Of a DNA stretch of 64,000 bases, positions 1 to 64,000 are shown piece after piece. The stretch covers positions 1 to 64,000 of the forward strand of contig JAPKMP010000017.1 of NCBI GenBank assembly GCA_026645935.1, given 5' to 3'. A program made the position numbers and the translations under genes. The notes under the pieces were generated by a model. The model was not told the origin of the DNA. It did no database searches and was given only the letters and a program-made list of their open reading frames with translations. Each line of letters starts with the position of its first letter. The stretch's first letter is position 1. This DNA is from Candidatus Villigracilaceae bacterium (lineage in GTDB: Bacteria; Chloroflexota; Anaerolineae; Anaerolineales; Villigracilaceae).

Positions 1-242
1 CTCGAAACATCTCGTTTAGCCTCTAACGGAGCCATCCGTTTCGCTTACTTGCATGGGCGCAACATGTTGCGCCCCTACGTTCTGTTCCATGCTCGCGAGT
101 GGTTTTCTGCAGTGAACCCTGAAAGAGACTCTCAATCCTAATCTCTTCTCCCTGGCAGGGACTTGACCACATACTCGTCTCGGTCAACGCATTTACTTTT
201 TTCACAGGTTACCGGTCACTGATTACCGGATCACTGACCAAG
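1..242. other. Non-coding stretch with palindrome and 7-bp repeats
   Basis: I see no convincing gene here. It holds a 20-bp perfect palindrome at 55-74 (arm GGGCGCAACA, right side continuing CCTAC), related to the GGGGCG palindromes elsewhere in the window, and a short run of 7-bp-period repeats at 207-241 just beyond the 3' end of the tRNA gene. Confidence 0.5.
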
Positions 243-316
243 TGGGCGAGATAGGGCTCGAACCTACGACCTTCGCGATGTCAACGCGATGCTCTAACCA
301 ACTGAGCTACCCGCCC
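243..316 (-). tRNA. tRNA-Val (GAC)
   Basis: Read on the minus strand, a 7-bp acceptor stem starts GGGCGGG and closes with CTCGCCC plus discriminator A. The D arm GCTC/GAGC, a 5-bp anticodon stem TCGCG/CGCGA with loop TTGACAT (anticodon GAC), and the T arm with TTCGAGC are all present. No intron is seen and the 3' CCA is not encoded, so it must be added after transcription. It is the only tRNA gene recognised in the window. Confidence 0.95.
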
Positions 317-425
317 GGACGGATGGACATTATAACGATGGTGGGTCGATTTGGCAATCCTATCCGCTCCGTGCCCGTTGAGTAATTAATGAAGTGGACG
401 CCTCGTCCAAGCCCCGGAGGCAAAT

Positions 426-749
426 ATGAGTTCAGTCAAATACGTAACAGAGCAGGACTTCCAGGAGGAAGTCATCAGCGCAAGCACCCCTGTATTGGTG
501 GATTTCACGGCGGATTGGTGCCAGCCGTGCAAGATGATCGCGCCCATCGTCGATCAACTGGCGGGGCAATGGGTTGGAAAGGTCAAGGTCGTCAAACTCG
601 ACGCGGACCAGAATCCCAACATCATGATGCAGTACGGCGTCATGGGCATTCCCACCCTCATGCTCTTCAAGAGCGGCGAGGTCAAGGAACGCATCACCGG
701 CTACCTGCCAAAGGACAAGATCGAAGCCAAAGTCACCCCGCACATGTAA
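426..749 (+). CDS. trxA: Thioredoxin
   Basis: A 107-residue cytoplasmic thioredoxin, the usual length for the family. The redox motif is WCQPC (Cys32 and Cys35) with Gln where most thioredoxins have Gly, which may shift the redox potential. The buried Asp26 in the VDF segment and the cis-Pro loop GIPT are present. The start has a CGGAGG ribosome site a few bases upstream. It reduces protein disulfides using thioredoxin reductase, which is not in this window. A strong terminator follows at once, so it is probably transcribed alone. Confidence 0.95.
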   Translation: MSSVKYVTEQDFQEEVISASTPVLVDFTADWCQPCKMIAPIVDQLAGQWVGKVKVVKLDADQNPNIMMQYGVMGIPTLMLFKSGEVKERITGYLPKDKIEAKVTPHM

Positions 750-756
750 AGGTATA

Positions 757-787
757 ATGGAGCCGAAACATCGGCTCCATTTTTTTT
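757..787 (+). terminator. Rho-independent terminator of trxA
   Basis: A 10-bp perfect stem ATGGAGCCGA / TCGGCTCCAT with an AACA loop is followed by a run of T. It begins 8 nt after the thioredoxin stop. A TATAAT hexamer (753-758) overlaps the left arm. Confidence 0.9.
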
Positions 788-801
788 CAAGAGGGATGCG
801 C

Positions 802-3249
802 GTGTCGGAACAGGAACTTATTCAAGCGGGAATCTCCGCGCTCAAAGCGAACGACAAAGGACGGGCAGTCTCGATCTTTTCGCAGCTTGTCCGGCAATAT
901 CCGCATTCCGAAGGCGGATGGTATCTGCTGGGCATGAGCATCGACGACGCTCAAAAACGCGCCTATTGCTTTGAACGCGTGCTGGACATCAACCCCAATA
1001 ACCCGGATGCAAAAAAGCAACTCGCGCTTCTTTCCCCGCCCGAGCCTGCCCCGGTCATCACCCCGCCGGAACCTCCCCTTCTGCATGTCCCTGCCTTCCT
1101 GGAAAGTCAAGCAGCGCAACAAGAAATCCCCAAAGACTCCCAACCTGAAACCCCGGTCAAAGCCCCGAAGCGAAAACAAAAGAACAACAATGCCATTCTC
1201 ATCGCAACCATCAGCGGACTTTGCATCCTCGCCTGCACCGCCCTGGTCGCATTCAACCTGCTGGCTGGAAGGCTCACAAGCCCTGTTTCCGCGCCGTCCG
1301 CACTCGATCCGACTTCGACTTCCATTCCCATAACGAGCGAATCCGCCGCGATTACTTCCACCCCGCCCCCTGCCACACCTCTCGCAACTGCCGCGCCTAC
1401 CTTGGCGTACACGCCCACATACGAATCGGCGCCTTGCATGTTCGAGGCGCCCCCCGGCGTGCGCGTCTCATGCGGGTACGCCATCGTGCCGGAAAACCGA
1501 ACCAGCAGTTCCGGTCGCACTTTGAGGCTGGCGGTCGCGGTCTTTCACAGCACAAATCCGAATCCGGCGCCCGATCCGATCCTTTTTCTGCAAGGCGGTC
1601 CCGGCGGGCAGGCGGTACAGCTCAGCGCGGATGGATATTCCGTTCTGGTCGAGCCGTTCATCTCCACGCGGGATTACATCACCTTCGACCAGCGCGGCAC
1701 CGGTTATTCGGACCCGCAGATGGATTGTGATGAACTGGAGAAAGTCCACCGGCAGGATATCTACGGTTCGATCGCGCCCGAATCAAGGGAACTGGTCTAT
1801 CAGAACGCCTTCCTGGATTGCGGCGGACGTTTGCACGCACAGGGTATCGATCTATCCGCCTACTCCACGGTGGAAAGCGCCGCCGACTTGCGCGATATCG
1901 TCCGTTTGCTTGGTTATGAAAAGGTTAACTTGTACGGCGTCTCATATGGGACCCGCCTGTCATTGGTGACCATGCGCAACCACCCTGAAGTCGTCCGTTC
2001 GGCGATCCTGGATTCGGTCGTGCCCGTTGAATCGAACGTGATCGAAGAATATCCCAGGTCGGTCGATTCGGCTCTTTCACAAATGTTCACCAGCTGCGCC
2101 GCCGACCCAGAATGCGCCGGCGCGTATCCCGACCTCAAAGAGGTGTTCTGGGCGCTCATTCAGGAATTGGACGCCAACCCCATCACCCTGACCACATCCG
2201 CCTATCCCATGGGCACCGTCACCGAAACCGTGGACGGTTCATATCTTCTTTCTGTTACAACCGGTCTTCTGCGCTCACCAGGTTTCATCATCACGGCGCC
2301 GCAAACGATCTATCGAGTAAAGAACGGCGATTACTCCACATTGATCGCGGCGCAATATTCCCTGCCGTATGAATTCGAAGGCATCAGCCCGGGCTTGTAC
2401 ATTTCCATGATGTGCCGCGAGCATGTGCTGGATTCCACGCCGGAGGAATTAAGTCTTATTTCAGAGAAGGTTGGCGTTGAAGAAAAAGTGTTCCGCCCGT
2501 TCTACGGGGATTTTGGGGATATGTTTTCGGGGTGCAGGAACTGGGGCATCCCCGGACCAAACCTCGGGGAGAAAGATGCGGTCGTGAGCGACATCCCCAG
2601 CCTGGTCATCGAAGGATCGTTCGATCCCGCCACGCCTCCCTTCTACGGGAAACAAGTCGCAGAACGGCTGGCAAACAGTTTTTATTACGAATTCCCCGCC
2701 ATGGGGCATGTCCCAACCACTGACGATGCCTGCGCCCTCAAGATCGCGCTGGGTTTTATTGCCAATCCGCTTTTGCGGCCGGACGATTCCTGTCTTGCCG
2801 TTTCTTCCCCCGCTGATTTCCTGGTTCCATACACAGGGACGCCTGCTCTCGAGTTGAACCGTGAACGCATCTCCGGGGTGACGGTGGATGTCCCCGGCGA
2901 TTGGGAATTGACGATCGATGGTTTTTTCTGGCGGGGAGCCTCCGTCTTTGATATCACCCAGGTTACAGCCTTCCGGTCCGATATCACAGCGCAGGACCTG
3001 GTGGATTATTTTTCATCCAGTTTGAACGGCTATCGCGGCCTGGACGGTCCGCCTGCGGAGGCTGGCACGCGCCGGGCAAACGGGTACGAATGGATTTTTT
3101 ACTACGCCACTTCGAACCAGCGGCCTGTGGATATCGCCATTGCGGAAGACGGCGATTCGTCGCTCGTGATCGTGCTTTTCTCTCACCCGGACGAGCACGA
3201 CGCCCTGTATCGCACTGTCTTTTTACCCATGGTGGATTCGGCGCGATAG
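802..3249 (+). CDS. TPR-membrane-S33 alpha/beta hydrolase (tripeptidyl-aminopeptidase-like)
   Basis: Three parts are visible. An N-terminal ~60-residue TPR-like helical segment is followed by a Pro-rich linker and one transmembrane helix near residue 130-155, then a Thr/Pro-rich spacer and a large exported alpha/beta hydrolase. The hydrolase has an oxyanion-loop FLQGGPGG, a DQRGTGYS segment, the nucleophile elbow GVSYG, an Asp in GSFDPATPP and a His in MGHVP. This matches peptidase family S33 with a TAP-like C-terminal region, so release of N-terminal peptides or ester/amide cleavage outside the cell is likely. About 100 extra C-terminal residues are unassigned. I chose GTG at 802 because AGAGGG lies 6 nt upstream; ATG at 796 is too close to it and upstream ATG 757 lies inside the terminator hairpin. 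Confidence 0.85.
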   Translation: MSEQELIQAGISALKANDKGRAVSIFSQLVRQYPHSEGGWYLLGMSIDDAQKRAYCFERVLDINPNNPDAKKQLALLSPPEPAPVITPPEPPLLHVPAFLESQAAQQEIPKDSQPETPVKAPKRKQKNNNAILIATISGLCILACTALVAFNLLAGRLTSPVSAPSALDPTSTSIPITSESAAITSTPPPATPLATAAPTLAYTPTYESAPCMFEAPPGVRVSCGYAIVPENRTSSSGRTLRLAVAVFHSTNPNPAPDPILFLQGGPGGQAVQLSADGYSVLVEPFISTRDYITFDQRGTGYSDPQMDCDELEKVHRQDIYGSIAPESRELVYQNAFLDCGGRLHAQGIDLSAYSTVESAADLRDIVRLLGYEKVNLYGVSYGTRLSLVTMRNHPEVVRSAILDSVVPVESNVIEEYPRSVDSALSQMFTSCAADPECAGAYPDLKEVFWALIQELDANPITLTTSAYPMGTVTETVDGSYLLSVTTGLLRSPGFIITAPQTIYRVKNGDYSTLIAAQYSLPYEFEGISPGLYISMMCREHVLDSTPEELSLISEKVGVEEKVFRPFYGDFGDMFSGCRNWGIPGPNLGEKDAVVSDIPSLVIEGSFDPATPPFYGKQVAERLANSFYYEFPAMGHVPTTDDACALKIALGFIANPLLRPDDSCLAVSSPADFLVPYTGTPALELNRERISGVTVDVPGDWELTIDGFFWRGASVFDITQVTAFRSDITAQDLVDYFSSSLNGYRGLDGPPAEAGTRRANGYEWIFYYATSNQRPVDIAIAEDGDSSLVIVLFSHPDEHDALYRTVFLPMVDSAR

Positions 3250-3263
3250 TCCGGGCTTTTTTG

Positions 3264-3293
3264 TTGACGACTCCCCCGCCTTCATGGTATTAT
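3264..3293 (+). promoter_or_regulatory. Sigma-70 type promoter of infC operon
   Basis: TTGACG (3264-3269), an 18-bp spacer, then TATTAT (3288-3293). Transcription would start near 3300, just ahead of the leader hairpin, which makes that hairpin an mRNA leader element rather than only the end of the preceding gene. Confidence 0.65.
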
Positions 3294-3304
3294 TCGCCCG
3301 CTAA

Positions 3305-3333
3305 AAACCAGCCAAGAGCTGGGTTTGTTTTTG
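3305..3333 (+). terminator. Leader attenuator hairpin before infC
   Basis: Stem AAACCAGC / GCTGGGTTT with one bulged base is followed by GTTTTTG. Its place between the predicted start site and infC matches a transcription attenuator, as known for infC-rpmI-rplT leaders in Firmicutes. It could equally be a plain terminator for the hydrolase gene upstream. Confidence 0.55.
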
Positions 3334-3356
3334 TCTAAAAGCAAGAGGAGAAGCAT

Positions 3357-3926
3357 ATAAGCGCCAACGAGTTTCGAGTAAATGAGGGCATCCGCGTGGC
3401 GGAGGTGCGCCTGATCGGTCCGGATGGGGGCAACGTGGGAGTCGTTTCCATCAAGGAAGCCTTGAAGATCGCACGCGAAGCGGAGATGGACCTGGTAGAG
3501 GTCTCGCCCGGCGCGAACCCGCCCGTCTGCCGCGTGATGGATTTCGGTAAATTCATCTACGAGAAGGCGAAGAAGGAACGCGAAGCAAGAAAATCGCAAA
3601 CCAAGATCGAGGTGAAGGAGATCCGCCTGCGCCCCAAGACCAATTCGGCCCATCGCGGCTTCAAAGTGGACGATGCCCGCCGCTGGCTGGGCCAGGGACA
3701 TAAGGTGCGCGTGACGGTCAAGTTCCGGGGGCGCGAAATGGATTACCCCGAGATCGCGCTCGAAGACTTGAAAGAAATTGCCGCCGACCTTGCCGATATC
3801 GCCGTCATTGAAGTCCCGCCGCAAATGGAGGGACGCACCATGCTGGTGGTGATGGCTCCCGCAAAAGCCGGGGCGGTGAAAAAGAAAGAGAAACCCGAAC
3901 AGGTTGAGGCGAAGACCGAGGCGTAG
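3357..3926 (+). CDS. infC: Translation initiation factor IF-3 (AUA start)
   Basis: IF-3 binds the 30S subunit and enforces start-codon selection. The protein shows the N-domain core RVNEGIRVAEVRLIG, the lysine-rich linker helix (YEKAKKEREARK) and the C-domain with VRVTVKFRGREM and an Ala/Lys-rich tail. The family needs about ten residues before the GTG at 3396, and the frame upstream reads SANEFRVNEGIR without any ATG, GTG or TTG back to a stop at 3336. An AGGAG box at 3346-3350 sits 6 nt before ATA at 3357, so AUA is the likely start, giving 189 residues. Rare AUU/AUC/AUA starts on infC let IF-3 repress its own synthesis. First gene of infC-rpmI-rplT. Confidence 0.9.
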   Translation: MSANEFRVNEGIRVAEVRLIGPDGGNVGVVSIKEALKIAREAEMDLVEVSPGANPPVCRVMDFGKFIYEKAKKEREARKSQTKIEVKEIRLRPKTNSAHRGFKVDDARRWLGQGHKVRVTVKFRGREMDYPEIALEDLKEIAADLADIAVIEVPPQMEGRTMLVVMAPAKAGAVKKKEKPEQVEAKTEA

Positions 3927-4013
3927 TTTGGGCGAAGAGCAAGACCCAAAGATGTTGATTCGTCCGCGGGCAGAAATGTCCGCGGATTATTTTGTCTGAA
4001 AGGAGTCTATGCG

Positions 4014-4247
4014 ATGCCACGCAAAGCAAAACCCGGCAAAAAATATAAATTGAAGACCCATAAGGCGACGTCCAAACGCTTTCGCCTGACGGGTTCCGGC
4101 ACGCTTGTCCGCACCAAAGGCGGCAAGAGCCACCTGCGCCGACGCACGTCGGACCGCACCAAGGCGCTCTTGAGCGAAATGGTGACAGTGCAGGGCCGCA
4201 AGTACGTGAAGCGCATCAAGCGCCTTGCGCCCAACATGGAAGAGTAA
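4014..4247 (+). CDS. rpmI: 50S ribosomal protein L35
   Basis: A 77-residue basic protein with the L35 signature KLKTHKATSKRFRLTGSG and the KGGKSHLRRR stretch. The GAAAGGAG box lies upstream; an overlapping ATG at 4009 is out of frame. It is slightly longer than the usual 64-66 residues because of N- and C-terminal additions. It sits between infC and rplT in the standard order, probably in one mRNA. A GC-rich stem (TCCGCGG / CCGCGGA) in the infC-rpmI gap could contribute to control, but no function is shown. Confidence 0.95.
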   Translation: MPRKAKPGKKYKLKTHKATSKRFRLTGSGTLVRTKGGKSHLRRRTSDRTKALLSEMVTVQGRKYVKRIKRLAPNMEE

Positions 4248-4369
4248 TCTTCCTGAAGGTCGAGTTTATCGAGACTGGTCGTCGTAAATTTTGATTTGCG
4301 GCTTTCGGGTGTGCGCAACTGGCGATTAGACCCGCCGACGCCCGCGAGTTTGCAGGAGGTAGAAATACA

Positions 4370-4711
4370 ATGCGCGTTAAAGGAGGCCCGCAAGGGCACT
4401 TACGTCACAAGAAAGTTTTGAAGATCACGAAGGGTCAGCGCGGAGCAAAACACTTTTTGTTCAAGCGCGCCAACGAGGCGATGTTGAAAAGCCTCTGGTA
4501 CGCGACCCGCGACCGCCGCGTGCGCAAACGCGATCTGCGCAAATTGTGGATCGCCCGCATCAACGCCGCGGCCCGCCTGAACGGCACCACCTACAGCCGT
4601 CTGGTGGCAGCCATGAAGAAGGCGAACATCGAGATCAACCGCAAGATGCTTGCCGACATTGCCGTGAAGAATCCGCAAGCCTTCGCCGCCGTGGTGGCGC
4701 AAACGAAATAA
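4370..4711 (+). CDS. rplT: 50S ribosomal protein L20
   Basis: A 113-residue L20 with the family pattern [16 protein letters not shown], the long Arg-rich helix ([17 protein letters not shown]) and the C-terminal domain [16 protein letters not shown] is placed 8 nt before ATG. L20 is an assembly protein of the 50S subunit and in many bacteria represses its own operon by binding mRNA. The 122-nt gap before it could hold such a site, though I cannot identify one by eye. A 32-bp palindrome with T-run ends the operon. Confidence 0.97.
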
Positions 4712-4712
4712 C

Positions 4713-4749
4713 TTGTAGGGGCGACGCATGCGTCGCCCCTACAATTTTT
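4713..4749 (+). terminator. 32-bp perfect palindrome acting as operon terminator
   Basis: Arm TTGTAGGGGCGACGCA pairs perfectly with its complement around the centre, then TTTTT. It belongs to a repeat family seen again at 37903, 47552 and, more distantly, 59007 and 55. Here it can end rplT transcription. Confidence 0.75.
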
Positions 4750-4769
4750 AACGGGGGTAAAATAGATTC

Positions 4770-5333
4770 ATGAACACTGTTTTGGTCGAAAAGAAATTCC
4801 AATCAGGCCAGTCGTTGCAGGTCGTGCAAGGCGATATCACCACTGAGGAAGTGGATGCCATTGTCAACGCCGCGAACGAACATCTTGCGCACGGTGGCGG
4901 GGTGGCATGGGCGATCTCGAGGAAGGGCGGTCCGACAATCCAACAGGAGAGCGAGGATTGGATACATAAATACGGGTTGGTTTCCCACGCGCATCCTGCA
5001 TGGACCTCGGGCGGGAATCTGCCTGCGAAATACGTGATCCACGCTGTAGGTCCAGTGTGGGGAGATGGCGACGAAGACAAAAAATTATCGGATGCTGTGA
5101 CCGGCTCTTTACAGGTCGCTGATGAATTGAAATGCGAATCCATCTCCATGCCGGCGATCTCGACCGGCATCTTCGGATTTCCCAAGGACCGCGCGGCGGG
5201 AATTATCTTCAATGCGATTACAGATTATTTTGAGAAGAATGCGAATTCCAGTGTGAAGCAAGTTCACATCGTGCTCTTTGACAAGGCGACGATTGACGAA
5301 TTTATGAAGATCTGGAAACTGGAAATCGAATAA
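4770..5333 (+). CDS. Macro domain protein (probable ADP-ribose / O-acetyl-ADP-ribose hydrolase)
   Basis: A 187-residue single macro domain. The adenosine and distal-ribose loops are recognisable as GDITTEEVDAIVNAAN, the Gly-rich HGGGVAWAI and the phosphate loop STGIFGFP. Family members bind ADP-ribose and often remove it from proteins or deacetylate O-acetyl-ADP-ribose. A TAAAAT hexamer at 4758-4763 lies exactly 6 nt before the ATG and no ribosome site is seen, so the mRNA may be leaderless. Confidence 0.85.
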   Translation: MNTVLVEKKFQSGQSLQVVQGDITTEEVDAIVNAANEHLAHGGGVAWAISRKGGPTIQQESEDWIHKYGLVSHAHPAWTSGGNLPAKYVIHAVGPVWGDGDEDKKLSDAVTGSLQVADELKCESISMPAISTGIFGFPKDRAAGIIFNAITDYFEKNANSSVKQVHIVLFDKATIDEFMKIWKLEIE

Positions 5334-5340
5334 TTATTAC

Positions 5341-5368
5341 CATACACTATTCACCATTCACTCTCCCC
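5341..5368. repeat. 7-bp-period repeat
   Basis: Four units of 7 bp (CATACAC, TATTCAC, CATTCAC, TCTCCCC) fill the gap directly before the TrmH-family gene. Confidence 0.6.
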
Positions 5369-6145
5369 ATGATCACATCCAACCAAAACCCAAAAATAAA
5401 GATCGTCCGCGCTCTACTGGGGCGCGCCAAAGAACGCCGCGAGGCCGGAGCCTTTGTGGTGGAGGGAGTGAGATTGGTCGAAGAAGCGGCGAAGGGAGAC
5501 TGGAGATTTGAGATTGTTTTGTATGATGAGACGTTGAGCAAACGGGGGAGATCGCAGGTCGAAAGTCTAAGGTCGCGCGACGTGGATGTAGAGGAAGTTT
5601 CCATCAGTGTGATGAAGTCCATCAGCGAGACGGAAGCGCCGCAGGGAATTCTCGCCATTCTCCAATTCTCACAATTACCAATTACCAATTACCCTGATTT
5701 CATCCTCATTCCCGACCAGGTCCGCGACCCGGGGAATTTGGGGACATTGTTGAGGTCTGCAGCGGCTGCGGGAGTGCAGGCTGCCTTGATCCCGCCCGAA
5801 ACGACGGATGCTTTCGCACCCAAGGTATTACGTGCTGGTATGGGGGCGCATTTCAAACTTCCAATTCAAGAAATGAGTTGGAGTGAAATTGAGAAAGCAG
5901 TAGCCGGAATGCGAGTTTATGTCGCCGATATGGCCGGACGATCTTGCTGGGAAACAGATTTGCGCCAGCCTGTAGCATTGATCATCGGAAGTGAAGCGGA
6001 GGGGGCGAGCGACTCCGCGCGCAAGTTGGCGAATGGCAAAATAGGCATTCCCATGTCCGGTGAGACCGAGTCCCTGAATGCGGGAGTAGCGGGGTCAGTG
6101 TTGATGTTCGAGGTGTTAAGGCAGAGGAACCAAAAGGAGGTTTAA
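5369..6145 (+). CDS. TrmH/SpoU-family RNA 2'-O-methyltransferase
   Basis: 258 residues: an N-terminal substrate-binding region (NPKIKIVRALLGRAKERR) and a C-terminal SPOUT knot with the three family motifs, DPGNLGTLLRSA, IIGSEAEGAS and IPMSGETESLNAGVAGS. It methylates a ribose 2'-OH in tRNA or rRNA from S-adenosylmethionine; the target cannot be told. Between the domains, at 5657-5698, 7-bp-period repeat DNA is read through in frame and encodes the odd segment QFSQLPITNYPD. The stop codon is directly followed by the ATG of the channel gene. Confidence 0.9.
   Translation: MITSNQNPKIKIVRALLGRAKERREAGAFVVEGVRLVEEAAKGDWRFEIVLYDETLSKRGRSQVESLRSRDVDVEEVSISVMKSISETEAPQGILAILQFSQLPITNYPDFILIPDQVRDPGNLGTLLRSAAAAGVQAALIPPETTDAFAPKVLRAGMGAHFKLPIQEMSWSEIEKAVAGMRVYVADMAGRSCWETDLRQPVALIIGSEAEGASDSARKLANGKIGIPMSGETESLNAGVAGSVLMFEVLRQRNQKEV
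5657..5698. repeat. 7-bp-period repeat inside TrmH-family gene
   Basis: Six units of 7 bp, including CCAATTA twice and ACAATTA, lie within the coding sequence and keep the frame open (42 bp, 14 codons). Confidence 0.6.
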
Positions 6146-6514
6146 ATGCCTGCATTCTTCATTCTCCACTACCGTTTCTTTCGCAGCCTTTGGCACGGAT
6201 TACAGGACAGGGAATTCCGCGCCCTTTTTTATTGGGTCTTTGGCATCCTGTTGCTCGGCACGTGGTTCTATTCCAAGGTGGAGGGCTGGCGTGTGCTCGA
6301 TTCCCTCTACTTCACAATTACCACCTTGACGACCGTCGGATACGGTGACTTTTATCCCAGAACGGATGCGGGCAAGATCTTTACGATGATCTACATCTTT
6401 GTGGGGATCGGCCTGCTCTCGGGCTTCGTGATCCTGCTGGGCGAGCGTTCGGGGTTGATCAAGCCTCCACAAAAACCCGAAGCGAAGAAAGATGACGATA
6501 TCAAGAATTCATGA
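6146..6514 (+). CDS. Two-TM potassium channel subunit
   Basis: 122 residues. Helix one (FYWVFGILLLGTWFYS), a pore helix with the K+ filter TTVGYGDF, and helix two (FTMIYIFVGIGLLSGFVILL) are present, then a short charged tail with no RCK/TrkA-N ligand domain. It should assemble as a tetramer in the inner membrane. Its ribosome site AAAGGAGG lies within the end of the methylase gene, and its TGA overlaps the next ATG (ATGA), so the three genes look co-translated. Confidence 0.9.
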   Translation: MPAFFILHYRFFRSLWHGLQDREFRALFYWVFGILLLGTWFYSKVEGWRVLDSLYFTITTLTTVGYGDFYPRTDAGKIFTMIYIFVGIGLLSGFVILLGERSGLIKPPQKPEAKKDDDIKNS

Positions 6515-7734
6515 AGATACGTTCCATCACATATTTCTGCAACGCAAAATATCCCCTTGAAGAAAATGCCCTGCAGCAAGCGGGAGATTTTTTATCCAAA
6601 GCGAAATCTGCGTATGAGGCGGCGGGATATGAAGTGCAGACCGTCCGCGTGGCGACAATTTCATTCGCGAAGTTGCTGGGAGAAAAGCATATTGACGAGT
6701 TGCCAAGATATGCCGGGCATTTGACGCAGGTGATGAAGCAGAATGGTGTGGCATATGCGGCGTTGGGAGCCGCCCTGCCGGAATTGCCTCGCAGTTATCA
6801 GGTCATACCGGATGCGATTGCGGCGAGTGAAGGTGTTTTCTTCAGCGGTGTGATGGCAGATGCGCAGACTGTTCACATGGCACAGGTCAAGGCTTGTGCA
6901 GAGATCATCGTCAAGTCCGCGCCGCTCGACCCGGACGGGTTTGCCAACCTGCATTTCACCGCGCTGGCAAACGTCCGACCTCACGCGCCGTTTTTCCCCG
7001 CCGCGTATCACATCGGCGATCAACCCGCCTTCGCCATCGCCGTCGAATGCGCGGACCTCGCTGTGGAAGCGTTTGCGGAAGCAAAAACGGTTGACCAGGG
7101 GCGAAATATTCTGATCGAAAAAATTACAAAGCATGGGCAAACAATCAACAACATTGCTCAACTCGTCACACATCACTCATCACCCGTCACCTTCAAAGGC
7201 ATCGACTTCTCCCTCGCCCCCTTCCCCGATGACGCTTATTCGCTTGGGAAGGCAGTTGAGAATATGGGTGTTCCCAAAATCGGTCTGCACGGATCGCTCG
7301 CCGCCGCCGCAATCCTCACTGACGCCATTGAGCGGGCGGACTTTCTGCACATTGGCTTCAACGGTTTCATGCAACCGATTCTTGAGGATACGATTTTAGC
7401 GAAACGCGCGGCAGAGGGTGTGCTTACTGTGAAAGATGCCTTGCTTTATTCGGCAGTCTGCGGCACCGGGCTGGATACCGTTCCGCTGGCGGGCGATGTG
7501 ACTACGGAGGAAATCACGCCGCTTTTACTGGATATTTGCGCCCTGGCTTTGCGCTTGAATAAGCCGCTCACTGCAAGGCTGATGCCCATCCCTGGAAAAA
7601 AAGCGGGCGACGCCACCACATTCGATTTTGCCTTCTTCGCAAACGGCCGGGTGATGGCGCTGGAATCGAGTCCGCTGACAGGGGCGTTGAACCACGATTC
7701 GGATTTCAGGTTGAATCCCAAGCGTCTGAAATGA
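6511..7734 (+). CDS. DUF711-like conserved protein
   Basis: 407 residues, cytoplasmic, no signal peptide. The segment around FFPAAYH plus the Gly/Ala-rich GLHGSLAAAA and CGTGLDTVPLAGD resemble the DUF711 (PFL-related) family; its biochemical role is not known. The start overlaps the channel gene by 4 nt. A 7-bp-period repeat at 7162-7196 is translated as QLVTHHSSPVTF between two conserved parts. Family assignment is moderate. Confidence 0.6.
   Translation: MKIRSITYFCNAKYPLEENALQQAGDFLSKAKSAYEAAGYEVQTVRVATISFAKLLGEKHIDELPRYAGHLTQVMKQNGVAYAALGAALPELPRSYQVIPDAIAASEGVFFSGVMADAQTVHMAQVKACAEIIVKSAPLDPDGFANLHFTALANVRPHAPFFPAAYHIGDQPAFAIAVECADLAVEAFAEAKTVDQGRNILIEKITKHGQTINNIAQLVTHHSSPVTFKGIDFSLAPFPDDAYSLGKAVENMGVPKIGLHGSLAAAAILTDAIERADFLHIGFNGFMQPILEDTILAKRAAEGVLTVKDALLYSAVCGTGLDTVPLAGDVTTEEITPLLLDICALALRLNKPLTARLMPIPGKKAGDATTFDFAFFANGRVMALESSPLTGALNHDSDFRLNPKRLK
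7162..7196. repeat. 7-bp-period repeat inside DUF711-like gene
   Basis: Five units with a TCA core (CTCGTCA, CACATCA, CTCATCA, CCCGTCA, CCTTCAA), 35 bp, within the coding sequence. Confidence 0.55.
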
Positions 7735-7863
7735 GGCGGAGAGACGGGTACACTCCGGGTGGTAGAGTCATTGCACGGGGGAATCATCAATCAATCCGTA
7801 TGAATGAGATTAAAACGGCGTAAGCAGATTAAAACCCCGGCTAAATTTGGATGCGCGGCGGGT

Positions 7864-7869
7864 TATAAT
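7864..7869 (+). promoter_or_regulatory. -10 box of NBR1-Ig lipoprotein gene
   Basis: TATAAT 29 nt before the ribosome-site-linked ATG at 7898. No good -35 hexamer is visible. Confidence 0.4.
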
Positions 7870-7897
7870 TAAGTCGATGAGTAACGGAGGTTTCACC

Positions 7898-8635
7898 ATG
7901 AATTTTCGTAAGTTCCGCTGGCTGGCAGGTTTTGCCATTGCGGCTGTGCTTCTAAGTTCGTGCAATGTCGGAGCCACCCCGCCGCCCGCGCAGGATGTCG
8001 GCGCGATCCAGACCCAGGCTTTCTCCCTGGTCTTGACCCAGGCCGCAGATCAGGCGACACAAACCGCCGCCGCAGTTCCTCCAACGCCGATTCCGACCAA
8101 TACGATTGCGCCAACCAACACCGTTGCAGTTTCCACCACTGATCCGTTCGGGATTCCCACCAACACGCCCTTCACCTTCAACACCCAACAGCCAGGCTTT
8201 ACCCCACAGACGGGACTTCTCGGTACACCGACAGGGACGCCGGGCGCGTATAGCACGGTCACAACCAAGAATGGCTGTAACGACGGGTATCTTGTTGGCG
8301 AATCCAACCCCTACGATGGCAAGACCATCCTGATCGGGGAAGAATTCACCAAAAACTGGGAATTCCTCAACACTGGCACATGCACATGGGACGAAGGTTA
8401 TTCATTTGTATTTATCGAGGAGTTTTCCACGGGTCCGTTGTACGTCCTGCCGAAGACTTACACAATACCCAAGGATGGACCCTTTACCAAACCCGGTGAA
8501 TACCGAACGTTTTCCGTCCCAATGAGGGCTCCCAACAAACCCGGGGATTACACCTGGTATTTCAAAATCCGGGATGACGCCGGTCAATACTTCGGGTCTC
8601 TCGTCTGGGTCCGGATCATCGCCGTATTGAAATAG
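7898..8635 (+). CDS. Lipoprotein with NBR1-type Ig domain
   Basis: 245 residues. A lipoprotein signal peptide ends in LLSSC (lipidated Cys near residue 22), followed by a Thr/Pro-rich extracellular linker and a C-terminal domain with FTKNWEFLNTGTCTWDEGY and the end pattern PGDYTWYFKI. These match the Ig-like domain named after NBR1, which is frequent in surface lipoproteins of Chloroflexota. Function is unknown; adhesion or carrying of a partner is possible. ATG at 7898 is preferred because ACGGAGG lies 8 nt upstream. It is followed by a paralogue 14 nt later, so a tandem duplication is likely. Confidence 0.8.
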   Translation: MNFRKFRWLAGFAIAAVLLSSCNVGATPPPAQDVGAIQTQAFSLVLTQAADQATQTAAAVPPTPIPTNTIAPTNTVAVSTTDPFGIPTNTPFTFNTQQPGFTPQTGLLGTPTGTPGAYSTVTTKNGCNDGYLVGESNPYDGKTILIGEEFTKNWEFLNTGTCTWDEGYSFVFIEEFSTGPLYVLPKTYTIPKDGPFTKPGEYRTFSVPMRAPNKPGDYTWYFKIRDDAGQYFGSLVWVRIIAVLK

Positions 8636-8649
8636 AAAGCAGGGAACTC

Positions 8650-9285
8650 ATGAAAAAAATCTTTGCCCTTCTTGTGCTGGGAGCGTTTTTTTCCGCCTGC
8701 GCTCCCGCCGTCCCCATCGAGCCGACAGTGGATGTGAACGTCGTCCGCACCTCGGCGGCAAGCACTGTGATGGCTGAATTTACGCTGACAGCTGCATTCG
8801 CCACACCCACATCCCAGTCTCTCCCTTCCGAAACGCCGACCCCGGAATTCCTTCCGCCTACCGAAACCGCCGTCCCGCTTTTCACCCTGGACCCGACCCA
8901 GGCGGCTCTGACTCCCGACGCCCTGTGCGACGACTACTCGTTCGACCTCGCCACCCTCGATGTCACCATACCCGACGGCACACCCATGACGCCCGGACAG
9001 GAATTCGTCAAGACCTGGAAGATCAAAAACACCGGCATCTGCACCTGGGATACAAATTACAAACCCATTTTCTCCTATGGCTCGCCTCCCAACGAACGGA
9101 TGGGCGCCCAACCCGTTCCGCTTGCAGCCCTCGTCGCACCGGGTCAGGAAGTGGACGTATCCGTCCAATTCAAAGCTCCATCCACCGCTGGCGAATACAC
9201 CGGATACTGGCAAATGGTGAACGCCAAGGGTATTCCTTTTGGAAAGAAAGACTATATTCTTATCGTGAAGATCGTTGTCCAATAA
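8650..9285 (+). CDS. Second lipoprotein with NBR1-type Ig domain
   Basis: 211 residues with signal peptide and lipobox FFSAC, a shorter Thr/Pro linker, and the NBR1-Ig domain (FVKTWKIKNTGICTWDTNY, then the end motif GEYTGYWQMV). It is a diverged paralogue of the gene just upstream and likely shares its mRNA. Both should be anchored outside the cytoplasmic membrane. The 3' end overlaps the probable TTG start of queG by 11 nt. Confidence 0.8.
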   Translation: MKKIFALLVLGAFFSACAPAVPIEPTVDVNVVRTSAASTVMAEFTLTAAFATPTSQSLPSETPTPEFLPPTETAVPLFTLDPTQAALTPDALCDDYSFDLATLDVTIPDGTPMTPGQEFVKTWKIKNTGICTWDTNYKPIFSYGSPPNERMGAQPVPLAALVAPGQEVDVSVQFKAPSTAGEYTGYWQMVNAKGIPFGKKDYILIVKIVVQ

Positions 9286-10321
9286 AAACGAACTCACCCG
9301 AGACATAAAAGACAAAGCGCGCCAGCTGGGATTTATCCTGGCTGGCGTTACTTCTTGTGAGCCGACCGAACACTTTGACATCTTTCAGGAATGGCTGGAT
9401 TCGAACCGCCACGGCTCGATGGACTACCTCGCCTCGGAACGAAGCCGCGAGCGGCGCGCTGACCCGGGCTTGATCCTCCCCGAATGTAAGTCCATTCTCC
9501 TGCTGGCGTTGCCATACAAGCCAATTTCTGAATTCAAAATTCAAAATTCAGATTTCAGGATTTCCTCCTACGCCTTGGGCAACGACTACCACGATATCAT
9601 TCCTCCCCGATTGAAAGAGATCGTTCGATTCATCGAAGAACGGGTTGGGCATCATGTTCCCAGCCGCTGCTACACGGATACTGGCCCGATTCTCGAACGT
9701 GAACTGGCTCAACGCGCTGGACTCGGCTGGATCGGCAAAAACTCCATGCTCATCAACCCAAAAGCAGGCTCGACCTTCCTGCTCGCAGAAATTTTTCTCG
9801 GCATCGAACTCGAAGCTGATGAACCATCCCGAACCGATCACTGCGGGACCTGCACCCGATGCGTCGAAGCCTGCCCCACGAATTGCATTCTCCCAAACCG
9901 CACTATTGACTCGCGGCGCTGCATTTCCTACCTCACCATCGAAAACAAGGGTGATATCCCTGAAGAGTTGCGCCCAAAAATGGGAGATTGGATCTTCGGA
10001 TGCGATATCTGTCAGCAAGTCTGCCCGTGGAATCGATTCTCGCCGCCGGGTGATCCCGGGCTTGAACCGTCCATTCCGCTCCCTGTTTTATCCGACGATT
10101 TGACCATGACATCTTCAGAATTCAATCAAAGATTCAAGCGTTCCCCGATCAAACGCGCCAAACGCCGCGGATATTTGCGCAATCTCGCGGTGGCTGTTGG
10201 GAATCATGGCAACGGGAACGACCTGCCCTTGCTTGAAAAAGCGGCACAGGATGGTGAGTCTTTGATCCGGGACCATGCGGAATGGGCGATAAATAACATC
10301 AACCGCAGGTCCATCTTTTAG
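9275..10321 (+). CDS. queG: Epoxyqueuosine reductase
   Basis: 348 residues. QueG converts epoxyqueuosine to queuosine in tRNA with cobalamin and two [4Fe-4S] clusters. The cluster Cys sets are visible as CGTCTRCVEACPTNC and CDICQQVCPW, followed by a C-terminal HEAT-like helical repeat (NLAVAVGNHGNGNDLPLLEKA). The start is TTG at 9275, the only start placing the conserved N-terminus correctly; it overlaps the lipoprotein gene. At 9531-9565, 7-bp repeats are read in frame as EFKIQNSDFRIS, an insertion inside a conserved domain. Confidence 0.92.
   Translation: MSNKNELTRDIKDKARQLGFILAGVTSCEPTEHFDIFQEWLDSNRHGSMDYLASERSRERRADPGLILPECKSILLLALPYKPISEFKIQNSDFRISSYALGNDYHDIIPPRLKEIVRFIEERVGHHVPSRCYTDTGPILERELAQRAGLGWIGKNSMLINPKAGSTFLLAEIFLGIELEADEPSRTDHCGTCTRCVEACPTNCILPNRTIDSRRCISYLTIENKGDIPEELRPKMGDWIFGCDICQQVCPWNRFSPPGDPGLEPSIPLPVLSDDLTMTSSEFNQRFKRSPIKRAKRRGYLRNLAVAVGNHGNGNDLPLLEKAAQDGESLIRDHAEWAINNINRRSIF
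9531..9565. repeat. 7-bp-period repeat inside queG
   Basis: Five units (AATTCAA twice, AATTCAG, ATTTCAG, GATTTCC), 35 bp, within the coding sequence. Confidence 0.6.
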
Positions 10322-10383
10322 CGGAACATCTCTCATCAACACGATCTTTCACGCTGCAACCGTGACCTATCCCAAGAGCCAAT

Positions 10384-10992
10384 ATGAACAAACTTCTCAT
10401 CGCCACAAACAACGAGGGCAAGATCGTTGAATTCAAGGAACTGCTCGCTGGCTCCGGCATAGAATTCGTTACGCCCGCACAAATCAACCTGCAACTCGAA
10501 GTCGACGAGGACGGATCCACCTATCGGGAAAACGCCGCCAAGAAAGCAATCGCCTTCGCCCAAGCCAGCGGACTGATCTCCCTCGCGGATGATTCCGGCC
10601 TCGAAGTGGATGCGCTGGGCGGCGCGCCTGGTCTTTATTCGGCGCGATATTCCCCCAAACCGGGGGCGAACGATAGAGATCGAAGAAACTTCCTTTTGAA
10701 GAATCTCAAGGACAAACCGCGACCCTGGACGGCACATTTCCATGCCACGATTGCGGTTGCCAGACCCGCAGGGGAGATCGAATTTGCCGAAGGGAATTGC
10801 TTTGGCGAGATCATCCCCGAAGAACGCGGCATGGGCGGGTTCGGGTACGATCCGATCTTTTTGTTGACGGAACTGGGGAAGACGATGGCGGAGTTGGAAA
10901 TGGAGGAAAAGAATCGACTCAGTCACCGGGCAAGGGCGGTGATGGCGGCAATGCCATTATTGAAAAAGATGTTATCAGAGAAAAACTCGTAG
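10384..10992 (+). CDS. rdgB: XTP/dITP pyrophosphatase (HAM1/RdgB)
   Basis: 202 residues. It hydrolyses non-canonical purine triphosphates (dITP, XTP) to monophosphates, keeping them out of DNA. Family motifs are N-terminal IATNNEGKIVEF, the catalytic LADDSGLEVDALGGAPGLYSAR, GGFGYDPIF, and C-terminal SHRARA. Length is normal. It is separated from queG by about 60 nt and may be in the same transcript. Confidence 0.93.
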   Translation: MNKLLIATNNEGKIVEFKELLAGSGIEFVTPAQINLQLEVDEDGSTYRENAAKKAIAFAQASGLISLADDSGLEVDALGGAPGLYSARYSPKPGANDRDRRNFLLKNLKDKPRPWTAHFHATIAVARPAGEIEFAEGNCFGEIIPEERGMGGFGYDPIFLLTELGKTMAELEMEEKNRLSHRARAVMAAMPLLKKMLSEKNS

Positions 10993-11025
10993 GTCGCGCC
11001 GGAGCATGACCGACAGGTTCAGTGT

Positions 11026-11057
11026 GAAAAAAAATCAAATGGGCGGTACCAGCCCAA
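11026..11057 (-). terminator. Terminator after alpha/beta hydrolase
   Basis: On the minus strand, stem TGGGC / GCCCA with loop TGGTACC is followed by TTTGATTTTTTTT, starting 3 nt past the hydrolase stop. Confidence 0.7.
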
Positions 11058-11059
11058 TG

Positions 11060-11815
11060 TCAGGAAAGAGGCGGGAGACTCTCCAAAAATTCCTTCAATA
11101 ATCTTCCGACAACATCCGGCTGCTCGAGCGCGAGCATGTGACCGGCTTCCTTGATCAGGTGCAAACGCGCCCCGGGCATCTTCTCCGCGAGGAATTCGGA
11201 ATACTTTGGCTGGGTCATTACATCCAAGGTGCCGCAAAGGATGAGGGCTGGAAGCTGGATCGAGTCGACACGATCCGTCACATCGAACGAATCACAGGCG
11301 AGAAAATCGCCCAGCAGGGTTTGCGGATCGGTCTTCATCATATTCTGAGTGGATAACCGCAAAAGGTCTTTCGGAACATCCGGGCTGAAACTATATTCGT
11401 TAATCAAAGCCACCGCATCGGCGAATGTAGCGGGATTGAGAGCTTTTTCGAGGATCATAGGCGAGACGCGAAGTCTCGCCCCGGCTCCAAGCAATGCAAA
11501 CCCCGAAAGTTTTTCGGGCGCATCCAGCGCAATGGTCAAGACAATGGCGCTTCCCATGGAATGTCCCGCAAGGACCGGTTTGCGAATCCGGTTTTCGTCC
11601 ATGAACTGCAAAACATCCGATGCATATCCGCGAACGGATCCCCGGCCCGCGCCTTGTGATTCACCGTGACCGGGCAGGTCGAGCGTGTAAACCGTTTCAC
11701 CTGCGAGCCTTCTGAGAATTGGATGCCAGGATAAAAAGCTGCCGCCTGCGCCGTGAATGAGGATCAACGGCGGCCGGCGGCTCGGAGTCCCGGGTGCGTG
11801 ATGGATGTGATGCAA
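11060..11815 (-). CDS. Alpha/beta hydrolase
   Basis: 251 residues, cytoplasmic. The fold is shown by LILIHGAGGS (oxyanion), DLPGHGES, the nucleophile elbow GHSMGS, an acidic residue in CGTLDVMT and the late His in EAGHMLALEQP. Substrate is unknown; esterase or C-C hydrolase activity are both possible. It starts 5 nt downstream of the histidine-kinase stop, so the two are probably one operon. Confidence 0.85.
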   Translation of the reverse strand: MHHIHHAPGTPSRRPPLILIHGAGGSFLSWHPILRRLAGETVYTLDLPGHGESQGAGRGSVRGYASDVLQFMDENRIRKPVLAGHSMGSAIVLTIALDAPEKLSGFALLGAGARLRVSPMILEKALNPATFADAVALINEYSFSPDVPKDLLRLSTQNMMKTDPQTLLGDFLACDSFDVTDRVDSIQLPALILCGTLDVMTQPKYSEFLAEKMPGARLHLIKEAGHMLALEQPDVVGRLLKEFLESLPPLS

Positions 11816-11820
11816 GAGGT

Positions 11821-13578
11821 TTATTTTCTGCGGGCGTGATGCAGGCGGTCGGCGGCTTCCTCGGTGAGCGGAATGTAAACTTGCACATTCGTACCCTTGC
11901 CCGACTTCGATTCGATATTGAGCAAGCCGTTCACCAGTTCGGCCCGCTCGCGCAGGTTCACCATGCCGAGGCTGCTGCTGGAACGTTTTTCGTAATTCTG
12001 GGTGATGGCTTTCACGTCAAAACCCACGCCGTTATCGATAATTTCCAAAAGAACGACCCCCGTCTCCACCTGCCGCAAACGCACGGTGATCGTATCGGCC
12101 GCGGCGTGCTTGCGCGCGTTGTTGACCGCCTCTTCGATGATGTAGAAGATCACACCCTGCTTGCCCATCTCCAACTGCTGCGCCGCGTTCTGGTCGATCT
12201 CCACCACGACGCGCTGGGCGAAGGTCTCCATCATCTTATCCGCCATCGATTGAATCGCTGCGGCAAGGCCCTGCGACTCGAGGATGAGCGGCCTCAGGGT
12301 AAAGAGCATGTGCCGGATCTCCTTGGTGGTGCGATGCGCCAGATCTTCCAGCTTGACCAGTTCTTCATTGGCGCCTTTGGGATCCTTTGAAAGCATGCGG
12401 CGTGAGATGTTCAAACGCATCGCCATGGCCGCCACCGATTGAGTGGGACCGTCGTGCAGGTCGCGCGCCAGTTTCTTGCGCGCTTCTTCGTACACATCCG
12501 CCATGCGTTCTTTTTCCTCCACCAGGTCCTGGTAGAGGCGCGCGTTCTGAATGGCGATGACCGCCTGGCGGCCGATGATATCCAAAAGGTTCGTGCGTTC
12601 GGTGGTGAAGTAATCGGGTTCGGGGTGGGCAAAGATCAGCACGCCATAGACGTTGAATCCGCTGCGCAGGGGGAAGATGTATCCGCTGGTGCAATTGCGG
12701 AGCGCCACCACCCGCCCCAATTCCTGGTCGTAGCCGATGTCATTGAATTTGAAGGGTTCGCCCTCATCGATTGCTCTCTTGAGTATTCCCTCCGTGCCGT
12801 CGAAGGTGATCCGCATATCGGCGTTGGTAAAACGCCTCGCAGAACCAACCCGTAGTTTTCCGGCGTTGAAGAGCATCACCGCGCCCACCAGCGGATCGCT
12901 GGTCGTCTGCTCCGGTTCCAGGTTCGGGTTTAGAGCCGAGGCGCTCATATCGAGGGCGGAATCGAGCACGCGTTTGTAACTGAGGGTGGTCGAAAGCGTG
13001 GAGGTCAGTTCGTAAATGGCGCGCATGCGCTCGTTTTGAATGGCGCGTTTTCTCTCCTCTTCGTCCCCCCAGATGGATCGGTTCTTGCGCATATGGTCCA
13101 TCAACCTGCGCCCAAGAAAACCGAAGAGGATGCCCAGCAGACTCATGATGCCTGCGATCAGGACCGCAAGGAGCAGGTTGCCTTCATTCCGCAGACCGGT
13201 ATAGATCACAAGCCCCGAAAAGATCAGTGAAGTGACGACCGCGCCGATGATCTCGAAATAAATGGAGCCTGTCAGGATCGGAAGCAAACCCGCCCAAAAT
13301 GCCGGACCGCGCACGCCGCCCTGCATCCAGAAAAATGCGCCCGCCAGGATGATATCCACTGCAATATTAAGCCGTCGATGATACGAAGTGCGCACGTTCA
13401 ATCCCGCCAGCGCCGTCATACCCAGATTCCAGAAAATTAACAAACCCAGGGTCCAGGTGGAGCCGATATCCAGTTTCTGCCCGAGACCCAGCGAAACGAT
13501 CAAGCCCACCAACATGATCCAGCGTAATGATATGGCGAACCAGTCCGCCATGTATGGGGTGTCGAATCGTTTCATCAT
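11821..13578 (-). CDS. Membrane histidine kinase, NarL/LiaS type with GAF domain
   Basis: 585 residues. The first ~160 residues form several membrane helices (for example AFWAGLLPILTGSIYFEII), then a basic linker, a GAF-like domain (MLFNAGKLRVGS to YGVLIFAHPE), a HisKA_3 dimerisation helix with the phospho-acceptor in LARDLHDGPTQS, and an HATPase domain with N-box EEAVNNARKHA and G-box DNGVGFD. It should phosphorylate a LuxR-type response regulator, which is not adjacent. The GAF domain may sense a small ligand or redox state. Confidence 0.88.
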   Translation of the reverse strand: MMKRFDTPYMADWFAISLRWIMLVGLIVSLGLGQKLDIGSTWTLGLLIFWNLGMTALAGLNVRTSYHRRLNIAVDIILAGAFFWMQGGVRGPAFWAGLLPILTGSIYFEIIGAVVTSLIFSGLVIYTGLRNEGNLLLAVLIAGIMSLLGILFGFLGRRLMDHMRKNRSIWGDEEERKRAIQNERMRAIYELTSTLSTTLSYKRVLDSALDMSASALNPNLEPEQTTSDPLVGAVMLFNAGKLRVGSARRFTNADMRITFDGTEGILKRAIDEGEPFKFNDIGYDQELGRVVALRNCTSGYIFPLRSGFNVYGVLIFAHPEPDYFTTERTNLLDIIGRQAVIAIQNARLYQDLVEEKERMADVYEEARKKLARDLHDGPTQSVAAMAMRLNISRRMLSKDPKGANEELVKLEDLAHRTTKEIRHMLFTLRPLILESQGLAAAIQSMADKMMETFAQRVVVEIDQNAAQQLEMGKQGVIFYIIEEAVNNARKHAAADTITVRLRQVETGVVLLEIIDNGVGFDVKAITQNYEKRSSSSLGMVNLRERAELVNGLLNIESKSGKGTNVQVYIPLTEEAADRLHHARRK

Positions 13579-13644
13579 TGCCTGCCAATAATAACGAAAA
13601 AGACGGGGTTCGACAACATCCCCGACGTTACAGTCGAATTACAC

Positions 13645-14376
13645 CTACACCGTATCGTACCCCATGCGCTCCAGATAACCGACCAGTTTGGTCAATATGA
13701 ACCTTTTTTGTTCGCTTGTATAGGCATTACGGAAACGCCCGATCTGGCCTTTGTAGTAGTGCAATCCCTGTTGAGAGTCGTTCGCGCCGGGACGATATTG
13801 CTCGATCACCGCGCGGACCTCCGGCTTGGCCGCGTCCAGGTTGAGATATTTCAAAAGGCGGGCCGATTCTACCTCGTAATTCGTTAAAAGATCCTCGTAG
13901 CGTGCGACAAGCACATTCTTCTCCGCAATCCACATCTCCCAAATGCGGACGTACTCCATGATGAAGTCCATGCTTTTATCGAAATCCGACAGGTAGGAAA
14001 ATGCGTTGGGGCGTCCCTTGGCAAGCGCGCGTTGACCGAAATCGAATGCCGAGAGCATGGCGTCACGCGGGTCGCGATAGATGTAGGTGATGCGCAACAA
14101 ACCCAGCGTTGCCAGAAAACGCGACGCGCCGGATGGCGCCGCGTGGGCTTTGATCACAAAAGTATTGCCCATCAGCGCGGGAATGGCCACCATCGCAAGC
14201 CTGCGCGCCGAAAGCACGCCAATGTTGCAATTGACCTCCGTAAGAATCTTCTGTAACTTGTATCTTTCGCGGATGTCGCGCGCATCGGCGCATCCTGTCG
14301 TTTTCATCAGGTCGTGGATGAGGTTATAGTGCCAGCCCGACCCCGCGCGCGGCATTCCAACGGAAAGGACGATCAT
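13645..14376 (-). CDS. Sulfotransferase-family protein
   Basis: 243 residues. The N-terminal GMPRAGSGW is a PAPS 5'-phosphosulfate loop, and YRDPRDAMLSAF is the 3'-phosphate site of sulfotransferases. The C-terminus LVGYLERMGYD fits the family. It would transfer sulfate from PAPS to a sugar or lipid. Its ATG overlaps the stop of the preceding ligase/polymerase gene (ATGA), tying it to the polysaccharide locus. Confidence 0.8.
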   Translation of the reverse strand: MIVLSVGMPRAGSGWHYNLIHDLMKTTGCADARDIRERYKLQKILTEVNCNIGVLSARRLAMVAIPALMGNTFVIKAHAAPSGASRFLATLGLLRITYIYRDPRDAMLSAFDFGQRALAKGRPNAFSYLSDFDKSMDFIMEYVRIWEMWIAEKNVLVARYEDLLTNYEVESARLLKYLNLDAAKPEVRAVIEQYRPGANDSQQGLHYYKGQIGRFRNAYTSEQKRFILTKLVGYLERMGYDTV

Positions 14377-15839
14377 GAAACTTCCTTATTCGATAGATTA
14401 ACGGCAATCCCAGCCATGATCCCCGGCACGATCCAAATGTTCGGGGTGGTCAGCGAATCCTGGGTGAAATTATACAAGGCGATGGCAACCCACGCAAATA
14501 CACCGGCGATTGCGGCAAACCGCGCCCAGGCTGGCCCACGCCTGTAAAGAGAAAGTGTTTCACCCAACAGGTAAAGTTGAAAAGCAATGAAAAGGAAGAA
14601 ACCGATCAGACCGGTCTCGGCGAGCAGACGTACGTAGAGATTTTTGGGATTGGGATACAACTTGTTCGCCGGGTCGAGTTGTTTTGCGATCTCGGGGACA
14701 GTAGTCAGCGCCCAATCAGGCAGGTTTTGATAGATGTAGAACCCGCTTCCTCCCAAGCCGACGCCTGTCAGCGGATATTCTGAATACGCAGACAACGCCC
14801 CGACTGTGTACGCTCCGCGCGCACCGGCGTTGATGTCCACGATGTATTCGTTCAAGCTTTCGGCATTGACCTCCCACAGGCGGCGGAAGTAATTCTTTTG
14901 GCTAAGAAAAAGAAACGCGCCTGCGATAACCCCAATAAGAGCGACAATGATCGAAAGGCGAAAGATGAAAGATGTAAAGCGCTTTTCTTTAAAACCTTTG
15001 ATATACCAAGCCCATATGCCGCGGAGAATGTCGCGCCCGAATATAAGCGTCATCAAACCGGAAACGCCGATGGTGATGAGCAAACCTCCGCGTGAGTAGG
15101 TGGCAAACAATACGAGGGTGGATAAAGCCAGAAGCGCAGGCTCAAGCCAGGTCAGCGAAGTGAGGCGGAATTTTGTCAAAACAGCGGCAAAGAGAAATGG
15201 AAAAAATATCGTCGCAAGTTGTCCCGCCAGCCACGCCGGTTCATACGCCAGGCCCGAGATGCGGTTCGTACGCACGAGTTCGCGCATCGAAAATGCCAGC
15301 TGCCAATGCGTGACCATTTCCTTTTCAAGCAGACCCGTATAAAACGTGATGGCTTGCAGTCCGCTCCAGACAAGGTCGACACATAGCCCGGCGAAAATCC
15401 ACTTGACGGTGAAACGCAGATCAGCTTCGTCATTGTTCATCCAGACGGCAGCGACAAAGAAAGCGCCGCCGATGAAAAGCGTCACAAGAGCGCGAATGAC
15501 GCGCCCGTCGTAGGTTTGTCCGCGCAGGGGGATCGGGTCTATCAATGCGCCGATGCTGGATGAGAAAAAAGCGTATAAAACAAACACGCCAAGCGCGATG
15601 AACGCGCCAGAGAATGTCAGCGATATTTTCCTGCGCCATGCCTGAATAAGAAGAAGCGGTAACAAGATCGCAAGCGGATACAAAGCCAGCGGGCGGACAA
15701 GCGTGCTTTCGCCCAAACCGGGGAACCAGCGAAAACTGGTAACAGGCAGGGTGAGCAGGGCAAGACCCCAAAGTAATTTTATGGCGGACTCCAAAGTCTC
15801 CCGGCTTTGGAGTATATTCGTGGATTTGCCTTGAGCCAT
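14373..15839 (-). CDS. O-antigen ligase/polymerase-like membrane protein
   Basis: About 488 residues with roughly twelve membrane helices and a large loop containing TGVGLGGSGFYIYQNLP near residue 360, the pattern of the Wzy_C/O-antigen ligase family. It probably polymerises or attaches repeat units at the outer face of the membrane. An ATG at 15854 overlaps the Wzz stop, but the ATG at 15839 has GGAAGG 4 nt upstream and is preferred. It lies between Wzz-like and sulfotransferase genes. Confidence 0.8.
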   Translation of the reverse strand: MAQGKSTNILQSRETLESAIKLLWGLALLTLPVTSFRWFPGLGESTLVRPLALYPLAILLPLLLIQAWRRKISLTFSGAFIALGVFVLYAFFSSSIGALIDPIPLRGQTYDGRVIRALVTLFIGGAFFVAAVWMNNDEADLRFTVKWIFAGLCVDLVWSGLQAITFYTGLLEKEMVTHWQLAFSMRELVRTNRISGLAYEPAWLAGQLATIFFPFLFAAVLTKFRLTSLTWLEPALLALSTLVLFATYSRGGLLITIGVSGLMTLIFGRDILRGIWAWYIKGFKEKRFTSFIFRLSIIVALIGVIAGAFLFLSQKNYFRRLWEVNAESLNEYIVDINAGARGAYTVGALSAYSEYPLTGVGLGGSGFYIYQNLPDWALTTVPEIAKQLDPANKLYPNPKNLYVRLLAETGLIGFFLFIAFQLYLLGETLSLYRRGPAWARFAAIAGVFAWVAIALYNFTQDSLTTPNIWIVPGIMAGIAVNLSNKEVS

Positions 15840-15853
15840 AAAACCTTCCAACA

Positions 15854-16462
15854 TCAGGAGATGTTGGAGTCCTTTCGGCGGATGAACAAAACGAAGAAAA
15901 CTGCCAAAAGAAGAAATCCGCTTGCGCCTGCGAGAAGGTAATCGCTCAATGGTACGCTTCGTTCCCTTGGCAGGTCCGCGGATTGGGTCACTTCGAGTCT
16001 GATGAATTCATTCAGGCCGCCCGCTTGAATTTCTGTTTGAATTTTTTCTACAAACGCGTTTGCCCACGCGGTTGCGAATTCTTCCGCTTTTTTGGGGTCT
16101 TGATCATCCGCATAAAAATGCCAGCCTGCTTCGGCAGGTTGGGATAGGGTCAACTTCCCGTTGCGCAATTGATCGATCGGCGCGTTCAATCGACACAGCA
16201 CGTCGTCAGACCAGGCGAGTTCTTCCATTTTGCGGGCTTCACGCTCGAGGTAATAAAAGTCCTGCCGGTCGGTGTTGGTCGGGAAGGCTTCTTCGAAATT
16301 AAAATCCACGTTGACGGTGGCTTTGGCGCGATACGGCGGAGGGACGATGGCATGGAACGCCGCGCCGATGGCGGAACCGATCAACGCGCCTAAGACCCAA
16401 AAGCGCCAGGCTTTCAGCAGGCGGATGAGATCGTCGAGGGAGGGGGGAGAGAAGAGATACAT
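15854..16462 (-). CDS. Wzz/chain-length-determinant-like protein
   Basis: 202 residues, two membrane helices flanking a periplasmic-side region: one near residue 20-40 (WVLGALIGSAIGAAFHAI) followed by PYRAKATVNVDF, and one near the C-terminus (AGASGFLLLAVFFVLF). This is the layout of polysaccharide co-polymerases, but the middle region is short and there is no tyrosine-kinase domain. It likely controls chain length with the Wzy-like protein next to it. The upstream DNA is a long 7-bp repeat run without a ribosome site. Confidence 0.75.
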   Translation of the reverse strand: MYLFSPPSLDDLIRLLKAWRFWVLGALIGSAIGAAFHAIVPPPYRAKATVNVDFNFEEAFPTNTDRQDFYYLEREARKMEELAWSDDVLCRLNAPIDQLRNGKLTLSQPAEAGWHFYADDQDPKKAEEFATAWANAFVEKIQTEIQAGGLNEFIRLEVTQSADLPRERSVPLSDYLLAGASGFLLLAVFFVLFIRRKDSNIS

Positions 16463-16465
16463 TTT

Positions 16466-16556
16466 CGATTTACGATTATTTGATTTACGATTTTAATTGG
16501 ATGATGCGTAAAACGCGAGACGCAAAACGCAAATCACGGATCACGCATTACCTTTG
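16466..16556. repeat. Longest 7-bp-period repeat run (13 units)
   Basis: Thirteen consecutive 7-bp units, changing from GATTTAC-like units (16466-16500) to GCAAAAC/ATCACGG-like units (16501-16556). It fills the whole space between the Wzz-like gene and the GT2 gene and forms the last codons of the latter. Confidence 0.75.
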
Positions 16557-17323
16557 ATCCGCCATTTCCAAAGCGGACCGATGATCTTACGGAGATAATA
16601 TTTTGCCACAATCGGCGCGAAGAATGAACCGCCGTCTCGGTAATGAATCCTGAGCATTTCCTTCCAGCCGCGTTCGTCGTCCACATTGGTCTTGCTGGAA
16701 GTGTGAATGCGGAAGTTCGACCACGTCCTGCCTGGAAGATATCGAATCGGCGCGATTTTGGCGATTCTCACCCACAGGTCATAATCCATTGCAAAAAAGA
16801 AAGACGGGTCGAGCGGACCGAGTTCCTTCCAGTATTTGGCGCGGAAGAACATCGTCTGTTGGGGGATGTGAACGTAGCCGCGGCGCAGCCTTTCGTAATC
16901 GGTCTGGCGCGAGGCAAACTTGCCGATGATCTTTCCTTCTTCGTCGATGAAATTGCAGTCCGCATATACCATCCCCACATTGGGATTCGCGATCAGGAAG
17001 TTGACCGCATCCGCGACGGCGTGAGGAGTGGCGTATGTGTCGTCGGAGTTGATCCAGGCAAGGATGTCGCCTTTGGCTTTGGCAAATCCTTTGTTGATCG
17101 CATCCGTCTGACCTTTGTCCTGTTCGCTGACCCATAAAGCGATCCGTCCCTCATATTTTTTGATAATGCCCGCGCTGCCGTCGGTCGAGCCACCATCGAT
17201 GATGAGGTATTCGATATGGCGATAGGTCTGCCCGAGCACGGATTGGATCGTCGCTTCGATAAAGTTCGCCTGGTTGAACGAGGGAGTGACGATGGATACG
17301 AGAGGAAGGGCGGCTGGTTTCAT
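16541..17323 (-). CDS. Family 2 glycosyltransferase
   Basis: 260 residues, GT-A fold. SIVTPSFNQANFIEATIQS, the IDGGSTDGS loop, DxD-type INSDDTY and a later acceptor region (RAKYWKELGPLDPSFFFAMD) show an inverting GT2 using a nucleotide sugar. It has no membrane anchor. The final codons (RIKGNA) lie in 7-bp repeat DNA, so the C-terminus may have been remodelled. No ribosome site is seen before ATG 17323; a palindromic repeat lies just upstream. Confidence 0.9.
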   Translation of the reverse strand: MKPAALPLVSIVTPSFNQANFIEATIQSVLGQTYRHIEYLIIDGGSTDGSAGIIKKYEGRIALWVSEQDKGQTDAINKGFAKAKGDILAWINSDDTYATPHAVADAVNFLIANPNVGMVYADCNFIDEEGKIIGKFASRQTDYERLRRGYVHIPQQTMFFRAKYWKELGPLDPSFFFAMDYDLWVRIAKIAPIRYLPGRTWSNFRIHTSSKTNVDDERGWKEMLRIHYRDGGSFFAPIVAKYYLRKIIGPLWKWRIKGNA

Positions 17324-17328
17324 TCAGT

Positions 17329-17372
17329 TTGCTCAAGGCGGCGTCTCGCCGCCGAGGACGGCGGCTGAGCAA
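17329..17372. repeat. GC-rich palindromic repeat (core of the 92-bp element family)
   Basis: Ends TTGCTCA and TGAGCAA are inverted; the inside is a GGCGGCG/CGCCGCC stem. It matches the middle of the elements at 21516 and 43239 but lacks their outer TAGACTTC ends. Confidence 0.6.
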
Positions 17373-17375
17373 TAC

Positions 17376-18311
17376 TTATTTCCATTCCTCTTCGGAATAG
17401 AAGAATTCAGAAACGCCTTCCGTGATCTTGCGGACGCGGGAGATTTCTTCGGGAGAGAGGATCTTCTTCCAGTTATCAAGGTTGGCGCGGCTGTCTAGAT
17501 TGACGGAGTGGGTCCTGTTCCGCGCCAATCTCACCGGGTTCTCGGAACTGCTGGAGTTCTCAATGATCTTCTGGACGCGTTCAGTAAAGTCCATACCGAG
17601 GGATTTGTATAAAATTTGAAATCTGTTCACGGGGTCGAGGGAAAGGTCTTCGTGGCGGACAATGCCAAATTGCGGGAACGACTCACGGGTCCCATGAACG
17701 AAGCGATAGATGAACTTCCACAACAAAGCCGCTTGACTCACGATGTTATTTTTGTCGATTGCTTGCATCGCCGCGCGATCCGCCTCGAGATGGTCGCGCA
17801 TCAGGAGCGGCTGATTGAGCAGGTTGTTGAAATCGTAATTCCAGCCGAGACGTTTGAGACTGCCGGCGAATCCCGCTGGGTGCCTGGCAGTGATGACGAT
17901 CTTGCAGTGCAATCGGTTCGCAAACCAGGGCGTGGAGAAGACCGCGAACGGGTCTTTGATGAGCGCGCGCTGGCCGGACATGCTCCCGTTGAAAAAGATG
18001 CGGAAATCGCGCCCCATGCGCAGGAAATCTTTGAGCGAACGGAGGGATTTGATCTCCAGCCAGGTGTGGTATTGAAAGTTCAGCAGTTCACGGTAGGCGG
18101 GCAGGTATTCCGCTTCGTTCTCTTCTGTAATGTAGGTGTACCAATATTTGACCGGCACGCGGAAGACGCCGGGCCGATGCAAAACGTTGAGCGGCTCGCT
18201 GATATAAGCGGTATCCGCGGCGGCGGCGAGCATTTTACCGACCCAGGTGGTGCCGCTGCGATGCGACCCGGTGACGAGGATGGGAGTCAGTTCATTGGCT
18301 GAAATATTCAA
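17376..18311 (-). CDS. Sulfotransferase-family protein (second)
   Basis: About 311 residues. The PAPS loop is VTGSHRSGTTWVGKML near the N-terminus and the 3'-phosphate site is around ITARHPAGFAGSLKR. The late segment TGFTERVQKI-like helix and FFYSEEEW tail fit carbohydrate sulfotransferases. Upstream ATGs at 18380 and 18356 would overlap the membrane-protein gene by over 60 nt, so I prefer TTG at 18311, which has GAGGA about 9 nt before it and overlaps by 20 nt. It would decorate the polysaccharide with sulfate. Confidence 0.78.
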   Translation of the reverse strand: MNISANELTPILVTGSHRSGTTWVGKMLAAAADTAYISEPLNVLHRPGVFRVPVKYWYTYITEENEAEYLPAYRELLNFQYHTWLEIKSLRSLKDFLRMGRDFRIFFNGSMSGQRALIKDPFAVFSTPWFANRLHCKIVITARHPAGFAGSLKRLGWNYDFNNLLNQPLLMRDHLEADRAAMQAIDKNNIVSQAALLWKFIYRFVHGTRESFPQFGIVRHEDLSLDPVNRFQILYKSLGMDFTERVQKIIENSSSSENPVRLARNRTHSVNLDSRANLDNWKKILSPEEISRVRKITEGVSEFFYSEEEWK

Positions 18312-19731
18312 GGATGTGTTCCTCTTCGATGGATACGGCGCTGATGGAATGAACATCGTACAACTGCGCGGCACAACCATTCAGCCAAAAAAATGGCCGG
18401 ACGTCCAGTTCCTTTACGCCTTTATAGCCATCCAAGCCGGGAATGATCAGTTCTTGCTCACCGCGAGCCTTCATATCGTAGATCATCCGCTCCCGTTCAT
18501 CCCAGCGCAGGGCAAAGAGGCGGCGTTCTTCGTAGGTGGAGAGAGGCTGGCGCGTCATCCACAAGGGATAGAGAAAAGAAAGGAACGCCAGCGCAAGGGC
18601 GGCATTTTTCACGAAGACCGGGGGTTTAATAAAGGATAGTACATATCCGGCGCAAATCCCCAGTGCCATGATGGCACCCATGAGCAGATAATATGCCGGG
18701 AACCGCACCCGCTCCAACGGGTAGGACTGCCCATACGCGCTGGGAGCAAAGGCGGCGAAGATCAACCCGTAGAGCAGAACCGGAATGAGAAGGAATATCC
18801 AGTAAAATCGTGTTTCGATTTTTTTGGTACCCTTATCCAAAAAGAACTGGTACGAGAACAAGCCGGAGATCGCCAACAACATAAAGAGGGGCAGGGGAAG
18901 GTTCGTCACTGCGACACGCAGGAAAAGGAAGGAAAAATTCACGTCGCGGATGAGGACGGTCATAAGCGAGGGCGGACCATTCTCTTCGTTGATGCGAAAC
19001 TCATTGGCGGGGGAAATGAACATTGCAAACAGTGCCGCCAGCGCGCCAATGAGCATGGCGGTCAGCAGGGTCAGCGCCGGTTTGCGGCGGGCGGATGTGT
19101 CGAAATAATAAACGCAGGCGATCGCAAGCGAGAGAATCGAAATGTGCAATGCACCCAGGGTCTCGGAAAGTCCGCCATTGAAAAATGCCAGGAAGGCGAA
19201 GAGAACCGCAATGGGGAGGGAGGCTTTTTGCAGGCGGACGAGCCTCACCATCCATGCTGTGAGGAGTGTAAAGAAAACGATGGGGGTCAGGTAGGATACC
19301 TGCCCGGGCCGCCAGTAAAGGACCTGGAAGAGGTTCGGTGTGGTAAAAAAGGAGAAAAGGATAACCGCTTCGGCGGCGAGCAAACGGACCGGCGCTTCAA
19401 GTTTTGTCTCCAGCATTTTGTTCAACTCAGCCGACAGCCAGTACAAGCCGGTCCCCCAGAGCAGGATGTGCAGGGCAGGCACAAACGCGATGTTGCGGGG
19501 GAAGAGTTCCCAAAAGCCAAGGACGAACAGGTTGGAAAACCGGTTGGATTTAAGAAGATATTTGTTCCAACTGTTGGTGAAGATATCGCCAAATTTCACC
19601 TGGGCAAGCAGACAGTAATCGTCGCCCATGTAGCGGGTGAAGATCCCAAGATAGGCATATACGGCAAGCGCCGCCGTCATGGCAAGGACGCCAAACCATG
19701 CAAGATAGGTCAATGATTTATTGGAGGACAT
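18292..19731 (-). CDS. Multi-pass membrane protein, GT-C/DUF6056-like
   Basis: 479 residues with about eleven membrane helices. A first-loop motif YMGDDYCLLAQVK, with acidic pair after helix one, and the early SNRFSNLF segment resemble DUF6056 and other GT-C-fold glycosyltransferases that use polyprenyl-phosphate sugars. The C-terminal ~70 residues form a soluble extracellular part. It overlaps the sulfotransferase start and lies at the 5' end of this minus-strand block. Confidence 0.65.
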   Translation of the reverse strand: MSSNKSLTYLAWFGVLAMTAALAVYAYLGIFTRYMGDDYCLLAQVKFGDIFTNSWNKYLLKSNRFSNLFVLGFWELFPRNIAFVPALHILLWGTGLYWLSAELNKMLETKLEAPVRLLAAEAVILFSFFTTPNLFQVLYWRPGQVSYLTPIVFFTLLTAWMVRLVRLQKASLPIAVLFAFLAFFNGGLSETLGALHISILSLAIACVYYFDTSARRKPALTLLTAMLIGALAALFAMFISPANEFRINEENGPPSLMTVLIRDVNFSFLFLRVAVTNLPLPLFMLLAISGLFSYQFFLDKGTKKIETRFYWIFLLIPVLLYGLIFAAFAPSAYGQSYPLERVRFPAYYLLMGAIMALGICAGYVLSFIKPPVFVKNAALALAFLSFLYPLWMTRQPLSTYEERRLFALRWDERERMIYDMKARGEQELIIPGLDGYKGVKELDVRPFFWLNGCAAQLYDVHSISAVSIEEEHILEYFSQ

Positions 19732-19817
19732 TGTTTACTTCATCAAAATGCAGTTAAATACCCGTCCACTTCGGCAGGACGGGATGGCGCTCGAATGATT
19801 GAATGCCATAAACCAAG

Positions 19818-19823
19818 TATAAT
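19818..19823 (+). promoter_or_regulatory. Possible -10 box upstream of the sulfatase-like gene
   Basis: TATAAT about 120 nt before ATG 19947, in the divergent gap. No convincing -35 hexamer is present. Confidence 0.3.
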
Positions 19824-19946
19824 TCATCCAATGAACCGAGAATAGGATGTGAGCACTCAGGCATTCTCGGGACTCAAACAATCATTAGAATGAACTCGAC
19901 TGGAACGTTTCCTGGGGCAGTTATCAACCCACCGGCACGGTGACAA

Positions 19947-21482
19947 ATGAATCGAAAGATAAATCGGCGTGACTTTCTCAAACTCGCAGGCCTGTTGCCT
20001 TTAAGCCTTGCGGCAGAACCCTTTACAAGATTTGCCAGTTCAACAAATGAGAAGCAGCCAGAACAACAGAATGTGCTTGTAGTGGTATTCGACGCATTTT
20101 CCAGCTACAACATATCCCTTTACGGCTACCCCCGCGAAACCACGCCGAACATAAACAGGCTTTCTGAACGGGCGGTTCGATATCACAACCATTACGCAGG
20201 CGGGAACTTTACCACACCGGGAACGGCGTCCTTATTAACCGGCGTCCTGCCCTGGACGCACCGCGCCTTTCAACCGGCGGGAACGGTGACTGAACAGTAT
20301 GTGAACCACAACCTTTTCAGTGCATTCAAGGATTATTATCCGATAGCCTACAGCCATAACGGTTGGGTGAATATCCTGCTATATCAATTTCTGAGCCGGT
20401 CCGATGAATTAATCCCCAGGGACAAACTTTTGCTTGGATCGGACGAACTCCTTCATATCCTGTTCAGGAATGATGACGACATCGCCTCCGTCAGCTGGCT
20501 GAGGGATATCAATGTCGAGGAGCAGGGATATGCCTATTCCCTGTTTCTCTCCCGCCTTTATCAGGAGTACCAGGAAAAAAAGTTCAAAGACCTCAAGCAT
20601 TTATTCCCCCTGGGTCTTCCCACGGCCGGTTCGGCCGGTTCAGACAACATTTTCTTATTGGAAAATGCAGTGGATTACCTCGCCGACCGTCTCACGACGA
20701 TCCCACAGCCTTTCGTCGGCTATTTCCATTTTCTTCCGCCGCACGATCCCTACAGGCCGCCGACGGAATTCTACAAACACTTTCACAATGATGGTTTCAA
20801 GCCTCCCAAAAAGCCGAAGGACATTTTTGCAAAGAGACCGCCAAAGGATATTCTTGCAAAACGCGCAGAGTATGATGAGTTCATCCTCTATGTGGATAGG
20901 GAGTTCGGACGGCTGTACGAAAAATTGGAATCCGCAGGGTTGTTGGAAAACACCTGGCTGGTCCTGACCTCCGATCATGGGGAGTTGAACGAACGCGGGA
21001 TCACCGGTCATAGCACGGAAGTGCTCTACGAGCCAGTTATCCGCGTTCCGCTGATGATCTTCGAGCCGGGGCGTAAAACCGGCATGGACATCCATGAAAA
21101 CACCAGTGCGGTGGACGTAATCCCCACGCTGACTCATGTCACCGGACAGCCCTTCCCCGATTGGGTGGAGGGAGGAATCCCGCTTCCGCCATACGGATCG
21201 GGAACGGAGTCAACGCGTAATATTTTCACAGTGCGAGCGAGCAAGAACGGGCAATACGACCCTCTTACCCAGGCGTCGGTGATGATGGTGAAGGGAAACC
21301 ATAAACTTCATTATTACTTCGGGTATTCTCTTCTTCCGGAAATGCAGCAGATAAAACTCTTCGACGTAAAGGCGGATCCCGAGGAACTAACCGATCTATC
21401 CGCGTCACAAAGAAATCTTGCCGGCTCCCTTTTGGACGAGATGAAGGCTAAATTGGATGAGATAAACAAACCTTATCAATAA
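19947..21482 (+). CDS. Sulfatase-like alkaline-phosphatase-superfamily enzyme, Tat-exported
   Basis: 511 residues. A twin-Arg signal (INRRDFLKLAG) points to Tat export. The core has the first metal site VVVFDAFSSYN, GYPRETTPNINRL, and the late metal ligands TSDHGELNERG and GHSTEVLYEP. At the nucleophile position the sequence is FTTPGTASLLTG: sulfatases need Cys/Ser-x-Pro-x-Arg, while here Thr replaces Cys and Thr replaces Arg. Thr is the nucleophile in phosphoethanolamine and phosphoglycerol transferases of the same superfamily, so a phosphotransferase or phosphodiesterase role is more likely than sulfate removal. It is the only plus-strand gene within the polysaccharide locus. Confidence 0.8.
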   Translation: MNRKINRRDFLKLAGLLPLSLAAEPFTRFASSTNEKQPEQQNVLVVVFDAFSSYNISLYGYPRETTPNINRLSERAVRYHNHYAGGNFTTPGTASLLTGVLPWTHRAFQPAGTVTEQYVNHNLFSAFKDYYPIAYSHNGWVNILLYQFLSRSDELIPRDKLLLGSDELLHILFRNDDDIASVSWLRDINVEEQGYAYSLFLSRLYQEYQEKKFKDLKHLFPLGLPTAGSAGSDNIFLLENAVDYLADRLTTIPQPFVGYFHFLPPHDPYRPPTEFYKHFHNDGFKPPKKPKDIFAKRPPKDILAKRAEYDEFILYVDREFGRLYEKLESAGLLENTWLVLTSDHGELNERGITGHSTEVLYEPVIRVPLMIFEPGRKTGMDIHENTSAVDVIPTLTHVTGQPFPDWVEGGIPLPPYGSGTESTRNIFTVRASKNGQYDPLTQASVMMVKGNHKLHYYFGYSLLPEMQQIKLFDVKADPEELTDLSASQRNLAGSLLDEMKAKLDEINKPYQ

Positions 21483-21515
21483 GATCAGAAGGGATTTACT
21501 GGGAACATCCTTTAT

Positions 21516-21607
21516 TAGACTTCCTGCAAAAGCCACCATTTTATCTTGCTCAAGGCGGCGTCCCCGCCGCCGGGGGCTGCGGCGGGAGCACTTATGCAAG
21601 AGGTCTA
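21516..21607. mobile_element. 92-bp inverted-repeat element (MITE-like), copy 1
   Basis: Outer inverted ends TAGACTTCCTGCAAAAG and (reverse) TAGACCTCTTGCATAAG enclose a GC-rich stem with TTGCTCAAGGCGGCG. A copy of the same 92-bp length in opposite orientation is at 43239. It lies between two converging genes and touches the stop codon region of the minus-strand gene. No transposase is encoded. Confidence 0.6.
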
Positions 21608-23170
21608 TTCCATTAAATTATAGATCACGTAGCCGTTCCCTTCGGCAAAGACGGGATACTGTTCGAGTTTTTCCATCAGGAAGGGTTGGCGCTCAAAGTC
21701 ATCGAGATCGGTGACGATGAACAAATCTTTTTTGACAATGAGTTCTTCGAAATAACCTTCGAAGTCACGTCCCGGTCCGCGCTCATCGCCATAAAGCAAG
21801 TCGCCGGAGGTGGGCCAGGAACTGATATTACGCCAACCCCAATATGCCATGCGCGCGCCATAGTCCTGGGTCAGGCCTGCCAGATTGTATCCGTCCGTCT
21901 TTGCGCGGATTTCCTCCCACATGGCGGCTTGGGGGCGGTAATCCACGGCGTTGAGTTGATTGCGGACATTCCAGAGAGAGGCAACAAGACCAATAAAAAG
22001 AAAGAGGAAAGAAGAAAGACGAAGAACTTTTGTTTGAGTAAGTTGGGCAAGTTTCGCGAAAAGAAAATCCGCAAGCGGCGCAAGCGAAAGCGCAAGGATG
22101 GGAATCAAAGGCAGGGAGTAGTAATCGTGGGTGGAGATGTGAAAGTTAAAGTAAAGCCCAAAGAGGACGTACCCGGCCCAAAGTCCAAGAAGGAAGCGGA
22201 GTTTTTTATCCGCAAAGAAAAACAATCCCAGCAGCGCAAGCCCGAGCATGAATCCGCCCGCGACCAGATTCAACATATTCAACCAGCCAATATAATAGGA
22301 CGGTTTGAAAAACAGCGAAGGGATGAAACGGCCGGCGAATTGCTGACCGAGATAATCTTCGACAAAAATTCCATAGATGAGATATGCCGCGCCGGGGAGG
22401 ATTCCCAAGAGACTCATGACATATATCTGCGGATTCTTCAGCGCCTCTTTCATGGACCTGTAGCTGAACACCGCGCCCAAGCCTCCGCCTACAATGAAGA
22501 ACGCCGCCGGGAATTTGATGAAGATGGCAAGCCCGCCAAAGATGCCAGCGAGAAAGGTTTTTAACCACGAAGGGTCACGACCCCCATTCCGGGGGCTTAG
22601 GGCCACGAAGGTTTTCCTTTGTGTGGCTTTGTCTTCCTGGTGGTTGAAGGGTTTTTCACCCGCCCATTCCCAGACCGCCCACAAAAACATCACAATGAGC
22701 ATCGTCATCAGCGGATCGGGTTGGAAACTGCGGCTGGCGATGATGGCGTATGGAAGAAAAAGATAAATTGCTGTTGACACAATTGCGCCATCGTCAGAGA
22801 CAAGACGCCGCGCCAGCATGTATAGAAATATCCCGCCTATTAGCCAGAACGCGGAGGAATAAATGCGCGCGACCCAGACCCGCTCGCCGGTGAAGCGATA
22901 CGTCCATGCGACAATTCTTTCGAAGACTTCCGGCTCTACCGAGGCGCGGAACTTCCACTGCTGGACGGCGAAGGCGCGTTCTTCGGGAGAAACATCGAAG
23001 CGGGTCTCGTAATACATTCCGCGCGCCTTGAGCGCCGATACCAATTGGCGGGTGGAATGAAATTCGAGCGGCAGATCGGTCAGATCGTACAGGCGGATGG
23101 CAAGAGCAAGTACAAAGATCACGATCAGGGCAATTGTCCGCCCTATGCGGGTGGGGAAAAATCTTTCCAT
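21605..23170 (-). CDS. GT39-like membrane glycosyltransferase
   Basis: About 521 residues with some eleven membrane helices. The N-terminal helix is followed by an acidic loop (LYDLTDLPLEFHSTRQ), typical of dolichyl/undecaprenyl-phosphate-mannose type PMT/ArnT enzymes, and the C-terminal ~90 residues are extracytoplasmic. It would add a sugar to lipid or protein outside the cytoplasm. Start: ATG 23170 is the first ATG; TTG at 23200 or 23242 is possible. Residues coded by 22563-22645 come from a palindromic repeat read in frame in a loop between helices. Confidence 0.75.
   Translation of the reverse strand: MERFFPTRIGRTIALIVIFVLALAIRLYDLTDLPLEFHSTRQLVSALKARGMYYETRFDVSPEERAFAVQQWKFRASVEPEVFERIVAWTYRFTGERVWVARIYSSAFWLIGGIFLYMLARRLVSDDGAIVSTAIYLFLPYAIIASRSFQPDPLMTMLIVMFLWAVWEWAGEKPFNHQEDKATQRKTFVALSPRNGGRDPSWLKTFLAGIFGGLAIFIKFPAAFFIVGGGLGAVFSYRSMKEALKNPQIYVMSLLGILPGAAYLIYGIFVEDYLGQQFAGRFIPSLFFKPSYYIGWLNMLNLVAGGFMLGLALLGLFFFADKKLRFLLGLWAGYVLFGLYFNFHISTHDYYSLPLIPILALSLAPLADFLFAKLAQLTQTKVLRLSSFLFLFIGLVASLWNVRNQLNAVDYRPQAAMWEEIRAKTDGYNLAGLTQDYGARMAYWGWRNISSWPTSGDLLYGDERGPGRDFEGYFEELIVKKDLFIVTDLDDFERQPFLMEKLEQYPVFAEGNGYVIYNLME
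22563..22645. repeat. Palindromic repeat inside GT39-like gene
   Basis: Inverted ends AACCACGAAGG and CCTGGTGGTT, with an inner CCCCC/GGGGG hairpin and a second CCACGAAGG copy. It is translated as a polar loop (NHQEDKATQRKTFVALS and following residues). Only one copy is present here. Confidence 0.45.
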
Positions 23171-23246
23171 GATGGAGGAGTATTGTAACGTATAGTGCAA
23201 CTTACCTTCTTCAAACCGAGAAGTATTAACGCAAAGGCGCAAGAGT

Positions 23247-24431
23247 TTATGACACAGCTTTTTGACGAAAAGATTTAATCATTGATTGAATTGAATCCAT
23301 CACCCGCTCTTCGCGCTTAACCCACGTCAACTGCTCCACATCCTTGCGGGCTTGCATACCCAATGACAAGCGTCGCGGCTCATCGGCAAGCAGTTTCTCA
23401 ATTTCCACTTTCCACTCACCAATCACCGATTCCCAATCTCCCAATGTACCAGCGCCACAAAACACCGCATTGCCCTCATTCAACACTTCGCGTATCGAAG
23501 GCAAATCCGCGGAAACAATTCCGCGCCCCGATGCCATGTACTCGAACATCTTCATCGGGTTGATGACCTCGGCGATGTCCTGTCCGCTCGAAGCCTCGAT
23601 GGAGCGCGAGTACGGCATCAGCAGCACATCCGCCGCGGCTTGATATAGCGGGATCGACTCATGCTTCACGAAGCCGGTCATCGTCACGTTGGTCATGCCC
23701 GCATCGGTCAATTTGCCGCGCCAAAAATCCACCAGCTCGGGCGTGCCGCCCACCCACAAAAAATTCACAGCGGGCATTTGTCTGGCGAGTTCAAACAACA
23801 GATCAGCGCCTCTGCCGGGATAGATATGACCCGTGAATCCAACCGTCAGCCCCTCTTTCAAATTTAATTGACGACGCGCTTCGGTGGGATTTGGCAAACC
23901 CAAATACTTCTCCAACTCTACGCCGTTCGGCGCGAGCAAAATCGCTTCATTCGGGAACTCGAACTGGGTCGAGCGCTCCAAAGCTTTTCTCAATGTTGAC
24001 GTGGTGACTGTCATCACCTTGGGAGTCTTTTGCTTCCAGAACTGGCGCATCCACCACACGCCGAGCTTGCCGGAATTATCCGCGTGCATTTCGAGGACAA
24101 CAGGATATCCCATCCACGCGCCCAACGCCGCGGACTGTGGCAGCCAGGTATAGATCAACTCTGCGCCAAATTTCTTCGCAGCTCGCTGGGCATGGACGAT
24201 AAAGTCGAGGCGTTTGAGTCCGCTGATGGATGGGAGCAGTTCGAGGTCGGGCGTGAGGCGCAGACCGTAGTGAGTAATTAGAGATTGGTAATTGGTAAAT
24301 TCTGCTTCTTTGGGCGCGAACATCTTTATGTCATGTCCCAGTTGCAACAAGGCTTGAGCAACCTTCATTGCTTGAATCGAGTTAGCTGTCAGTGATGGTA
24401 TTCGCGAGTTGGTGATGAGCGCAATCTTCAT
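23247..24431 (-). CDS. Family 4 glycosyltransferase
   Basis: 394 residues, GT-B fold. KIALITNSRIPSLTANSIQ begins the acceptor domain; the donor domain shows VGFTGHIYPGRGADLLFE, the LMPYSRSIEASSGQDIAEVINPMKMFEYMASGRGIVS block with the conserved Glu, and typical helices to the end. It is a retaining, nucleotide-sugar-dependent transferase, cytoplasmic. Two stretches of 7-bp repeat DNA (24271-24305 and 23396-23451) are read in frame and make insertions such as TNYQSLITHYG. Its start lies 1 nt from the stop of the flippase gene. Confidence 0.88.
   Translation of the reverse strand: MKIALITNSRIPSLTANSIQAMKVAQALLQLGHDIKMFAPKEAEFTNYQSLITHYGLRLTPDLELLPSISGLKRLDFIVHAQRAAKKFGAELIYTWLPQSAALGAWMGYPVVLEMHADNSGKLGVWWMRQFWKQKTPKVMTVTTSTLRKALERSTQFEFPNEAILLAPNGVELEKYLGLPNPTEARRQLNLKEGLTVGFTGHIYPGRGADLLFELARQMPAVNFLWVGGTPELVDFWRGKLTDAGMTNVTMTGFVKHESIPLYQAAADVLLMPYSRSIEASSGQDIAEVINPMKMFEYMASGRGIVSADLPSIREVLNEGNAVFCGAGTLGDWESVIGEWKVEIEKLLADEPRRLSLGMQARKDVEQLTWVKREERVMDSIQSMIKSFRQKAVS
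23396..23451. repeat. 7-bp-period repeat inside GT4 gene (3' part)
   Basis: Eight units, including TTCCACT twice, CACCAAT and CACCGAT, 56 bp within the coding sequence. Confidence 0.6.
24271..24305. repeat. 7-bp-period repeat inside GT4 gene (5' part)
   Basis: Five units, TTGGTAA occurring twice in a row after TGAGTAA and TTAGAGA; 35 bp within the coding sequence. Confidence 0.55.
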
Positions 24432-24466
24432 CCTAATCTCTAATCTCCAATCTCTTAATCTCCACC
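24432..24466. repeat. 7-bp-period repeat at flippase/GT4 junction
   Basis: Five units (CCTAATC, TCTAATC, TCCAATC, TCTTAAT, CTCCACC) spanning the end of the flippase gene and the ribosome-site region of the GT4 gene. The flippase C-terminus EIKRLEIRD is encoded by it. Confidence 0.6.
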
Positions 24467-25758
24467 ATCCCTCGCACCACCATCATCCCCACCGACGCGA
24501 TGTAATAGAACGAGAGCAACCCGCCCACCGCTGCCACGCCGTAAGCTGGCACAAGCCAAAACGAAAGCGCGAGTTTGATGATGCCCGCCGCAAGCGTGAC
24601 ATAGACGGGAAACTCCGGCAAGCCGAGCGCGAGCAAGAGTGGACGATTCCAAAAGAGGATGTAGTTGAAGACCAAGCCGATGGTCAGCGCAACGAGAGCG
24701 GGGTAGGCAGCGAGATAGTTCGCGCCGGAGTAGATGCGAATGACCCAATGACCAAAGAGAATCAAACCCGCGCCAATGGCGACGTTATAGGCAAATGAAA
24801 ACGCTGTGATCTTCTTGAGAAAACTTTTGAGCCTGCCCCATGATTTTTCAACCACAAGTTTATTGATCTCGGGGAAGGTCGTGGCAATCAGCGGGTCGGC
24901 AGGGATGGTGAGGAAGTGGGTGATGGTGTAGGCAACACGATAGTAACCAACAGCGGTTGTGTCAAGAAAGAAACCTACCCAGATCAACTCACTCTCGCGG
25001 AAAAGTTTGATGATGGTCGCGCTGATGTTGGAACTGAACGCAAAGCGGAAAATTTCTCTACGTGCGGTGAGTTTTGAGATGGGCGTGCGCCACCATCCGT
25101 TGCCGAGTTTTTCTTTTAGTTGTTGTTGAGCCAGAATAAAAAGCCCAAGCCCGAGAATGGATTTACCAATGAGATAAGCGATAAGAACAATGGTGATGCT
25201 GCCGCCAAAGAAGAACGCGCCCGCAATAATGAGTGTGGTGACGATGGCTTGGATTAAGTTAACCGTGCCCTGCAGTTTGATCTTTTCGGTGATCTGCAAA
25301 ACACCTGTGGAGGTTTCGGTGTTGAAATTTGCCAGCAGGTTAATCGCAAAGAAGGTAAACATCCATGCAATGTCGGGAGTTTTGGCGAGGTAGGTTTCGG
25401 CGAGTTGCGCGGTAAAAAGTACGACCAGAAACGCAGTCAGCGAAACTGAGGCTTCGGTCAGCCCCGCAGCTTTGAGCAAGGCAGAGGCTTTTTCTTTTTC
25501 CTGCTTGTTGAGGTATTCGCCACCGTAACGTACCACCAACTCGCCCATGCGAAACGAGAGCACGCTGTTCACGGTCGAAGCGAACGCCATCACAACGCCG
25601 ATCAGACCGAACCCAGCCGGTCCAAGCATGCGGGTCGCCATGATGCCCTGCACCACGCTTAATCCAAGCGCGAGGGCGTTGTTGCTGAACAACGATCCGC
25701 TGGAGCGCATTACTCTGGCAAAGAGCGGGTCATCCTTGAATTTGGAAAGAAGGGACAT
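24433..25758 (-). CDS. Wzx-like polysaccharide flippase
   Basis: 441 residues with about twelve helices, MATE/MOP superfamily. The N-terminal pattern SLFSNNALALGLSVVQGIMATRMLGPAGFGLIG is typical of Wzx/RfbX transporters that flip undecaprenyl-linked repeat units. It gives the locus a full Wzx-Wzy-Wzz set. The gene is followed directly by GT4. Confidence 0.85.
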   Translation of the reverse strand: MSLLSKFKDDPLFARVMRSSGSLFSNNALALGLSVVQGIMATRMLGPAGFGLIGVVMAFASTVNSVLSFRMGELVVRYGGEYLNKQEKEKASALLKAAGLTEASVSLTAFLVVLFTAQLAETYLAKTPDIAWMFTFFAINLLANFNTETSTGVLQITEKIKLQGTVNLIQAIVTTLIIAGAFFFGGSITIVLIAYLIGKSILGLGLFILAQQQLKEKLGNGWWRTPISKLTARREIFRFAFSSNISATIIKLFRESELIWVGFFLDTTAVGYYRVAYTITHFLTIPADPLIATTFPEINKLVVEKSWGRLKSFLKKITAFSFAYNVAIGAGLILFGHWVIRIYSGANYLAAYPALVALTIGLVFNYILFWNRPLLLALGLPEFPVYVTLAAGIIKLALSFWLVPAYGVAAVGGLLSFYYIASVGMMVVRGMVEIKRLEIRD

Positions 25759-25765
25759 GAAAATT

Positions 25766-25815
25766 TACTACCACTTACGATTATAAGGGCGTAAAAGGTA
25801 ACCGGTAATTGAAAG
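25766..25815. repeat. Weak 7-bp-period repeat upstream of flippase gene
   Basis: Degenerate 7-bp units (GCGTAAA, AGGTAAC, CGGTAAT) between the epimerase stop and flippase start. Less regular than the others. Confidence 0.35.
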
Positions 25816-25831
25816 TTTTGCACGAGGTCGT

Positions 25832-26803
25832 TTACGGTGTGAGAATTTCCTTCGCCCAGTCACGGTTTTCGTTATACCATTCGACCAGTTTTGTGACCCC
25901 GGTTCGCATGCGAATCTGTGGTTCCCATCCAAGTAACTTTCCAGACTTGGTTACATCCGCCTGGTTTGTCAGCATATCCGCAGGGTTGGCGGGACCATAT
26001 CTTATGACCGCCTTTTTGCCGATGATTTCTTCCATCAGCCGGATTAGGTTAATAACAGTAATGACCTCATGTCCGCCAAGGTTGAACACTTCAAATCCCA
26101 CTGGCTTAAGCGCCAAAATCGTGCCGTGAGCAATATCGTCAATGTATGTAAAGCCGCGCGAGTGATTTCCATCCCCATTGATGCGCACGGGTCTCCCTTC
26201 GCTGATCCATTGTACAAAACGGAGATGAGCAAGGTCGGGTCTGCCTGCCGGACCATACACTGTGAAATATCTCAGGATGCTGATATCGATCCCATACAGG
26301 TGATGATACGAATGAGCAAGCACCTCTGCGCCTTTCTTACTTGCGGCATAAGGTTGCATCGGCTCGCTGCTGGATGCGGTTTCGGGCGTGGGATACGGCG
26401 GATTCTCGCCATAAATGCTGGAAGTTGATGCCATGATAAATTTCTTGCATGCAAACTGACGGCAAACCTCGAGCATGTTCAATGTGCCGATCACATTTGA
26501 TTCCACGAATACCCACGGATTCTCCACGCTGTAACGCACTCCGGCTCGCGCTGCAAGATGGAGGACAGCATCGAACTTTTCATCCTTGAACAGGTCTATG
26601 CAGGATTTCTCGGAAATGTCGCGCCGGTGGAATTTGAAACCACCCAAACCCTGAAGTTTTTTCAAGCGGTATGCCTTCATACGCGGGTCATAAGCATCAT
26701 TGACGTTATCAATGCCTACAACAGTATGCCCCTGCGTAAGGAGCATTTCCGAGGTCCGCGCGCCAATAAAACCAGCCGCGCCAGTAATGAGATAATGAGC
26801 CAT
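25832..26803 (-). CDS. NAD-dependent sugar-nucleotide epimerase (UDP-glucuronate 4-epimerase-like)
   Basis: 323 residues, extended SDR. The Rossmann motif is ITGAAGFIG, the active-site Ser/Thr lies in MASTSSIYG and the catalytic YxxxK in YAASKKGAE. The segment NVNDAYDPRMKAYRLKKL resembles UDP-glucuronate epimerases. With the dehydrogenase next to it, it probably makes a uronic-acid donor for the polysaccharide. Exact substrate cannot be read from sequence alone. Confidence 0.85.
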   Translation of the reverse strand: MAHYLITGAAGFIGARTSEMLLTQGHTVVGIDNVNDAYDPRMKAYRLKKLQGLGGFKFHRRDISEKSCIDLFKDEKFDAVLHLAARAGVRYSVENPWVFVESNVIGTLNMLEVCRQFACKKFIMASTSSIYGENPPYPTPETASSSEPMQPYAASKKGAEVLAHSYHHLYGIDISILRYFTVYGPAGRPDLAHLRFVQWISEGRPVRINGDGNHSRGFTYIDDIAHGTILALKPVGFEVFNLGGHEVITVINLIRLMEEIIGKKAVIRYGPANPADMLTNQADVTKSGKLLGWEPQIRMRTGVTKLVEWYNENRDWAKEILTP

Positions 26804-26859
26804 TATTTTCCCTTACGCATCACGGACGATGCAACACATTCTGCTGATGCGCAAAATAA

Positions 26860-28179
26860 CTAGAGCCGTTCCACATTTTCAAACTTGCCAATCTTCCCGG
26901 TTGCGTTCCGCGAATCAAACACAAACTTTGCAGATTCGATGATCGCTTTGTAATCGTACACCTTATGGTTTGTCACGATCACCACAGCGTCCGCTTCCTT
27001 CACAGATTTCATCATATCCTTCACGCTGTCCATATGCCACCCCTCGTACTCATGATGAATATGCGGGATATACGGGTCGTGATAATCGACCAGCGCGCCT
27101 TTCTTCTTCAGCAGACCGATCACATCCAACGACGGAGACTCGCGCACATCATTGATATCCGGCTTGTACGCAGCGCCCAAAACCAACACCTTTGAGCCCT
27201 TCAACGTCTTGCCGAGGTCATTCATTGCCTCCAGCACGCGGCTGACTACATATCGCGGCATGTTGGTATTGATCTCAGATGCCAACTCGATGAAACGCGC
27301 GTTGTAATTGAACGAACGCATCTTCCACGAAAGATAAAGTGGATCGATCGGGATGCAGTGTCCGCCCAAGCCGGGACCCGGCGTAAACTTCATGAAGCCG
27401 AACGGCTTGGTCGCTGCCGCATCGATCACCTCCCACACATCCACGCCGAGGTATTCGCACATGATCGCCAGTTCGTTGACCAGGCCAATATTGATCATGC
27501 GGAAGGTATTTTCCAGAAGTTTCGACATTTCTGCCGCCTCCGCCGTGGAAACGTGATGCACGGTTTTGATCGCGCCTTCATACCAAACGGTTGCCACCTC
27601 GCCGCAGGCATGCGTGATTCCACCCATCACCTTTGGGGTATTGATGGTTGTGAAATCTTCACGCCCCGGATCCACACGCTCAGGCGAAAAAGCAAGGAAC
27701 CAATCCTCACCCACAGTAAGATTGTGTTCGGTACCGAGCTTGGGTAGAAGCAACTCACGGGTCGTGCCGGGATACGTCGTTGATTCCAATACCACAACCA
27801 TCCCCTTATGCATGTACTTGCTCAGTTCTTCCATTGCAGACATGATGAACGACATATCCGGGTCGCCAGTCTGCCGCAGCGGAGTCGGCACACAAATGCT
27901 GACCGCATCCATGTTCTTTAGCACAGAAAAATCCGTAGTGGCGGTCAACATCCCGCTTTTGACCAGTTTTGACACTGCGTCAGTTTTCACATCCGGGATA
28001 TAGGACTCGCCTTTATTCAGCGCATCGACCTTAAGCTTGTCCGGCTCCACGCCGGTGACGTGAAAACCAGCCTCCCCGAAAACGACCGCCAGAGGCAGTC
28101 CCACATATCCCAAACCGAGAATCGCCACCTTGGCGTTCTTCTCCTTCAGTTTTTTGATTAGATCGTTTTTTATCGTCAT
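26860..28179 (-). CDS. UDP-sugar 6-dehydrogenase (UDP-GlcNAc / UDP-Glc type)
   Basis: 439 residues. NAD site ILGLGYVGLPLA, catalytic-Cys motif GLGGHCIPIDPLYL, and C-terminal VLGAAYKPDINDVRESP define the UDP-glucose/UDP-N-acetyl sugar dehydrogenase family; PIDPLYL favours the UDP-GlcNAc (WbpA/WecC-like) branch. It oxidises C6-OH to a carboxylate. ATG 28179 has ACGAGGA upstream and is chosen over TTG 28197. Stop of the glycosylase gene lies 14 nt upstream. Confidence 0.9.
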   Translation of the reverse strand: MTIKNDLIKKLKEKNAKVAILGLGYVGLPLAVVFGEAGFHVTGVEPDKLKVDALNKGESYIPDVKTDAVSKLVKSGMLTATTDFSVLKNMDAVSICVPTPLRQTGDPDMSFIMSAMEELSKYMHKGMVVVLESTTYPGTTRELLLPKLGTEHNLTVGEDWFLAFSPERVDPGREDFTTINTPKVMGGITHACGEVATVWYEGAIKTVHHVSTAEAAEMSKLLENTFRMINIGLVNELAIMCEYLGVDVWEVIDAAATKPFGFMKFTPGPGLGGHCIPIDPLYLSWKMRSFNYNARFIELASEINTNMPRYVVSRVLEAMNDLGKTLKGSKVLVLGAAYKPDINDVRESPSLDVIGLLKKKGALVDYHDPYIPHIHHEYEGWHMDSVKDMMKSVKEADAVVIVTNHKVYDYKAIIESAKFVFDSRNATGKIGKFENVERL

Positions 28180-28193
28180 GGATTCCTCGTTTA

Positions 28194-28835
28194 TCAAAAT
28201 AGACTTAACTGTCGCGGTGAATCGATCTTTTGATGCGCCGCGGTTTTTTTCTTCCTGACCGCATGCCTGCCCAGGACTGCGCGGGCTTCATTCAACTGAT
28301 CCGGCAATTTAGCAAAATCCGCCAGGATGGATGGTCTCAGGGCGGGTTGGTGCAGCGCCGCCGCCGGGTGATACATGGGAATGATAAACCTTCCGTCGAT
28401 ACTTTGCATCTGCCCGTGAATGGCGGTGATCTTCGCACCGGGAAAATAGGTTCCCATCGAAATGCGTCCCAAGGTCACAATGATACTCGGGTTTATCGAT
28501 TCGATCTGCGCATGCAAATACTCGCTGCACGCCCCAAGTTCTTCGGGCTGCGGATCGCGGTTGCCCGGCGGGCGGCATTTGACGACATTGGCAATGAACA
28601 CTTCTGAACGCGTCAACTCCGCCTGCTCGAGCAATTGGTCCAGAAACCTTCCAGATGCCCCCACGAACGGACGTCCCTGCTCGTTCTCATGGAATCCCGG
28701 AGCCTCGCCGATGAACATGATCTCCGCATCGGCGGGTCCCTCCCCCGTCACAACCCGTTTGCGCGACTCGTGCAAAGCGCACTTCGTGCAAACGGAAACC
28801 TCGCTGGCTATCCAGTCAAGTATCTCGATGGTCAA
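28194..28835 (-). CDS. Family 4 uracil-DNA glycosylase
   Basis: 213 residues. The 4Fe-4S ligands include CTKCALHESRKRVV at the N-terminus and later Cys residues in KCRPP and GACSEYL. Motif A is GEAPGFHENEQGRPFVG and the late motif MYHPAAALHQP completes the active site. It removes uracil from DNA. The final ~25 residues are basic. It follows rimI in a minus-strand operon. Confidence 0.92.
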   Translation of the reverse strand: MTIEILDWIASEVSVCTKCALHESRKRVVTGEGPADAEIMFIGEAPGFHENEQGRPFVGASGRFLDQLLEQAELTRSEVFIANVVKCRPPGNRDPQPEELGACSEYLHAQIESINPSIIVTLGRISMGTYFPGAKITAIHGQMQSIDGRFIIPMYHPAAALHQPALRPSILADFAKLPDQLNEARAVLGRHAVRKKKTAAHQKIDSPRQLSLF

Positions 28836-28836
28836 T

Positions 28837-29313
28837 TCAAACTCCCTGGATATGCCCCAGATCGTTCAGGGACATGAGGATGGCATCCTCATTGTTATCC
28901 TTGTAATATTCATTCCTTCTTCCGTCTTCCGCAAAACCCAAATTACGATACATGCTCAACGCAGCATGATTCCCCTCGCGTACTTCCAAAAACGCGCGGG
29001 TCACACCCTCGGCTTTTGCGGCGCGCAGGGCATGCAACAACAACTTTTTCCCGATGCCGCGCCTGCGGTAATCGGGATGGGTTGCGATCGTTGCGATGTG
29101 CAATTCATCCATGATCAGCCAGCCGACCATCATCGCCGCCACACGCCTGTCCATCTCCGCCACCCAGGACCGCGACGAAAAATTATCCTTCAATTCGTAA
29201 ATGAAAGAACTGGAGGGCCAGGGCAGGGAAAACGAAACCTGATCGATGGCGACCACCTGCTCGAGATCAACTTCGATCATCTTTCGAATAAGGAGGCCTG
29301 TCGGGTCTTCCAT
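28837..29313 (-). CDS. rimI: Ribosomal-protein alanine N-acetyltransferase-like GNAT
   Basis: 158 residues. The GNAT acetyl-CoA motif is HPDYRRRGIGKKLLLHALRAA, with FLEVREGNHAALSMYRNLGF typical of RimI. It acetylates N-termini of proteins such as S18. ATG 29313 sits just after the tsaB stop and is preferred over ATGs further upstream that overlap tsaB. The order tsaE-tsaB-rimI is common in bacteria. Confidence 0.9.
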   Translation of the reverse strand: MEDPTGLLIRKMIEVDLEQVVAIDQVSFSLPWPSSSFIYELKDNFSSRSWVAEMDRRVAAMMVGWLIMDELHIATIATHPDYRRRGIGKKLLLHALRAAKAEGVTRAFLEVREGNHAALSMYRNLGFAEDGRRNEYYKDNNEDAILMSLNDLGHIQGV

Positions 29314-29314
29314 T

Positions 29315-29980
29315 TCACGAAATCGGCGTTCCCGCCACATGCAAATAGATCGGCGCAAGGGTTGCCGTATCGTCCACATCATGATTCCGCCAGCGGTTCC
29401 AAGCCAGTTCTGCAAGCACAGCGGGACGTCTTACACACAATACGGGCGAGGCCAGGCGCAGTTTCTTTGCCTTGGATATTTTTTTTCTTTCTTCGGGTGT
29501 CAATTCGCCCGCGATGGATGCAGGCGAATCGATCCCGTCGATGAGTTCTTCGAGCGTTCCGCTTCTAATCGGACCCTCTGCCTGCCACTGCTTCCCTGAA
29601 TTTTTATACATACTGAAAGCGATTCGCGTCCGCCCGGCTTGAATGATCGCGATGAGCGGATGTTCCGCCAACGGCTGGGCTGCTGCGATCACATCCAATG
29701 TGGGAATTCCCATCACAGGCAAATTGCGCGCCAGCGCAATTCCCTTCACCAAGGACAGCCCGACTCGCAGACTCGTAAACGAACCGGGACCAACGGCAAC
29801 GCCCAAAGCGGTGACCATACCCATCGAAACGCCGCACCGACTCAAAAGTCCGGAAAGAGCCGGGGAAAGTTCTGTCGTGTGATGTTGCCTGGTTATCCAC
29901 GTCATCTCGCCGAGGACCTGGTCTCCATCATACAACGCCAAGCCCGTCAGTGAAGTGGATGTATCGACTGCAAGCAGCAT
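29315..29980 (-). CDS. tsaB: tRNA threonylcarbamoyladenosine protein TsaB
   Basis: 221 residues of the ASKHA fold: LLAVDTSTSLTGLALYDG, then HTTELSPALSGLL, VGPGSFTSLRVGLSLVKG and a variable C-terminal lobe. TsaB scaffolds TsaD and TsaE in making t6A37 in ANN-decoding tRNAs. ATG 29980 has GGGAGG 6 nt upstream; ATG 29986 abuts it. TsaE ends at the same point (overlap), so they are coupled. Confidence 0.92.
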   Translation of the reverse strand: MLLAVDTSTSLTGLALYDGDQVLGEMTWITRQHHTTELSPALSGLLSRCGVSMGMVTALGVAVGPGSFTSLRVGLSLVKGIALARNLPVMGIPTLDVIAAAQPLAEHPLIAIIQAGRTRIAFSMYKNSGKQWQAEGPIRSGTLEELIDGIDSPASIAGELTPEERKKISKAKKLRLASPVLCVRRPAVLAELAWNRWRNHDVDDTATLAPIYLHVAGTPIS

Positions 29981-29982
29981 GG

Positions 29983-30477
29983 TCATCCTCCCACCACAGA
30001 CTGGCGGATTTCGTCGAGCAGTTTGTCGTAGTGTTTCCCGTGCGCTCGAAAGCCCAGCCTGCGGTGTTCTTCCGAGATATGCTCGAGTTGGATGCGCAGT
30101 TGATCGTTGGGAATTAGATTTCCGAGTCGTTCGGGCCACTCGATGATCAGCGCGCCTTCATTGAGCATCGAGTCGAGATCGAGTTCCTCCGCTTCGGGCA
30201 CGGAGTCGAGGCGATAGGCGTCGAGGTGAAAAAGTTTTCCGCCATCGGCGCGCCGATATTGGTTGACGAGAATAAAGGTCGGGCTGGAAACGGCATCGAG
30301 CGAACCCCACCCTTGCGCAAGGCCCTGTGCAAACGTGGTCTTGCCTGCGCCGAGATCGCCCTGCAAACAGATCACATCGCCCGGCTCGAGAAGGCCGCCA
30401 AGGCGGATTCCGATGCGCCGCGTTTGCTCGGGACTGCGGCTGAAGAATTCCAACATGTGGGCGTCGAGGATTGGCAT
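29983..30477 (-). CDS. tsaE: tRNA threonylcarbamoyladenosine ATPase TsaE
   Basis: 164 residues. Walker A is GDLGAGKTTFAQGLA, followed by SPTFILVNQYR and HLDAYRLDS, and EWPERLG, all typical of TsaE (YjeE). It hydrolyses ATP to cycle the TsaBD complex. ATG 30477 lies 9 nt after a TATAAT box, suggesting an almost leaderless mRNA; ATG 30456 is an alternative. First gene of the tsaE-tsaB-rimI-udg run. Confidence 0.92.
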   Translation of the reverse strand: MPILDAHMLEFFSRSPEQTRRIGIRLGGLLEPGDVICLQGDLGAGKTTFAQGLAQGWGSLDAVSSPTFILVNQYRRADGGKLFHLDAYRLDSVPEAEELDLDSMLNEGALIIEWPERLGNLIPNDQLRIQLEHISEEHRRLGFRAHGKHYDKLLDEIRQSVVGG

Positions 30478-30486
30478 CGGGTGGAA

Positions 30487-30516
30487 ATTATACCGCCCTG
30501 TTGCCATCGACTCCAA
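30487..30516 (-). promoter_or_regulatory. Promoter of tsaE operon
   Basis: On the minus strand TTGGAG (30516-30511), 18-bp spacer, TATAAT (30492-30487), then 9 nt to ATG 30477. The expected start of transcription falls within 3 nt of the start codon. Confidence 0.6.
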
Positions 30517-30561
30517 CGCCTTCCACGTTGGAGTCGAAAGGCTGGAGGCTTTCGCGTCCGC

Positions 30562-31893
30562 TCACGAAGGAAATAACTTTTCAAACGATTCGGGGCAATA
30601 CTTTTGCACCATCTCGCTGGATATGCCGTTCTCTTTGCAGATCTCAGCATACAGGTCCGCGCTGGGGCGTTTGATTCGTTTCTGGGTGTCCACATCCAAC
30701 CCCCAAAGCCCGAAGCGGTACTTCCATCCAAAACTCCACTCGAAGTTATCCACCAAAGACCAATGGAAATATCCCTTGATGGGCCAGTTGAAATTGACCG
30801 CCCGCCACATCTGGTGGATGTGTTGAACCGTATAGCGCGGACGCATCGAGTCGTCTGCCGAGTTGACGCCGTTCTCCGTCACAAGGATGGGCAGATTTGG
30901 GAAAGTGCGCACGACCCACTTCAATCCTTCATACATTCCGTCCGGTTCCATGGCAAGAAAACCATCGTCGCTTAATTCAACATCCTTGCGATAAAAGTGA
31001 CGACCAAATAAGGTGCTGGCATGGCGCAGGTCGAAGGTGACATATTCGCGCGTGTAATAATTGAACCCGAAATAATCCTGCGTTCCTTTAGCCTCCGGAA
31101 TTTTTATCGAACCGAGCGGCGAACGCATTACGCCATCTGCCAACGTCAATGCAAAACTATTAACCGTGGTGTTAAAGGCATTTGTCAATAACCGGTCGAG
31201 CGGGGACCAGGTGTGGTATGGCATCATCGGGCGATACTGATGCGCAATGCCCACCCGTGCCTCCGGCTGAAGCAAATGAATGGCGCGATATGAGGCGGCG
31301 TGCCCGCGAATCAGGTTCGCATGGACCTGCATCGCCAGTTTCATATTATTTTTGCCCGGCGGGAACGAATCCACGCCGGTGGTGACGTATCCGTTCAAAG
31401 CATAGCCCGTCGGCTCGTTGATCGTACACCACAACGAACAGTATTCTTTCAATGCGTCCACTGTTTTGCGAACAAACTTCTCAAAGAGCGGGACGACGGC
31501 CTCTGTTTCCCAAGAGCCATAGTTGCCCAACCAGAGCGGATCGGTGAAATGATGCAGTGTCACCATCGGCGTCAAGCCGCGTTCTTTGAGTCCGCGCAGC
31601 ATGGCGCGATATTTTTCGAGGGCTTCTTCGTCCCATGTATCCGGCGTTGGCTGGATGCGACTCCATTCCACAGATAAACGATGCGCGTTCTGTCCCGCTT
31701 CTGCGGCGCGGTCGAAGTCCTCGCGCCAGCGTCCGCCCCACCAATCGGCTGCCACCGCCGCAGAACCGTCCGTGTGACCGTCCCGCTCCCACTTCCACCA
31801 ATTGTTATTCGTATTATTGCCTTCCACCTGATGCGCGGCAGTCGCCGTCCCCCATAAAAATCCCTTTGGAAAATGATAGGTGCCTTGAGGCAT
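30562..31893 (-). CDS. GH1 beta-glucosidase
   Basis: 443 residues, the usual GH1 length, no signal peptide. Substrate-site FPKGFLWGTATAAHQVEG, acid/base Glu in TINEPTGYA and nucleophile Glu in LVTENGVN are visible, as is the late WSLVDNFEWSFGW aglycone loop. It hydrolyses beta-linked disaccharides or glucosides in the cytoplasm. Preceded by rlmB with a small inverted-repeat element between. Confidence 0.93.
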   Translation of the reverse strand: MPQGTYHFPKGFLWGTATAAHQVEGNNTNNNWWKWERDGHTDGSAAVAADWWGGRWREDFDRAAEAGQNAHRLSVEWSRIQPTPDTWDEEALEKYRAMLRGLKERGLTPMVTLHHFTDPLWLGNYGSWETEAVVPLFEKFVRKTVDALKEYCSLWCTINEPTGYALNGYVTTGVDSFPPGKNNMKLAMQVHANLIRGHAASYRAIHLLQPEARVGIAHQYRPMMPYHTWSPLDRLLTNAFNTTVNSFALTLADGVMRSPLGSIKIPEAKGTQDYFGFNYYTREYVTFDLRHASTLFGRHFYRKDVELSDDGFLAMEPDGMYEGLKWVVRTFPNLPILVTENGVNSADDSMRPRYTVQHIHQMWRAVNFNWPIKGYFHWSLVDNFEWSFGWKYRFGLWGLDVDTQKRIKRPSADLYAEICKENGISSEMVQKYCPESFEKLFPS

Positions 31894-31908
31894 GTGTTCT
31901 CCATGGTT

Positions 31909-31978
31909 ATGTCATTGCGAGGAGGGCTTTTGCTCTTCCCGACGAGGCAAGCTTCTGCCGCTCCCTCGCAACGATATG
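31909..31978. repeat. GTCATTGCGAGG inverted-repeat element, copy 1
   Basis: Ends TGTCATTGCGAGG and CCTCGCAACGATA are inverted around a 70-bp GC-rich body. The same ends occur at 48178 and 57481. Confidence 0.6.
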
Positions 31979-32704
31979 TTATTTTCTTGAAAGATAAGCC
32001 AAATACAGCGCCACCGACCCCGCCACGGCGGCATTCAATGATTCGATTCTTCCGCGCATCGGTAATTTCAAAACAATATCGCACTTCTTGCGCGTGAGTT
32101 CGTGCAGACCTTCGCCCTCCGAACCGACGACGAGTCCCAGTGAGCCTTTGAGGTGACGTGAACCCGCCTCGACCTCCGCTCCAGCCTGGTCCAACCCTAC
32201 GAGCCAGACGTCTGCATCTCGGAGCGCATCCATCGCCTGCGAGAGATTGGATTTGGCGATCAGCATATGCTCGCTCGCCCCCGACGACGCATTGACCACA
32301 GATGGAGTCACCTCCACCGACCTTGCCAAGGGGATGACGATGCCATGCACTCCCACCGCCTCTGCCGTGCGGATTAACGTCCCAAAGTTCTGCGGGTCTT
32401 GCAGGGAATCGAGGATCAGGATGAAGGGCGGTTCGTCTTTGGCTTTATCCAGAATATCAGTCACATCCGAATACGGATACTCGCCAACCTCCGCCGTCAC
32501 CCCTTGGTGGTTTGCATTGACCTTGTCCAGCCTGCTGCGCGGCACACGGTTGACCTTGATCTTCCCCTGCCCAGCCAGTTTGACGATCTCTGCCAGTTTG
32601 CCCTTCTCCTGCGCCCCTTCGGCGATTTCAATCGAAAATACCCGCCTGCGTTTTGCAAGCAGGGCTTCATGGACGGCGTTGCGGGAGTAGATGAATTCTT
32701 TCAT
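31979..32704 (-). CDS. rlmB: 23S rRNA (guanosine-2'-O-)-methyltransferase RlmB-type
   Basis: 241 residues. An N-terminal substrate domain (IYSRNAVHEALLAKRRRV) and a SPOUT domain with DSLQDPQNFGTLIRTAEA, GLVVGSEGEGL and LPMRGRIESLNAAVAGS. RlmB methylates G2251 of 23S rRNA (E. coli numbering). It is more like RlmB than the other SpoU gene at 5369. Its start lies close to the divergent histidine kinase. Confidence 0.9.
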   Translation of the reverse strand: MKEFIYSRNAVHEALLAKRRRVFSIEIAEGAQEKGKLAEIVKLAGQGKIKVNRVPRSRLDKVNANHQGVTAEVGEYPYSDVTDILDKAKDEPPFILILDSLQDPQNFGTLIRTAEAVGVHGIVIPLARSVEVTPSVVNASSGASEHMLIAKSNLSQAMDALRDADVWLVGLDQAGAEVEAGSRHLKGSLGLVVGSEGEGLHELTRKKCDIVLKLPMRGRIESLNAAVAGSVALYLAYLSRK

Positions 32705-32728
32705 TGAGGTGAATTTTACTTGAATTGT

Positions 32729-32736
32729 GCTATCCT
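32729..32736 (+). promoter_or_regulatory. Extended -10 of kinase gene
   Basis: TGC-TATCCT pattern: an extended -10 without a good -35. It ends 9 nt before ATG 32746, so the mRNA would have almost no leader. Confidence 0.45.
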
Positions 32737-32745
32737 TTACCCGTC

Positions 32746-34143
32746 ATGATATCCCTTTCCGAATTCTTCGAACTGAACCGCGAGGTCATCTTCTTCGTTT
32801 ACGGGCTGGTGTTCTTTTTGCTGGGTTTTGCGATCATCCTGCAAACCCGGCGTTCCTCGCGGCTCGAGCTGGCGCGCAGCCTGCGCTGGCTGGCGGGGTT
32901 CGGCATCACGCATGGGCTTTACGAATGGGGCGACCTGTTCATTCCCATCCAGGCTGAATACCTGAGCGCGTCCACCATGCGCATATTGTATTTGATCCAT
33001 AAAATCCTATTGGCAGTTTCTTTTACCTGCCTGTTGGAATTCGGCATTGCCGTCCACCCCTCCAGCAAAAAAACGCGCGGATTCCATCGGTTCACCGTTG
33101 GACTTTTTGTGTTCTGGGCGATCCTTGCATTTGCAGTTTTCCCCGGGGAGTTCGACGACATCGAGTGGCGCAGGCAGTCGAATGCCCTTGCGCGTTACCT
33201 GATCGGTTTCCCCGGAAGTTTACTTGCCGCGTATAGCCTGCGCGTACATACCTATCAACGCATCAAACCTTTGAACGTGCCAATCATCGTGCAAATGTTC
33301 CAGATTGCAGGCATATCGCTGGGGATTTACGCCATCGTCGGTGGAATGATCGTTCCGCAGGTGGGTTTCTTCCCCGGTAATATCTTGAACGTGAGCAGGT
33401 TTACCGAATGGGTTGGTGTTCCCCCGCTTGTTTTCCGCTCATTGGTGGGAGCCGTCATCGCTTTTACCATCATCCGCGCATTGGAGATCTTCGACCTCGA
33501 AACCGAGCGGCGCATCGAACAGTTGGAACAGCAGCAGATCATCGACGCCGAACACGAACGCCTTGCCCGCGACCTGCACGACGGCGCGATCCAGAAAGTC
33601 TATACAGCGGGCTTATTGGTGGAATCTGCCGAACGGATCGCCGACCCGGATAGCGAAGTGGACAAACGCCTCAAACGCGCCGTGGGCGTTCTCAGCGATT
33701 CGATCCTTGACCTGCGCCGAAACCTCGCCGAATTACACGAACATACACGAGTCACTGCCAGCAGGCCGCTTGCTGAACTTTTGCATGAACTCGCGCTCAA
33801 CCCGAACTACAACGCCATGCTGAAAGTTTCGGTGCGCGCGGATTTGCCCGAAGAAAAAACGATGTCTGAACGGCGGACGGGACATTTGATGGCGATCATC
33901 CACGAGGCGATGTCAAACGCTGTCCGCCACGCAAAGGCTGAACGGGTCGAGATTCAAGCAAAAGATGGAGGAGAGGCGCTCTTGATCCATATTCAAGATA
34001 ATGGCAATGGGTTGCCATCTGAATTAAAAGATGGGTATGGCTTGCGAAACATGCGAGACCGTACCCGTCTGCTCAACGGTAAAATCGAATTTGAAAATAA
34101 CAAAGGTTTACGTACAACCTTGGAAGTTCCCTGGAAGGATTAA
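32746..34143 (+). CDS. Membrane histidine kinase (NarL/LiaS type)
   Basis: About 465 residues. Seven membrane helices fill the first ~245 residues, then a coiled segment, the HisKA_3 helix with phospho-acceptor HERLARDLHDGAIQK, and an HATPase domain with N-box EAMSNAVRHAKA and DNGNGLP. ATG 32746 is chosen because a -10 box precedes it by 9 nt and covers an earlier ATG (32725). The stop TAA abuts the ATG of the response regulator, so they are a cognate pair. Confidence 0.9.
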   Translation: MISLSEFFELNREVIFFVYGLVFFLLGFAIILQTRRSSRLELARSLRWLAGFGITHGLYEWGDLFIPIQAEYLSASTMRILYLIHKILLAVSFTCLLEFGIAVHPSSKKTRGFHRFTVGLFVFWAILAFAVFPGEFDDIEWRRQSNALARYLIGFPGSLLAAYSLRVHTYQRIKPLNVPIIVQMFQIAGISLGIYAIVGGMIVPQVGFFPGNILNVSRFTEWVGVPPLVFRSLVGAVIAFTIIRALEIFDLETERRIEQLEQQQIIDAEHERLARDLHDGAIQKVYTAGLLVESAERIADPDSEVDKRLKRAVGVLSDSILDLRRNLAELHEHTRVTASRPLAELLHELALNPNYNAMLKVSVRADLPEEKTMSERRTGHLMAIIHEAMSNAVRHAKAERVEIQAKDGGEALLIHIQDNGNGLPSELKDGYGLRNMRDRTRLLNGKIEFENNKGLRTTLEVPWKD

Positions 34144-34806
34144 ATGGCAAAGACCCGTATTTTATTGGTCGATGACCATGATATTGTACGTTTGGGTTTG
34201 ATGACCTTGTTGAATGACCAACCCGATATGGAAGTAGTTGGCGAAGCCAGCACCGCCGCCGAAGCCGTGCGCCAGGTTGGGGCGCTTTCACCGGATGTGG
34301 TGTTGATGGACATCCGCCTGCCGGGCGAGGGCGGCATCGAAGCGACGCGCCAGGTGACGGCTAAATTTTCGGATGTGAAAGTAGTGATGTTGACTTCTTT
34401 TGCAGATGATGAATTGGTAATGCGAGCCATCAGCGCGGGAGCGGTTGGGTACGTTCTCAAACAAGTCGGGAATGAAGAGCTCATAAGGGCGATCCAGGCT
34501 GCGGCGCGGGGAGAGGCGCTGCTCGACCCGTCCACCACGGCGCGGCTGTTGAGTCGAGTCCGCGAGGCCGAGAGAAAAGCCGAGGAGGATGCCTTCCGCG
34601 ATCTGACCGACCGCGAGATGGATGTGCTGGTTCATCTTGCAAGAGGAAAGACCAATGCCGAGATCGCATCGCTTTTGCATTTAAGCGAGAAGACGGTGGG
34701 CAATTATGTGAGCAACATGTTCGAGAAATTGCAATTGAACAATCGCATTGAGCTGGCGGCGTATGCGTATGAGCATCATTTGTTTGAAAGAATGGGGAGG
34801 GAATAA
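34144..34806 (+). CDS. LuxR/NarL-family response regulator
   Basis: 220 residues. The receiver domain has acidic pair LVDDHD, phospho-Asp in VVLMDIRLPG, Thr/Ser switch MLTSFADD and Lys in YVLKQ. The LuxR HTH (LTDREMDVLVHLARGKTNAEIASLL to EKLQLNN) follows. It pairs with the kinase directly upstream. The haem-domain lipoprotein and ChrB genes next to it are possible targets; a palindrome at 36156 is a candidate binding site. Confidence 0.95.
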   Translation: MAKTRILLVDDHDIVRLGLMTLLNDQPDMEVVGEASTAAEAVRQVGALSPDVVLMDIRLPGEGGIEATRQVTAKFSDVKVVMLTSFADDELVMRAISAGAVGYVLKQVGNEELIRAIQAAARGEALLDPSTTARLLSRVREAERKAEEDAFRDLTDREMDVLVHLARGKTNAEIASLLHLSEKTVGNYVSNMFEKLQLNNRIELAAYAYEHHLFERMGRE

Positions 34807-34812
34807 AATGTG

Positions 34813-34843
34813 ACGGGCTGGCGCAATGCGCCAGCCCGTTTTC
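34813..34843. terminator. Bidirectional terminator
   Basis: A 12-bp perfect stem ACGGGCTGGCGC / GCGCCAGCCCGT with AAT loop and TTTT lies between the response regulator and the converging lipoprotein gene. Confidence 0.8.
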
Positions 34844-34862
34844 AAAGGAGAATAATTGTTAC

Positions 34863-36041
34863 TTAGCGGGGTTTGAAGACCATGCTGGCAACGTCGTTCT
34901 GATAAGCATGGCGTACCTGCGCGTTCTCGAAGACCGCAATGCCGAAGAAGTACTGGGCGGTCAGGTCGTCGAACTGCACGTCGGTTTCGGAGCCGGTGAC
35001 GAGCGCGCGGCTGAATTCGATGGTCCACTTGCCGTCTGCCCAAGCCCAACTGGCAGAGATCTGACCACGGTCGCCGACAAACTCAGATTTGACGATGCTG
35101 GGGATAATCGAACCCACAGGCATGGCATCGAGTTCTTCCTTGGTTACGGCGACTTTTTCGCTGTCAAGGATGAAGCCGGGGAAGCCGGTGGTCATATCAA
35201 TGCTGGGAGAGATGAACCCGGGCATGGATTTGTCGGGAACGGTCTTGGTTGCATCGGCAGGATCGGGCAGGGAGGCGAAGTTATCCGAATAGCCGCCGCT
35301 GTCTTTGACATCGCTCTTGCGCCCGGCGCTAATGGTCTTCGCTTGATTTTCGGGGCTGGAAGTGTCTATGGTCGTCCAATCCAGATACTGGTCGTCGATC
35401 TGGTTCAGGTTGCGGACGGATTTCCAGTGCCACATGTCGCCAAGTTCGCCTTCGTTTTTGGTGTACTTGTTGCCGTAGGGTTTAATATCTTCGTTTTCGC
35501 CGAAGTGGCAGGCGCCATTACAGCCTTTTTCGTTGAAACCGGCAATGCTGTTGTTGATGTTCCAGATCATGGCGAACTTGTCTTCATAGTACAGGTTGTT
35601 GTCGCCGCCTTTATCATCCGGGTCTTTATCCTGTTTCCATGTGCCGTCTTCCTGTTTCACCCATGGTGAGCGATACCAGGAGTCAGTTGGGTCTTCATAG
35701 GTCAGCAGGAAGTAAACAGTATCTTCGGTGTAAACGGCTTTGAGAACCGTCACGGTTTCATAACCATTGAAGCCGCCATCTACTTCGATCTCAATGGCTT
35801 CGGCTTCCGCCCAGGCGGCGTCATCTGCAACACCGTCAAGGATTGGGGCGGTATCCACAGGATAGGCGACCAATGCGCCTTCGGGTCCGACAAAGGGAAC
35901 TTCGGTGGGAACAACTTCAGCAGGGGCTTCTGTGGGGACAGGTTCTTCGACAACCGGCGCTTCGGTGGCGGGGGTTCCGCACGCGGCAAGCAGCATGGAT
36001 GCCAGAACGATGAGGGACAAAACAGACATAAGTTTTTTCAT
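34863..36041 (-). CDS. Lipoprotein with ethylbenzene-dehydrogenase-like haem domain and CxxxCH
   Basis: 392 residues. Signal peptide with lipobox MLLAACG, a Pro/Glu/Thr linker, then a beta-rich domain starting AYPVDTAPILDGVADDAAWAEA that resembles the haem-binding subunit of ethylbenzene dehydrogenase and DOMON-like domains. In the middle KGCNGACHFG gives Cys-x3-Cys-His, a variant c-type haem site. It may be an exported electron carrier anchored to the membrane. AAAGAGGAG precedes ATG. It converges on the two-component operon. Confidence 0.7.
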   Translation of the reverse strand: MKKLMSVLSLIVLASMLLAACGTPATEAPVVEEPVPTEAPAEVVPTEVPFVGPEGALVAYPVDTAPILDGVADDAAWAEAEAIEIEVDGGFNGYETVTVLKAVYTEDTVYFLLTYEDPTDSWYRSPWVKQEDGTWKQDKDPDDKGGDNNLYYEDKFAMIWNINNSIAGFNEKGCNGACHFGENEDIKPYGNKYTKNEGELGDMWHWKSVRNLNQIDDQYLDWTTIDTSSPENQAKTISAGRKSDVKDSGGYSDNFASLPDPADATKTVPDKSMPGFISPSIDMTTGFPGFILDSEKVAVTKEELDAMPVGSIIPSIVKSEFVGDRGQISASWAWADGKWTIEFSRALVTGSETDVQFDDLTAQYFFGIAVFENAQVRHAYQNDVASMVFKPR

Positions 36042-36155
36042 GGTGATACTCCTCTTTAATTTTTCAATTTCGGGCGATACATGAAGGTTCTCATGCTTTT
36101 TTCATATATCCAGCCTCAGTGTATGGAGATTCGAGTTTCGACGTTAGAGGAGTTC

Positions 36156-36175
36156 TCCCCTGATTTTTCAGGGGA
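36156..36175. promoter_or_regulatory. Palindrome in divergent gap (candidate regulator site)
   Basis: Arms TCCCCTGA and TCAGGGGA with a TTTT centre, 20 bp, between the divergent lipoprotein and ChrB genes. It lies 33 nt upstream of a TATAAT at 36209-36214, a position suited to an activator. No regulator is proved. Confidence 0.45.
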
Positions 36176-36208
36176 AGTCCGGCATGGTATTTTTATGGAA
36201 TGCAGGCA

Positions 36209-36214
36209 TATAAT
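36209..36214 (+). promoter_or_regulatory. -10 box of chrB-like gene
   Basis: TATAAT with weak -35, 36 nt before ATG 36251. The transcript would carry a short leader including GGAG. Confidence 0.45.
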
Positions 36215-36250
36215 TCATGAAGGAACAGTTCATATAAATGGAGCAATCTC

Positions 36251-36688
36251 ATGAAATGGATCACCCGTTCGCACGTCCACGTGGACAGGGTCGCCTGCCC
36301 GTGGCTCATCACCCGCTTTATTGACAGCGAAGCGGAGTTCTTATTCGTCCCCGGCAGCCAGATCGAAAAGGTTGCCAAAGAAACCGGCGCGATCCCCTAC
36401 GACGCGCCCGGCGTGGAACTGGGTCATGTAGACGGACGCTGTTCCTTCGAGTCCATCATCTTCAAATACGGGTTGAAGGAGCCGGGTCTTCTGCGATTAG
36501 CGAAGATCGTCCACGCGGCGGATGTCGATGAGGATATTGATACCGATCCCATCGCGCGCGGGCTCGAAGCCATCGCCTCCGGGTACAGCCTGCGCTTCCC
36601 CGAAGACCATGAAAATCTCGAACATCAATTTGAAGTGTACGATGCGCTCTATGCCTGGTGCAGACTGGAAGTCGCAAAACCAAAATGA
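36251..36688 (+). CDS. ChrB C-terminal-domain protein
   Basis: 145 residues matching the Chrome_Resist domain: MKWITRSHVHVDRVACPWLI, RFIDSEAEFLFVP, and the HVDGRCSFESII segment. It lacks the regulatory N-terminal part of full ChrB. Such stand-alone proteins sit next to chromate or other transporters; here an MFS exporter begins at its stop (ATGA). Actual chromate sensing is unproven. Confidence 0.8.
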   Translation: MKWITRSHVHVDRVACPWLITRFIDSEAEFLFVPGSQIEKVAKETGAIPYDAPGVELGHVDGRCSFESIIFKYGLKEPGLLRLAKIVHAADVDEDIDTDPIARGLEAIASGYSLRFPEDHENLEHQFEVYDALYAWCRLEVAKPK

Positions 36689-37899
36689 CCCCCACCTTCG
36701 ACATTCCCCTGCTTTTCACCACCCGCATCATCCGCATGTTCTGTTACGGATTCCTCTCGGTCGTCCTCGTGCTGTATCTCGCCGAGGCGGGACTCACCGA
36801 AGGACAGGCAGGCTTGCTCTTCACCTTCACGCTTGCAGGCGACGCGTTCATCTCGCTCTACCTCACCACCCATGCGGACAGTTTCGGGCGCAAACGCACG
36901 CTCATCATCGGCGCACTGCTCATGCTCGGCGCGGGCGTCATCTTCTTGCTTACGAATAATCTTATCGTCCTGATCCTCGCCGCGATCATCGGCGTCATCA
37001 GCCCGAGCGGGAATGAGATCGGTCCCTTCCTTTCAGTGGAGCAGGCGGGGTTGAGTCAACTCGTGCCGAATCAACTCCGTACCAAAGTCTTCGCCTGGTA
37101 TAACCTCGCCGGTTCTTTCTCCACCGCCATCGGCGCGCTGGCTGGCGGCTGGCTGGCGCAGTTCCTGCAAATGGGCGGTTGGACGGCTCTGGCTTCCTAT
37201 CGCTACATCCTGACAGGTTATGCCATTGGCGGTCTTCTCATTGCAATCCTCTTTTTACAGGTTTCTCCCGCCATCGAAGTGAAGAATGAAGTAAATCATG
37301 CCAAAAAAGTTTTGGGCTTGCACAAGTCGCGCAAGGTCGTCTTCAAACTGAGCGCCTTCTTCGCGCTCGATGCCTTCGCGGGCGGGTTGATCGTCCAAAG
37401 CATGATCGCCTACTGGTTCCACATCAAATTCGGCGTGGATACGGGCGTCCTCGGCAGTATTTTCTTTGGCGCAAACATCCTTGCGGGCATTTCATCTTTG
37501 CTTGCGGTCAAACTCGCGGAGAAGATCGGCCTCATCAACACGATGGTCTTCACGCATATTCCTTCCAATATTCTCTTGATTCTCGTTCCGCTCATGCCGA
37601 CTTTACCCCTCGCCATCGGACTCCTGCTCCTGCGCTTCAGCATCTCCCAGATGGACGTGCCCACGCGTCAATCCTACACGATGGCTGTAGTGGACCCCGA
37701 CGAACGTTCCGCCGCCTCAGGTGTCACCGCCATTGCCCGTTCGGTCGGCGCGTCTTTATCCCCTGCGCTGACCGGTGTTTTCTTCGGCATCCCAGCCTTG
37801 CTCAGCATCCCCTTCTTTCTGAGCGGAGGACTCAAGATCGTTTATGATCTATTACTCTGGCGCGAGTTCCGCATGGTCAAGCCGCCGGAGGAAAATTGA
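36685..37899 (+). CDS. MFS transporter
   Basis: 404 residues with twelve predicted helices, MFS. Between helices 2 and 3 the loop DSFGRKRTL is the conserved MFS motif. ATG 36685 overlaps the ChrB stop by four bases and is chosen over 36658, which would overlap more. Coupling to ChrB suggests export of a toxic anion or small molecule. Substrate is unknown. Confidence 0.85.
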   Translation: MTPTFDIPLLFTTRIIRMFCYGFLSVVLVLYLAEAGLTEGQAGLLFTFTLAGDAFISLYLTTHADSFGRKRTLIIGALLMLGAGVIFLLTNNLIVLILAAIIGVISPSGNEIGPFLSVEQAGLSQLVPNQLRTKVFAWYNLAGSFSTAIGALAGGWLAQFLQMGGWTALASYRYILTGYAIGGLLIAILFLQVSPAIEVKNEVNHAKKVLGLHKSRKVVFKLSAFFALDAFAGGLIVQSMIAYWFHIKFGVDTGVLGSIFFGANILAGISSLLAVKLAEKIGLINTMVFTHIPSNILLILVPLMPTLPLAIGLLLLRFSISQMDVPTRQSYTMAVVDPDERSAASGVTAIARSVGASLSPALTGVFFGIPALLSIPFFLSGGLKIVYDLLLWREFRMVKPPEEN

Positions 37900-37902
37900 T
37901 AA

Positions 37903-37930
37903 GTAAGGGCGACGCATGCGTCGCCCCTAC
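37903..37930. repeat. GGGCGACGCA palindrome (TTGTAGGGGCG family)
   Basis: A 20-bp perfect core (37907-37926) with near-perfect outer arms GTA/TAC and one mismatch, same family as 4713. It lies between the MFS and cupin genes. Confidence 0.6.
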
Positions 37931-37947
37931 GATGAATTGGAGCATCC

Positions 37948-38271
37948 ATGTCCACAGCCCCCAAATCACAAGTTTTGAATCTCGCCGAAATGGTCAACTA
38001 CCAGGAAGGCTCCGTCGTCAGCCGCCAGGTCACCAAAGCGGAGGCTGGCAACGTCACTTTATTCGCCTTCGATAAAGACCAGGGCTTGAGCGAACACACC
38101 GCTCCCTTCGACGGGCTTGTCCACATCATCGAAGGCGAAGCGGAAGTGACCATCTCAGGCACTCCGTATCAATTGAAAACAGGCGACGCAATCATCATGC
38201 CCGCAAACGAACCGCACGCTTTGAAAGCGATCCAGAAATTCAAGATGCTGCTGACGATGATCCGGGCGTAA
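37948..38271 (+). CDS. Cupin-domain protein
   Basis: 107 residues, a single cupin: GLSEHTAPFDGLVHIIEGEAEVTI and PANEPHALKAIQKFKML are the two cupin motifs with metal-ligand His/Glu residues. Function is not clear (small-molecule or metal-binding enzyme or regulator). Confidence 0.85.
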   Translation: MSTAPKSQVLNLAEMVNYQEGSVVSRQVTKAEAGNVTLFAFDKDQGLSEHTAPFDGLVHIIEGEAEVTISGTPYQLKTGDAIIMPANEPHALKAIQKFKMLLTMIRA

Positions 38272-38276
38272 TTGAT

Positions 38277-38361
38277 TTGTAGGTCAGGCTTGCAGCCTGA
38301 CACATCTTGAAAATTCATGATGTGGCGGGTTGTGCGCAGCACAGGTAAACCCGACCTACAA
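38277..38361. repeat. 85-bp element with inverted ends TTGTAGGTC
   Basis: Ends TTGTAGGTC / GACCTACAA are perfectly inverted. Two small hairpins lie inside (one around GGCTTGCAGCC, one around TGTGCGCAGCACA). It shares the TTGTAGG outer ends with the shorter palindromes, so it may be a longer relative. Confidence 0.55.
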
Positions 38362-38370
38362 GTACATTTC

Positions 38371-39264
38371 TCAATTCAATTGCATCACACTCGGTTTCAA
38401 CCCTAATTCGTCGATCAATCCATTGAGTTCGTCATCTGTCAAGCGCCGACCTTTGCCTGCATAGGCGGTGAGCATGGCTTCGGTGGTATTCGTTCCAAAA
38501 GAGCGACCGTCGTAGCGCGGCGTTGTGGTGATAACTGTTTTCACTTCGCGTCCTTTGAGTAAATCCATATTTTCTTCAGTGGTGGTATTCGTCACAACAG
38601 TCTTACCTTCCAACCGATGCGGCATGTATTTGCGCATGAAGAGGAAATCCCCGGCAATTAAATCTGACTCTTCGAAATATTTGACGTACTTTGGCTCGTG
38701 CTCGGCGCCGTCACTGCCGTAGAAGATCATGGACATGGGGAAGTGACTGACGATGGGAAGCATGATCCGCGCAACGCGCTTGAACGCAGGGATGCCGTAC
38801 AAAGGAATTGGAACGCCAAGCGCAACCATCAGATCGCCTGAGACGATTTTGTCCGAGACTTCGGCAACGGCTTGCGCCAGACCCAGGCGATCCACTGCGA
38901 CGGGGATAAAGGCTTGCCTGAAGCGCACATCGCCCAATTCCGCTTTCGCCAGTTCGAAGACCCGCCGCTCGAGCGTGTGTTTGAGTCCGCGGCCGTCACA
39001 GAGTGGAGTCTGTTTGACGCCAGAGACAAGTTTGAGCGCGGCATGAAGCGGATATTCTTTTTCATCGAGCCGCAGATATAGGTCCACACCGCCGACGCCG
39101 AAGGCATCCACTTTGCCGTCAAGGTCAAGATACATTTGGCGGGCTTTTTCCACATCGCCATCGGTGCCGATGCGCTCGACTTGAATTTCGACGCCGTTGA
39201 GATTGACAACAACTTTCTTATCGCGCTTCGAACTCCCCAAACTGATGCCAACCGCTCGTTTCAT
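38371..39264 (-). CDS. Conserved protein, often named quinate 5-dehydrogenase
   Basis: 297 residues, cytoplasmic. Start pattern AVGISLGSSKRDKKVVVNLNG and internal blocks CDGRGLKHTLERRVFE and EGKTVVTNTTTEENMD match a Chloroflexota-rich family whose members are labelled quinate 5-dehydrogenase. I do not see a clear dinucleotide Gly motif, so that label is doubtful. No obvious operon partner. Confidence 0.6.
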   Translation of the reverse strand: MKRAVGISLGSSKRDKKVVVNLNGVEIQVERIGTDGDVEKARQMYLDLDGKVDAFGVGGVDLYLRLDEKEYPLHAALKLVSGVKQTPLCDGRGLKHTLERRVFELAKAELGDVRFRQAFIPVAVDRLGLAQAVAEVSDKIVSGDLMVALGVPIPLYGIPAFKRVARIMLPIVSHFPMSMIFYGSDGAEHEPKYVKYFEESDLIAGDFLFMRKYMPHRLEGKTVVTNTTTEENMDLLKGREVKTVITTTPRYDGRSFGTNTTEAMLTAYAGKGRRLTDDELNGLIDELGLKPSVMQLN

Positions 39265-39295
39265 ATCTTTCCTCTTTGTTCTTTCTTTGCAAATC

Positions 39296-39931
39296 TTATT
39301 CCCTCACAAACGGATTGTATTTCTTCTCATGCCCCACTGTCGTTTGCGGACCGTGACCTGAAAGCAAAACCGTTTCATCCGGCATCGTAAATATCTGCTC
39401 GCGGATGCTTTTTTCCAGAATATTCCAATCGCCGCCGGGTAAATCGGTGCGGCCAACGCCCTCGTTGAAAATCAAATCGCCGCAAAAGCAAATGTTCTCC
39501 TTCTCCGCGTACAACACGCAATGTCCCTTCGTGTGCCCCGGCGTGTACCGAACTTCGAATATGTTCGAGCCAAGTTGAAGATTCATGCCGTGTATAAAAT
39601 CGATCGTCGGTTCCGGACCCGGGTCGATATCGAATCCAAAGAACGCGCCTCCCCCGCCCGCGCGCCAAAGCACGTGATCGTCGGGATGCAAAGCCACGTG
39701 CGGCAGGGGATTCAACGAATCGGCAATTGCCGCCGCGCCGCCGATATGATCGAAATGCGCGTGTGTGTACCACATGTGACCGATACGCCATCCGCGCTTC
39801 TGCGCTTCGCCGAGAATGACGCGGCCATCCCATGCAGGATCGATCACCGCCGCTTCTTTGGTTTCAGGATCGGCAATCAGATACGCATTCGTGGATGCGG
39901 GTCCGAGGGTAAAGGAAACGATTTCGAGCAT
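39296..39931 (-). CDS. MBL-fold (glyoxalase II-like) hydrolase
   Basis: 211 residues. Metal site THAHFDHIGG plus later GHTKGHCVLY (His), FCGDLIF (Asp) and SGHGPQTT (His) give the binuclear zinc set of small metallo-beta-lactamase hydrolases such as YcbL. ATG 39931 with AAAGG is preferred over TTG at 39952. It likely hydrolyses a thioester or similar. Separated from the MFS gene by 7-bp repeat DNA. Confidence 0.9.
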   Translation of the reverse strand: MLEIVSFTLGPASTNAYLIADPETKEAAVIDPAWDGRVILGEAQKRGWRIGHMWYTHAHFDHIGGAAAIADSLNPLPHVALHPDDHVLWRAGGGGAFFGFDIDPGPEPTIDFIHGMNLQLGSNIFEVRYTPGHTKGHCVLYAEKENICFCGDLIFNEGVGRTDLPGGDWNILEKSIREQIFTMPDETVLLSGHGPQTTVGHEKKYNPFVRE

Positions 39932-39943
39932 GAGAGACCTTTC

Positions 39944-39985
39944 GGGTTGCAAGTTGCAGGTTACAGGTTGCGAATTGCGGACGGT
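39944..39985. repeat. 7-bp-period repeat at MFS end
   Basis: Six units, with GGTTGC and GGTTAC cores (GGGTTGC, AAGTTGC, AGGTTAC, AGGTTGC, GAATTGC). It lies upstream of the MBL gene and encodes the last residues (SAIRNL) of the MFS protein. Confidence 0.65.
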
Positions 39986-41100
39986 TCAGGGCGCGGGGAG
40001 AAGATGTAGCTGAACAGAATGGAGACGGCGATCAAGCCGATGGCAATCGGGTAGATAATGAACGGGTCGCGTTCGAAGATGAAACCGGCGATGGGAGGCG
40101 CGATGATGAAGATGATCGCGCTGACCGTTTCCATCATGCCATACGTGAGTCCCATTTGCGAGTTGTGGACAAGTTCGCGCGCCTGCGCCATCGCCATGGG
40201 ACGAGCCGCGCGGAATCCACCCAGAAGAAAGTAGGCGAACATGAAGACGGGCAATCCCAGCCCGAGCCACATGAACACGGCAAAGAGCGCAACCATGAAC
40301 TGCGCGATCAAAAATCCCCAGCGCGGTTTGAAGCGGCTAATCCCCAGCGCCAGCAGGGAATTACCCAGCGCGCCAGCCGAGAAGACCCAACCTGTTTCCG
40401 CCAGAGATAGGTCGCGGATGCCCTTCAGGAAATTCGGCGTGAGCGGCTGGGCGAGATACAGTGCAAAAACTGCAAAGGCAAAGATCACCAGGAAGTTGAC
40501 GAAGCGGGTGTTGTTCCATAATTCGGTCGGCGGCGATTCGGGGTCGTGTTTATCTATCGGTTGAGGTTCGATGAAAACGATGAAAAGCGTGGAAAGCACG
40601 AACGCGCCGAAGGCTACAAGATAGCTGGCATCCATGCCGTAGCGCTCAGCCACCCATCCGCCCATGACGGGTCCCAGCGACATGCCGATGTTGAAAGTTG
40701 CCGTCGTCAATGAAAGCGCGGTTCCGATCTCCCATTTGCCTCGCGCCGCAGTCACATAACTGCCGAGCGGCGAAGCCACGAAGGCTGTGATGCCATACGC
40801 GAACAATCCTACCAGATAAAACGGCAGGCTTTTTGCGAGTCCCATTGTCAGCGTGGAGAACATGCCCAACAGCCACGCTCCAATCAACAGGGGACGCCGC
40901 CCGATGCGGTCCGCGAGATGACCGCCGGGGATGTGTGTGATCGCCATCGAGAATCCGAATGCGCCCAGCGCGAATCCGATCTCCTGTTTTGTGAGCAGGA
41001 AATCAGTCTCCAAACGGATGGGTACAAAATTGAAGAACAGCCCCTCGCCGAAACCCCACAACAGGAGCGCGGCGGCGATGAAGAAAAGATTACGATTCAA
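39961..41100 (-). CDS. MFS transporter
   Basis: 379 residues, about twelve membrane helices, with motif GGHLADRIGRRPLLIG after helix 2. The C-terminal end is written in 7-bp repeat DNA, which suggests a recent change of the last codons. No neighbouring catabolic gene identifies the substrate. Confidence 0.85.
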   Translation of the reverse strand: MNRNLFFIAAALLLWGFGEGLFFNFVPIRLETDFLLTKQEIGFALGAFGFSMAITHIPGGHLADRIGRRPLLIGAWLLGMFSTLTMGLAKSLPFYLVGLFAYGITAFVASPLGSYVTAARGKWEIGTALSLTTATFNIGMSLGPVMGGWVAERYGMDASYLVAFGAFVLSTLFIVFIEPQPIDKHDPESPPTELWNNTRFVNFLVIFAFAVFALYLAQPLTPNFLKGIRDLSLAETGWVFSAGALGNSLLALGISRFKPRWGFLIAQFMVALFAVFMWLGLGLPVFMFAYFLLGGFRAARPMAMAQARELVHNSQMGLTYGMMETVSAIIFIIAPPIAGFIFERDPFIIYPIAIGLIAVSILFSYIFSPRPEPSAIRNL

Positions 41101-41345
41101 GAATCCTCTTTCCAGAACGGTTTGGCATATTTATCCCTTCGTTAGATTTTACCGGATAAACCCGGTTTCTTCCTCCATTCGTGATAATAAAACCAAAATC
41201 CATTCCCGGCATCAACGTCCCTTGAAGCAGGCGGCATGCCTTGTTTGCATATGACCGGATTTATCAGTTGAATTGGGGCTTCCCTGGGAAAATTCCAATT
41301 CGGGAGCAGGTTTACGTTCTCACAGACTTTTTTCGAAAATCACTA

Positions 41346-41374
41346 TTGTTTTTAACAGGTTGCGGTTGTATAGT
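41346..41374 (+). promoter_or_regulatory. Promoter of amidohydrolase gene
   Basis: TTGTTT (41346-41351), 17-bp spacer, TATAGT (41369-41374). The leader would be about 95 nt. Confidence 0.5.
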
Positions 41375-41431
41375 GAATTTGTGCCCAAGGTCTTTTTGTT
41401 TGAAGCATGTTAGGCAGAGAATGTGTGTCGC

Positions 41432-41459
41432 CCTCCTGGGCGCGCACCCGGGAGGGCGG
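41432..41459 (+). promoter_or_regulatory. Stable 5'-leader hairpin
   Basis: Stem GCCCTCCTGGG / CCCGGGAGGGC with a CGCGCA loop, immediately before the GGAGAAAGG ribosome site. No U-run follows, so it is more likely to affect mRNA stability or translation than termination. Confidence 0.45.
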
Positions 41460-41475
41460 AGAAAGGAAAAACGCA

Positions 41476-43236
41476 ATGCACCACAACCGTAATCACCGAT
41501 TGTCCCGCAGGGATTTTCTCAAGTTAAGCGGAGCCGCGCTGGGTGGAGCAGCGCTGGCTTGCGGCGGCACGGAATTGATCGAGTTAACAGCAATACCGAC
41601 CGCGATAAGCACTGTCAAACCGCCGACATTGGCTCCGGGTGAAATCGTCGATGCGATCCTGGTCAATGGCAATGTCGTGACCATGAGCGCGCAACGCAGT
41701 GTTGCCAAGGCGGTGGCGATCAAAAATGGGATCATCCAATTCGTCGGTGACGATCAAGCCGTTCGGAATTTATCCGGGGACGGTACGCAGATCTTTGATT
41801 TGAACGGGCGCACCGTCACTCCCGGGTTGATCGATGCCCATTGTCACTTGAGCGCCTGCGGCTTGCTTGGTAGCGCATACGTGGACGTCAGCTGGCCCGC
41901 GGTTTTCACTGTGGAACAGATGCAGGCTAAACTCTCCGGGCGGATCGCCACTACGGCTCCCGGCGAATGGGTGGTTGGCGCGGGATGGGTGACCTATGAA
42001 GGGCGCAGCCCAACCAAGCATGACCTTGATCCCGTTTCGCCAAACCATCCCGTCATGTTGATCAATCAAGGCGGGCATATGGCAGTCGTCAACAGCCTGG
42101 CATTGGAGATGGCAAATGTAACAGCGAAGACAAAAGACCCCGGCAATGGGCGCTTCCTGCGCGAGGCGAACGATGAACCGAACGGTCTGGTCCTGAATCA
42201 TCCCGCCATGGATGTTTTCCGCAAATTATGGCCCGCCGACCTGCTGGACCTGAAGACATATGAAGCAAGCGTCATCGATCCGCAAGCCAAGTTTGCGTCG
42301 ATGGGAGTTACCAGCTTCCAGGACGTTTACGCGCGCGACATGGACCGCATGAAGGCATACTTCAACGTCGCTAAACGCGGCGAGATGACCATCCGCGGAC
42401 AGGTGATGAATGTGTTGGAATATATCCAGGAGTTGGATGGGCGCATCGATGAGATCGAGGCCGTGCGCTATGAAGATGATTTCATGCATTTTGGCGGCGC
42501 GAAATTCCAGGCGGATGGGGGATTGGAAGGCTCCTACACGCTCGAGCCTCATAACGGAATCGCCTGGGATATCCCCATCTGGAAGCCCAAGGATCTGAAC
42601 GAGGCGGTGCGCGCCTTCCACGATGTGGGATATCAGGTCGCTATTCATACAGGCGGCGATGCGGCTGTTGCCATGGCACTGGACGCGATCGAAAATGCGA
42701 TGAACAAAAATCCGCGCTCCGATCCGCGCCATCGCATCGAACATTCTGTTCTCAACACAGATAAAGATTTGCAGCGGGAAAAAGACCTCGGCGTGATCGT
42801 CTCCACCCAGCCGACTCTCATCACAGCCTTTGGCGAAGGGATGTTCCGAATCTGGGGAGAGGAACGCACCCAACGCGTCATCCCCACCCGCACCTGGCTG
42901 GACATGGGCGTTCCGCTTGCTCTCAGTTCAGATGCCCCCTCCATGCCGTGGTGGGATCCGCAAAGCACTTTGTATGCCAGTATCGCGCGGATTACCGTCA
43001 CCAAAAAACTGGTCGGACCCGAACAGGCAATGACCATCGAAGAAGCCATGTACGCTCACACAATGGGAAGCGCCTATGCAGACTTTGCGGAAAACAAAAA
43101 AGGCTCCTTGGAACCGGGAAAATTCGCCGATCTCATCGTCTGGCATGATAACCCGTATACGGTTGCCGCGGAGGATATCCTCGACCTGACGATCGATCTG
43201 ACCATGGTTGGCGGAAAGGTGGTGCATCAGGTATAA
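41476..43236 (+). CDS. Tat-exported lipoprotein amidohydrolase (YtcJ-like)
   Basis: 586 residues. The N-terminus has twin-Arg LSRRDFLKLSG and a Cys at LACGG, so it is both a Tat substrate and a probable lipoprotein. The amidohydrolase core shows metal site VTPGLIDAHCHL, the central ADGGLEGSYTLEP, HTGGDAAV, RIEHSVL and SSDAPSMP, all of the Amidohydro_3/YtcJ family. It probably hydrolyses an amide or cyclic substrate outside the cytoplasm. ATG 41476 follows a strong ribosome site. Confidence 0.88.
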   Translation: MHHNRNHRLSRRDFLKLSGAALGGAALACGGTELIELTAIPTAISTVKPPTLAPGEIVDAILVNGNVVTMSAQRSVAKAVAIKNGIIQFVGDDQAVRNLSGDGTQIFDLNGRTVTPGLIDAHCHLSACGLLGSAYVDVSWPAVFTVEQMQAKLSGRIATTAPGEWVVGAGWVTYEGRSPTKHDLDPVSPNHPVMLINQGGHMAVVNSLALEMANVTAKTKDPGNGRFLREANDEPNGLVLNHPAMDVFRKLWPADLLDLKTYEASVIDPQAKFASMGVTSFQDVYARDMDRMKAYFNVAKRGEMTIRGQVMNVLEYIQELDGRIDEIEAVRYEDDFMHFGGAKFQADGGLEGSYTLEPHNGIAWDIPIWKPKDLNEAVRAFHDVGYQVAIHTGGDAAVAMALDAIENAMNKNPRSDPRHRIEHSVLNTDKDLQREKDLGVIVSTQPTLITAFGEGMFRIWGEERTQRVIPTRTWLDMGVPLALSSDAPSMPWWDPQSTLYASIARITVTKKLVGPEQAMTIEEAMYAHTMGSAYADFAENKKGSLEPGKFADLIVWHDNPYTVAAEDILDLTIDLTMVGGKVVHQV

Positions 43237-43238
43237 AT

Positions 43239-43330
43239 TAGACTTCTTGCATAAGTGCTCCCGCCGCAGTCCCCGGCGGCGGGGACGCCGCCTTGAGCAA
43301 GGTAAAATTTTGACTTCTGCATGAAGTCTA
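43239..43330. mobile_element. 92-bp inverted-repeat element (MITE-like), copy 2
   Basis: Same element as 21516-21607 in opposite orientation: ends TAGACTTCTTGCATAAG and (inverted) TAGACTTCATGCAGAAG, with inner GC-rich stem. It lies 2 nt after the amidohydrolase stop. Confidence 0.65.
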
Positions 43331-43348
43331 TTGAAAAAAATATCCTTT

Positions 43349-43384
43349 GAAAAGTGGCTGACAACTTTTTGTCAGTCACTTTTC
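43349..43384. terminator. Hairpin between amidohydrolase and acyltransferase
   Basis: A 16-bp stem (GAAAAGTGGCTGACAA and its near-complement, one G-T pair) with CTTT loop between two converging genes. Confidence 0.6.
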
Positions 43385-43397
43385 ATCTTTTGACCAT

Positions 43398-44411
43398 CTA
43401 AAAAATGGCACGTAATCCCAGCACTTTGAGAGTCAGATAAACGATCAGCCAGGAGATCAGGAATGCCATGAGCGCGATGATGGGAATTATAAGCAGCGAA
43501 TACCCGGCATAGGGATCGTACCCCAGCGATTCCATTCCAAGCGCCAGCCAGCGCAATAGCATGGGATGGATGAGATAGATGCCAAAGATGACCGGGCCGG
43601 CTTTGGACGCGAGTCCGATCCATGAAACGGGGACTTTTTCCGCCAGGTATTTGACGAGAACAAATGCGGCAATAGACATGAGGACGATATTCAGGCTGGG
43701 ATAGTCGCGCAGAATTGATTCGTTATTGGTGGGCGGCAGGTCGTAATAGAAAATGGAAAAGGTGACGATAAAGCCAAGGGCAAAAAGAAAAAAAACCAAA
43801 CGCAGGAGGTGGGGCGTGATCTCCCTACGTCCCAGATGATAACCGAGTAAAAAATAACCCACATAGCCAGCCGCATAATAAACATCAAAACCGAACCTGA
43901 CCGGGGTGAATTCTTCGACGATCATCAGAACCGGTTTTACAAGGAACCAAAGCGCGATGAAATAAAGAAGTTCTGATTCCTTCGCATTGGCAACAAAGAC
44001 GCGCAACATGGGTGTAATCAGGTAAAGACCGATCAATGAATAAAAGAACCAGAGATGCGCCTCGCGCGGGACGCTCAGGATGCGGACGACCATTCCGGCG
44101 ACTGCATCAATAGTTAATCCATCCGCAAAGGGGCGGCTGTTCTGAATATCATAAAGCACGGACCAGACGATGAAGGGAATGGCGACCTTTGCAAGACGCT
44201 TACGGAAAAACGTCCACAGGTCCTCTTCTTTGGAAAGCAGCAGGAAACCGCCGGTGAGAAAAAAGAAGGGCACAGCGACTCGCGAAAGCGTGTAATAGAA
44301 TGCGCCCCACGACCAGGGCTCATGCCCCCAATCGCAGACGTGCGCAAGCACCACCAGAAATGCTGCAAGAAAGCGCATGAAATCGACCCAGCCAAGTTTT
44401 GATGAATCCAT
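43398..44411 (-). CDS. Acyltransferase-3 family membrane protein
   Basis: About 337 residues, ten membrane helices. The conserved start WVDFMRFLAAFLVVLAHV holds the catalytic His, and VPFFFLTGGFLL follows. Members O-acetylate sugars or lipids on the cell surface. ATG 44411 has AGGTGA nearby and is preferred over 44447, which overlaps the next gene. Confidence 0.85.
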   Translation of the reverse strand: MDSSKLGWVDFMRFLAAFLVVLAHVCDWGHEPWSWGAFYYTLSRVAVPFFFLTGGFLLLSKEEDLWTFFRKRLAKVAIPFIVWSVLYDIQNSRPFADGLTIDAVAGMVVRILSVPREAHLWFFYSLIGLYLITPMLRVFVANAKESELLYFIALWFLVKPVLMIVEEFTPVRFGFDVYYAAGYVGYFLLGYHLGRREITPHLLRLVFFLFALGFIVTFSIFYYDLPPTNNESILRDYPSLNIVLMSIAAFVLVKYLAEKVPVSWIGLASKAGPVIFGIYLIHPMLLRWLALGMESLGYDPYAGYSLLIIPIIALMAFLISWLIVYLTLKVLGLRAIF

Positions 44412-44415
44412 CGGT

Positions 44416-45642
44416 TCACCTGCCTGCAAAGAGGCTTTGATATTCAAGGTAGAGCGTCAAACCATTCACCCAGTGTTGAATCCCATCCACGCGGATGGAA
44501 GGATCTTCGCAACTGCCGAATAGCCCGCCTTTGTACTGGCGGATGGCATCCGCGGCAAGATCGAAACTGCAATCGTTCCCGGGTAATTGGCGCGCCCGGA
44601 CGAAAGTGATGAAGGCGCGGGTTTCGCGGTCGAGCCATTCATGATCCGCGCCTGAAAGGAAAAAAGCCTGCGCGATCGACGCAAGCGCTTCGATCTTCGT
44701 CGCAGTCGAAATGCTTGAATTGGCTGGGTTCAACGAACGCACCTGACCGGCAATGATCAAGTCGGCGACCTGTTTTGCGTATGCTTCGTCTTTCCGGTTC
44801 AGTTCATCGAGCCGGGCAAATAGGGCGAGTGCGTGGCTGTGACCGTTATCCTCCGTGACAGGCTGGGAAACCAGGAAATCATTTATCTCGCGCGCCTGTT
44901 CGAGCCAGAACCCGTTGCCGGTCATTTCATAAAGTTGAAGAAGAGCCGCGGCTCCTTCGCCGTTGAAACTTGGGTCGAAGTAATCGGGGTTCACCGTCCC
45001 CCCGGCGTGCGGATCGAACGAATGATAAAACCCTCCCTCGGGCTTGCGCATGGAGACAATGAAGTAACCAAGGTTTACAGCATCAGCGAGTAAGTCGTGT
45101 CCATCGAGAAGAACATTTCCCGTTGCCTGCCAGCGTTTGTAAACAGCGTCGACGGTGACCGCCGCGCCGCCAAGCGGACAGGCTCCGTTGGTATAGAGAC
45201 ACGTCCCTTTGAAGTGGTCTGCGTCTGAGAGCAGATTGGGCAGATAATGTTCCAGCGCACGGTCACCCGCCTCGCAATAGGATGAATCCTCCGCAACGCG
45301 GCAGACGATGTACAGCGCGGAGACCCCGCCCATCAAACGGATATAAGAAGGTGTGGATGAGCGGTTACTTGTAAGGATGTTGACCTGATAAGGTAATTCC
45401 CCATTCGCAAGTTGTTGCCGCACCAGATAATCCCCTGCGGCGAGAATGGATTTTTTCAACGGATCATTCCTGAGCGGAATGACCTCGGGCGCATGAGCGG
45501 AGATCGGTGTTGGGGTTGGTGAAGGAACGGCGGTGGATTCCACCGGCGGCTGAAATCCTGAAAAGACGGGATTCATCCACAAATAGGCGGCAAAGGCAAT
45601 GATGAGGATAGCGATAAGAACCGGGATGATTTGTTTCCGCAT
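44416..45642 (-). CDS. Membrane-anchored protein, probable alpha/alpha-barrel fold
   Basis: 408 residues with one N-terminal signal-anchor (VLIAILIIAFAAYLW). The exported part has repeating helix pairs (AAGDYLVRQQLANGELPYQ, GDRALEHYLPNLL, AAALLQLYEMTGNGFWLEQA) suggesting a six-hairpin barrel like glycoside hydrolases or related lyases. I cannot assign an enzyme. It is close to the acyltransferase (4 nt) and probably co-transcribed. Confidence 0.6.
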   Translation of the reverse strand: MRKQIIPVLIAILIIAFAAYLWMNPVFSGFQPPVESTAVPSPTPTPISAHAPEVIPLRNDPLKKSILAAGDYLVRQQLANGELPYQVNILTSNRSSTPSYIRLMGGVSALYIVCRVAEDSSYCEAGDRALEHYLPNLLSDADHFKGTCLYTNGACPLGGAAVTVDAVYKRWQATGNVLLDGHDLLADAVNLGYFIVSMRKPEGGFYHSFDPHAGGTVNPDYFDPSFNGEGAAALLQLYEMTGNGFWLEQAREINDFLVSQPVTEDNGHSHALALFARLDELNRKDEAYAKQVADLIIAGQVRSLNPANSSISTATKIEALASIAQAFFLSGADHEWLDRETRAFITFVRARQLPGNDCSFDLAADAIRQYKGGLFGSCEDPSIRVDGIQHWVNGLTLYLEYQSLFAGR

Positions 45643-45660
45643 AGTCTCAATAAAGTGATT

Positions 45661-46317
45661 TCACGATCTCATCAAATCCTTCAAGGATAATTCTGCGAGG
45701 GAAGAAACGGTCATGTCACCCTGCACGTTCATCTTTGCCGTAAGTGGATTGGGGACTGCCACCACGAAGACTCCCGCGCGCTTCGAAGCAAGCACACCGT
45801 TGGGCGAATCTTCGAAGACGACCGCCTCTTCATTTTTGACATTCAATTTCTCCAACGCTTTCAAGAAAATATCGGGGTGGGGCTTCGTCCTGCCGGGAGC
45901 AACGTCGTCCTGACAGACAATATGCTCGAAGTGATGATAGATCTCCAGCCGCTGCGTGTGCGAATCCACCCAGGAGTGCGGAGAGGATGAACCGATGGCA
46001 ATCTTCAAACCATTTGCCTGCGCATCGTGGATCATATCCATGACGCCGGGCATGATGGGATTGGAGTGAATGATCGCATCCGCCTCCCGCCTGTAGCGGG
46101 CTTGAAGGGAAACAGGATCAAGCGTCCCCTGCGAAAGATGCGAAAGATGTTGGGCGGGATCAAAGTTCGAGATGCCGTATCCGCCCACGGTCTTTTGCCA
46201 CTCCTCCACCGGAAGTTCGAATCCATGTTCTTTATAGATGTTCTGCCAAACCAAAACTTCGGGCGTCTCGGTGTCGAGGATCAGCCCGTCGAAGTCAAAG
46301 ATCAACGCTTTGAGCAT
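45661..46317 (-). CDS. HAD-superfamily phosphatase, beta-phosphoglucomutase-like
   Basis: 218 residues. Motif I is IFDFDGLILDTETP, motif II SS in IGSSSPHSW, motif III Lys in RTKPHPDIF and motif IV VFEDSPNG. Cap region sits after motif I. It dephosphorylates or isomerises a sugar phosphate or similar. Adjacent small protein 46319 starts after it on the same strand. Confidence 0.9.
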   Translation of the reverse strand: MLKALIFDFDGLILDTETPEVLVWQNIYKEHGFELPVEEWQKTVGGYGISNFDPAQHLSHLSQGTLDPVSLQARYRREADAIIHSNPIMPGVMDMIHDAQANGLKIAIGSSSPHSWVDSHTQRLEIYHHFEHIVCQDDVAPGRTKPHPDIFLKALEKLNVKNEEAVVFEDSPNGVLASKRAGVFVVAVPNPLTAKMNVQGDMTVSSLAELSLKDLMRS

Positions 46318-46318
46318 A

Positions 46319-46636
46319 TTAAGGAAACCGCCTTACGAAGTCGGAGATCGCCTCCCATATTTTTATGTCACTCACCTCTTCGGTGTCGATGATTTCCAAA
46401 ACCGTGATCGCGGCCGGTTTCATGGCACGGTATTCGCGCATGGCATCGGCGTCGTTATTGAAGAAACGCGTGTGTTCCATCCAACCGTAGATGTTCAACG
46501 AGACCGAAACGAACCTTTTGCTGCGTTTGAGCGTGATGCGCGCGCCGTGATTCTCCTCATCCGAAAGGATCAGACCGCCCTCGGTGCTGACCGACCCGAT
46601 GGTGCGTCCATGGTTGTAAATCGTCCACGGATTCAT
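46319..46636 (-). CDS. Uncharacterised 105-residue protein
   Basis: Not recognised. Starts NPWTIYNHGRTIGSVSTEGG, mixed alpha/beta, cytoplasmic, no membrane segment. Its ATG overlaps the acetyltransferase-like gene upstream by 4 nt and it ends just before the HAD gene, so the three look co-translated. Confidence 0.6.
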   Translation of the reverse strand: MNPWTIYNHGRTIGSVSTEGGLILSDEENHGARITLKRSKRFVSVSLNIYGWMEHTRFFNNDADAMREYRAMKPAAITVLEIIDTEEVSDIKIWEAISDFVRRFP

Positions 46637-47547
46637 TCGCCGCGGCCCCCTCTTATTTGTGAGGGTTGAATGCGCGCATTTGAAGGCGGAACGCGCGCGG
46701 GCTGCGCTTCTTTCACCAGCCGCGCAAGATGTTTCACCATCACCGCCTGTCGCGGCGCCGCCTTCGCGCCAAGATCCTCCAGCACGGGCTCAAGCCAGGC
46801 CTGATAGGAACGAACATTCAAATAAGCGGAACGACCGCGGCGGTCCGGCAGATGCGTAACGAGCGACCGGATCTTTTCACTGACTTCATTTTCATCCGGC
46901 AGGATGAGCGGCGTGAGCGCCACACCATACACGCCGTAATTGACGTTTGCAAAACAACGCCGCTCGGCATGGATCAAACCGTTCGGGCGATTCGGCGCGG
47001 GCTCGATCGGATGCAGCAACTGAGGCACGATCTGATAATGGAGACTTTGCACAGCGGGCAGGTCGACGGATTGAACCCGCCTCCATGCCGCGCCGGAGCC
47101 TGATCCTGCTTTCCCGATCCCGCTCACATCCCAGACCCTCTGCCATGCATAGACGGAGAATCCAGACCTGCGCAACGCCGCAAAAACATCGCTGGTCTCA
47201 TCCACTTCGGCGATGACATGAAACGCCTGCCATACCCCGGCTTGAGCCGCAAGGTGTTCGATCAGCTCAGGAAGGTTCGGGTCGTCCAACCTGGAAGAAG
47301 GCGCAAGATACAAAAGTTTCGCAAAGGTCTCGCCGCGCGTGTGGATTATTCCCCCCAGCAAGGTCGAACCGTTGCTGTTGCGGAGCGCCGCATACAAATG
47401 CCGCGCGGGGTTGATGTATGCCAGCAGTCCCATCGCGCCGAGCGGATGTCCGCGGGTAAGCGCGCGCGTGGTATCGAGGGTCAGCACATCGTTTCGATAA
47501 CGCGCGATTATGGGAAGATCGAGCAGGTCGAGGGGACGGATAGTCAT
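46633..47547 (-). CDS. Uncharacterised protein, possible GNAT relative
   Basis: 304 residues. Begins TIRPLDLLDLPIIARYR, which resembles the start of GNAT domains, but I see no clear acetyl-CoA loop. The C-terminal ~100 residues include a Gln/Arg-rich stretch (RSYQAWLEPVLEDLGA). It is placed between a 31-bp palindrome and the two genes downstream. Function unknown. Confidence 0.5.
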   Translation of the reverse strand: MTIRPLDLLDLPIIARYRNDVLTLDTTRALTRGHPLGAMGLLAYINPARHLYAALRNSNGSTLLGGIIHTRGETFAKLLYLAPSSRLDDPNLPELIEHLAAQAGVWQAFHVIAEVDETSDVFAALRRSGFSVYAWQRVWDVSGIGKAGSGSGAAWRRVQSVDLPAVQSLHYQIVPQLLHPIEPAPNRPNGLIHAERRCFANVNYGVYGVALTPLILPDENEVSEKIRSLVTHLPDRRGRSAYLNVRSYQAWLEPVLEDLGAKAAPRQAVMVKHLARLVKEAQPARVPPSNARIQPSQIRGGRGE

Positions 47548-47551
47548 TTCT

Positions 47552-47582
47552 TTGTAGGGGCGCGGTGACCGCGCCCCTACAA
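47552..47582. repeat. 31-bp palindrome (TTGTAGGGGCG family)
   Basis: Perfect inverted arms TTGTAGGGGCGCGGT around one central G, between pdxT and the GNAT-like gene. The outer half is identical to the element at 4713. Confidence 0.7.
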
Positions 47583-47586
47583 TATA

Positions 47587-48165
47587 TCACGATGCTAACG
47601 AAATGAAATACTCGTGGAAGCGCGGATCATCGGTCAATTCGGGATGAAAGGAGGTGGCCAGCAAATGCCCCTCCTGTGCAGCGACGATACGACCGTCATC
47701 CAAGGCCGACAGCACCTTAACGCCCCCGCCCACCGATTCAATGATGGGCGCGCGGATAAAGACCGCATGATACGGATGTTCCGTGCCTGTGGCTTTGAAC
47801 AATTCATCGATCTCCAGGTCGGTTTCGAAGGAATCAACCTGGCGTCCAAATGCATTGCGCTTGACTTTTATATCCATCAAACCGAGCAGGGGTTGGTCTC
47901 GCCCAATGTCATTCGATAGAAAGATGGCGCCTGCGCACGTTCCCCAGACCGCATGAGATTTCCCGAATTCGCGCAGGGGTTCGATCAACTTGTACGCCGT
48001 TGCCAGTTTTCCGATCGTGGTCGATTCCCCGCCGGGGATGATGAGTCCATCCAGGCCTTTTAGGTGTTCCGGCAAACGCACTTCCGCGGTTTCCACCGCA
48101 AGTTTTTTCAGCATGGAGATATGTTCTGCAAAGTCGCCTTGCAGGGCAAGTACACCGATTTTCAT
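47587..48165 (-). CDS. pdxT: Pyridoxal 5'-phosphate synthase glutaminase PdxT
   Basis: 192 residues, class I glutaminase. IPGGESTTIGKL (oxyanion region), catalytic Cys in GTCAGAIFL, and His-Glu in FHPEL are all there. PdxT feeds ammonia to PdxS. Separated from pdxS by an inverted-repeat element rather than overlapping it. Confidence 0.95.
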   Translation of the reverse strand: MKIGVLALQGDFAEHISMLKKLAVETAEVRLPEHLKGLDGLIIPGGESTTIGKLATAYKLIEPLREFGKSHAVWGTCAGAIFLSNDIGRDQPLLGLMDIKVKRNAFGRQVDSFETDLEIDELFKATGTEHPYHAVFIRAPIIESVGGGVKVLSALDDGRIVAAQEGHLLATSFHPELTDDPRFHEYFISLAS

Positions 48166-48177
48166 AACTACACTTTG

Positions 48178-48271
48178 ATGTCATTGCGAGGGCGATAATC
48201 TTTTGCCCGAAGCAATCCACTATTGAACAGGAGATTGCTTCCTCGGGCTAATGCCCTCCTCGCAATGACAT
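48178..48271. repeat. GTCATTGCGAGG inverted-repeat element, copy 2
   Basis: 94 bp with inverted ends ATGTCATTGCGAGG / CCTCGCAATGACAT and an inner GAAGCAATC / GATTGCTTC stem. It separates pdxS from pdxT. Confidence 0.65.
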
Positions 48272-48278
48272 AATAATT

Positions 48279-49166
48279 CTACCAACCCCGTCCTGCGATC
48301 TTTTCCGCCTCGGGCATCTGCGAGACGTTGCGTCCCACCATGGCTTCGCCGAGATTCTTGCTCACTTCCGCAAGGATGGAAGCATCCTGATAGTGCGTCA
48401 CGGCTTTGACGATGGCTTGGGCGCGACGAGCAGGATTGCCGCTCTTGAAGATGCCGGAACCGACGAACACACCGTCCACACCAAGCTGCATCATCAGTGC
48501 CGCATCAGCCGGGGTCGCCACGCCGCCCGCTGCGAAATTCACCACAGGCATGCGCCCGAGTTCCTTCGTCTCTTTCACCAGTTCATACGGGGCGCCGTTG
48601 TTCTTGGCAAATGTCATCAATTCTTCGTCGCCCATCGTTTGCAACTGACGGATCGCGCCGATCACTGTCCGCGCGTGGCGCACAGCTTCGACCACATCGC
48701 CAGTCCCCGCTTCGCCCTTGGTGCGGATCATCGCCGCTCCCTCGCCGATGCGGCGCAAGGCTTCGCCGATATTTCGGCATCCGCAAACGAAAGGAACTTT
48801 GAAGTCGTGTTTCAAAATATGATGTTCTTCGTCTGCCGGGGTCAACACTTCGGATTCGTCGATGTAATCCACGCCGATGGCTTCGAGAATCTGCGCCTCG
48901 ACGAAATGACCGATGCGGCACTTCGCCATCACAGGAATGGACACCGCATCCATGATCTTGAGAATCATCTCCGGGTCAGACATGCGCGCCACGCCGCCAT
49001 CCGCACGGATATCGGCGGGCACGCGCTCCAATGCCATCACGGCGCAAGCACCCGCCTCCTCCGCGATCTTCGCATGCTCGGCGTTCACCACATCCATGAT
49101 GACGCCGCCTTTCAACATCTGCGCTAAACCCTTTTTCTCGGTCCATGTGCCAGTTTTTGCCTGCAT
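48279..49166 (-). CDS. pdxS: Pyridoxal 5'-phosphate synthase PdxS
   Basis: 295 residues, a highly conserved (beta/alpha)8 enzyme. [22 protein letters not shown], catalytic Lys in [24 protein letters not shown] and [14 protein letters not shown] are visible. It builds PLP from ribose 5-phosphate, glyceraldehyde 3-phosphate and ammonia with PdxT. Divergent from a MocR regulator. Confidence 0.97.
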
Positions 49167-49435
49167 GATTTCACTCCTGATTTCAAAACGTTTTTGATTT
49201 TATCATTCTGGTTTCGCCTGAAATCCGGCGAACCCGCAAGTGAATCCGAATAGACAGGATCCATTTTTCTTCTTCGAAACCAATTCTAGGTGAAAATTGG
49301 CAGGTGTTAAGAGCCAATAAATGCCATTAACTGACCATCCACTTTTGGGGTATAAATAATTAAGAGAAGGAATTGACCCGGCTCTCGGGAAGAATATCGA
49401 ACACCGCACCATGCCAATGCGGTTGAGGAGATAAA
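49167..49435. promoter_or_regulatory. pdxS / MocR divergent control region
   Basis: 269 bp. Contains an inverted repeat CCAATT-n9-AATTGG (49280-49300), a TATAAA (49351-49356) with TTAACT 18 bp upstream, and a second candidate TTGACC / TATCGA (49373-49400), both facing the MocR gene. A MocR-type regulator commonly controls pdxST from such a gap. Confidence 0.45.
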
Positions 49436-50911
49436 ATGCGCATCCCTCTGGACCGTCACAGCGGAATCCCCCTTTACCAGCAAATCGAATCCCACCTCCG
49501 GCAGGGAATCCTATCCGGCAACCTTCCATCCGATACACGCCTGCCTGCATGCCGTCAACTAGCGCGCGACCTTGGCGTCAATCGCACGACCGTTGAAAAC
49601 GCTTACTCCGCATTGGAAGCGGATGGGTTGGTTTTTTCACGCATGGGCAGCGGCACATATGTGCTTCCCGTATATCCGCTCCCCGCCATTCCTAAAAACT
49701 ACGCTGATGGACCCTGGCCCCTCTGGCAGACGAACTTTCAAACGCACAACGCCTCCAATTCGGACCTCGAGGATGATGCGCATCAATTTGGCAAACATCC
49801 GCACCCGATCAGTTTCGCCAGCGGAATCAGCGATTCGCGCCAGTTCCCGGTCGAGGAGTTTCGCAAAGTGCTTCAATCCGTAATGCGCCGCGACCAGATC
49901 GACTCGCTCGAATATGGGGAACGGAGAGGTTACGCTCCGCTGCGCAGGGGAATCGCCCAAATCCTTGCCAGCCAGGGATTGCAGACCCACCCCGAGAATG
50001 TCCTCATCACAGCCGGATCACAGCAAGCTATTTTTCTTGTCGCACAGGTTTTGTTGAAAGCGGATGACACCGTGTTGGTGGAAGATCCCACCTATTCCGC
50101 AGCGATCGAACTATTTCGCACGCTTGGTTTGCAGATCGTCGGCATTCCAGTCGACGATCAGGGAATGCAGGTCGATAAACTGGAAAAACTCCTGCAACTC
50201 CACCATCCCAAACTGATCTACACGATTCCAAATTTTCACAACCCCACCGGGACATGTCTCAGCAGCGCGCGCCGTCGCGAATTGATCATGCTTGCGGGCA
50301 GATATAACGTTCCAATATTGGAGGATGATTTCGTGGGCGATTTACGGTACGAAGGGCACACCCAGCCTTCGCTCAAATCCCTCGACCCGGGTGGGCAGGT
50401 GATTTACGTCGGCACTTTCTCGAAAATGCTGATGCCCGGTTTGAGAGTCGGTTTCATCGTTGCCGATGGTCCCGTCTATGACAGCCTGCTCAACTTCAAA
50501 CGTCTCAGCGACCTGGCCACGTCTACATTGATACAACGCGCGTTGGACGCTTATATGACCGTAGGACGTTATCAGTCATATTTACATCGTTCCTGTCAGG
50601 TGTTTCGAAACCGGCGCGATGCGATGGTACAGGCGATCGGGCAAAACCTGGACGGCGTTTCCTTTGAAATACCCAAAGGCGGCTTGTTCATCTGGCTCCG
50701 ATTACCCAAGTCTCTTTCAGCGAATGAATTGCTGCCCGTTGCACGCAAGGAGGGAGTCTCCTTTGTGCCTGGCAATTCGTTTTTCATCGATGGAACGTGC
50801 GGCAGAGAATGGCTCCGCCTTAACTTTGCCTCCCAGCCTGTGGAGGATATCGAAGAGGGGATCAAAAGATTGGGGCTGGCAATTCTCAAGATAAAGGGTA
50901 AAAAGAAGTAA
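49436..50911 (+). CDS. MocR/PdxR-type regulator (GntR HTH + aminotransferase fold)
   Basis: 491 residues. The N-terminal GntR HTH (PLYQQIESHLRQGILSGNLPSDTRLPACRQLARDLGVNR) is joined to a class I aminotransferase domain with PLP Lys in YVGTFSKMLMPGLRVG and Tyr/Asp in NFHNPTGT. Being divergent from pdxS, it is very likely the PdxR regulator of vitamin B6 synthesis that senses PLP. GAGGAG upstream of ATG. Confidence 0.9.
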   Translation: MRIPLDRHSGIPLYQQIESHLRQGILSGNLPSDTRLPACRQLARDLGVNRTTVENAYSALEADGLVFSRMGSGTYVLPVYPLPAIPKNYADGPWPLWQTNFQTHNASNSDLEDDAHQFGKHPHPISFASGISDSRQFPVEEFRKVLQSVMRRDQIDSLEYGERRGYAPLRRGIAQILASQGLQTHPENVLITAGSQQAIFLVAQVLLKADDTVLVEDPTYSAAIELFRTLGLQIVGIPVDDQGMQVDKLEKLLQLHHPKLIYTIPNFHNPTGTCLSSARRRELIMLAGRYNVPILEDDFVGDLRYEGHTQPSLKSLDPGGQVIYVGTFSKMLMPGLRVGFIVADGPVYDSLLNFKRLSDLATSTLIQRALDAYMTVGRYQSYLHRSCQVFRNRRDAMVQAIGQNLDGVSFEIPKGGLFIWLRLPKSLSANELLPVARKEGVSFVPGNSFFIDGTCGREWLRLNFASQPVEDIEEGIKRLGLAILKIKGKKK

Positions 50912-50935
50912 AAGATCGCCTCGCACAAGCGATCA

Positions 50936-50974
50936 TGAAACGGGCAGGCTGGAAAATATCCAGATGCCCGTTTT
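50936..50974 (+). terminator. Terminator of mocR/pdxR gene
   Basis: Outer stem ACGGGCA / TGCCCGT plus inner CTGGA / TCCAG, followed by TTTTC. Confidence 0.7.
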
Positions 50975-50987
50975 CATTTCCTGTGGC

Positions 50988-51041
50988 TTGACATAAAAAT
51001 AAAACATGCTACAATTTATACAATGATACAATTAGTACAAT
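50988..51041 (+). promoter_or_regulatory. Promoter and four TACAAT units before GntR gene
   Basis: TTGACA (50988-50993), 16-bp spacer, extended -10 TGC-TACAAT (51010-51015). TACAAT recurs at 51019, 51027 and 51036, at 8-9 bp steps. Three of the units lie at and after the start of transcription, so binding there would block the promoter, consistent with autoregulation by the GntR protein. Confidence 0.6.
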
Positions 51042-51053
51042 TTTGGTGGACGC

Positions 51054-51476
51054 ATGGTTGAAAAGAAACCCTCCCTCCACCTCGATTTTCATTCAGGGTT
51101 ACCAATCTACACCCAGATCGTCAACCAGATCCAAAGCCAGTTGGCGAATGGAATTTTGAAACCAGGCGACCAATTGCCCACCGTGCGCGCACTGGCGGAA
51201 GAACTGAGGATCAATTTCAATACCGTGGCGCGCGCGTACCGTATATTGGATGAAGCACGGATCATATCCACGCAACAGGGACGCGGCACATTTATTACCG
51301 AAATCCCGCCGCCGGAGGTCACAGAGAAACTGAGGCGCGAGTCTCTCTCCGAACTTACGCAACGCTTTATCGGTGAAGCGTATCGGTTGGGCTTCTCGGA
51401 GCGTGAGGTCAGCCGGATGGTGAGGGACAGGCTCAAGTCCTGGAAAGAAGCGAAGCAAGTCCAAAAAGATGTTTAG
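51054..51476 (+). CDS. GntR-family regulator, YtrA subfamily
   Basis: 140 residues: a winged HTH (GLPIYTQIVNQIQSQLANGILKPGDQLPTVRALAEELRIN) with a short C-terminal helical tail, the YtrA layout. These usually repress an operon that follows for membrane or ABC functions. Here it heads a gene run with an SPFH protein, an SdpI-family protein, a DUF4177 protein and a YhfC-like peptidase. Confidence 0.88.
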   Translation: MVEKKPSLHLDFHSGLPIYTQIVNQIQSQLANGILKPGDQLPTVRALAEELRINFNTVARAYRILDEARIISTQQGRGTFITEIPPPEVTEKLRRESLSELTQRFIGEAYRLGFSEREVSRMVRDRLKSWKEAKQVQKDV

Positions 51477-51500
51477 GTTTGACAAGAAGGAGAGCATCGA

Positions 51501-52436
51501 ATGAACACAAAATTCTTAAAGTCATTTTCACAAAGAAAAAAAGACGATCAGCATATTCCGCCCATCGCATGGTTCGTCTTTGCGATTATTTTGATCGGAG
51601 CGGTCATGGCCGCGGTCCTGTTGGATATGATCAAGGTATCTGACCTTGTGATCGGTGGGGTTGTAATGGCGCTGACCGGCATTGCCACCTACTTGTTGTT
51701 TGCGATCAAGGTCGCGTCGCAATGGGAAAAAGCCGTTGTGCTGCGGCTGGGAAAATTCAAAGCCTTGAAGGGTCCCGGCTTGTTCTGGATCATTCCCATA
51801 GTGGATACCACGCCAACCTGGATCGATCACCGCGTGATGGTCACGCCGTTCGCCGCGCAGAAAACGCTGACGAAGGACACTGTGCCTGTGGATGTGGACG
51901 CGGTGCTGTTCTGGGTGGTGTGGGACGCCGAAAAAGCCGCACTGGAAGTTGAAGATTACCGCGCCGCAGTGGATTGGGCAGCCCAAACCGCTTTGCGCGA
52001 CATCATCGGCAAGAAGATGCTGGCGGATATCCTCGTCGGGCGCAGCGCCATCGATAAGGAATTGCAGGCGGTGATCGATGAACGCACCACGCCCTGGGGC
52101 GTGACGGTGCAATCGGTGGAGATCCGCGACATTGTCATCCCGCAGGATCTGGAGGATGCCATGTCCCGCCAGGCGCAGGCGGAGCGTGAACGTCAGGCGC
52201 GTGTAATCCTTGGCGAGTCGGAGAAACAGATTGCCGCATCGTTTGCAGAAGCATCGCGGGCATACGCCGACAATCCGACCGCCCTGCATCTGCGCGCAAT
52301 GAACATGCTGTTCGAAGGACTGAAAGAGAAAGGCGCCCTGGTGATCGTGCCGTCCTCCGCTGTGGATACGATGAATCTCGGCGGCATGAGCGGCATGATT
52401 TCGCTGGCGCAGAATAATCTGCCGAAAGAGAAGTGA
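51501..52436 (+). CDS. SPFH/band-7 membrane protein (slipin-like)
   Basis: 311 residues: two N-terminal membrane helices (about residues 23-45 and 48-70), then the SPFH domain with EKAVVLRLGKF, PGLFWIIP, VDVDAVLFWVV and a charged coiled coil (AQAERERQARVILGESEKQIAASF). It probably scaffolds membrane microdomains or a protease. It follows the GntR gene by 24 nt and is probably its target. AAGGAG before ATG. Confidence 0.88.
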   Translation: MNTKFLKSFSQRKKDDQHIPPIAWFVFAIILIGAVMAAVLLDMIKVSDLVIGGVVMALTGIATYLLFAIKVASQWEKAVVLRLGKFKALKGPGLFWIIPIVDTTPTWIDHRVMVTPFAAQKTLTKDTVPVDVDAVLFWVVWDAEKAALEVEDYRAAVDWAAQTALRDIIGKKMLADILVGRSAIDKELQAVIDERTTPWGVTVQSVEIRDIVIPQDLEDAMSRQAQAERERQARVILGESEKQIAASFAEASRAYADNPTALHLRAMNMLFEGLKEKGALVIVPSSAVDTMNLGGMSGMISLAQNNLPKEK

Positions 52437-52438
52437 CA

Positions 52439-52466
52439 CAGTCATCAGCGACCGGTTATCAGTGGA
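52439..52466. repeat. Short 7-bp-period repeat by the first parS-like site
   Basis: Four units (CAGTCAT, CAGCGAC, CGGTTAT, CAGTGGA) run right up to the parS-like palindrome. Confidence 0.45.
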
Positions 52467-52482
52467 TGTTTCACATGAAACG
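52467..52482. promoter_or_regulatory. parS-like site 1
   Basis: TGTTTCACATGAAACG differs from the widely conserved parS consensus TGTTTCACGTGAAACA at two positions. It lies between the SPFH and SdpI genes. Confidence 0.55.
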
Positions 52483-52500
52483 TCTCGAAAGGAAAAAAGC

Positions 52501-53151
52501 ATGTCGACAAGCACCACATCCATTATTGTTCTGTCCCTGATCGCAGTCGCCGTCGTGGCGGGAGCGGTCTTGTGGAATCAACTCCCTGAGCAGATGGCCT
52601 CCCACTGGAATGCCAACGACGAGGTCGATGGCTATATGCCCAAATTCTGGGGCGTGTTCCTCATGCCGATGGTCACGCTGGGAATGTTCGGGTTGTCCAT
52701 TCTCCTGCCGAATATCGATCCTCTCAAGGCGAACATCGCAACATTCCGCGGCGCATTCAACCTGTTCATCCTGCTGATCACCGTCTTCATGCTGTACATC
52801 CACGCCTTGACGATCGTATGGAGCCTCGGCTTTAAGAACTTTAGAATGAGTTCCACCATGCTGCCTTTCCTCGGCGTGCTGTTTATTTTCATCGGCTATA
52901 TGCTCAGGCAGGCGAAGCGCAATTTCTTTATCGGCATCCGGACTCCCTGGACTCTCTCAAGCGATACCGTCTGGGAGAAAACGCATCAACTCGGCTCGAT
53001 CCTGTTCATCGCATCGGGAGCGCTGGCCATCCTTGGAAGTTTCTTCGGCGGGATGGTTGCCTTCTGGTTATTGTTCATCCCGTTGATCGGCTCGACGCTT
53101 TTCCTCGTCGTCTATTCCTACATACTGTATCGGAACGAGACGAAACCCTGA
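52501..53151 (+). CDS. SdpI-family / DUF1648 membrane protein
   Basis: 216 residues with about six helices. WNQLPEQMASHWNANDEVDGYMPKF is the DUF1648 signature, and IGIRTPWTLSSDTVWEKTHQLG is the SdpI signature. SdpI in Bacillus gives immunity to the SdpC toxin and acts in signalling; no toxin gene is seen here. ATG 52501 follows GAAAGGA; the first parS-like palindrome lies just upstream. Confidence 0.82.
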   Translation: MSTSTTSIIVLSLIAVAVVAGAVLWNQLPEQMASHWNANDEVDGYMPKFWGVFLMPMVTLGMFGLSILLPNIDPLKANIATFRGAFNLFILLITVFMLYIHALTIVWSLGFKNFRMSSTMLPFLGVLFIFIGYMLRQAKRNFFIGIRTPWTLSSDTVWEKTHQLGSILFIASGALAILGSFFGGMVAFWLLFIPLIGSTLFLVVYSYILYRNETKP

Positions 53152-53154
53152 CAA

Positions 53155-53192
53155 ACGAAACGGGCGTGTCTTTTACGGACGCGCGCTTTTCG
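53155..53192 (+). terminator. Stem-loop before second parS-like site
   Basis: Stem CGAAA..GCGTGTC and GACGCGC..TTTTCG around a TTTTACG loop, then T-rich DNA. It could end SdpI transcription or attenuate the next gene. Confidence 0.45.
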
Positions 53193-53209
53193 TTTCACGT
53201 GAAACGAAA
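53188..53209. promoter_or_regulatory. parS-like site 2
   Basis: A 22-bp perfect palindrome whose inner 14 bp GTTTCACGTGAAAC match the core of the ParB-binding parS consensus exactly; both outer consensus bases differ (C and G). About 0.7 kb from site 1 and 1.1 kb from dnaN. Confidence 0.7.
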
Positions 53210-53221
53210 GGAACCCTTAGA

Positions 53222-53446
53222 ATGAACGACGAACTCAAAAAATGGGAATATCGCGTGCTGACCATAGGCAGCATCTTCGGCACCAAGGACGAGGCGATCG
53301 AAGCCACATTGAACGAATGGGGCGAGGAAGGCTGGGAAGCCACGAACGTATACACGCCTGAAAACAGCGGCAAAGTGACCATTGTGGCGAAACGCCCGCT
53401 AACGCGCGAGACGATGCGCAGGCGCTCGATGCCGCAGACGTTTTGA
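53222..53446 (+). CDS. Small DUF4177-like protein
   Basis: 74 residues. KKWEYRVLTIGSIFGTKDEAIEATLNEWGEEGWE resembles DUF4177 (WEYxxL... LNxxGxEGWEL). Its role is not known. It lies between the parS-like palindrome and the YhfC gene with a clear AAAGGA ribosome site. Confidence 0.7.
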   Translation: MNDELKKWEYRVLTIGSIFGTKDEAIEATLNEWGEEGWEATNVYTPENSGKVTIVAKRPLTRETMRRRSMPQTF

Positions 53447-53456
53447 GGATACCCAA

Positions 53457-54257
53457 ATGCTTGAAACCATGCTGGTCATCAATTTTCTGGGGATGATCGT
53501 CATCCCCATCCTTGCTGGTTTTTACTTTGCGCGGAAGTTCAAACTCTCCTGGAAGTTGTTCCTCGCAGGCGGATTGACCTTCATCGCTTCTCAAATCCTG
53601 CACATCCCGCTTGTGCTCGCGTTGACGCCGACATTTCAAACCTGGGGAATGATCGCATATGCGGCGATACTGGGATTTCTGGCGGGATTATTCGAGGAGA
53701 CCGCGCGTTATATTCTATTCAAGTACATTCTGAAGAATCGTAAAACCTGGAACGAAGGCGTTTATGTCGGCGTCGGCCACGGCGGGATGGAGGCGATTCT
53801 GCTCGGCATCGCCGTCGCGTTGACCTTCGTCAATATGATGGCGTATCGCAATATTGATCTGGCAACGGTGCCAAGCATCCCGCCGGAACAACTCGAATTG
53901 GCAAAACAACAGGTCCAAGCGTACTGGTCCACGCCGCCATATCTCGCGATCCTTGGAGTCGTGGAACGCATCTTCTCGATGTGTTTGCATGTGTCGCTAT
54001 CGGTTATGGTGTTGTTTGGATTGGTGCGCATGAAAGCGCATTGGTTTTGGCTGGCGGTCTTGTGGCATGCAGCCGTGGATGGAGTTGCAGTTTATCTTGG
54101 TCAGCGTCTGAGCCCGCTGGCGGTGGAAGGTGTCATCGCAGTGTTCGCCGCCATCAGTATATGGATTACGTTGTGGATGAAGCCAAAGTTTGTGATGATA
54201 AATATCGAGGCGGAGAAACCACCTGAAGTGGCGGGACAGGGAACAGGTCGGGAATGA
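53457..54257 (+). CDS. YhfC-family membrane protein (putative intramembrane peptidase)
   Basis: 266 residues, seven or so helices. The sequence LAGLFEETARYILFKYIL has the EE pair, and VGVGHGGMEAILLG and AVLWHAAVDGVAVYL supply further polar residues inside helices. This matches YhfC (DUF2324), thought to be a metal-dependent membrane protease of the CPBP type. It is the last gene of the GntR-headed run. Confidence 0.8.
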   Translation: MLETMLVINFLGMIVIPILAGFYFARKFKLSWKLFLAGGLTFIASQILHIPLVLALTPTFQTWGMIAYAAILGFLAGLFEETARYILFKYILKNRKTWNEGVYVGVGHGGMEAILLGIAVALTFVNMMAYRNIDLATVPSIPPEQLELAKQQVQAYWSTPPYLAILGVVERIFSMCLHVSLSVMVLFGLVRMKAHWFWLAVLWHAAVDGVAVYLGQRLSPLAVEGVIAVFAAISIWITLWMKPKFVMINIEAEKPPEVAGQGTGRE

Positions 54258-54272
54258 TGCGGTACATTGAAT

Positions 54273-54293
54273 AGAACAAATGTTCTGTTTTGT
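54273..54293 (+). terminator. Small hairpin after YhfC gene
   Basis: AGAACA / TGTTCT arms with AA loop followed by GTTTTGTT. It also contains GAAC-n4-GTTC, the form of some SOS boxes, but it lies between converging gene ends, so a terminator is more likely. Confidence 0.5.
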
Positions 54294-54328
54294 TGCAAAA
54301 AAATTTGGGCGATGGTGAGTCGCCCAAT
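54294..54328 (-). terminator. Terminator of dnaN
   Basis: On the minus strand stem TTGGGCGA / TCGCCCAA with 7-nt loop is followed by ATTTTTTTG. It also has an AT-rich tail on the plus strand. Confidence 0.85.
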
Positions 54329-54333
54329 TTATA

Positions 54334-55467
54334 TTATCCCAAATGCATCGGCATGATGACATGCAGGAAGTTGTCATCGCCCACCGGCTTGACCACGCCC
54401 GGCGCATTTTGCGCTGTTGTTTCCAATGCCACGTTCGGTGTTTTGATGACTTCCAATGCTTCGCGCAGAAACTTGACATTGAACGCGATCAACACGCCGC
54501 CGCCGTCAACCGTCGCTTCGACGATGGTCTCGTTCTTGCCGGTCTCTTCCGAGGTCGCGGAAATTTCCACCTCGCTCGGCTGCATTTCGCCGTTGGCCTG
54601 TTTGATGTCCAGCCGCGCCACGTTCGAACCTTCGCGCGCGAAGATCTCCGCCTGTTTGCAGGCTTTGAGCAAAGCCGCCGTCGAGACCAAAGTGCGCGAT
54701 TTGTAATTGCGCGGAATGATCTGATGATAATCGGGGAATGTGCCGTCGATCAATTGCGATACCACTTCCACATCTTTTACGCGGAATAAAACTTGTCCGC
54801 GTTGTTTGGGCACGACCATATAGATGGGCTCTTCGGGATCGTGCGCCACACGCGCCAATTCGTTCAACGCACGCGCGGGGATGATGATGTTAATCGAGTC
54901 TTTCACCGAATGTGCAAGCTGGCCTTTTCGCACCGAAAGACGGAAGCCGTCCGCTGCAGCCATCGTGACCTTATCTTTTTCCACGTTCATCAACACACCC
55001 ATCAGCACCGGGCGGGCTTCATCGGTCGAAGCGGCAAACACGACCTGCTGGATCATTTCTTTAAAATCCGCCACGTTCAATTGCACGGCATCCTTCATCT
55101 CCGGTGTGGGCATCGGTGGGAATTCCTGTGCATCGATGCACTTGATATCGTTGTTCGACGAGCCGCACTTCACATGCAGGTTTTGAGTCTTCACATCCAA
55201 AGAAAGCTGCACCTGGTCTCCCGGGAGGGTGTTCACGAGATCGTAAAATGTCCGCGCCGGGACGGTGGTCGAGCCGTTCTCGTCGATGCGCGCTGGAATC
55301 CAGCAAGTGATTCCCAATTCCAAATTGGTGGCAGAAAGCCGCAGGCGGCCCTCGTCGGTTGCAATCAAAATGTTCGATAAAACAGGCAGGGTACTGCGCG
55401 AGGAAACCGCGCGCGAAACAGTGCTCAGACCACGGGCCAGATTCTCTTGAAGGACAGTCACTTTCAT
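54334..55467 (-). CDS. dnaN: DNA polymerase III sliding clamp (beta subunit)
   Basis: 377 residues, three-fold clamp. MKVTVLQENLARGLSTVSRAV begins domain 1; blocks such as ALLMGVLMNVEKDKVTMAA-like and the C-terminal ATVDGGGVLIAFNVKFLREAL fit DnaN, and the end reads VIMPMHLG. It holds the polymerase on DNA. It is not adjacent to dnaA or recF, unlike in many bacteria, but is near two parS-like sites. A terminator follows. Confidence 0.95.
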   Translation of the reverse strand: MKVTVLQENLARGLSTVSRAVSSRSTLPVLSNILIATDEGRLRLSATNLELGITCWIPARIDENGSTTVPARTFYDLVNTLPGDQVQLSLDVKTQNLHVKCGSSNNDIKCIDAQEFPPMPTPEMKDAVQLNVADFKEMIQQVVFAASTDEARPVLMGVLMNVEKDKVTMAAADGFRLSVRKGQLAHSVKDSINIIIPARALNELARVAHDPEEPIYMVVPKQRGQVLFRVKDVEVVSQLIDGTFPDYHQIIPRNYKSRTLVSTAALLKACKQAEIFAREGSNVARLDIKQANGEMQPSEVEISATSEETGKNETIVEATVDGGGVLIAFNVKFLREALEVIKTPNVALETTAQNAPGVVKPVGDDNFLHVIMPMHLG

Positions 55468-55524
55468 GGTGCGCCTCGCTTGATGGGTTGCAATTTTTTC
55501 AAAAGTATATCATTAAGAAACAAG

Positions 55525-55549
55525 CAGGTCACGCGTATTGCGTGACCTG
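55525..55549 (-). terminator. Hairpin after DUF5671 gene, before dnaN
   Basis: 10-bp stem CAGGTCACGC / GCGTGACCTG with a GTATT loop; on the minus strand CTTGTTTCTT follows. It separates the DUF5671 gene from dnaN. Confidence 0.65.
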
Positions 55550-55555
55550 TTCAAA

Positions 55556-57469
55556 TCAGAACCCTGTCACCAGTGAAATCCCGAACATCAACAACCCGAA
55601 CAACAACTGGCATGCGAACAGTGCTGCGAACACATATGCCACATACGTCCATATGGAATTCGTCCGTTTGGAGGATTGCAGGCGGAGGTCCTGCCCTTCC
55701 GCCAGGGATTTTGCCGTATCCGCCGCCTGCTCAAGATCATTCATCCAAAACACGCCCGCCGCCTCATCGCTGACGATGAGCTTGTTCCCGTTAAACGACC
55801 GAATCCACGCCTCGACGCTTTGCGGCGTATTCACGGCCATCGAACCGGGCAGAATGACCACGTCTGCTTTTAGATCGCCGGGGATATGTTCATCGACCTT
55901 CAATACTGTGACGGGAACACTCGTCGCGCGTTTTGCAAAGGTGGATTTCACACTTTCGCCGAACCTGCCATCCTGGTCGAAGACAAGCACGTGGTATTGC
56001 GACTGTTTTTCCGCGAGCACGTCAGAGCGGGCAGACCCATCCTTGCGCAAGGCTGTCAGATGATATGCCAGCAAAACGACGAATACGATCAATGCAGTCA
56101 GTTCATTGAGAGTATCCCGCAGCAACGAGCCGGTTTCCACACCCAGCGCCGCATTGATCAGATTGAATACCAGCATCCCCGCTGTCACCATCCCGCCGAT
56201 GACGGAAGCGAACAACACAAGATACAAGTAAGACTTGCGGACAATCGAACGACGCGCGTGATCGCCCAAATCGTTGTTCTCCAATGCGCGTATTTGTGAA
56301 GTCTGCCAGGTCAGCAGCCAGACAGGCAATCCAACCGCCAGCGTGGCTATGGAGCCGGAAAATGGTTCGACGATCCCACTCGTGCTCAGGTAACTGAAAC
56401 CCAACACGAGATCGATCAGGACGGAGAAGAGCGAGATCAAACCCGTCACCGTCGCGGCAAGACCAAGGAAAGACAGGATGTAGTCGTAGAGTCTCCGTTT
56501 GCCTTCGCGGCGCGGAGGGTTTTCGTCGAACGAAAATTGATTATTGAGCCACTTGCCGTAATATGCCCAGATCACGCCCAGCGGCACGCCGATGGAAATG
56601 GGTCCGCCAAGCTGGTGCACAAATTCCAGCCAAGATCCGCCTTCGCCTAGCACCTGCAAAAGGATGAGATAGATCAGGTTTCCACCTGCGATGAGGGTAA
56701 CGATCACGCCGCCGAGAGTCAATAAGTAGAGAAGCCCCAGGCGAAGATAAGACTCTCTTTCAGCGGAATCAGGCAGCGCGTCCTGCAGGAGCCGCCAGGA
56801 GTAATACCAGATCGGTGAGCCGATCAGCATCAAGGCAATCGCATTGACGGCCGTCTCCCGTCCAATATCCCCAAGCACGGCAGTTGGGAAGGTGAACACG
56901 TAACTCAGTGCTTGTTGAATGCCATAGACAACCAGTAACAATCCGTACAATACCCAGATGAAACGATAGAGACGGCGAATCTCGGAAAAATTTTCCGGGT
57001 CCGGGACGCCCGACCAACTGGCTTTGAGGACATTCCAGAAATAAGCGGCGATGAGCAAATTGACGACAATGGCAAGCAGATTATCCACCCAGGTCTGGCT
57101 GCCCCCGACCACGGCGCGGTATTCCGAAAGATTCGCGGTGAATAGGATCGTGCGGTTGATGAGCGCAAGAAGATTCTGAACAACGGGAATCAACGTGCCG
57201 AGCAAAATTCCGTACAGGAAGACCGCGCGAATGCTTGCGGACCATTCCTCCGAATCCGACGCGGAAACACGCTGCGCCCAAAACCAATGAATGAGAAAGA
57301 TCGGCACGCCCACGAAAATGAGCGCCAATGCGGATGCCAGATTGGAGGCGTTGTTGGATATCTCCTGCGTATTGAAGATCGAACGCAACAGACCGATGAT
57401 GCCCCACAGCACAACTTCGATGCTGATGAAGGCGACGGCATAAAAATAAAGTCGGCGGATGGTTTTCAT
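55556..57469 (-). CDS. DUF5671 multi-repeat membrane protein with soluble C-terminal domain
   Basis: 637 residues. Five blocks of about 100 residues each start with an aromatic helix (RRLYFYAVAFISIEVVLW, RRLYRFIWVLYGLLLVV, ESYLRLGLLYLLTLGG, RRLYDYILSFLGLAATV, KSYLYLVLFASVIGG) and hold three helices each, which is the DUF5671 repeat. A ~110-residue soluble region follows (YHVLVFDQDGRFGESVKSTFAKRA) with a final helix. Function is unknown. Located upstream of dnaN on the same strand. Confidence 0.75.
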   Translation of the reverse strand: MKTIRRLYFYAVAFISIEVVLWGIIGLLRSIFNTQEISNNASNLASALALIFVGVPIFLIHWFWAQRVSASDSEEWSASIRAVFLYGILLGTLIPVVQNLLALINRTILFTANLSEYRAVVGGSQTWVDNLLAIVVNLLIAAYFWNVLKASWSGVPDPENFSEIRRLYRFIWVLYGLLLVVYGIQQALSYVFTFPTAVLGDIGRETAVNAIALMLIGSPIWYYSWRLLQDALPDSAERESYLRLGLLYLLTLGGVIVTLIAGGNLIYLILLQVLGEGGSWLEFVHQLGGPISIGVPLGVIWAYYGKWLNNQFSFDENPPRREGKRRLYDYILSFLGLAATVTGLISLFSVLIDLVLGFSYLSTSGIVEPFSGSIATLAVGLPVWLLTWQTSQIRALENNDLGDHARRSIVRKSYLYLVLFASVIGGMVTAGMLVFNLINAALGVETGSLLRDTLNELTALIVFVVLLAYHLTALRKDGSARSDVLAEKQSQYHVLVFDQDGRFGESVKSTFAKRATSVPVTVLKVDEHIPGDLKADVVILPGSMAVNTPQSVEAWIRSFNGNKLIVSDEAAGVFWMNDLEQAADTAKSLAEGQDLRLQSSKRTNSIWTYVAYVFAALFACQLLFGLLMFGISLVTGF

Positions 57470-57480
57470 AAATATCTTTC

Positions 57481-57523
57481 CGTCATTGCGGGGACGGCGA
57501 TCCTTGGCACTCGCAATGACACG
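57481..57523. repeat. GTCATTGCG inverted-repeat element, short copy 3
   Basis: 43 bp with ends CGTCATTGCG and CGCAATGACACG, a shortened relative of 31909 and 48178. Confidence 0.5.
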
Positions 57524-57526
57524 ATG

Positions 57527-58000
57527 TTAGGGTTTATACGGCTCCTGGTACCAGTTGTAATCCCAAAAACTGTACGGCATGGAACTGACCTTCCACTTGC
57601 CGCCCTGTTCCACAAGCAGGGCACGGTCGGGCGAACCGGTGCGGGTGGTGAACGGATCGCTGTACGAATAATAGATCGTCAATTCCACGACCGCCTCATC
57701 GCCGTGAATCTCCGCTTCGCCCACATCCAGCCCGGTATTCCCCGGGTTGACCATGCCGTTCAAAAAGGATTGGCGGAAATCTTCATAGGTGGGTTTGTAT
57801 TTCAGATCGGCAAGGTAACCGTAAGCCTTTTCGTAATCCTTCTCGAGCACAGCGAGGACATAATTGTGCGCCACGCCTTCGGGCGAATCTTCGGGAAGAT
57901 AGTCGCGCCTGTCCTGCCGGGTGAAGAAGAGCGCCAATGCCAAAAAGACCAGCGCACCGACGCCGATAAGAATGCCGGTAAGAAATTTATCCTGTTTCAT
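57527..58000 (-). CDS. Membrane-anchored DUF4878-like protein
   Basis: 157 residues: an N-terminal anchor (ILIGVGALVFLALALFF) and an exported NTF2-like domain with SPEGVAHNYVLAVLEKDYEKAYGYLA, the common form of lumazine-binding/DUF4878 proteins. ATG 58000 follows GGAGG; the ATG at 58084 is too far upstream. Role unknown. Confidence 0.7.
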   Translation of the reverse strand: MKQDKFLTGILIGVGALVFLALALFFTRQDRRDYLPEDSPEGVAHNYVLAVLEKDYEKAYGYLADLKYKPTYEDFRQSFLNGMVNPGNTGLDVGEAEIHGDEAVVELTIYYSYSDPFTTRTGSPDRALLVEQGGKWKVSSMPYSFWDYNWYQEPYKP

Positions 58001-58216
58001 GAGAGAGCCTCCGCATTTAACTTTACCCCAAAATAGACCGGCAAAACGATTCAAAAGTTCCCTCCTGTGGATGGGACTCTGCAAAAATCAATCACGGTAT
58101 ACTTGGCTGACCTTTTGGTGCAAGAGAAAAATGCCTGTATCCGCGCCGGGTGTGACCAAAGAATATCATCGCCTCACCCAGAGCAATTGCAGCCTTCCAT
58201 GTCTTTTGGAGGAACC

Positions 58217-58687
58217 ATGAAATTGAAAAGAATCATTGTAGCAATTTCCATCCTTGCCCTTGCCGCGCTCGCCTGCCAGACCCTTCTCCCAACGGCGGAG
58301 CCGGTTGCGGCTCCAACCCAACCTTCTCAATTCCAAAATAACAACGCGCCCCAAACCGAGGACGACGTTCCCCGGATCGGCGTCAAAGAGGCAAAAGCCG
58401 CCGTGGACTCAGGTCAAGCCATTCTGGTGGATGTGAGAGGCGCGGATATCTTTGCCGAGCAACATGCAGCCGGCGCGATGTCGATCCCATTGGATATTTT
58501 CGAGTACGACATTGCCAGCATATCGCTCGAAAAAGAGCAATGGATCATCACCTACTGCACCTGACCGAACGAACATACGAGCGCCCGTGCGGCGTTCCTT
58601 CTCCTGCACAACGGTTATGAAAAAGTGGAAGCCCTGCTCGGCGGACTCCAAGCCTGGATGGATGCCGGTTATCCCCTCGAACCTTAA
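58217..58687 (+). CDS. Rhodanese-domain lipoprotein with in-frame TGA (selenocysteine candidate or disrupted)
   Basis: Lipoprotein signal LALAALAC, a Gln/Pro linker and a rhodanese domain (ILVDVRGADIFAEQH, GAMSIPLDIFEYD). The frame reads ITYCT, then TGA at codon 116, then PNEHTSARAAFLLLHNGY and GGLQAWMDAGYP to TAA 58685. Rhodaneses of this type usually have YC-T/S-C-P, so TGA takes the place of the second Cys of a CxC active loop. A SECIS-like hairpin begins 2 nt after. Total 156 codons. It may be a selenoprotein; a nonsense mutation making a pseudogene is the alternative. The start has GGAGGA. The cupin gene follows 2 nt after the stop. Confidence 0.7.
58567..58597 (+). promoter_or_regulatory. 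SECIS-like hairpin after TGA
   Basis: Outer stem GAACG / CGTTC, inner stem TACG / CGTG, apical loop AGCGCC beginning 15 nt after the TGA. Bacterial SECIS elements have a hairpin a short way behind UGA with G among the first two loop bases, which this has. The match is weak evidence by eye. Confidence 0.4.
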
Positions 58688-58689
58688 CG

Positions 58690-59004
58690 ATGAAAAACGC
58701 GCCTCGAGTCACGCCCTGGCCTGATTCAACGCCTCCAACCCGCGCCGCGCTCTGGCAGTTGATGGTGGAAGAAGGTCTCGACCCATACGCCTGGTCGAAT
58801 GGACCATTCGATATCTATTCCGCTCACTCGCACAGTTTTGATAAAGTGATCTATGTCGTGCAGGGCAGCATCACCTTCGGCTTGCCCGAACTGAATCAGT
58901 CGCTGATATTGAAGGCAGGCGATAAATTGGATTTACCCGCCGGGGTTGTACATGACGCGCATGTCGGCGAGGAAGGCGTGGTCTGCTTGGAAGGGCATAA
59001 ATAA
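58690..59004 (+). CDS. Cupin-domain protein
   Basis: 104 residues, single cupin: HSHSFDKVIYVVQGSITFGLPE and DLPAGVVHDAHVGEEG supply the metal-binding His pattern. It starts 2 nt after the rhodanese gene's final stop, so they are translationally linked. Specific role unknown. Confidence 0.8.
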   Translation: MKNAPRVTPWPDSTPPTRAALWQLMVEEGLDPYAWSNGPFDIYSAHSHSFDKVIYVVQGSITFGLPELNQSLILKAGDKLDLPAGVVHDAHVGEEGVVCLEGHK

Positions 59005-59006
59005 GC

Positions 59007-59036
59007 TGTATGGGCGATGTTTGCATCGCCCATACA
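59007..59036. terminator. 30-bp palindrome between converging genes
   Basis: Arms TGTATGGGCGATG and CATCGCCCATACA with a TTTG loop, then ATATTT. A variant of the TTGTAGGGGCG palindromes; it can terminate in both directions. Confidence 0.6.
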
Positions 59037-59039
59037 TAT

Positions 59040-60239
59040 TTACGAAAACGCCTGAATACCTGTCTGCGCCCTGCCGAGAATCAACGCATGGATATCGTGC
59101 GTGCCTTCGTAGGTATTGACCGCTTCAAGATTCATCACATGACGGATGACGTGATACTCATCTGAAACGCCGTTGCCGCCGAGCATGTCTCGCGCCACCC
59201 GTGCTATCTCCAGCGCTTTGCCGCAGGAATTGCGTTTGACAAGCGAGATCATTTCGGGGGAGGATTTGTCTTCATCGATCAAACGTCCCACACGCAATGC
59301 GCCCTGCAAACCCAGCGTAATTTCCGTCATCATGTTCGCCAGCTTCAACTGAATGATCTGGTTCGCCGCGAGCGGACGCCCAAACTGCGGGCGATCCAGC
59401 GTATACTGCCGCGCCGCGTGCCAGCAAAATTCCGCTGCACCGAGCGCGCCCCAGGCGATGCCGTAACGCGCCTTGTTCAAACACCCGAACGGACCTTTCA
59501 AGCCCTTGACTTCAGGGAAAATATTCTCTTCTGGAACAAACACTTCGTCCATCACGATCTCGCCGGTTGAACTGGCGCGCAAGCTGAACTTGCCTTCGAT
59601 CTTCGGCGCCGATAAGCCCTTCATCCCCTTCTCTAAAATAAAACCGCGAATCTCGCCTTCGCTCTTTCCGCCGTCCTCGGCGGGAAGCTTGGCCCAAACC
59701 ACAAAGACATCCGCTATCGGGGAGTTGGTGATCCACATCTTGTTGCCATGCAGGATATAACCGCCATCCACTTTTTTGGCACGGCTTTCCATGCTGGCCG
59801 GATCGCTTCCATGGTTCGGCTCGGTCAATCCAAAACAACCCACAAGTTCTCCGCTGGCGAGTTTTGGAAGATATTTTTTTCGTTGTTCCTCCGTGCCATA
59901 GGTGAAGATCGGATACATCACCAGCGAACTTTGCACGCTCATGGCGGAACGATAGCCGCTATCCACGCGCTCCACTTCGCGGGCGATCAAACCGTAGGCG
60001 ACATGATTCAACCCCGCGCCGCCGTATTCTTCGGGGATGGTCGAGCCGAGGAAACCCATCACGCCCATTTCGTCCATGATCTCGCGGTGGAAGATTTCCT
60101 TGCGGTTCGCTTCGAGGATGCGCGGCATGAGCTTGTCCTGGCAATATTTGCGCGCCGCATCACGGATCATGCGCTCTTCGTCGGTCAGTTGATTGTTGAA
60201 CAAAAAGGGATCATCCCATTTGAAGGTTTGTTTGGACAT
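59040..60239 (-). CDS. Acyl-CoA dehydrogenase, glutaryl-CoA dehydrogenase type
   Basis: 399 residues. It shows [17 protein letters not shown], the FAD motif [25 protein letters not shown]-like [11 protein letters not shown], and the catalytic Glu in [12 protein letters not shown]. The order matches glutaryl-CoA dehydrogenases, which oxidise and decarboxylate glutaryl-CoA. ATG 60239 has AGAGG upstream and is chosen over 60299. Confidence 0.88.
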
Positions 60240-60362
60240 AAGACCTCTGGAAAGCAGGAAGTGGGCAGCGGGTCGATAAGCGCAAAATGATTGTATCAAA
60301 TATCAGCGGATGAAAAACGTTGGTAGCCGAATCAGTTCACAAGTCCGGAAAGAGGCGGCAAC

Positions 60363-60396
60363 CAAAAAGAGGACACGCCTCCCAGCGCATCCTCTT
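60363..60396 (-). terminator. Terminator of glutamate dehydrogenase gene
   Basis: Minus-strand stem AGAGGA / TCCTCT enclosing a TGCG/CGTG extension, followed by TTTTTGG. Confidence 0.6.
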
Positions 60397-60417
60397 CTGT
60401 TTTCCATTTTCTGCTTG

Positions 60418-61716
60418 CTACGCCGAACCCGTCAACCAGCCGCGGAGTTCCATCGCCTTCACCACGCGGTCGATGGCGACCATGTACGCGGCATCGCGCA
60501 TATAGACCTTCTCCTGCGTGCTGCGCTCGAGCACGGCATTGAAGGCGGAGGTCATCTTGGTGTCGAGACGCCTGAGCACGGCATCCTTTTCCCAGTAATA
60601 ATTGGCGTCGTTCTGCACCTGCTCGAAATACGAAGTGGTCACGCCGCCTGCGTTGCAAAGGAAGTCCGGGATGTTGAAGACGTTGTTCTTCTTGAACACT
60701 TCATCGGCTTCGGGAGTGGTGGGACCGTTGGCGCCTTCCGCCACGATGCGCACGCGTTTGGAAACCTTCTTGACCGTATCGGCGTTGATCTGGCCCTCGA
60801 GCGCGGCGGGGATCAACACATCGGCTTCGAATTCGATCCATTTATCGCCATCGCTCACATCATAACCGGCATCCTGCGCCTTCTTCTTATCGATGGTCCC
60901 GTATTCATCCACGATGGAGAGCAGGAAGCGCGGATCGATGCCGCCTTTCTTGCTGTAGGTGTAGGCTTTTTTATCGTGGCGGTCGTAACAGGAAACGCAT
61001 GCGATCGTGCCGCCGAGCATTTCGGCAAAACCGATGGCTGCATATTGAGAAACATTGCCGAAACCCTGCAGCGCGGCAACCGAGCCTTTCGGGTCGATGC
61101 CGAGATGTTTCATCGCTTCCCGCACGGTATAGATCACGCCGTAGCCGGTCGCCTCGGTGCGACCCAATGAGCCGCCGCCTCCAACAGGTTTCCCCGTGAA
61201 AACGCCGGGCGTATACTGACCGACGAGTTTGGAATATTCATCCATCATCCAGCCCATCATCTGCGGGGTCGTGCCGACATCCGGCGCGGGCACGTCGTTG
61301 CGCGGACCGATGTTCTTCCACATGGCATGCACCCAGCCGCGGCACAGGTCTTCTTTTTCCCGCAAAGTCAGCGTGGACGGATCGACAATAATGCCGCCTT
61401 TTCCGCCGCCGAGCGGAATATCTGCAACTGCGCACTTCCAGGTCATCCATGTCGCCAGGGCACGGACGGTGTCCATCGTCTCAGCCGGATGGAAGCGGAT
61501 GCCGCCCTTGTTGGGTCCGCGAGCATCGTTATGCTGAACGCGGAATCCCTGGAAAACCTTGAGGGAGCCGTCTTCCATGCGCACTGGAATGCGGAAGGAA
61601 TATTCGCGCATCGGCCAGCGCAACGTTTCCGCCACGCCGGGATCGAGTTTCAATTGTTTGGCGACCGCATCGAACTGCTTCTGCGCCATTTCAAACGCGT
61701 TGATTTGTCCTGCCAT
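60418..61716 (-). CDS. gdhA: Glutamate dehydrogenase
   Basis: 432 residues. Substrate region NDARGPNKGGIRFHP and GGGKGGIIVDPS (catalytic Lys), VPAPDVGTTPQMMGW, and a dinucleotide site around VAALQGFGNVSQYAA. Converts 2-oxoglutarate and ammonia to glutamate or back. The start follows CTGGAGG. Confidence 0.95.
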   Translation of the reverse strand: MAGQINAFEMAQKQFDAVAKQLKLDPGVAETLRWPMREYSFRIPVRMEDGSLKVFQGFRVQHNDARGPNKGGIRFHPAETMDTVRALATWMTWKCAVADIPLGGGKGGIIVDPSTLTLREKEDLCRGWVHAMWKNIGPRNDVPAPDVGTTPQMMGWMMDEYSKLVGQYTPGVFTGKPVGGGGSLGRTEATGYGVIYTVREAMKHLGIDPKGSVAALQGFGNVSQYAAIGFAEMLGGTIACVSCYDRHDKKAYTYSKKGGIDPRFLLSIVDEYGTIDKKKAQDAGYDVSDGDKWIEFEADVLIPAALEGQINADTVKKVSKRVRIVAEGANGPTTPEADEVFKKNNVFNIPDFLCNAGGVTTSYFEQVQNDANYYWEKDAVLRRLDTKMTSAFNAVLERSTQEKVYMRDAAYMVAIDRVVKAMELRGWLTGSA

Positions 61717-61760
61717 GATTACCTCCAGAAAGGATTGTTATAGAGAAACATAAGCGGGCA

Positions 61761-61787
61761 TCCCGGATGGATACCCGCTCCAAACAG
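61761..61787 (-). promoter_or_regulatory. Leader hairpin of glutamate dehydrogenase gene
   Basis: Stem AGCGGGTATCC with GGGATGCCCGCT on the minus strand lies about 50 nt after the predicted start of transcription and 45 nt before ATG. It may act in attenuation or mRNA stability. Confidence 0.4.
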
Positions 61788-61841
61788 CCTATGTGAATTT
61801 GCTGGTTCATATCGAAGAAGAATCCAGAAAACTGCCATAAA

Positions 61842-61870
61842 ACTTTACACGATTATGACAGCACAGTCAA
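61842..61870 (-). promoter_or_regulatory. Promoter of gdhA
   Basis: Minus strand TTGACT (61870-61865), 17-bp spacer, TAAAGT (61847-61842). The leader would be about 118 nt and includes the hairpin. Confidence 0.7.
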
Positions 61871-61943
61871 TATGACAAAAGTACGCGGATTTCCGGCAAA
61901 AAATGATGTTTTAAATAACCCGAACACCCCCAAATTGGATACG

Positions 61944-62738
61944 CTAGTCATATTTCGGCATGCGTTTTTCAAGGAACGTCCTCACCGCCTCTTGATGACT
62001 GGACGACTTTCCCAAATCCTCTTGCAGGATTCCCTCCCGATTCAGCGCCTCCTCCAGGTTTGGCAGGATGGCCTCATTGAACGCCTTCTTCCCCGCCGCA
62101 AACGCCTCGCGCGGACCTCGAGCCAGATCCTCCGCAAACTGCCTTACCACACGCCGATAGTTGAATCCACCCACTCTGTTGACCAAGCCCCACTCATAGG
62201 CCAATGATGCGGGAATCTGTCTATTTGAATAGAAATACTCCTGTGCGCGGCCCAAGCCGATGAGTTTTGGCAACAACAGCGAAACCCCCGAATCCGGCGC
62301 GAGCGCGATACCACGAAAGCCAACCACGAAATATGCGCTTGAATGCGCAATGCGCAGATCACACGCCAAAGCGATGCCAAATGCCGCGCCCGCGCACGGT
62401 CCATTAACTGCGGCGATCACCGGTTTGCCCATCTTTCGAATCTGCAGGATGAGCGGGTTATAGGTCTTCTCCAGGTGTTCGCGATAGGAGATCCCGCCGC
62501 CGGCCTGCTTCATCTCGGTAATATCCTGCCCGGCGCTGAAGACCTTGCCCGTTCCTGTGAGGACGATGCACCGCACCTGCGAGTCTTTCTCCGCGTCGAT
62601 CAGGGCGGTTTGCAAAGCCTGAGTCATTTCAAGATTGAAGGCATTTGCGCGTTCGGGGCGGTGAAGTGCCAGGGTCAATACAGCGGATTGAAGGCTTGCC
62701 CTGAGCGCAGCCGAGCTGGAGGAGGGAAGCGTGGTCAT
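61944..62738 (-). CDS. Enoyl-CoA hydratase/isomerase
   Basis: 264 residues, crotonase fold. Motifs: HRPERANAFNLEM, oxyanion region TGKVFSAGQDITEM, and NGPCAGAAFGIALACDLRIA with the family Glu position in a loop near GISLLLPKL-like sequence. It resembles PaaG-type enzymes. The 5' end is directly preceded by the terminator of the next gene. Confidence 0.88.
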   Translation of the reverse strand: MTTLPSSSSAALRASLQSAVLTLALHRPERANAFNLEMTQALQTALIDAEKDSQVRCIVLTGTGKVFSAGQDITEMKQAGGGISYREHLEKTYNPLILQIRKMGKPVIAAVNGPCAGAAFGIALACDLRIAHSSAYFVVGFRGIALAPDSGVSLLLPKLIGLGRAQEYFYSNRQIPASLAYEWGLVNRVGGFNYRRVVRQFAEDLARGPREAFAAGKKAFNEAILPNLEEALNREGILQEDLGKSSSHQEAVRTFLEKRMPKYD

Positions 62739-62743
62739 TTGAT

Positions 62744-62779
62744 TAAAAAAATACAGTCACTTGGGCAGTGACTGTATTT
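62744..62779 (-). terminator. Terminator of the 121-residue protein gene
   Basis: 12-bp perfect stem AAATACAGTCAC / GTGACTGTATTT with 7-nt loop and T-run on the minus strand. Confidence 0.85.
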
Positions 62780-62789
62780 GAATCCTTTC

Positions 62790-63155
62790 TTATTCGCCGG
62801 GGTAGTCGTCCTGCGCCTCGTCGTCGCCTGAGTCGGTTTCGTATTCCACTTTCTCTTCGTCGAGGTAGACCCAAAGTAGTAAAACGTGTCCGTCGCTCGT
62901 TTCCACATTGCGCGCGGCCAGGATGGGAGCGGTCTGCTCCATTCCGGTCTCGTTGCGGTAATGCAAGTGGATCGAGTTCCGGTTATGCCATGCGTTGTAA
63001 CAACGTTCGACGAGCGCCGGTCCGTTGAACGTCCGCAGGCGGGTGAGTGCAGGGATGGAAAGATGCGGGCTTTCGTTCAAGCCCATGGCCCAGCCGTCAT
63101 TGACATGCTCGAAGATCGGGGGCGGTCCTTCGATGATGGTGATTTTATCGTCCAT
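62790..63155 (-). CDS. Uncharacterised 121-residue protein
   Basis: Not recognised. Cytoplasmic; starts DDKITIIEGPPPIFEHVNDG and ends with an acidic tail (DSGDDEAQDDYPGE). ATG 63155 is preferred over 63185. Divergent from the P-loop-like gene downstream. Confidence 0.6.
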   Translation of the reverse strand: MDDKITIIEGPPPIFEHVNDGWAMGLNESPHLSIPALTRLRTFNGPALVERCYNAWHNRNSIHLHYRNETGMEQTAPILAARNVETSDGHVLLLWVYLDEEKVEYETDSGDDEAQDDYPGE

Positions 63156-63264
63156 AAGATATACCTGAATGCGAATATACCACAACTGCGCATGGGAATC
63201 GTTTCAGAATTTTGTCAGAATCGTCAGGAAAACTACTCGCGGAATCGGGATTCGGGCAGGTAAG

Positions 63265-63270
63265 TATAAT
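63265..63270 (+). promoter_or_regulatory. -10 box placed for leaderless transcript
   Basis: TATAAT followed by exactly 6 nt and then ATG 63277, so the first base of mRNA would be the A of ATG. Confidence 0.55.
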
Positions 63271-63276
63271 TACAGC

Positions 63277-63906
63277 ATGACCAAACTCACCCCAAAGATC
63301 ATCCTTGAAGGCACGCGCCTGACCTTCAAGACCGACATCGCCTTTGCTCTCAACGAACACCCCCGCATTGTCGGTCCGCGCAAGTATAAGTATCACTCGC
63401 CGCTCATCTCCGGGGAGTGGTGCGCATTCACCAACGTCCCCTGGGGGCGCGGCTTGATCAACTTTGAACCGCAGGAGGAGGTTCTGGCAATTGAAACCTA
63501 CGAAACATGGGCCAGGCTTTTTGAGTTGCAGCGTTATTACTCCTGGATCATAGACCGCTTTCACCTCTCGACGCGCATGTATCAATTGATGACATATAAC
63601 AAGGATTACGATTTCCGCTGGCTGGAGGAACGGCTGTTGCCGCTCAACTTCCGATTGGTGTTGCTCACCCGTTCAGCCGATTCCTTCACAGCCGCCCGCG
63701 CGGAACGCTTGAAGGTTTCGGGGAATCCCTCCCAATACAACGATCTGAAAGTGTTCATCGAAGAGCAGAGGGTGATCCGCGGGCTGTTCGATGATTCGAT
63801 CCTGACAAAGGTCGAGTTCGATGTTTCGGATAACAACATCGCCTCCATCGTGGAACGCATTGCAGATTGGATGGAATCCACCGGCGGGCTGTATATGACG
63901 GACTGA
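63277..63906 (+). CDS. Putative thymidylate-kinase-like P-loop protein with degenerate Walker A
   Basis: 209 residues. The start KIILEGTRLTFKTDIAF resembles a Walker A loop with Lys-Thr kept but the preceding Gly replaced by Phe; FRLVLLTRSADSFTAARAERL and VERIADWMESTG resemble the lid and end of dTMP-kinase folds. ATP binding may be lost. The ATG lies 6 nt after TATAAT with no ribosome site. Confidence 0.5.
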   Translation: MTKLTPKIILEGTRLTFKTDIAFALNEHPRIVGPRKYKYHSPLISGEWCAFTNVPWGRGLINFEPQEEVLAIETYETWARLFELQRYYSWIIDRFHLSTRMYQLMTYNKDYDFRWLEERLLPLNFRLVLLTRSADSFTAARAERLKVSGNPSQYNDLKVFIEEQRVIRGLFDDSILTKVEFDVSDNNIASIVERIADWMESTGGLYMTD

Positions 63907-63937
63907 GTCAGGTTACCGATTTTGAATCCCCGCCTGC

Positions 63938-63966
63938 TTGCGTCGAACCCTTTGAATAGGTATACT
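63938..63966 (+). promoter_or_regulatory. Promoter of gene at window end
   Basis: TTGCGT (63938-63943), 17-bp spacer, TATACT (63961-63966), then 7 nt to ATG 63974. Confidence 0.6.
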
Positions 63967-63973
63967 TGCTCCC

Positions 63974-64000
63974 ATGACCATTCCAGAGAAGATCGGGCGC
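63974..64000 (+). CDS. Start of a truncated gene (MTIPEKIGR...)
   Basis: Only nine codons are in the window. The N-terminus (MTIPEKIGR) would fit the start of some Ser/Thr protein kinases, but this is a guess. It is led by a good promoter. Confidence 0.4.

Follow-up and report, generated by a model that had tools for sequence, protein, structure and literature searches.

Features of the locus

The window analysed here is a whole stretch of 64,000 nucleotides, positions 1 to 64,000 of the forward strand of contig JAPKMP010000017.1 (assembly GCA_026645935.1, Candidatus Villigracilaceae bacterium). It contains a gene for a small rhodanese whose frame is crossed by a TGA codon, followed closely by a cupin-like gene. 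The features are:

58208..58212, plus strand: Shine-Dalgarno-like GGAGG, 4 nt 5' of the ATG, read in the sequence
58217..58687, plus strand: single-domain rhodanese of 156 aa, predicted to contain selenocysteine (U116), with a lipoprotein-like N-terminus (Cys20) and a TAA stop
58556..58558, plus strand: TGC codon of Cys114, the catalytic-position Cys, aligned with the YC of 6mxv
58562..58564, plus strand: in-frame TGA, codon 116, read as selenocysteine (CxU) from homologue conservation and the Sec machinery
58579..58597, plus strand: candidate bacterial SECIS-like hairpin with a 7-bp stem and the loop CGUGC at 58586-58590, from fold, frozen codons and covariation
58690..59004, plus strand: small cupin-like gene beginning 2 nt past the rhodanese stop; Cupin_2 at 23.5 bits, below Pfam's 27.2

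Between the ATG at 58217 and the TAA at 58685-58687, the TGA at 58562-58564 is the sole interruption. Rhodanese sequence continues 3' of it in the rhodanese frame only, as PNEHTSARAAFLLLHNGYEKVEALLGGLQAWMDAGYPLEP and then the stop, in agreement with a preliminary description of this DNA that had noted the open frame; the ribosome site and cupin-like gene, which it had also described as intact, were found so in the sequence, and the stop is intact as well. The product passed the profile of the rhodanese superfamily (PF00581, 45.9 bits against a Pfam gathering cut-off of 22.2), and rhodanese-domain proteins were the top Foldseek matches of its predicted model, which has a mean pLDDT of 83.6 and block means of 95-98 from residue 51 onward. 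In an alignment with the solved rhodanese-like protein 6mxv, the YC of the latter matched the first Cys of the active-site loop YC-T-U-P, so that TGA codon 116 lies two residues past the catalytic-position Cys. This residue, Cys114, is invariant across a 67-row alignment of members.

The strict lipobox pattern is [LVI][ASTVI][GAS]C, and the window protein is non-canonical at -3. Among the lipoprotein-like relatives, 35 of 39 fitted a loose pattern and eight the strict one. The rhodanese part of the earlier designation as a rhodanese lipoprotein was upheld by profile and fold. Judging from its N-terminal sequence, the protein is probably a lipoprotein held outside the cytoplasmic membrane.

Conservation of the TGA codon

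Homologues were searched for in 101 genomes with the complete protein sequence, codon 116 being entered as C, a query without bias against Cys forms. The search yielded 70 homologous loci from 48 of the genomes. TGA occupies the YC-x-TGA codon in 69 of them, and the 70th (71.6 bits) ends at a contig edge before reaching it. Exactly one TGA is held by at least 69 matches in 47 genomes. Among the matches listed, every one of 86 bits or more carries TGA, those lacking it score at most 51.1 bits save the one at the contig edge, and no Cys orthologue was found. Since the TGA recurs at the identical codon in 69 of 70 loci, chance is excluded. The nearest homologue with the same TGA (L020) shares 96% protein identity. 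In addition, 14 of the 69 genes, two of them identical copies, terminate in TGA, so this codon also serves as a stop there.

Match score divided the 69 loci into groups of 39 and 30, and the split agreed with the N-terminus, which is lipoprotein-like by the loose pattern in 35 of the 39 and in one of the 30. Named homologue records belong to Anaerolineales, Anaerolineae or Chloroflexi bacteria and are mostly MAGs.

A wider set of 256 loci was assembled from these 70, 168 further loci, ten from a phylum search and eight of the own genome. It gave 189 distinct domains, namely 152 CxU, 10 UxU and 27 others (including three CxC, two CxxCU and one truncated), a count that takes in 20 loci chosen for the absence of TGA. 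In the class-level search, whose list, like that from the 101 genomes, covers the stronger matches, 60 listed matches were picked by hand beyond those made into loci, and the listed rows left out include some with TGA. A contig scan with two peptide patterns covered the best 80 of 199 relatives and is no gauge of the rarity of Cys forms. The distant relatives L226, L230 and L235 read YCACP, with Cys at the place of the TGA.

A hairpin downstream of the TGA

The preliminary description had placed a two-part hairpin with the loop AGCGCC behind the TGA. A hairpin was found there, beginning 14 nt past the TGA and inside the coding sequence, with GAGCGCC pairing with GGCGUUC around the loop CGUGC; AGCGCC (58580-58585) is thus part of the 5' arm. 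This one helix was examined. As a single sequence its fold is unremarkable, with a z-score of -0.56 and 53 of 200 shuffles folding at least equally well.

Comparison of genes was more informative. Codon entropy, computed over 67 unique genes, is 0 to 0.48 bit at codons 122-126. It is at least 1.19 bit at all but two of the 28 other codons scored; those two lie 5' of the TGA, at Thr115 (0 bit) and Thr112 (0.34 bit). Covariation was evaluated in 149 unique windows from 215 loci against 2000 shuffles, which ignore relatedness. Each of the five inner pairs is present in 147-149 of the 149 windows, whereas the two outer ones are present in 85 and 95. In the unslid register 921 of 1043 pairs form, compared with 310 to 535 in slid versions. 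All 2000 shuffles were beaten by the three pairs in which both partners are third codon positions, one of which is C-G in 132 windows, U-A in 11, U-G in three, A-U in one and unpaired in two. For the other four pairs, the observed value was reached by all shuffles in two cases, by 33 of 2000 in one and by 594 of 2000 for one outer pair; two inner pairs hardly vary and are therefore uninformative on covariation. A stem is also kept in L195, with a different Ser codon. Taken together, the comparative data, rather than the single-sequence fold, support the hairpin as a putative SECIS-like signal, one backed by covariation between synonymous codon positions.

The Thr115 codon itself (58559-58561), which stands just 5' of the TGA and outside the hairpin, is ACC in all 66 genes with Thr at this place.

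Selenocysteine machinery

The genome that holds the window (4.33 Mb, 70 contigs, 98.67% complete) was checked for Sec genes, as had been proposed, and all four were present over their family cut-offs: tRNA-Sec (66.7 bits), SelA (536.8 bits), SelB (358.3 bits) and SelD (361.9 bits). ARAGORN also reported a tRNA-SeC with the anticodon tca.

Across the 101 genomes, the own one included, tRNA-Sec exceeded the cut-off in 76. It did so in 38 of the 47 carriers of the TGA gene, always with at least 61.6 bits, and also in 38 of the 54 remaining genomes, which lack an intact TGA gene; in five of the latter 38 the score does not exceed 53 bits. Since tRNA-Sec is also common where an intact TGA gene is lacking, its co-occurrence with the gene is weak evidence. 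Nine of the 47 carriers gave no tRNA-Sec over the cut-off, even in a laxer search; SelB was over the cut-off in seven of these nine, and the two without it are genomes 71% and 78% complete.

The SelD gene of the own genome (L017, C30:11005-11934, minus strand) has an in-frame TGA of its own, read by eye in the context AGUASK. A possible hairpin 3' of this TGA was likewise seen by eye only.

Reading of the TGA

From a single sequence, a nonsense mutation in one strain, real or introduced by sequencing, would give a Cys-Cys rhodanese the same appearance as the gene described here. The preliminary description had listed a sequencing error, a TGA confined to this strain among Cys homologues and missing Sec genes as outcomes that would speak against selenocysteine. 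None of the three was observed: the Sec genes are there, the same TGA occurs in other genomes, and the 70 homologous loci have it at this codon, save the one that ends before it. The kept frame and residues past the TGA in 69 of 70 loci, together with frozen synonymous codons and covariation 3' of it, argue against a pseudogene or an error, and this explanation was rejected with practically no probability left to it. The frame would be open under any code in which TGA is a sense codon, so that insertion of another amino acid (Trp, codes 4 or 25) or plain read-through was also considered. Against it stand the 14 of 69 genes that end in TGA, the Cys of the distant YCACP relatives, and the conserved SECIS-like hairpin alongside SelA, SelB, SelD and tRNA-Sec. 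A reassigned code was rejected on the TGA stops and the hairpin, and any such reading is very improbable.

Decoding of TGA 116 as selenocysteine, which would make this a selenoprotein gene, is thus strongly supported by the comparison of sequences, and we assign it a probability of about 95%. UGA 116 would be decoded by tRNA-Sec and SelB under the direction of the hairpin 14 nt downstream in the coding sequence, and the product would be a rhodanese fold outside the cytoplasmic membrane with a CxU pair in its active-site loop. Usual annotation would end such genes at residue 115 or deem them broken, and in this way a whole family would be overlooked.

Relation to known rhodanese selenoproteins

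Rhodanese selenoproteins with CxU have been catalogued earlier, as COG0607 form 2 in PMC9312934. In PMC13188914, which cites Zhang and Gladyshev 2005, the CxU rhodanese is form 3 (NF041203, rhodanese_LYCAU); the other Sec rhodaneses there are forms 1, 2 and 4 (UxxS, UxxG) and form 5, TsoB (UxxxxU). As listed there, forms 1, 2, 4 and TsoB resemble the window protein in having Sec in a rhodanese-like protein and differ in the Sec motif, while NF041203 shares with it the rhodanese domain, CxU and Sec at +2 from the catalytic Cys, the window motif being YCTU.

Among NCBIfam models, NF041203 fits the window protein best, and each of the 67 members scanned is matched by it at E <= 1e-10. However, the window protein misses its cut-off (77.1 bits against 115), and the best E-value of the 67 members, 4e-25, compared with 8.6e-22 at 77.1 bits, corresponds to a score well below 115 bits when converted. 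No protein exceeded the cut-off in the 301 genomes of the phylum. Filing the window protein under NF041203 was rejected on these scores. The window rhodanese is nearest to this family yet, like the 67 members, falls short of the cut-off; on profile evidence it is a sister branch of the known CxU kind, and no description of this branch was found in the literature searched.

The single-domain thiosulfate sulfurtransferases GlpE and PspE are alike in profile and predicted fold. They are not known to have Cys or Sec at +2. The active-site loop of the window protein is about two residues longer than that of 6mxv in the alignment.

UxU variants

Ten relatives (L175 and L206-L214) have TGA both at the catalytic Cys and at +2 (YU-x-U), with the hairpin in place 3' of the second TGA. 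All ten genomes have tRNA-Sec over the cut-off, nine of them at 67 bits or more; in the tenth (G419) it scores 50.0 bits, no better than weaker second matches elsewhere. A quick tree of 188 short rows, gathered with CxU queries and with 75 forks open, showed six changes of the UxU label, one of them forced. A non-exhaustive literature search that included PMC13188914 and PMC12013277 returned no UxU rhodanese.

These forms could be explained if the bacteria possess a large family of extracytoplasmic rhodaneses, nearly all of them with Sec, where even the catalytic Cys was repeatedly replaced to give all-selenium UxU sites; we put this at somewhat short of even odds, which the weak tRNA-Sec of G419 lowers slightly. 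If it is true, a single hairpin serves both UGA codons, which are six bases apart, and catalysis by a UxU enzyme would rely on a diselenide in place of the cysteine persulfide.

Longer loops were seen in L219 (YCGRCUPP) and L221 (YCSDCUPP), where the TGA comes after a second Cys.

Gene neighbourhood

Neighbours were counted at 80 named loci, the best 80 of 199 relatives. A gene similar to the cupin-like one lies downstream of the rhodanese in 10 of the 80; in the window, the two genes are likely to share one transcript given their 2-nt spacing. Close to the rhodanese, 38 of the 80 loci have an M3-peptidase-like gene and 11 a VOC gene, and the ORF list of the window has no long upstream plus-strand ORF of the M3-peptidase-like kind. 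The window does share two genes on the minus strand further downstream, which recur in 22 and 23 of the 80 loci and which we take to encode acyl-CoA dehydrogenase and glutamate dehydrogenase. Near the anchored group, heavy-metal transport, ArsR-type and copper-chaperone genes were found at 6 to 8 of 80 loci each.

Beside the anchored form (L139-L142, L153 and similar), a second rhodanese lipoprotein-like gene follows in 13 of 80 loci. A small, Cys-rich, secreted-looking protein precedes the anchored form in nine.

Possible function

The favoured function is that of an extracytoplasmic Cys-Sec redox pair acting on disulfides or sulfane sulfur. As a tentative chemistry, rated below even odds, Cys114 would pick up sulfane sulfur or become oxidised, the selenol of Sec116 would resolve it with release of sulfide or the reduced product and formation of a Cys-Sec selenenylsulfide, and a putative extracytoplasmic thiol partner would reduce this bond again.

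Two other functions were weighed against the redox pair. Binding of a soft metal ion (Cu, Cd or Hg) by CxU, with no transfer of sulfur or electrons, would fit some loci of the anchored group, which adjoin genes for an HMA-domain transporter, cation efflux, an ArsR-type regulator and PCu(A)C (6 to 8 of 80 each); in the window's own group the neighbours are instead M3 peptidase, VOC or cupin genes, and the rhodanese Cys is kept in the loop, which makes metal binding unlikely. That this Cys is kept at the catalytic position in the CxU forms would equally suit an ordinary sulfurtransferase in which Sec merely tunes the Cys114 persulfide and no Cys-Sec bond forms. Such a role would leave the UxU forms, with no Cys at either position, better matched by a redox pair, and it is regarded as doubtful.

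CxC, CxU and UxU form a natural series on one small fold, in which the reason for the replacement of Cys by Sec becomes testable. A YCTU member (L177) is present in the cultured strain Levilinea saccharolytica KIBI-1, so the family is open to tests in culture.
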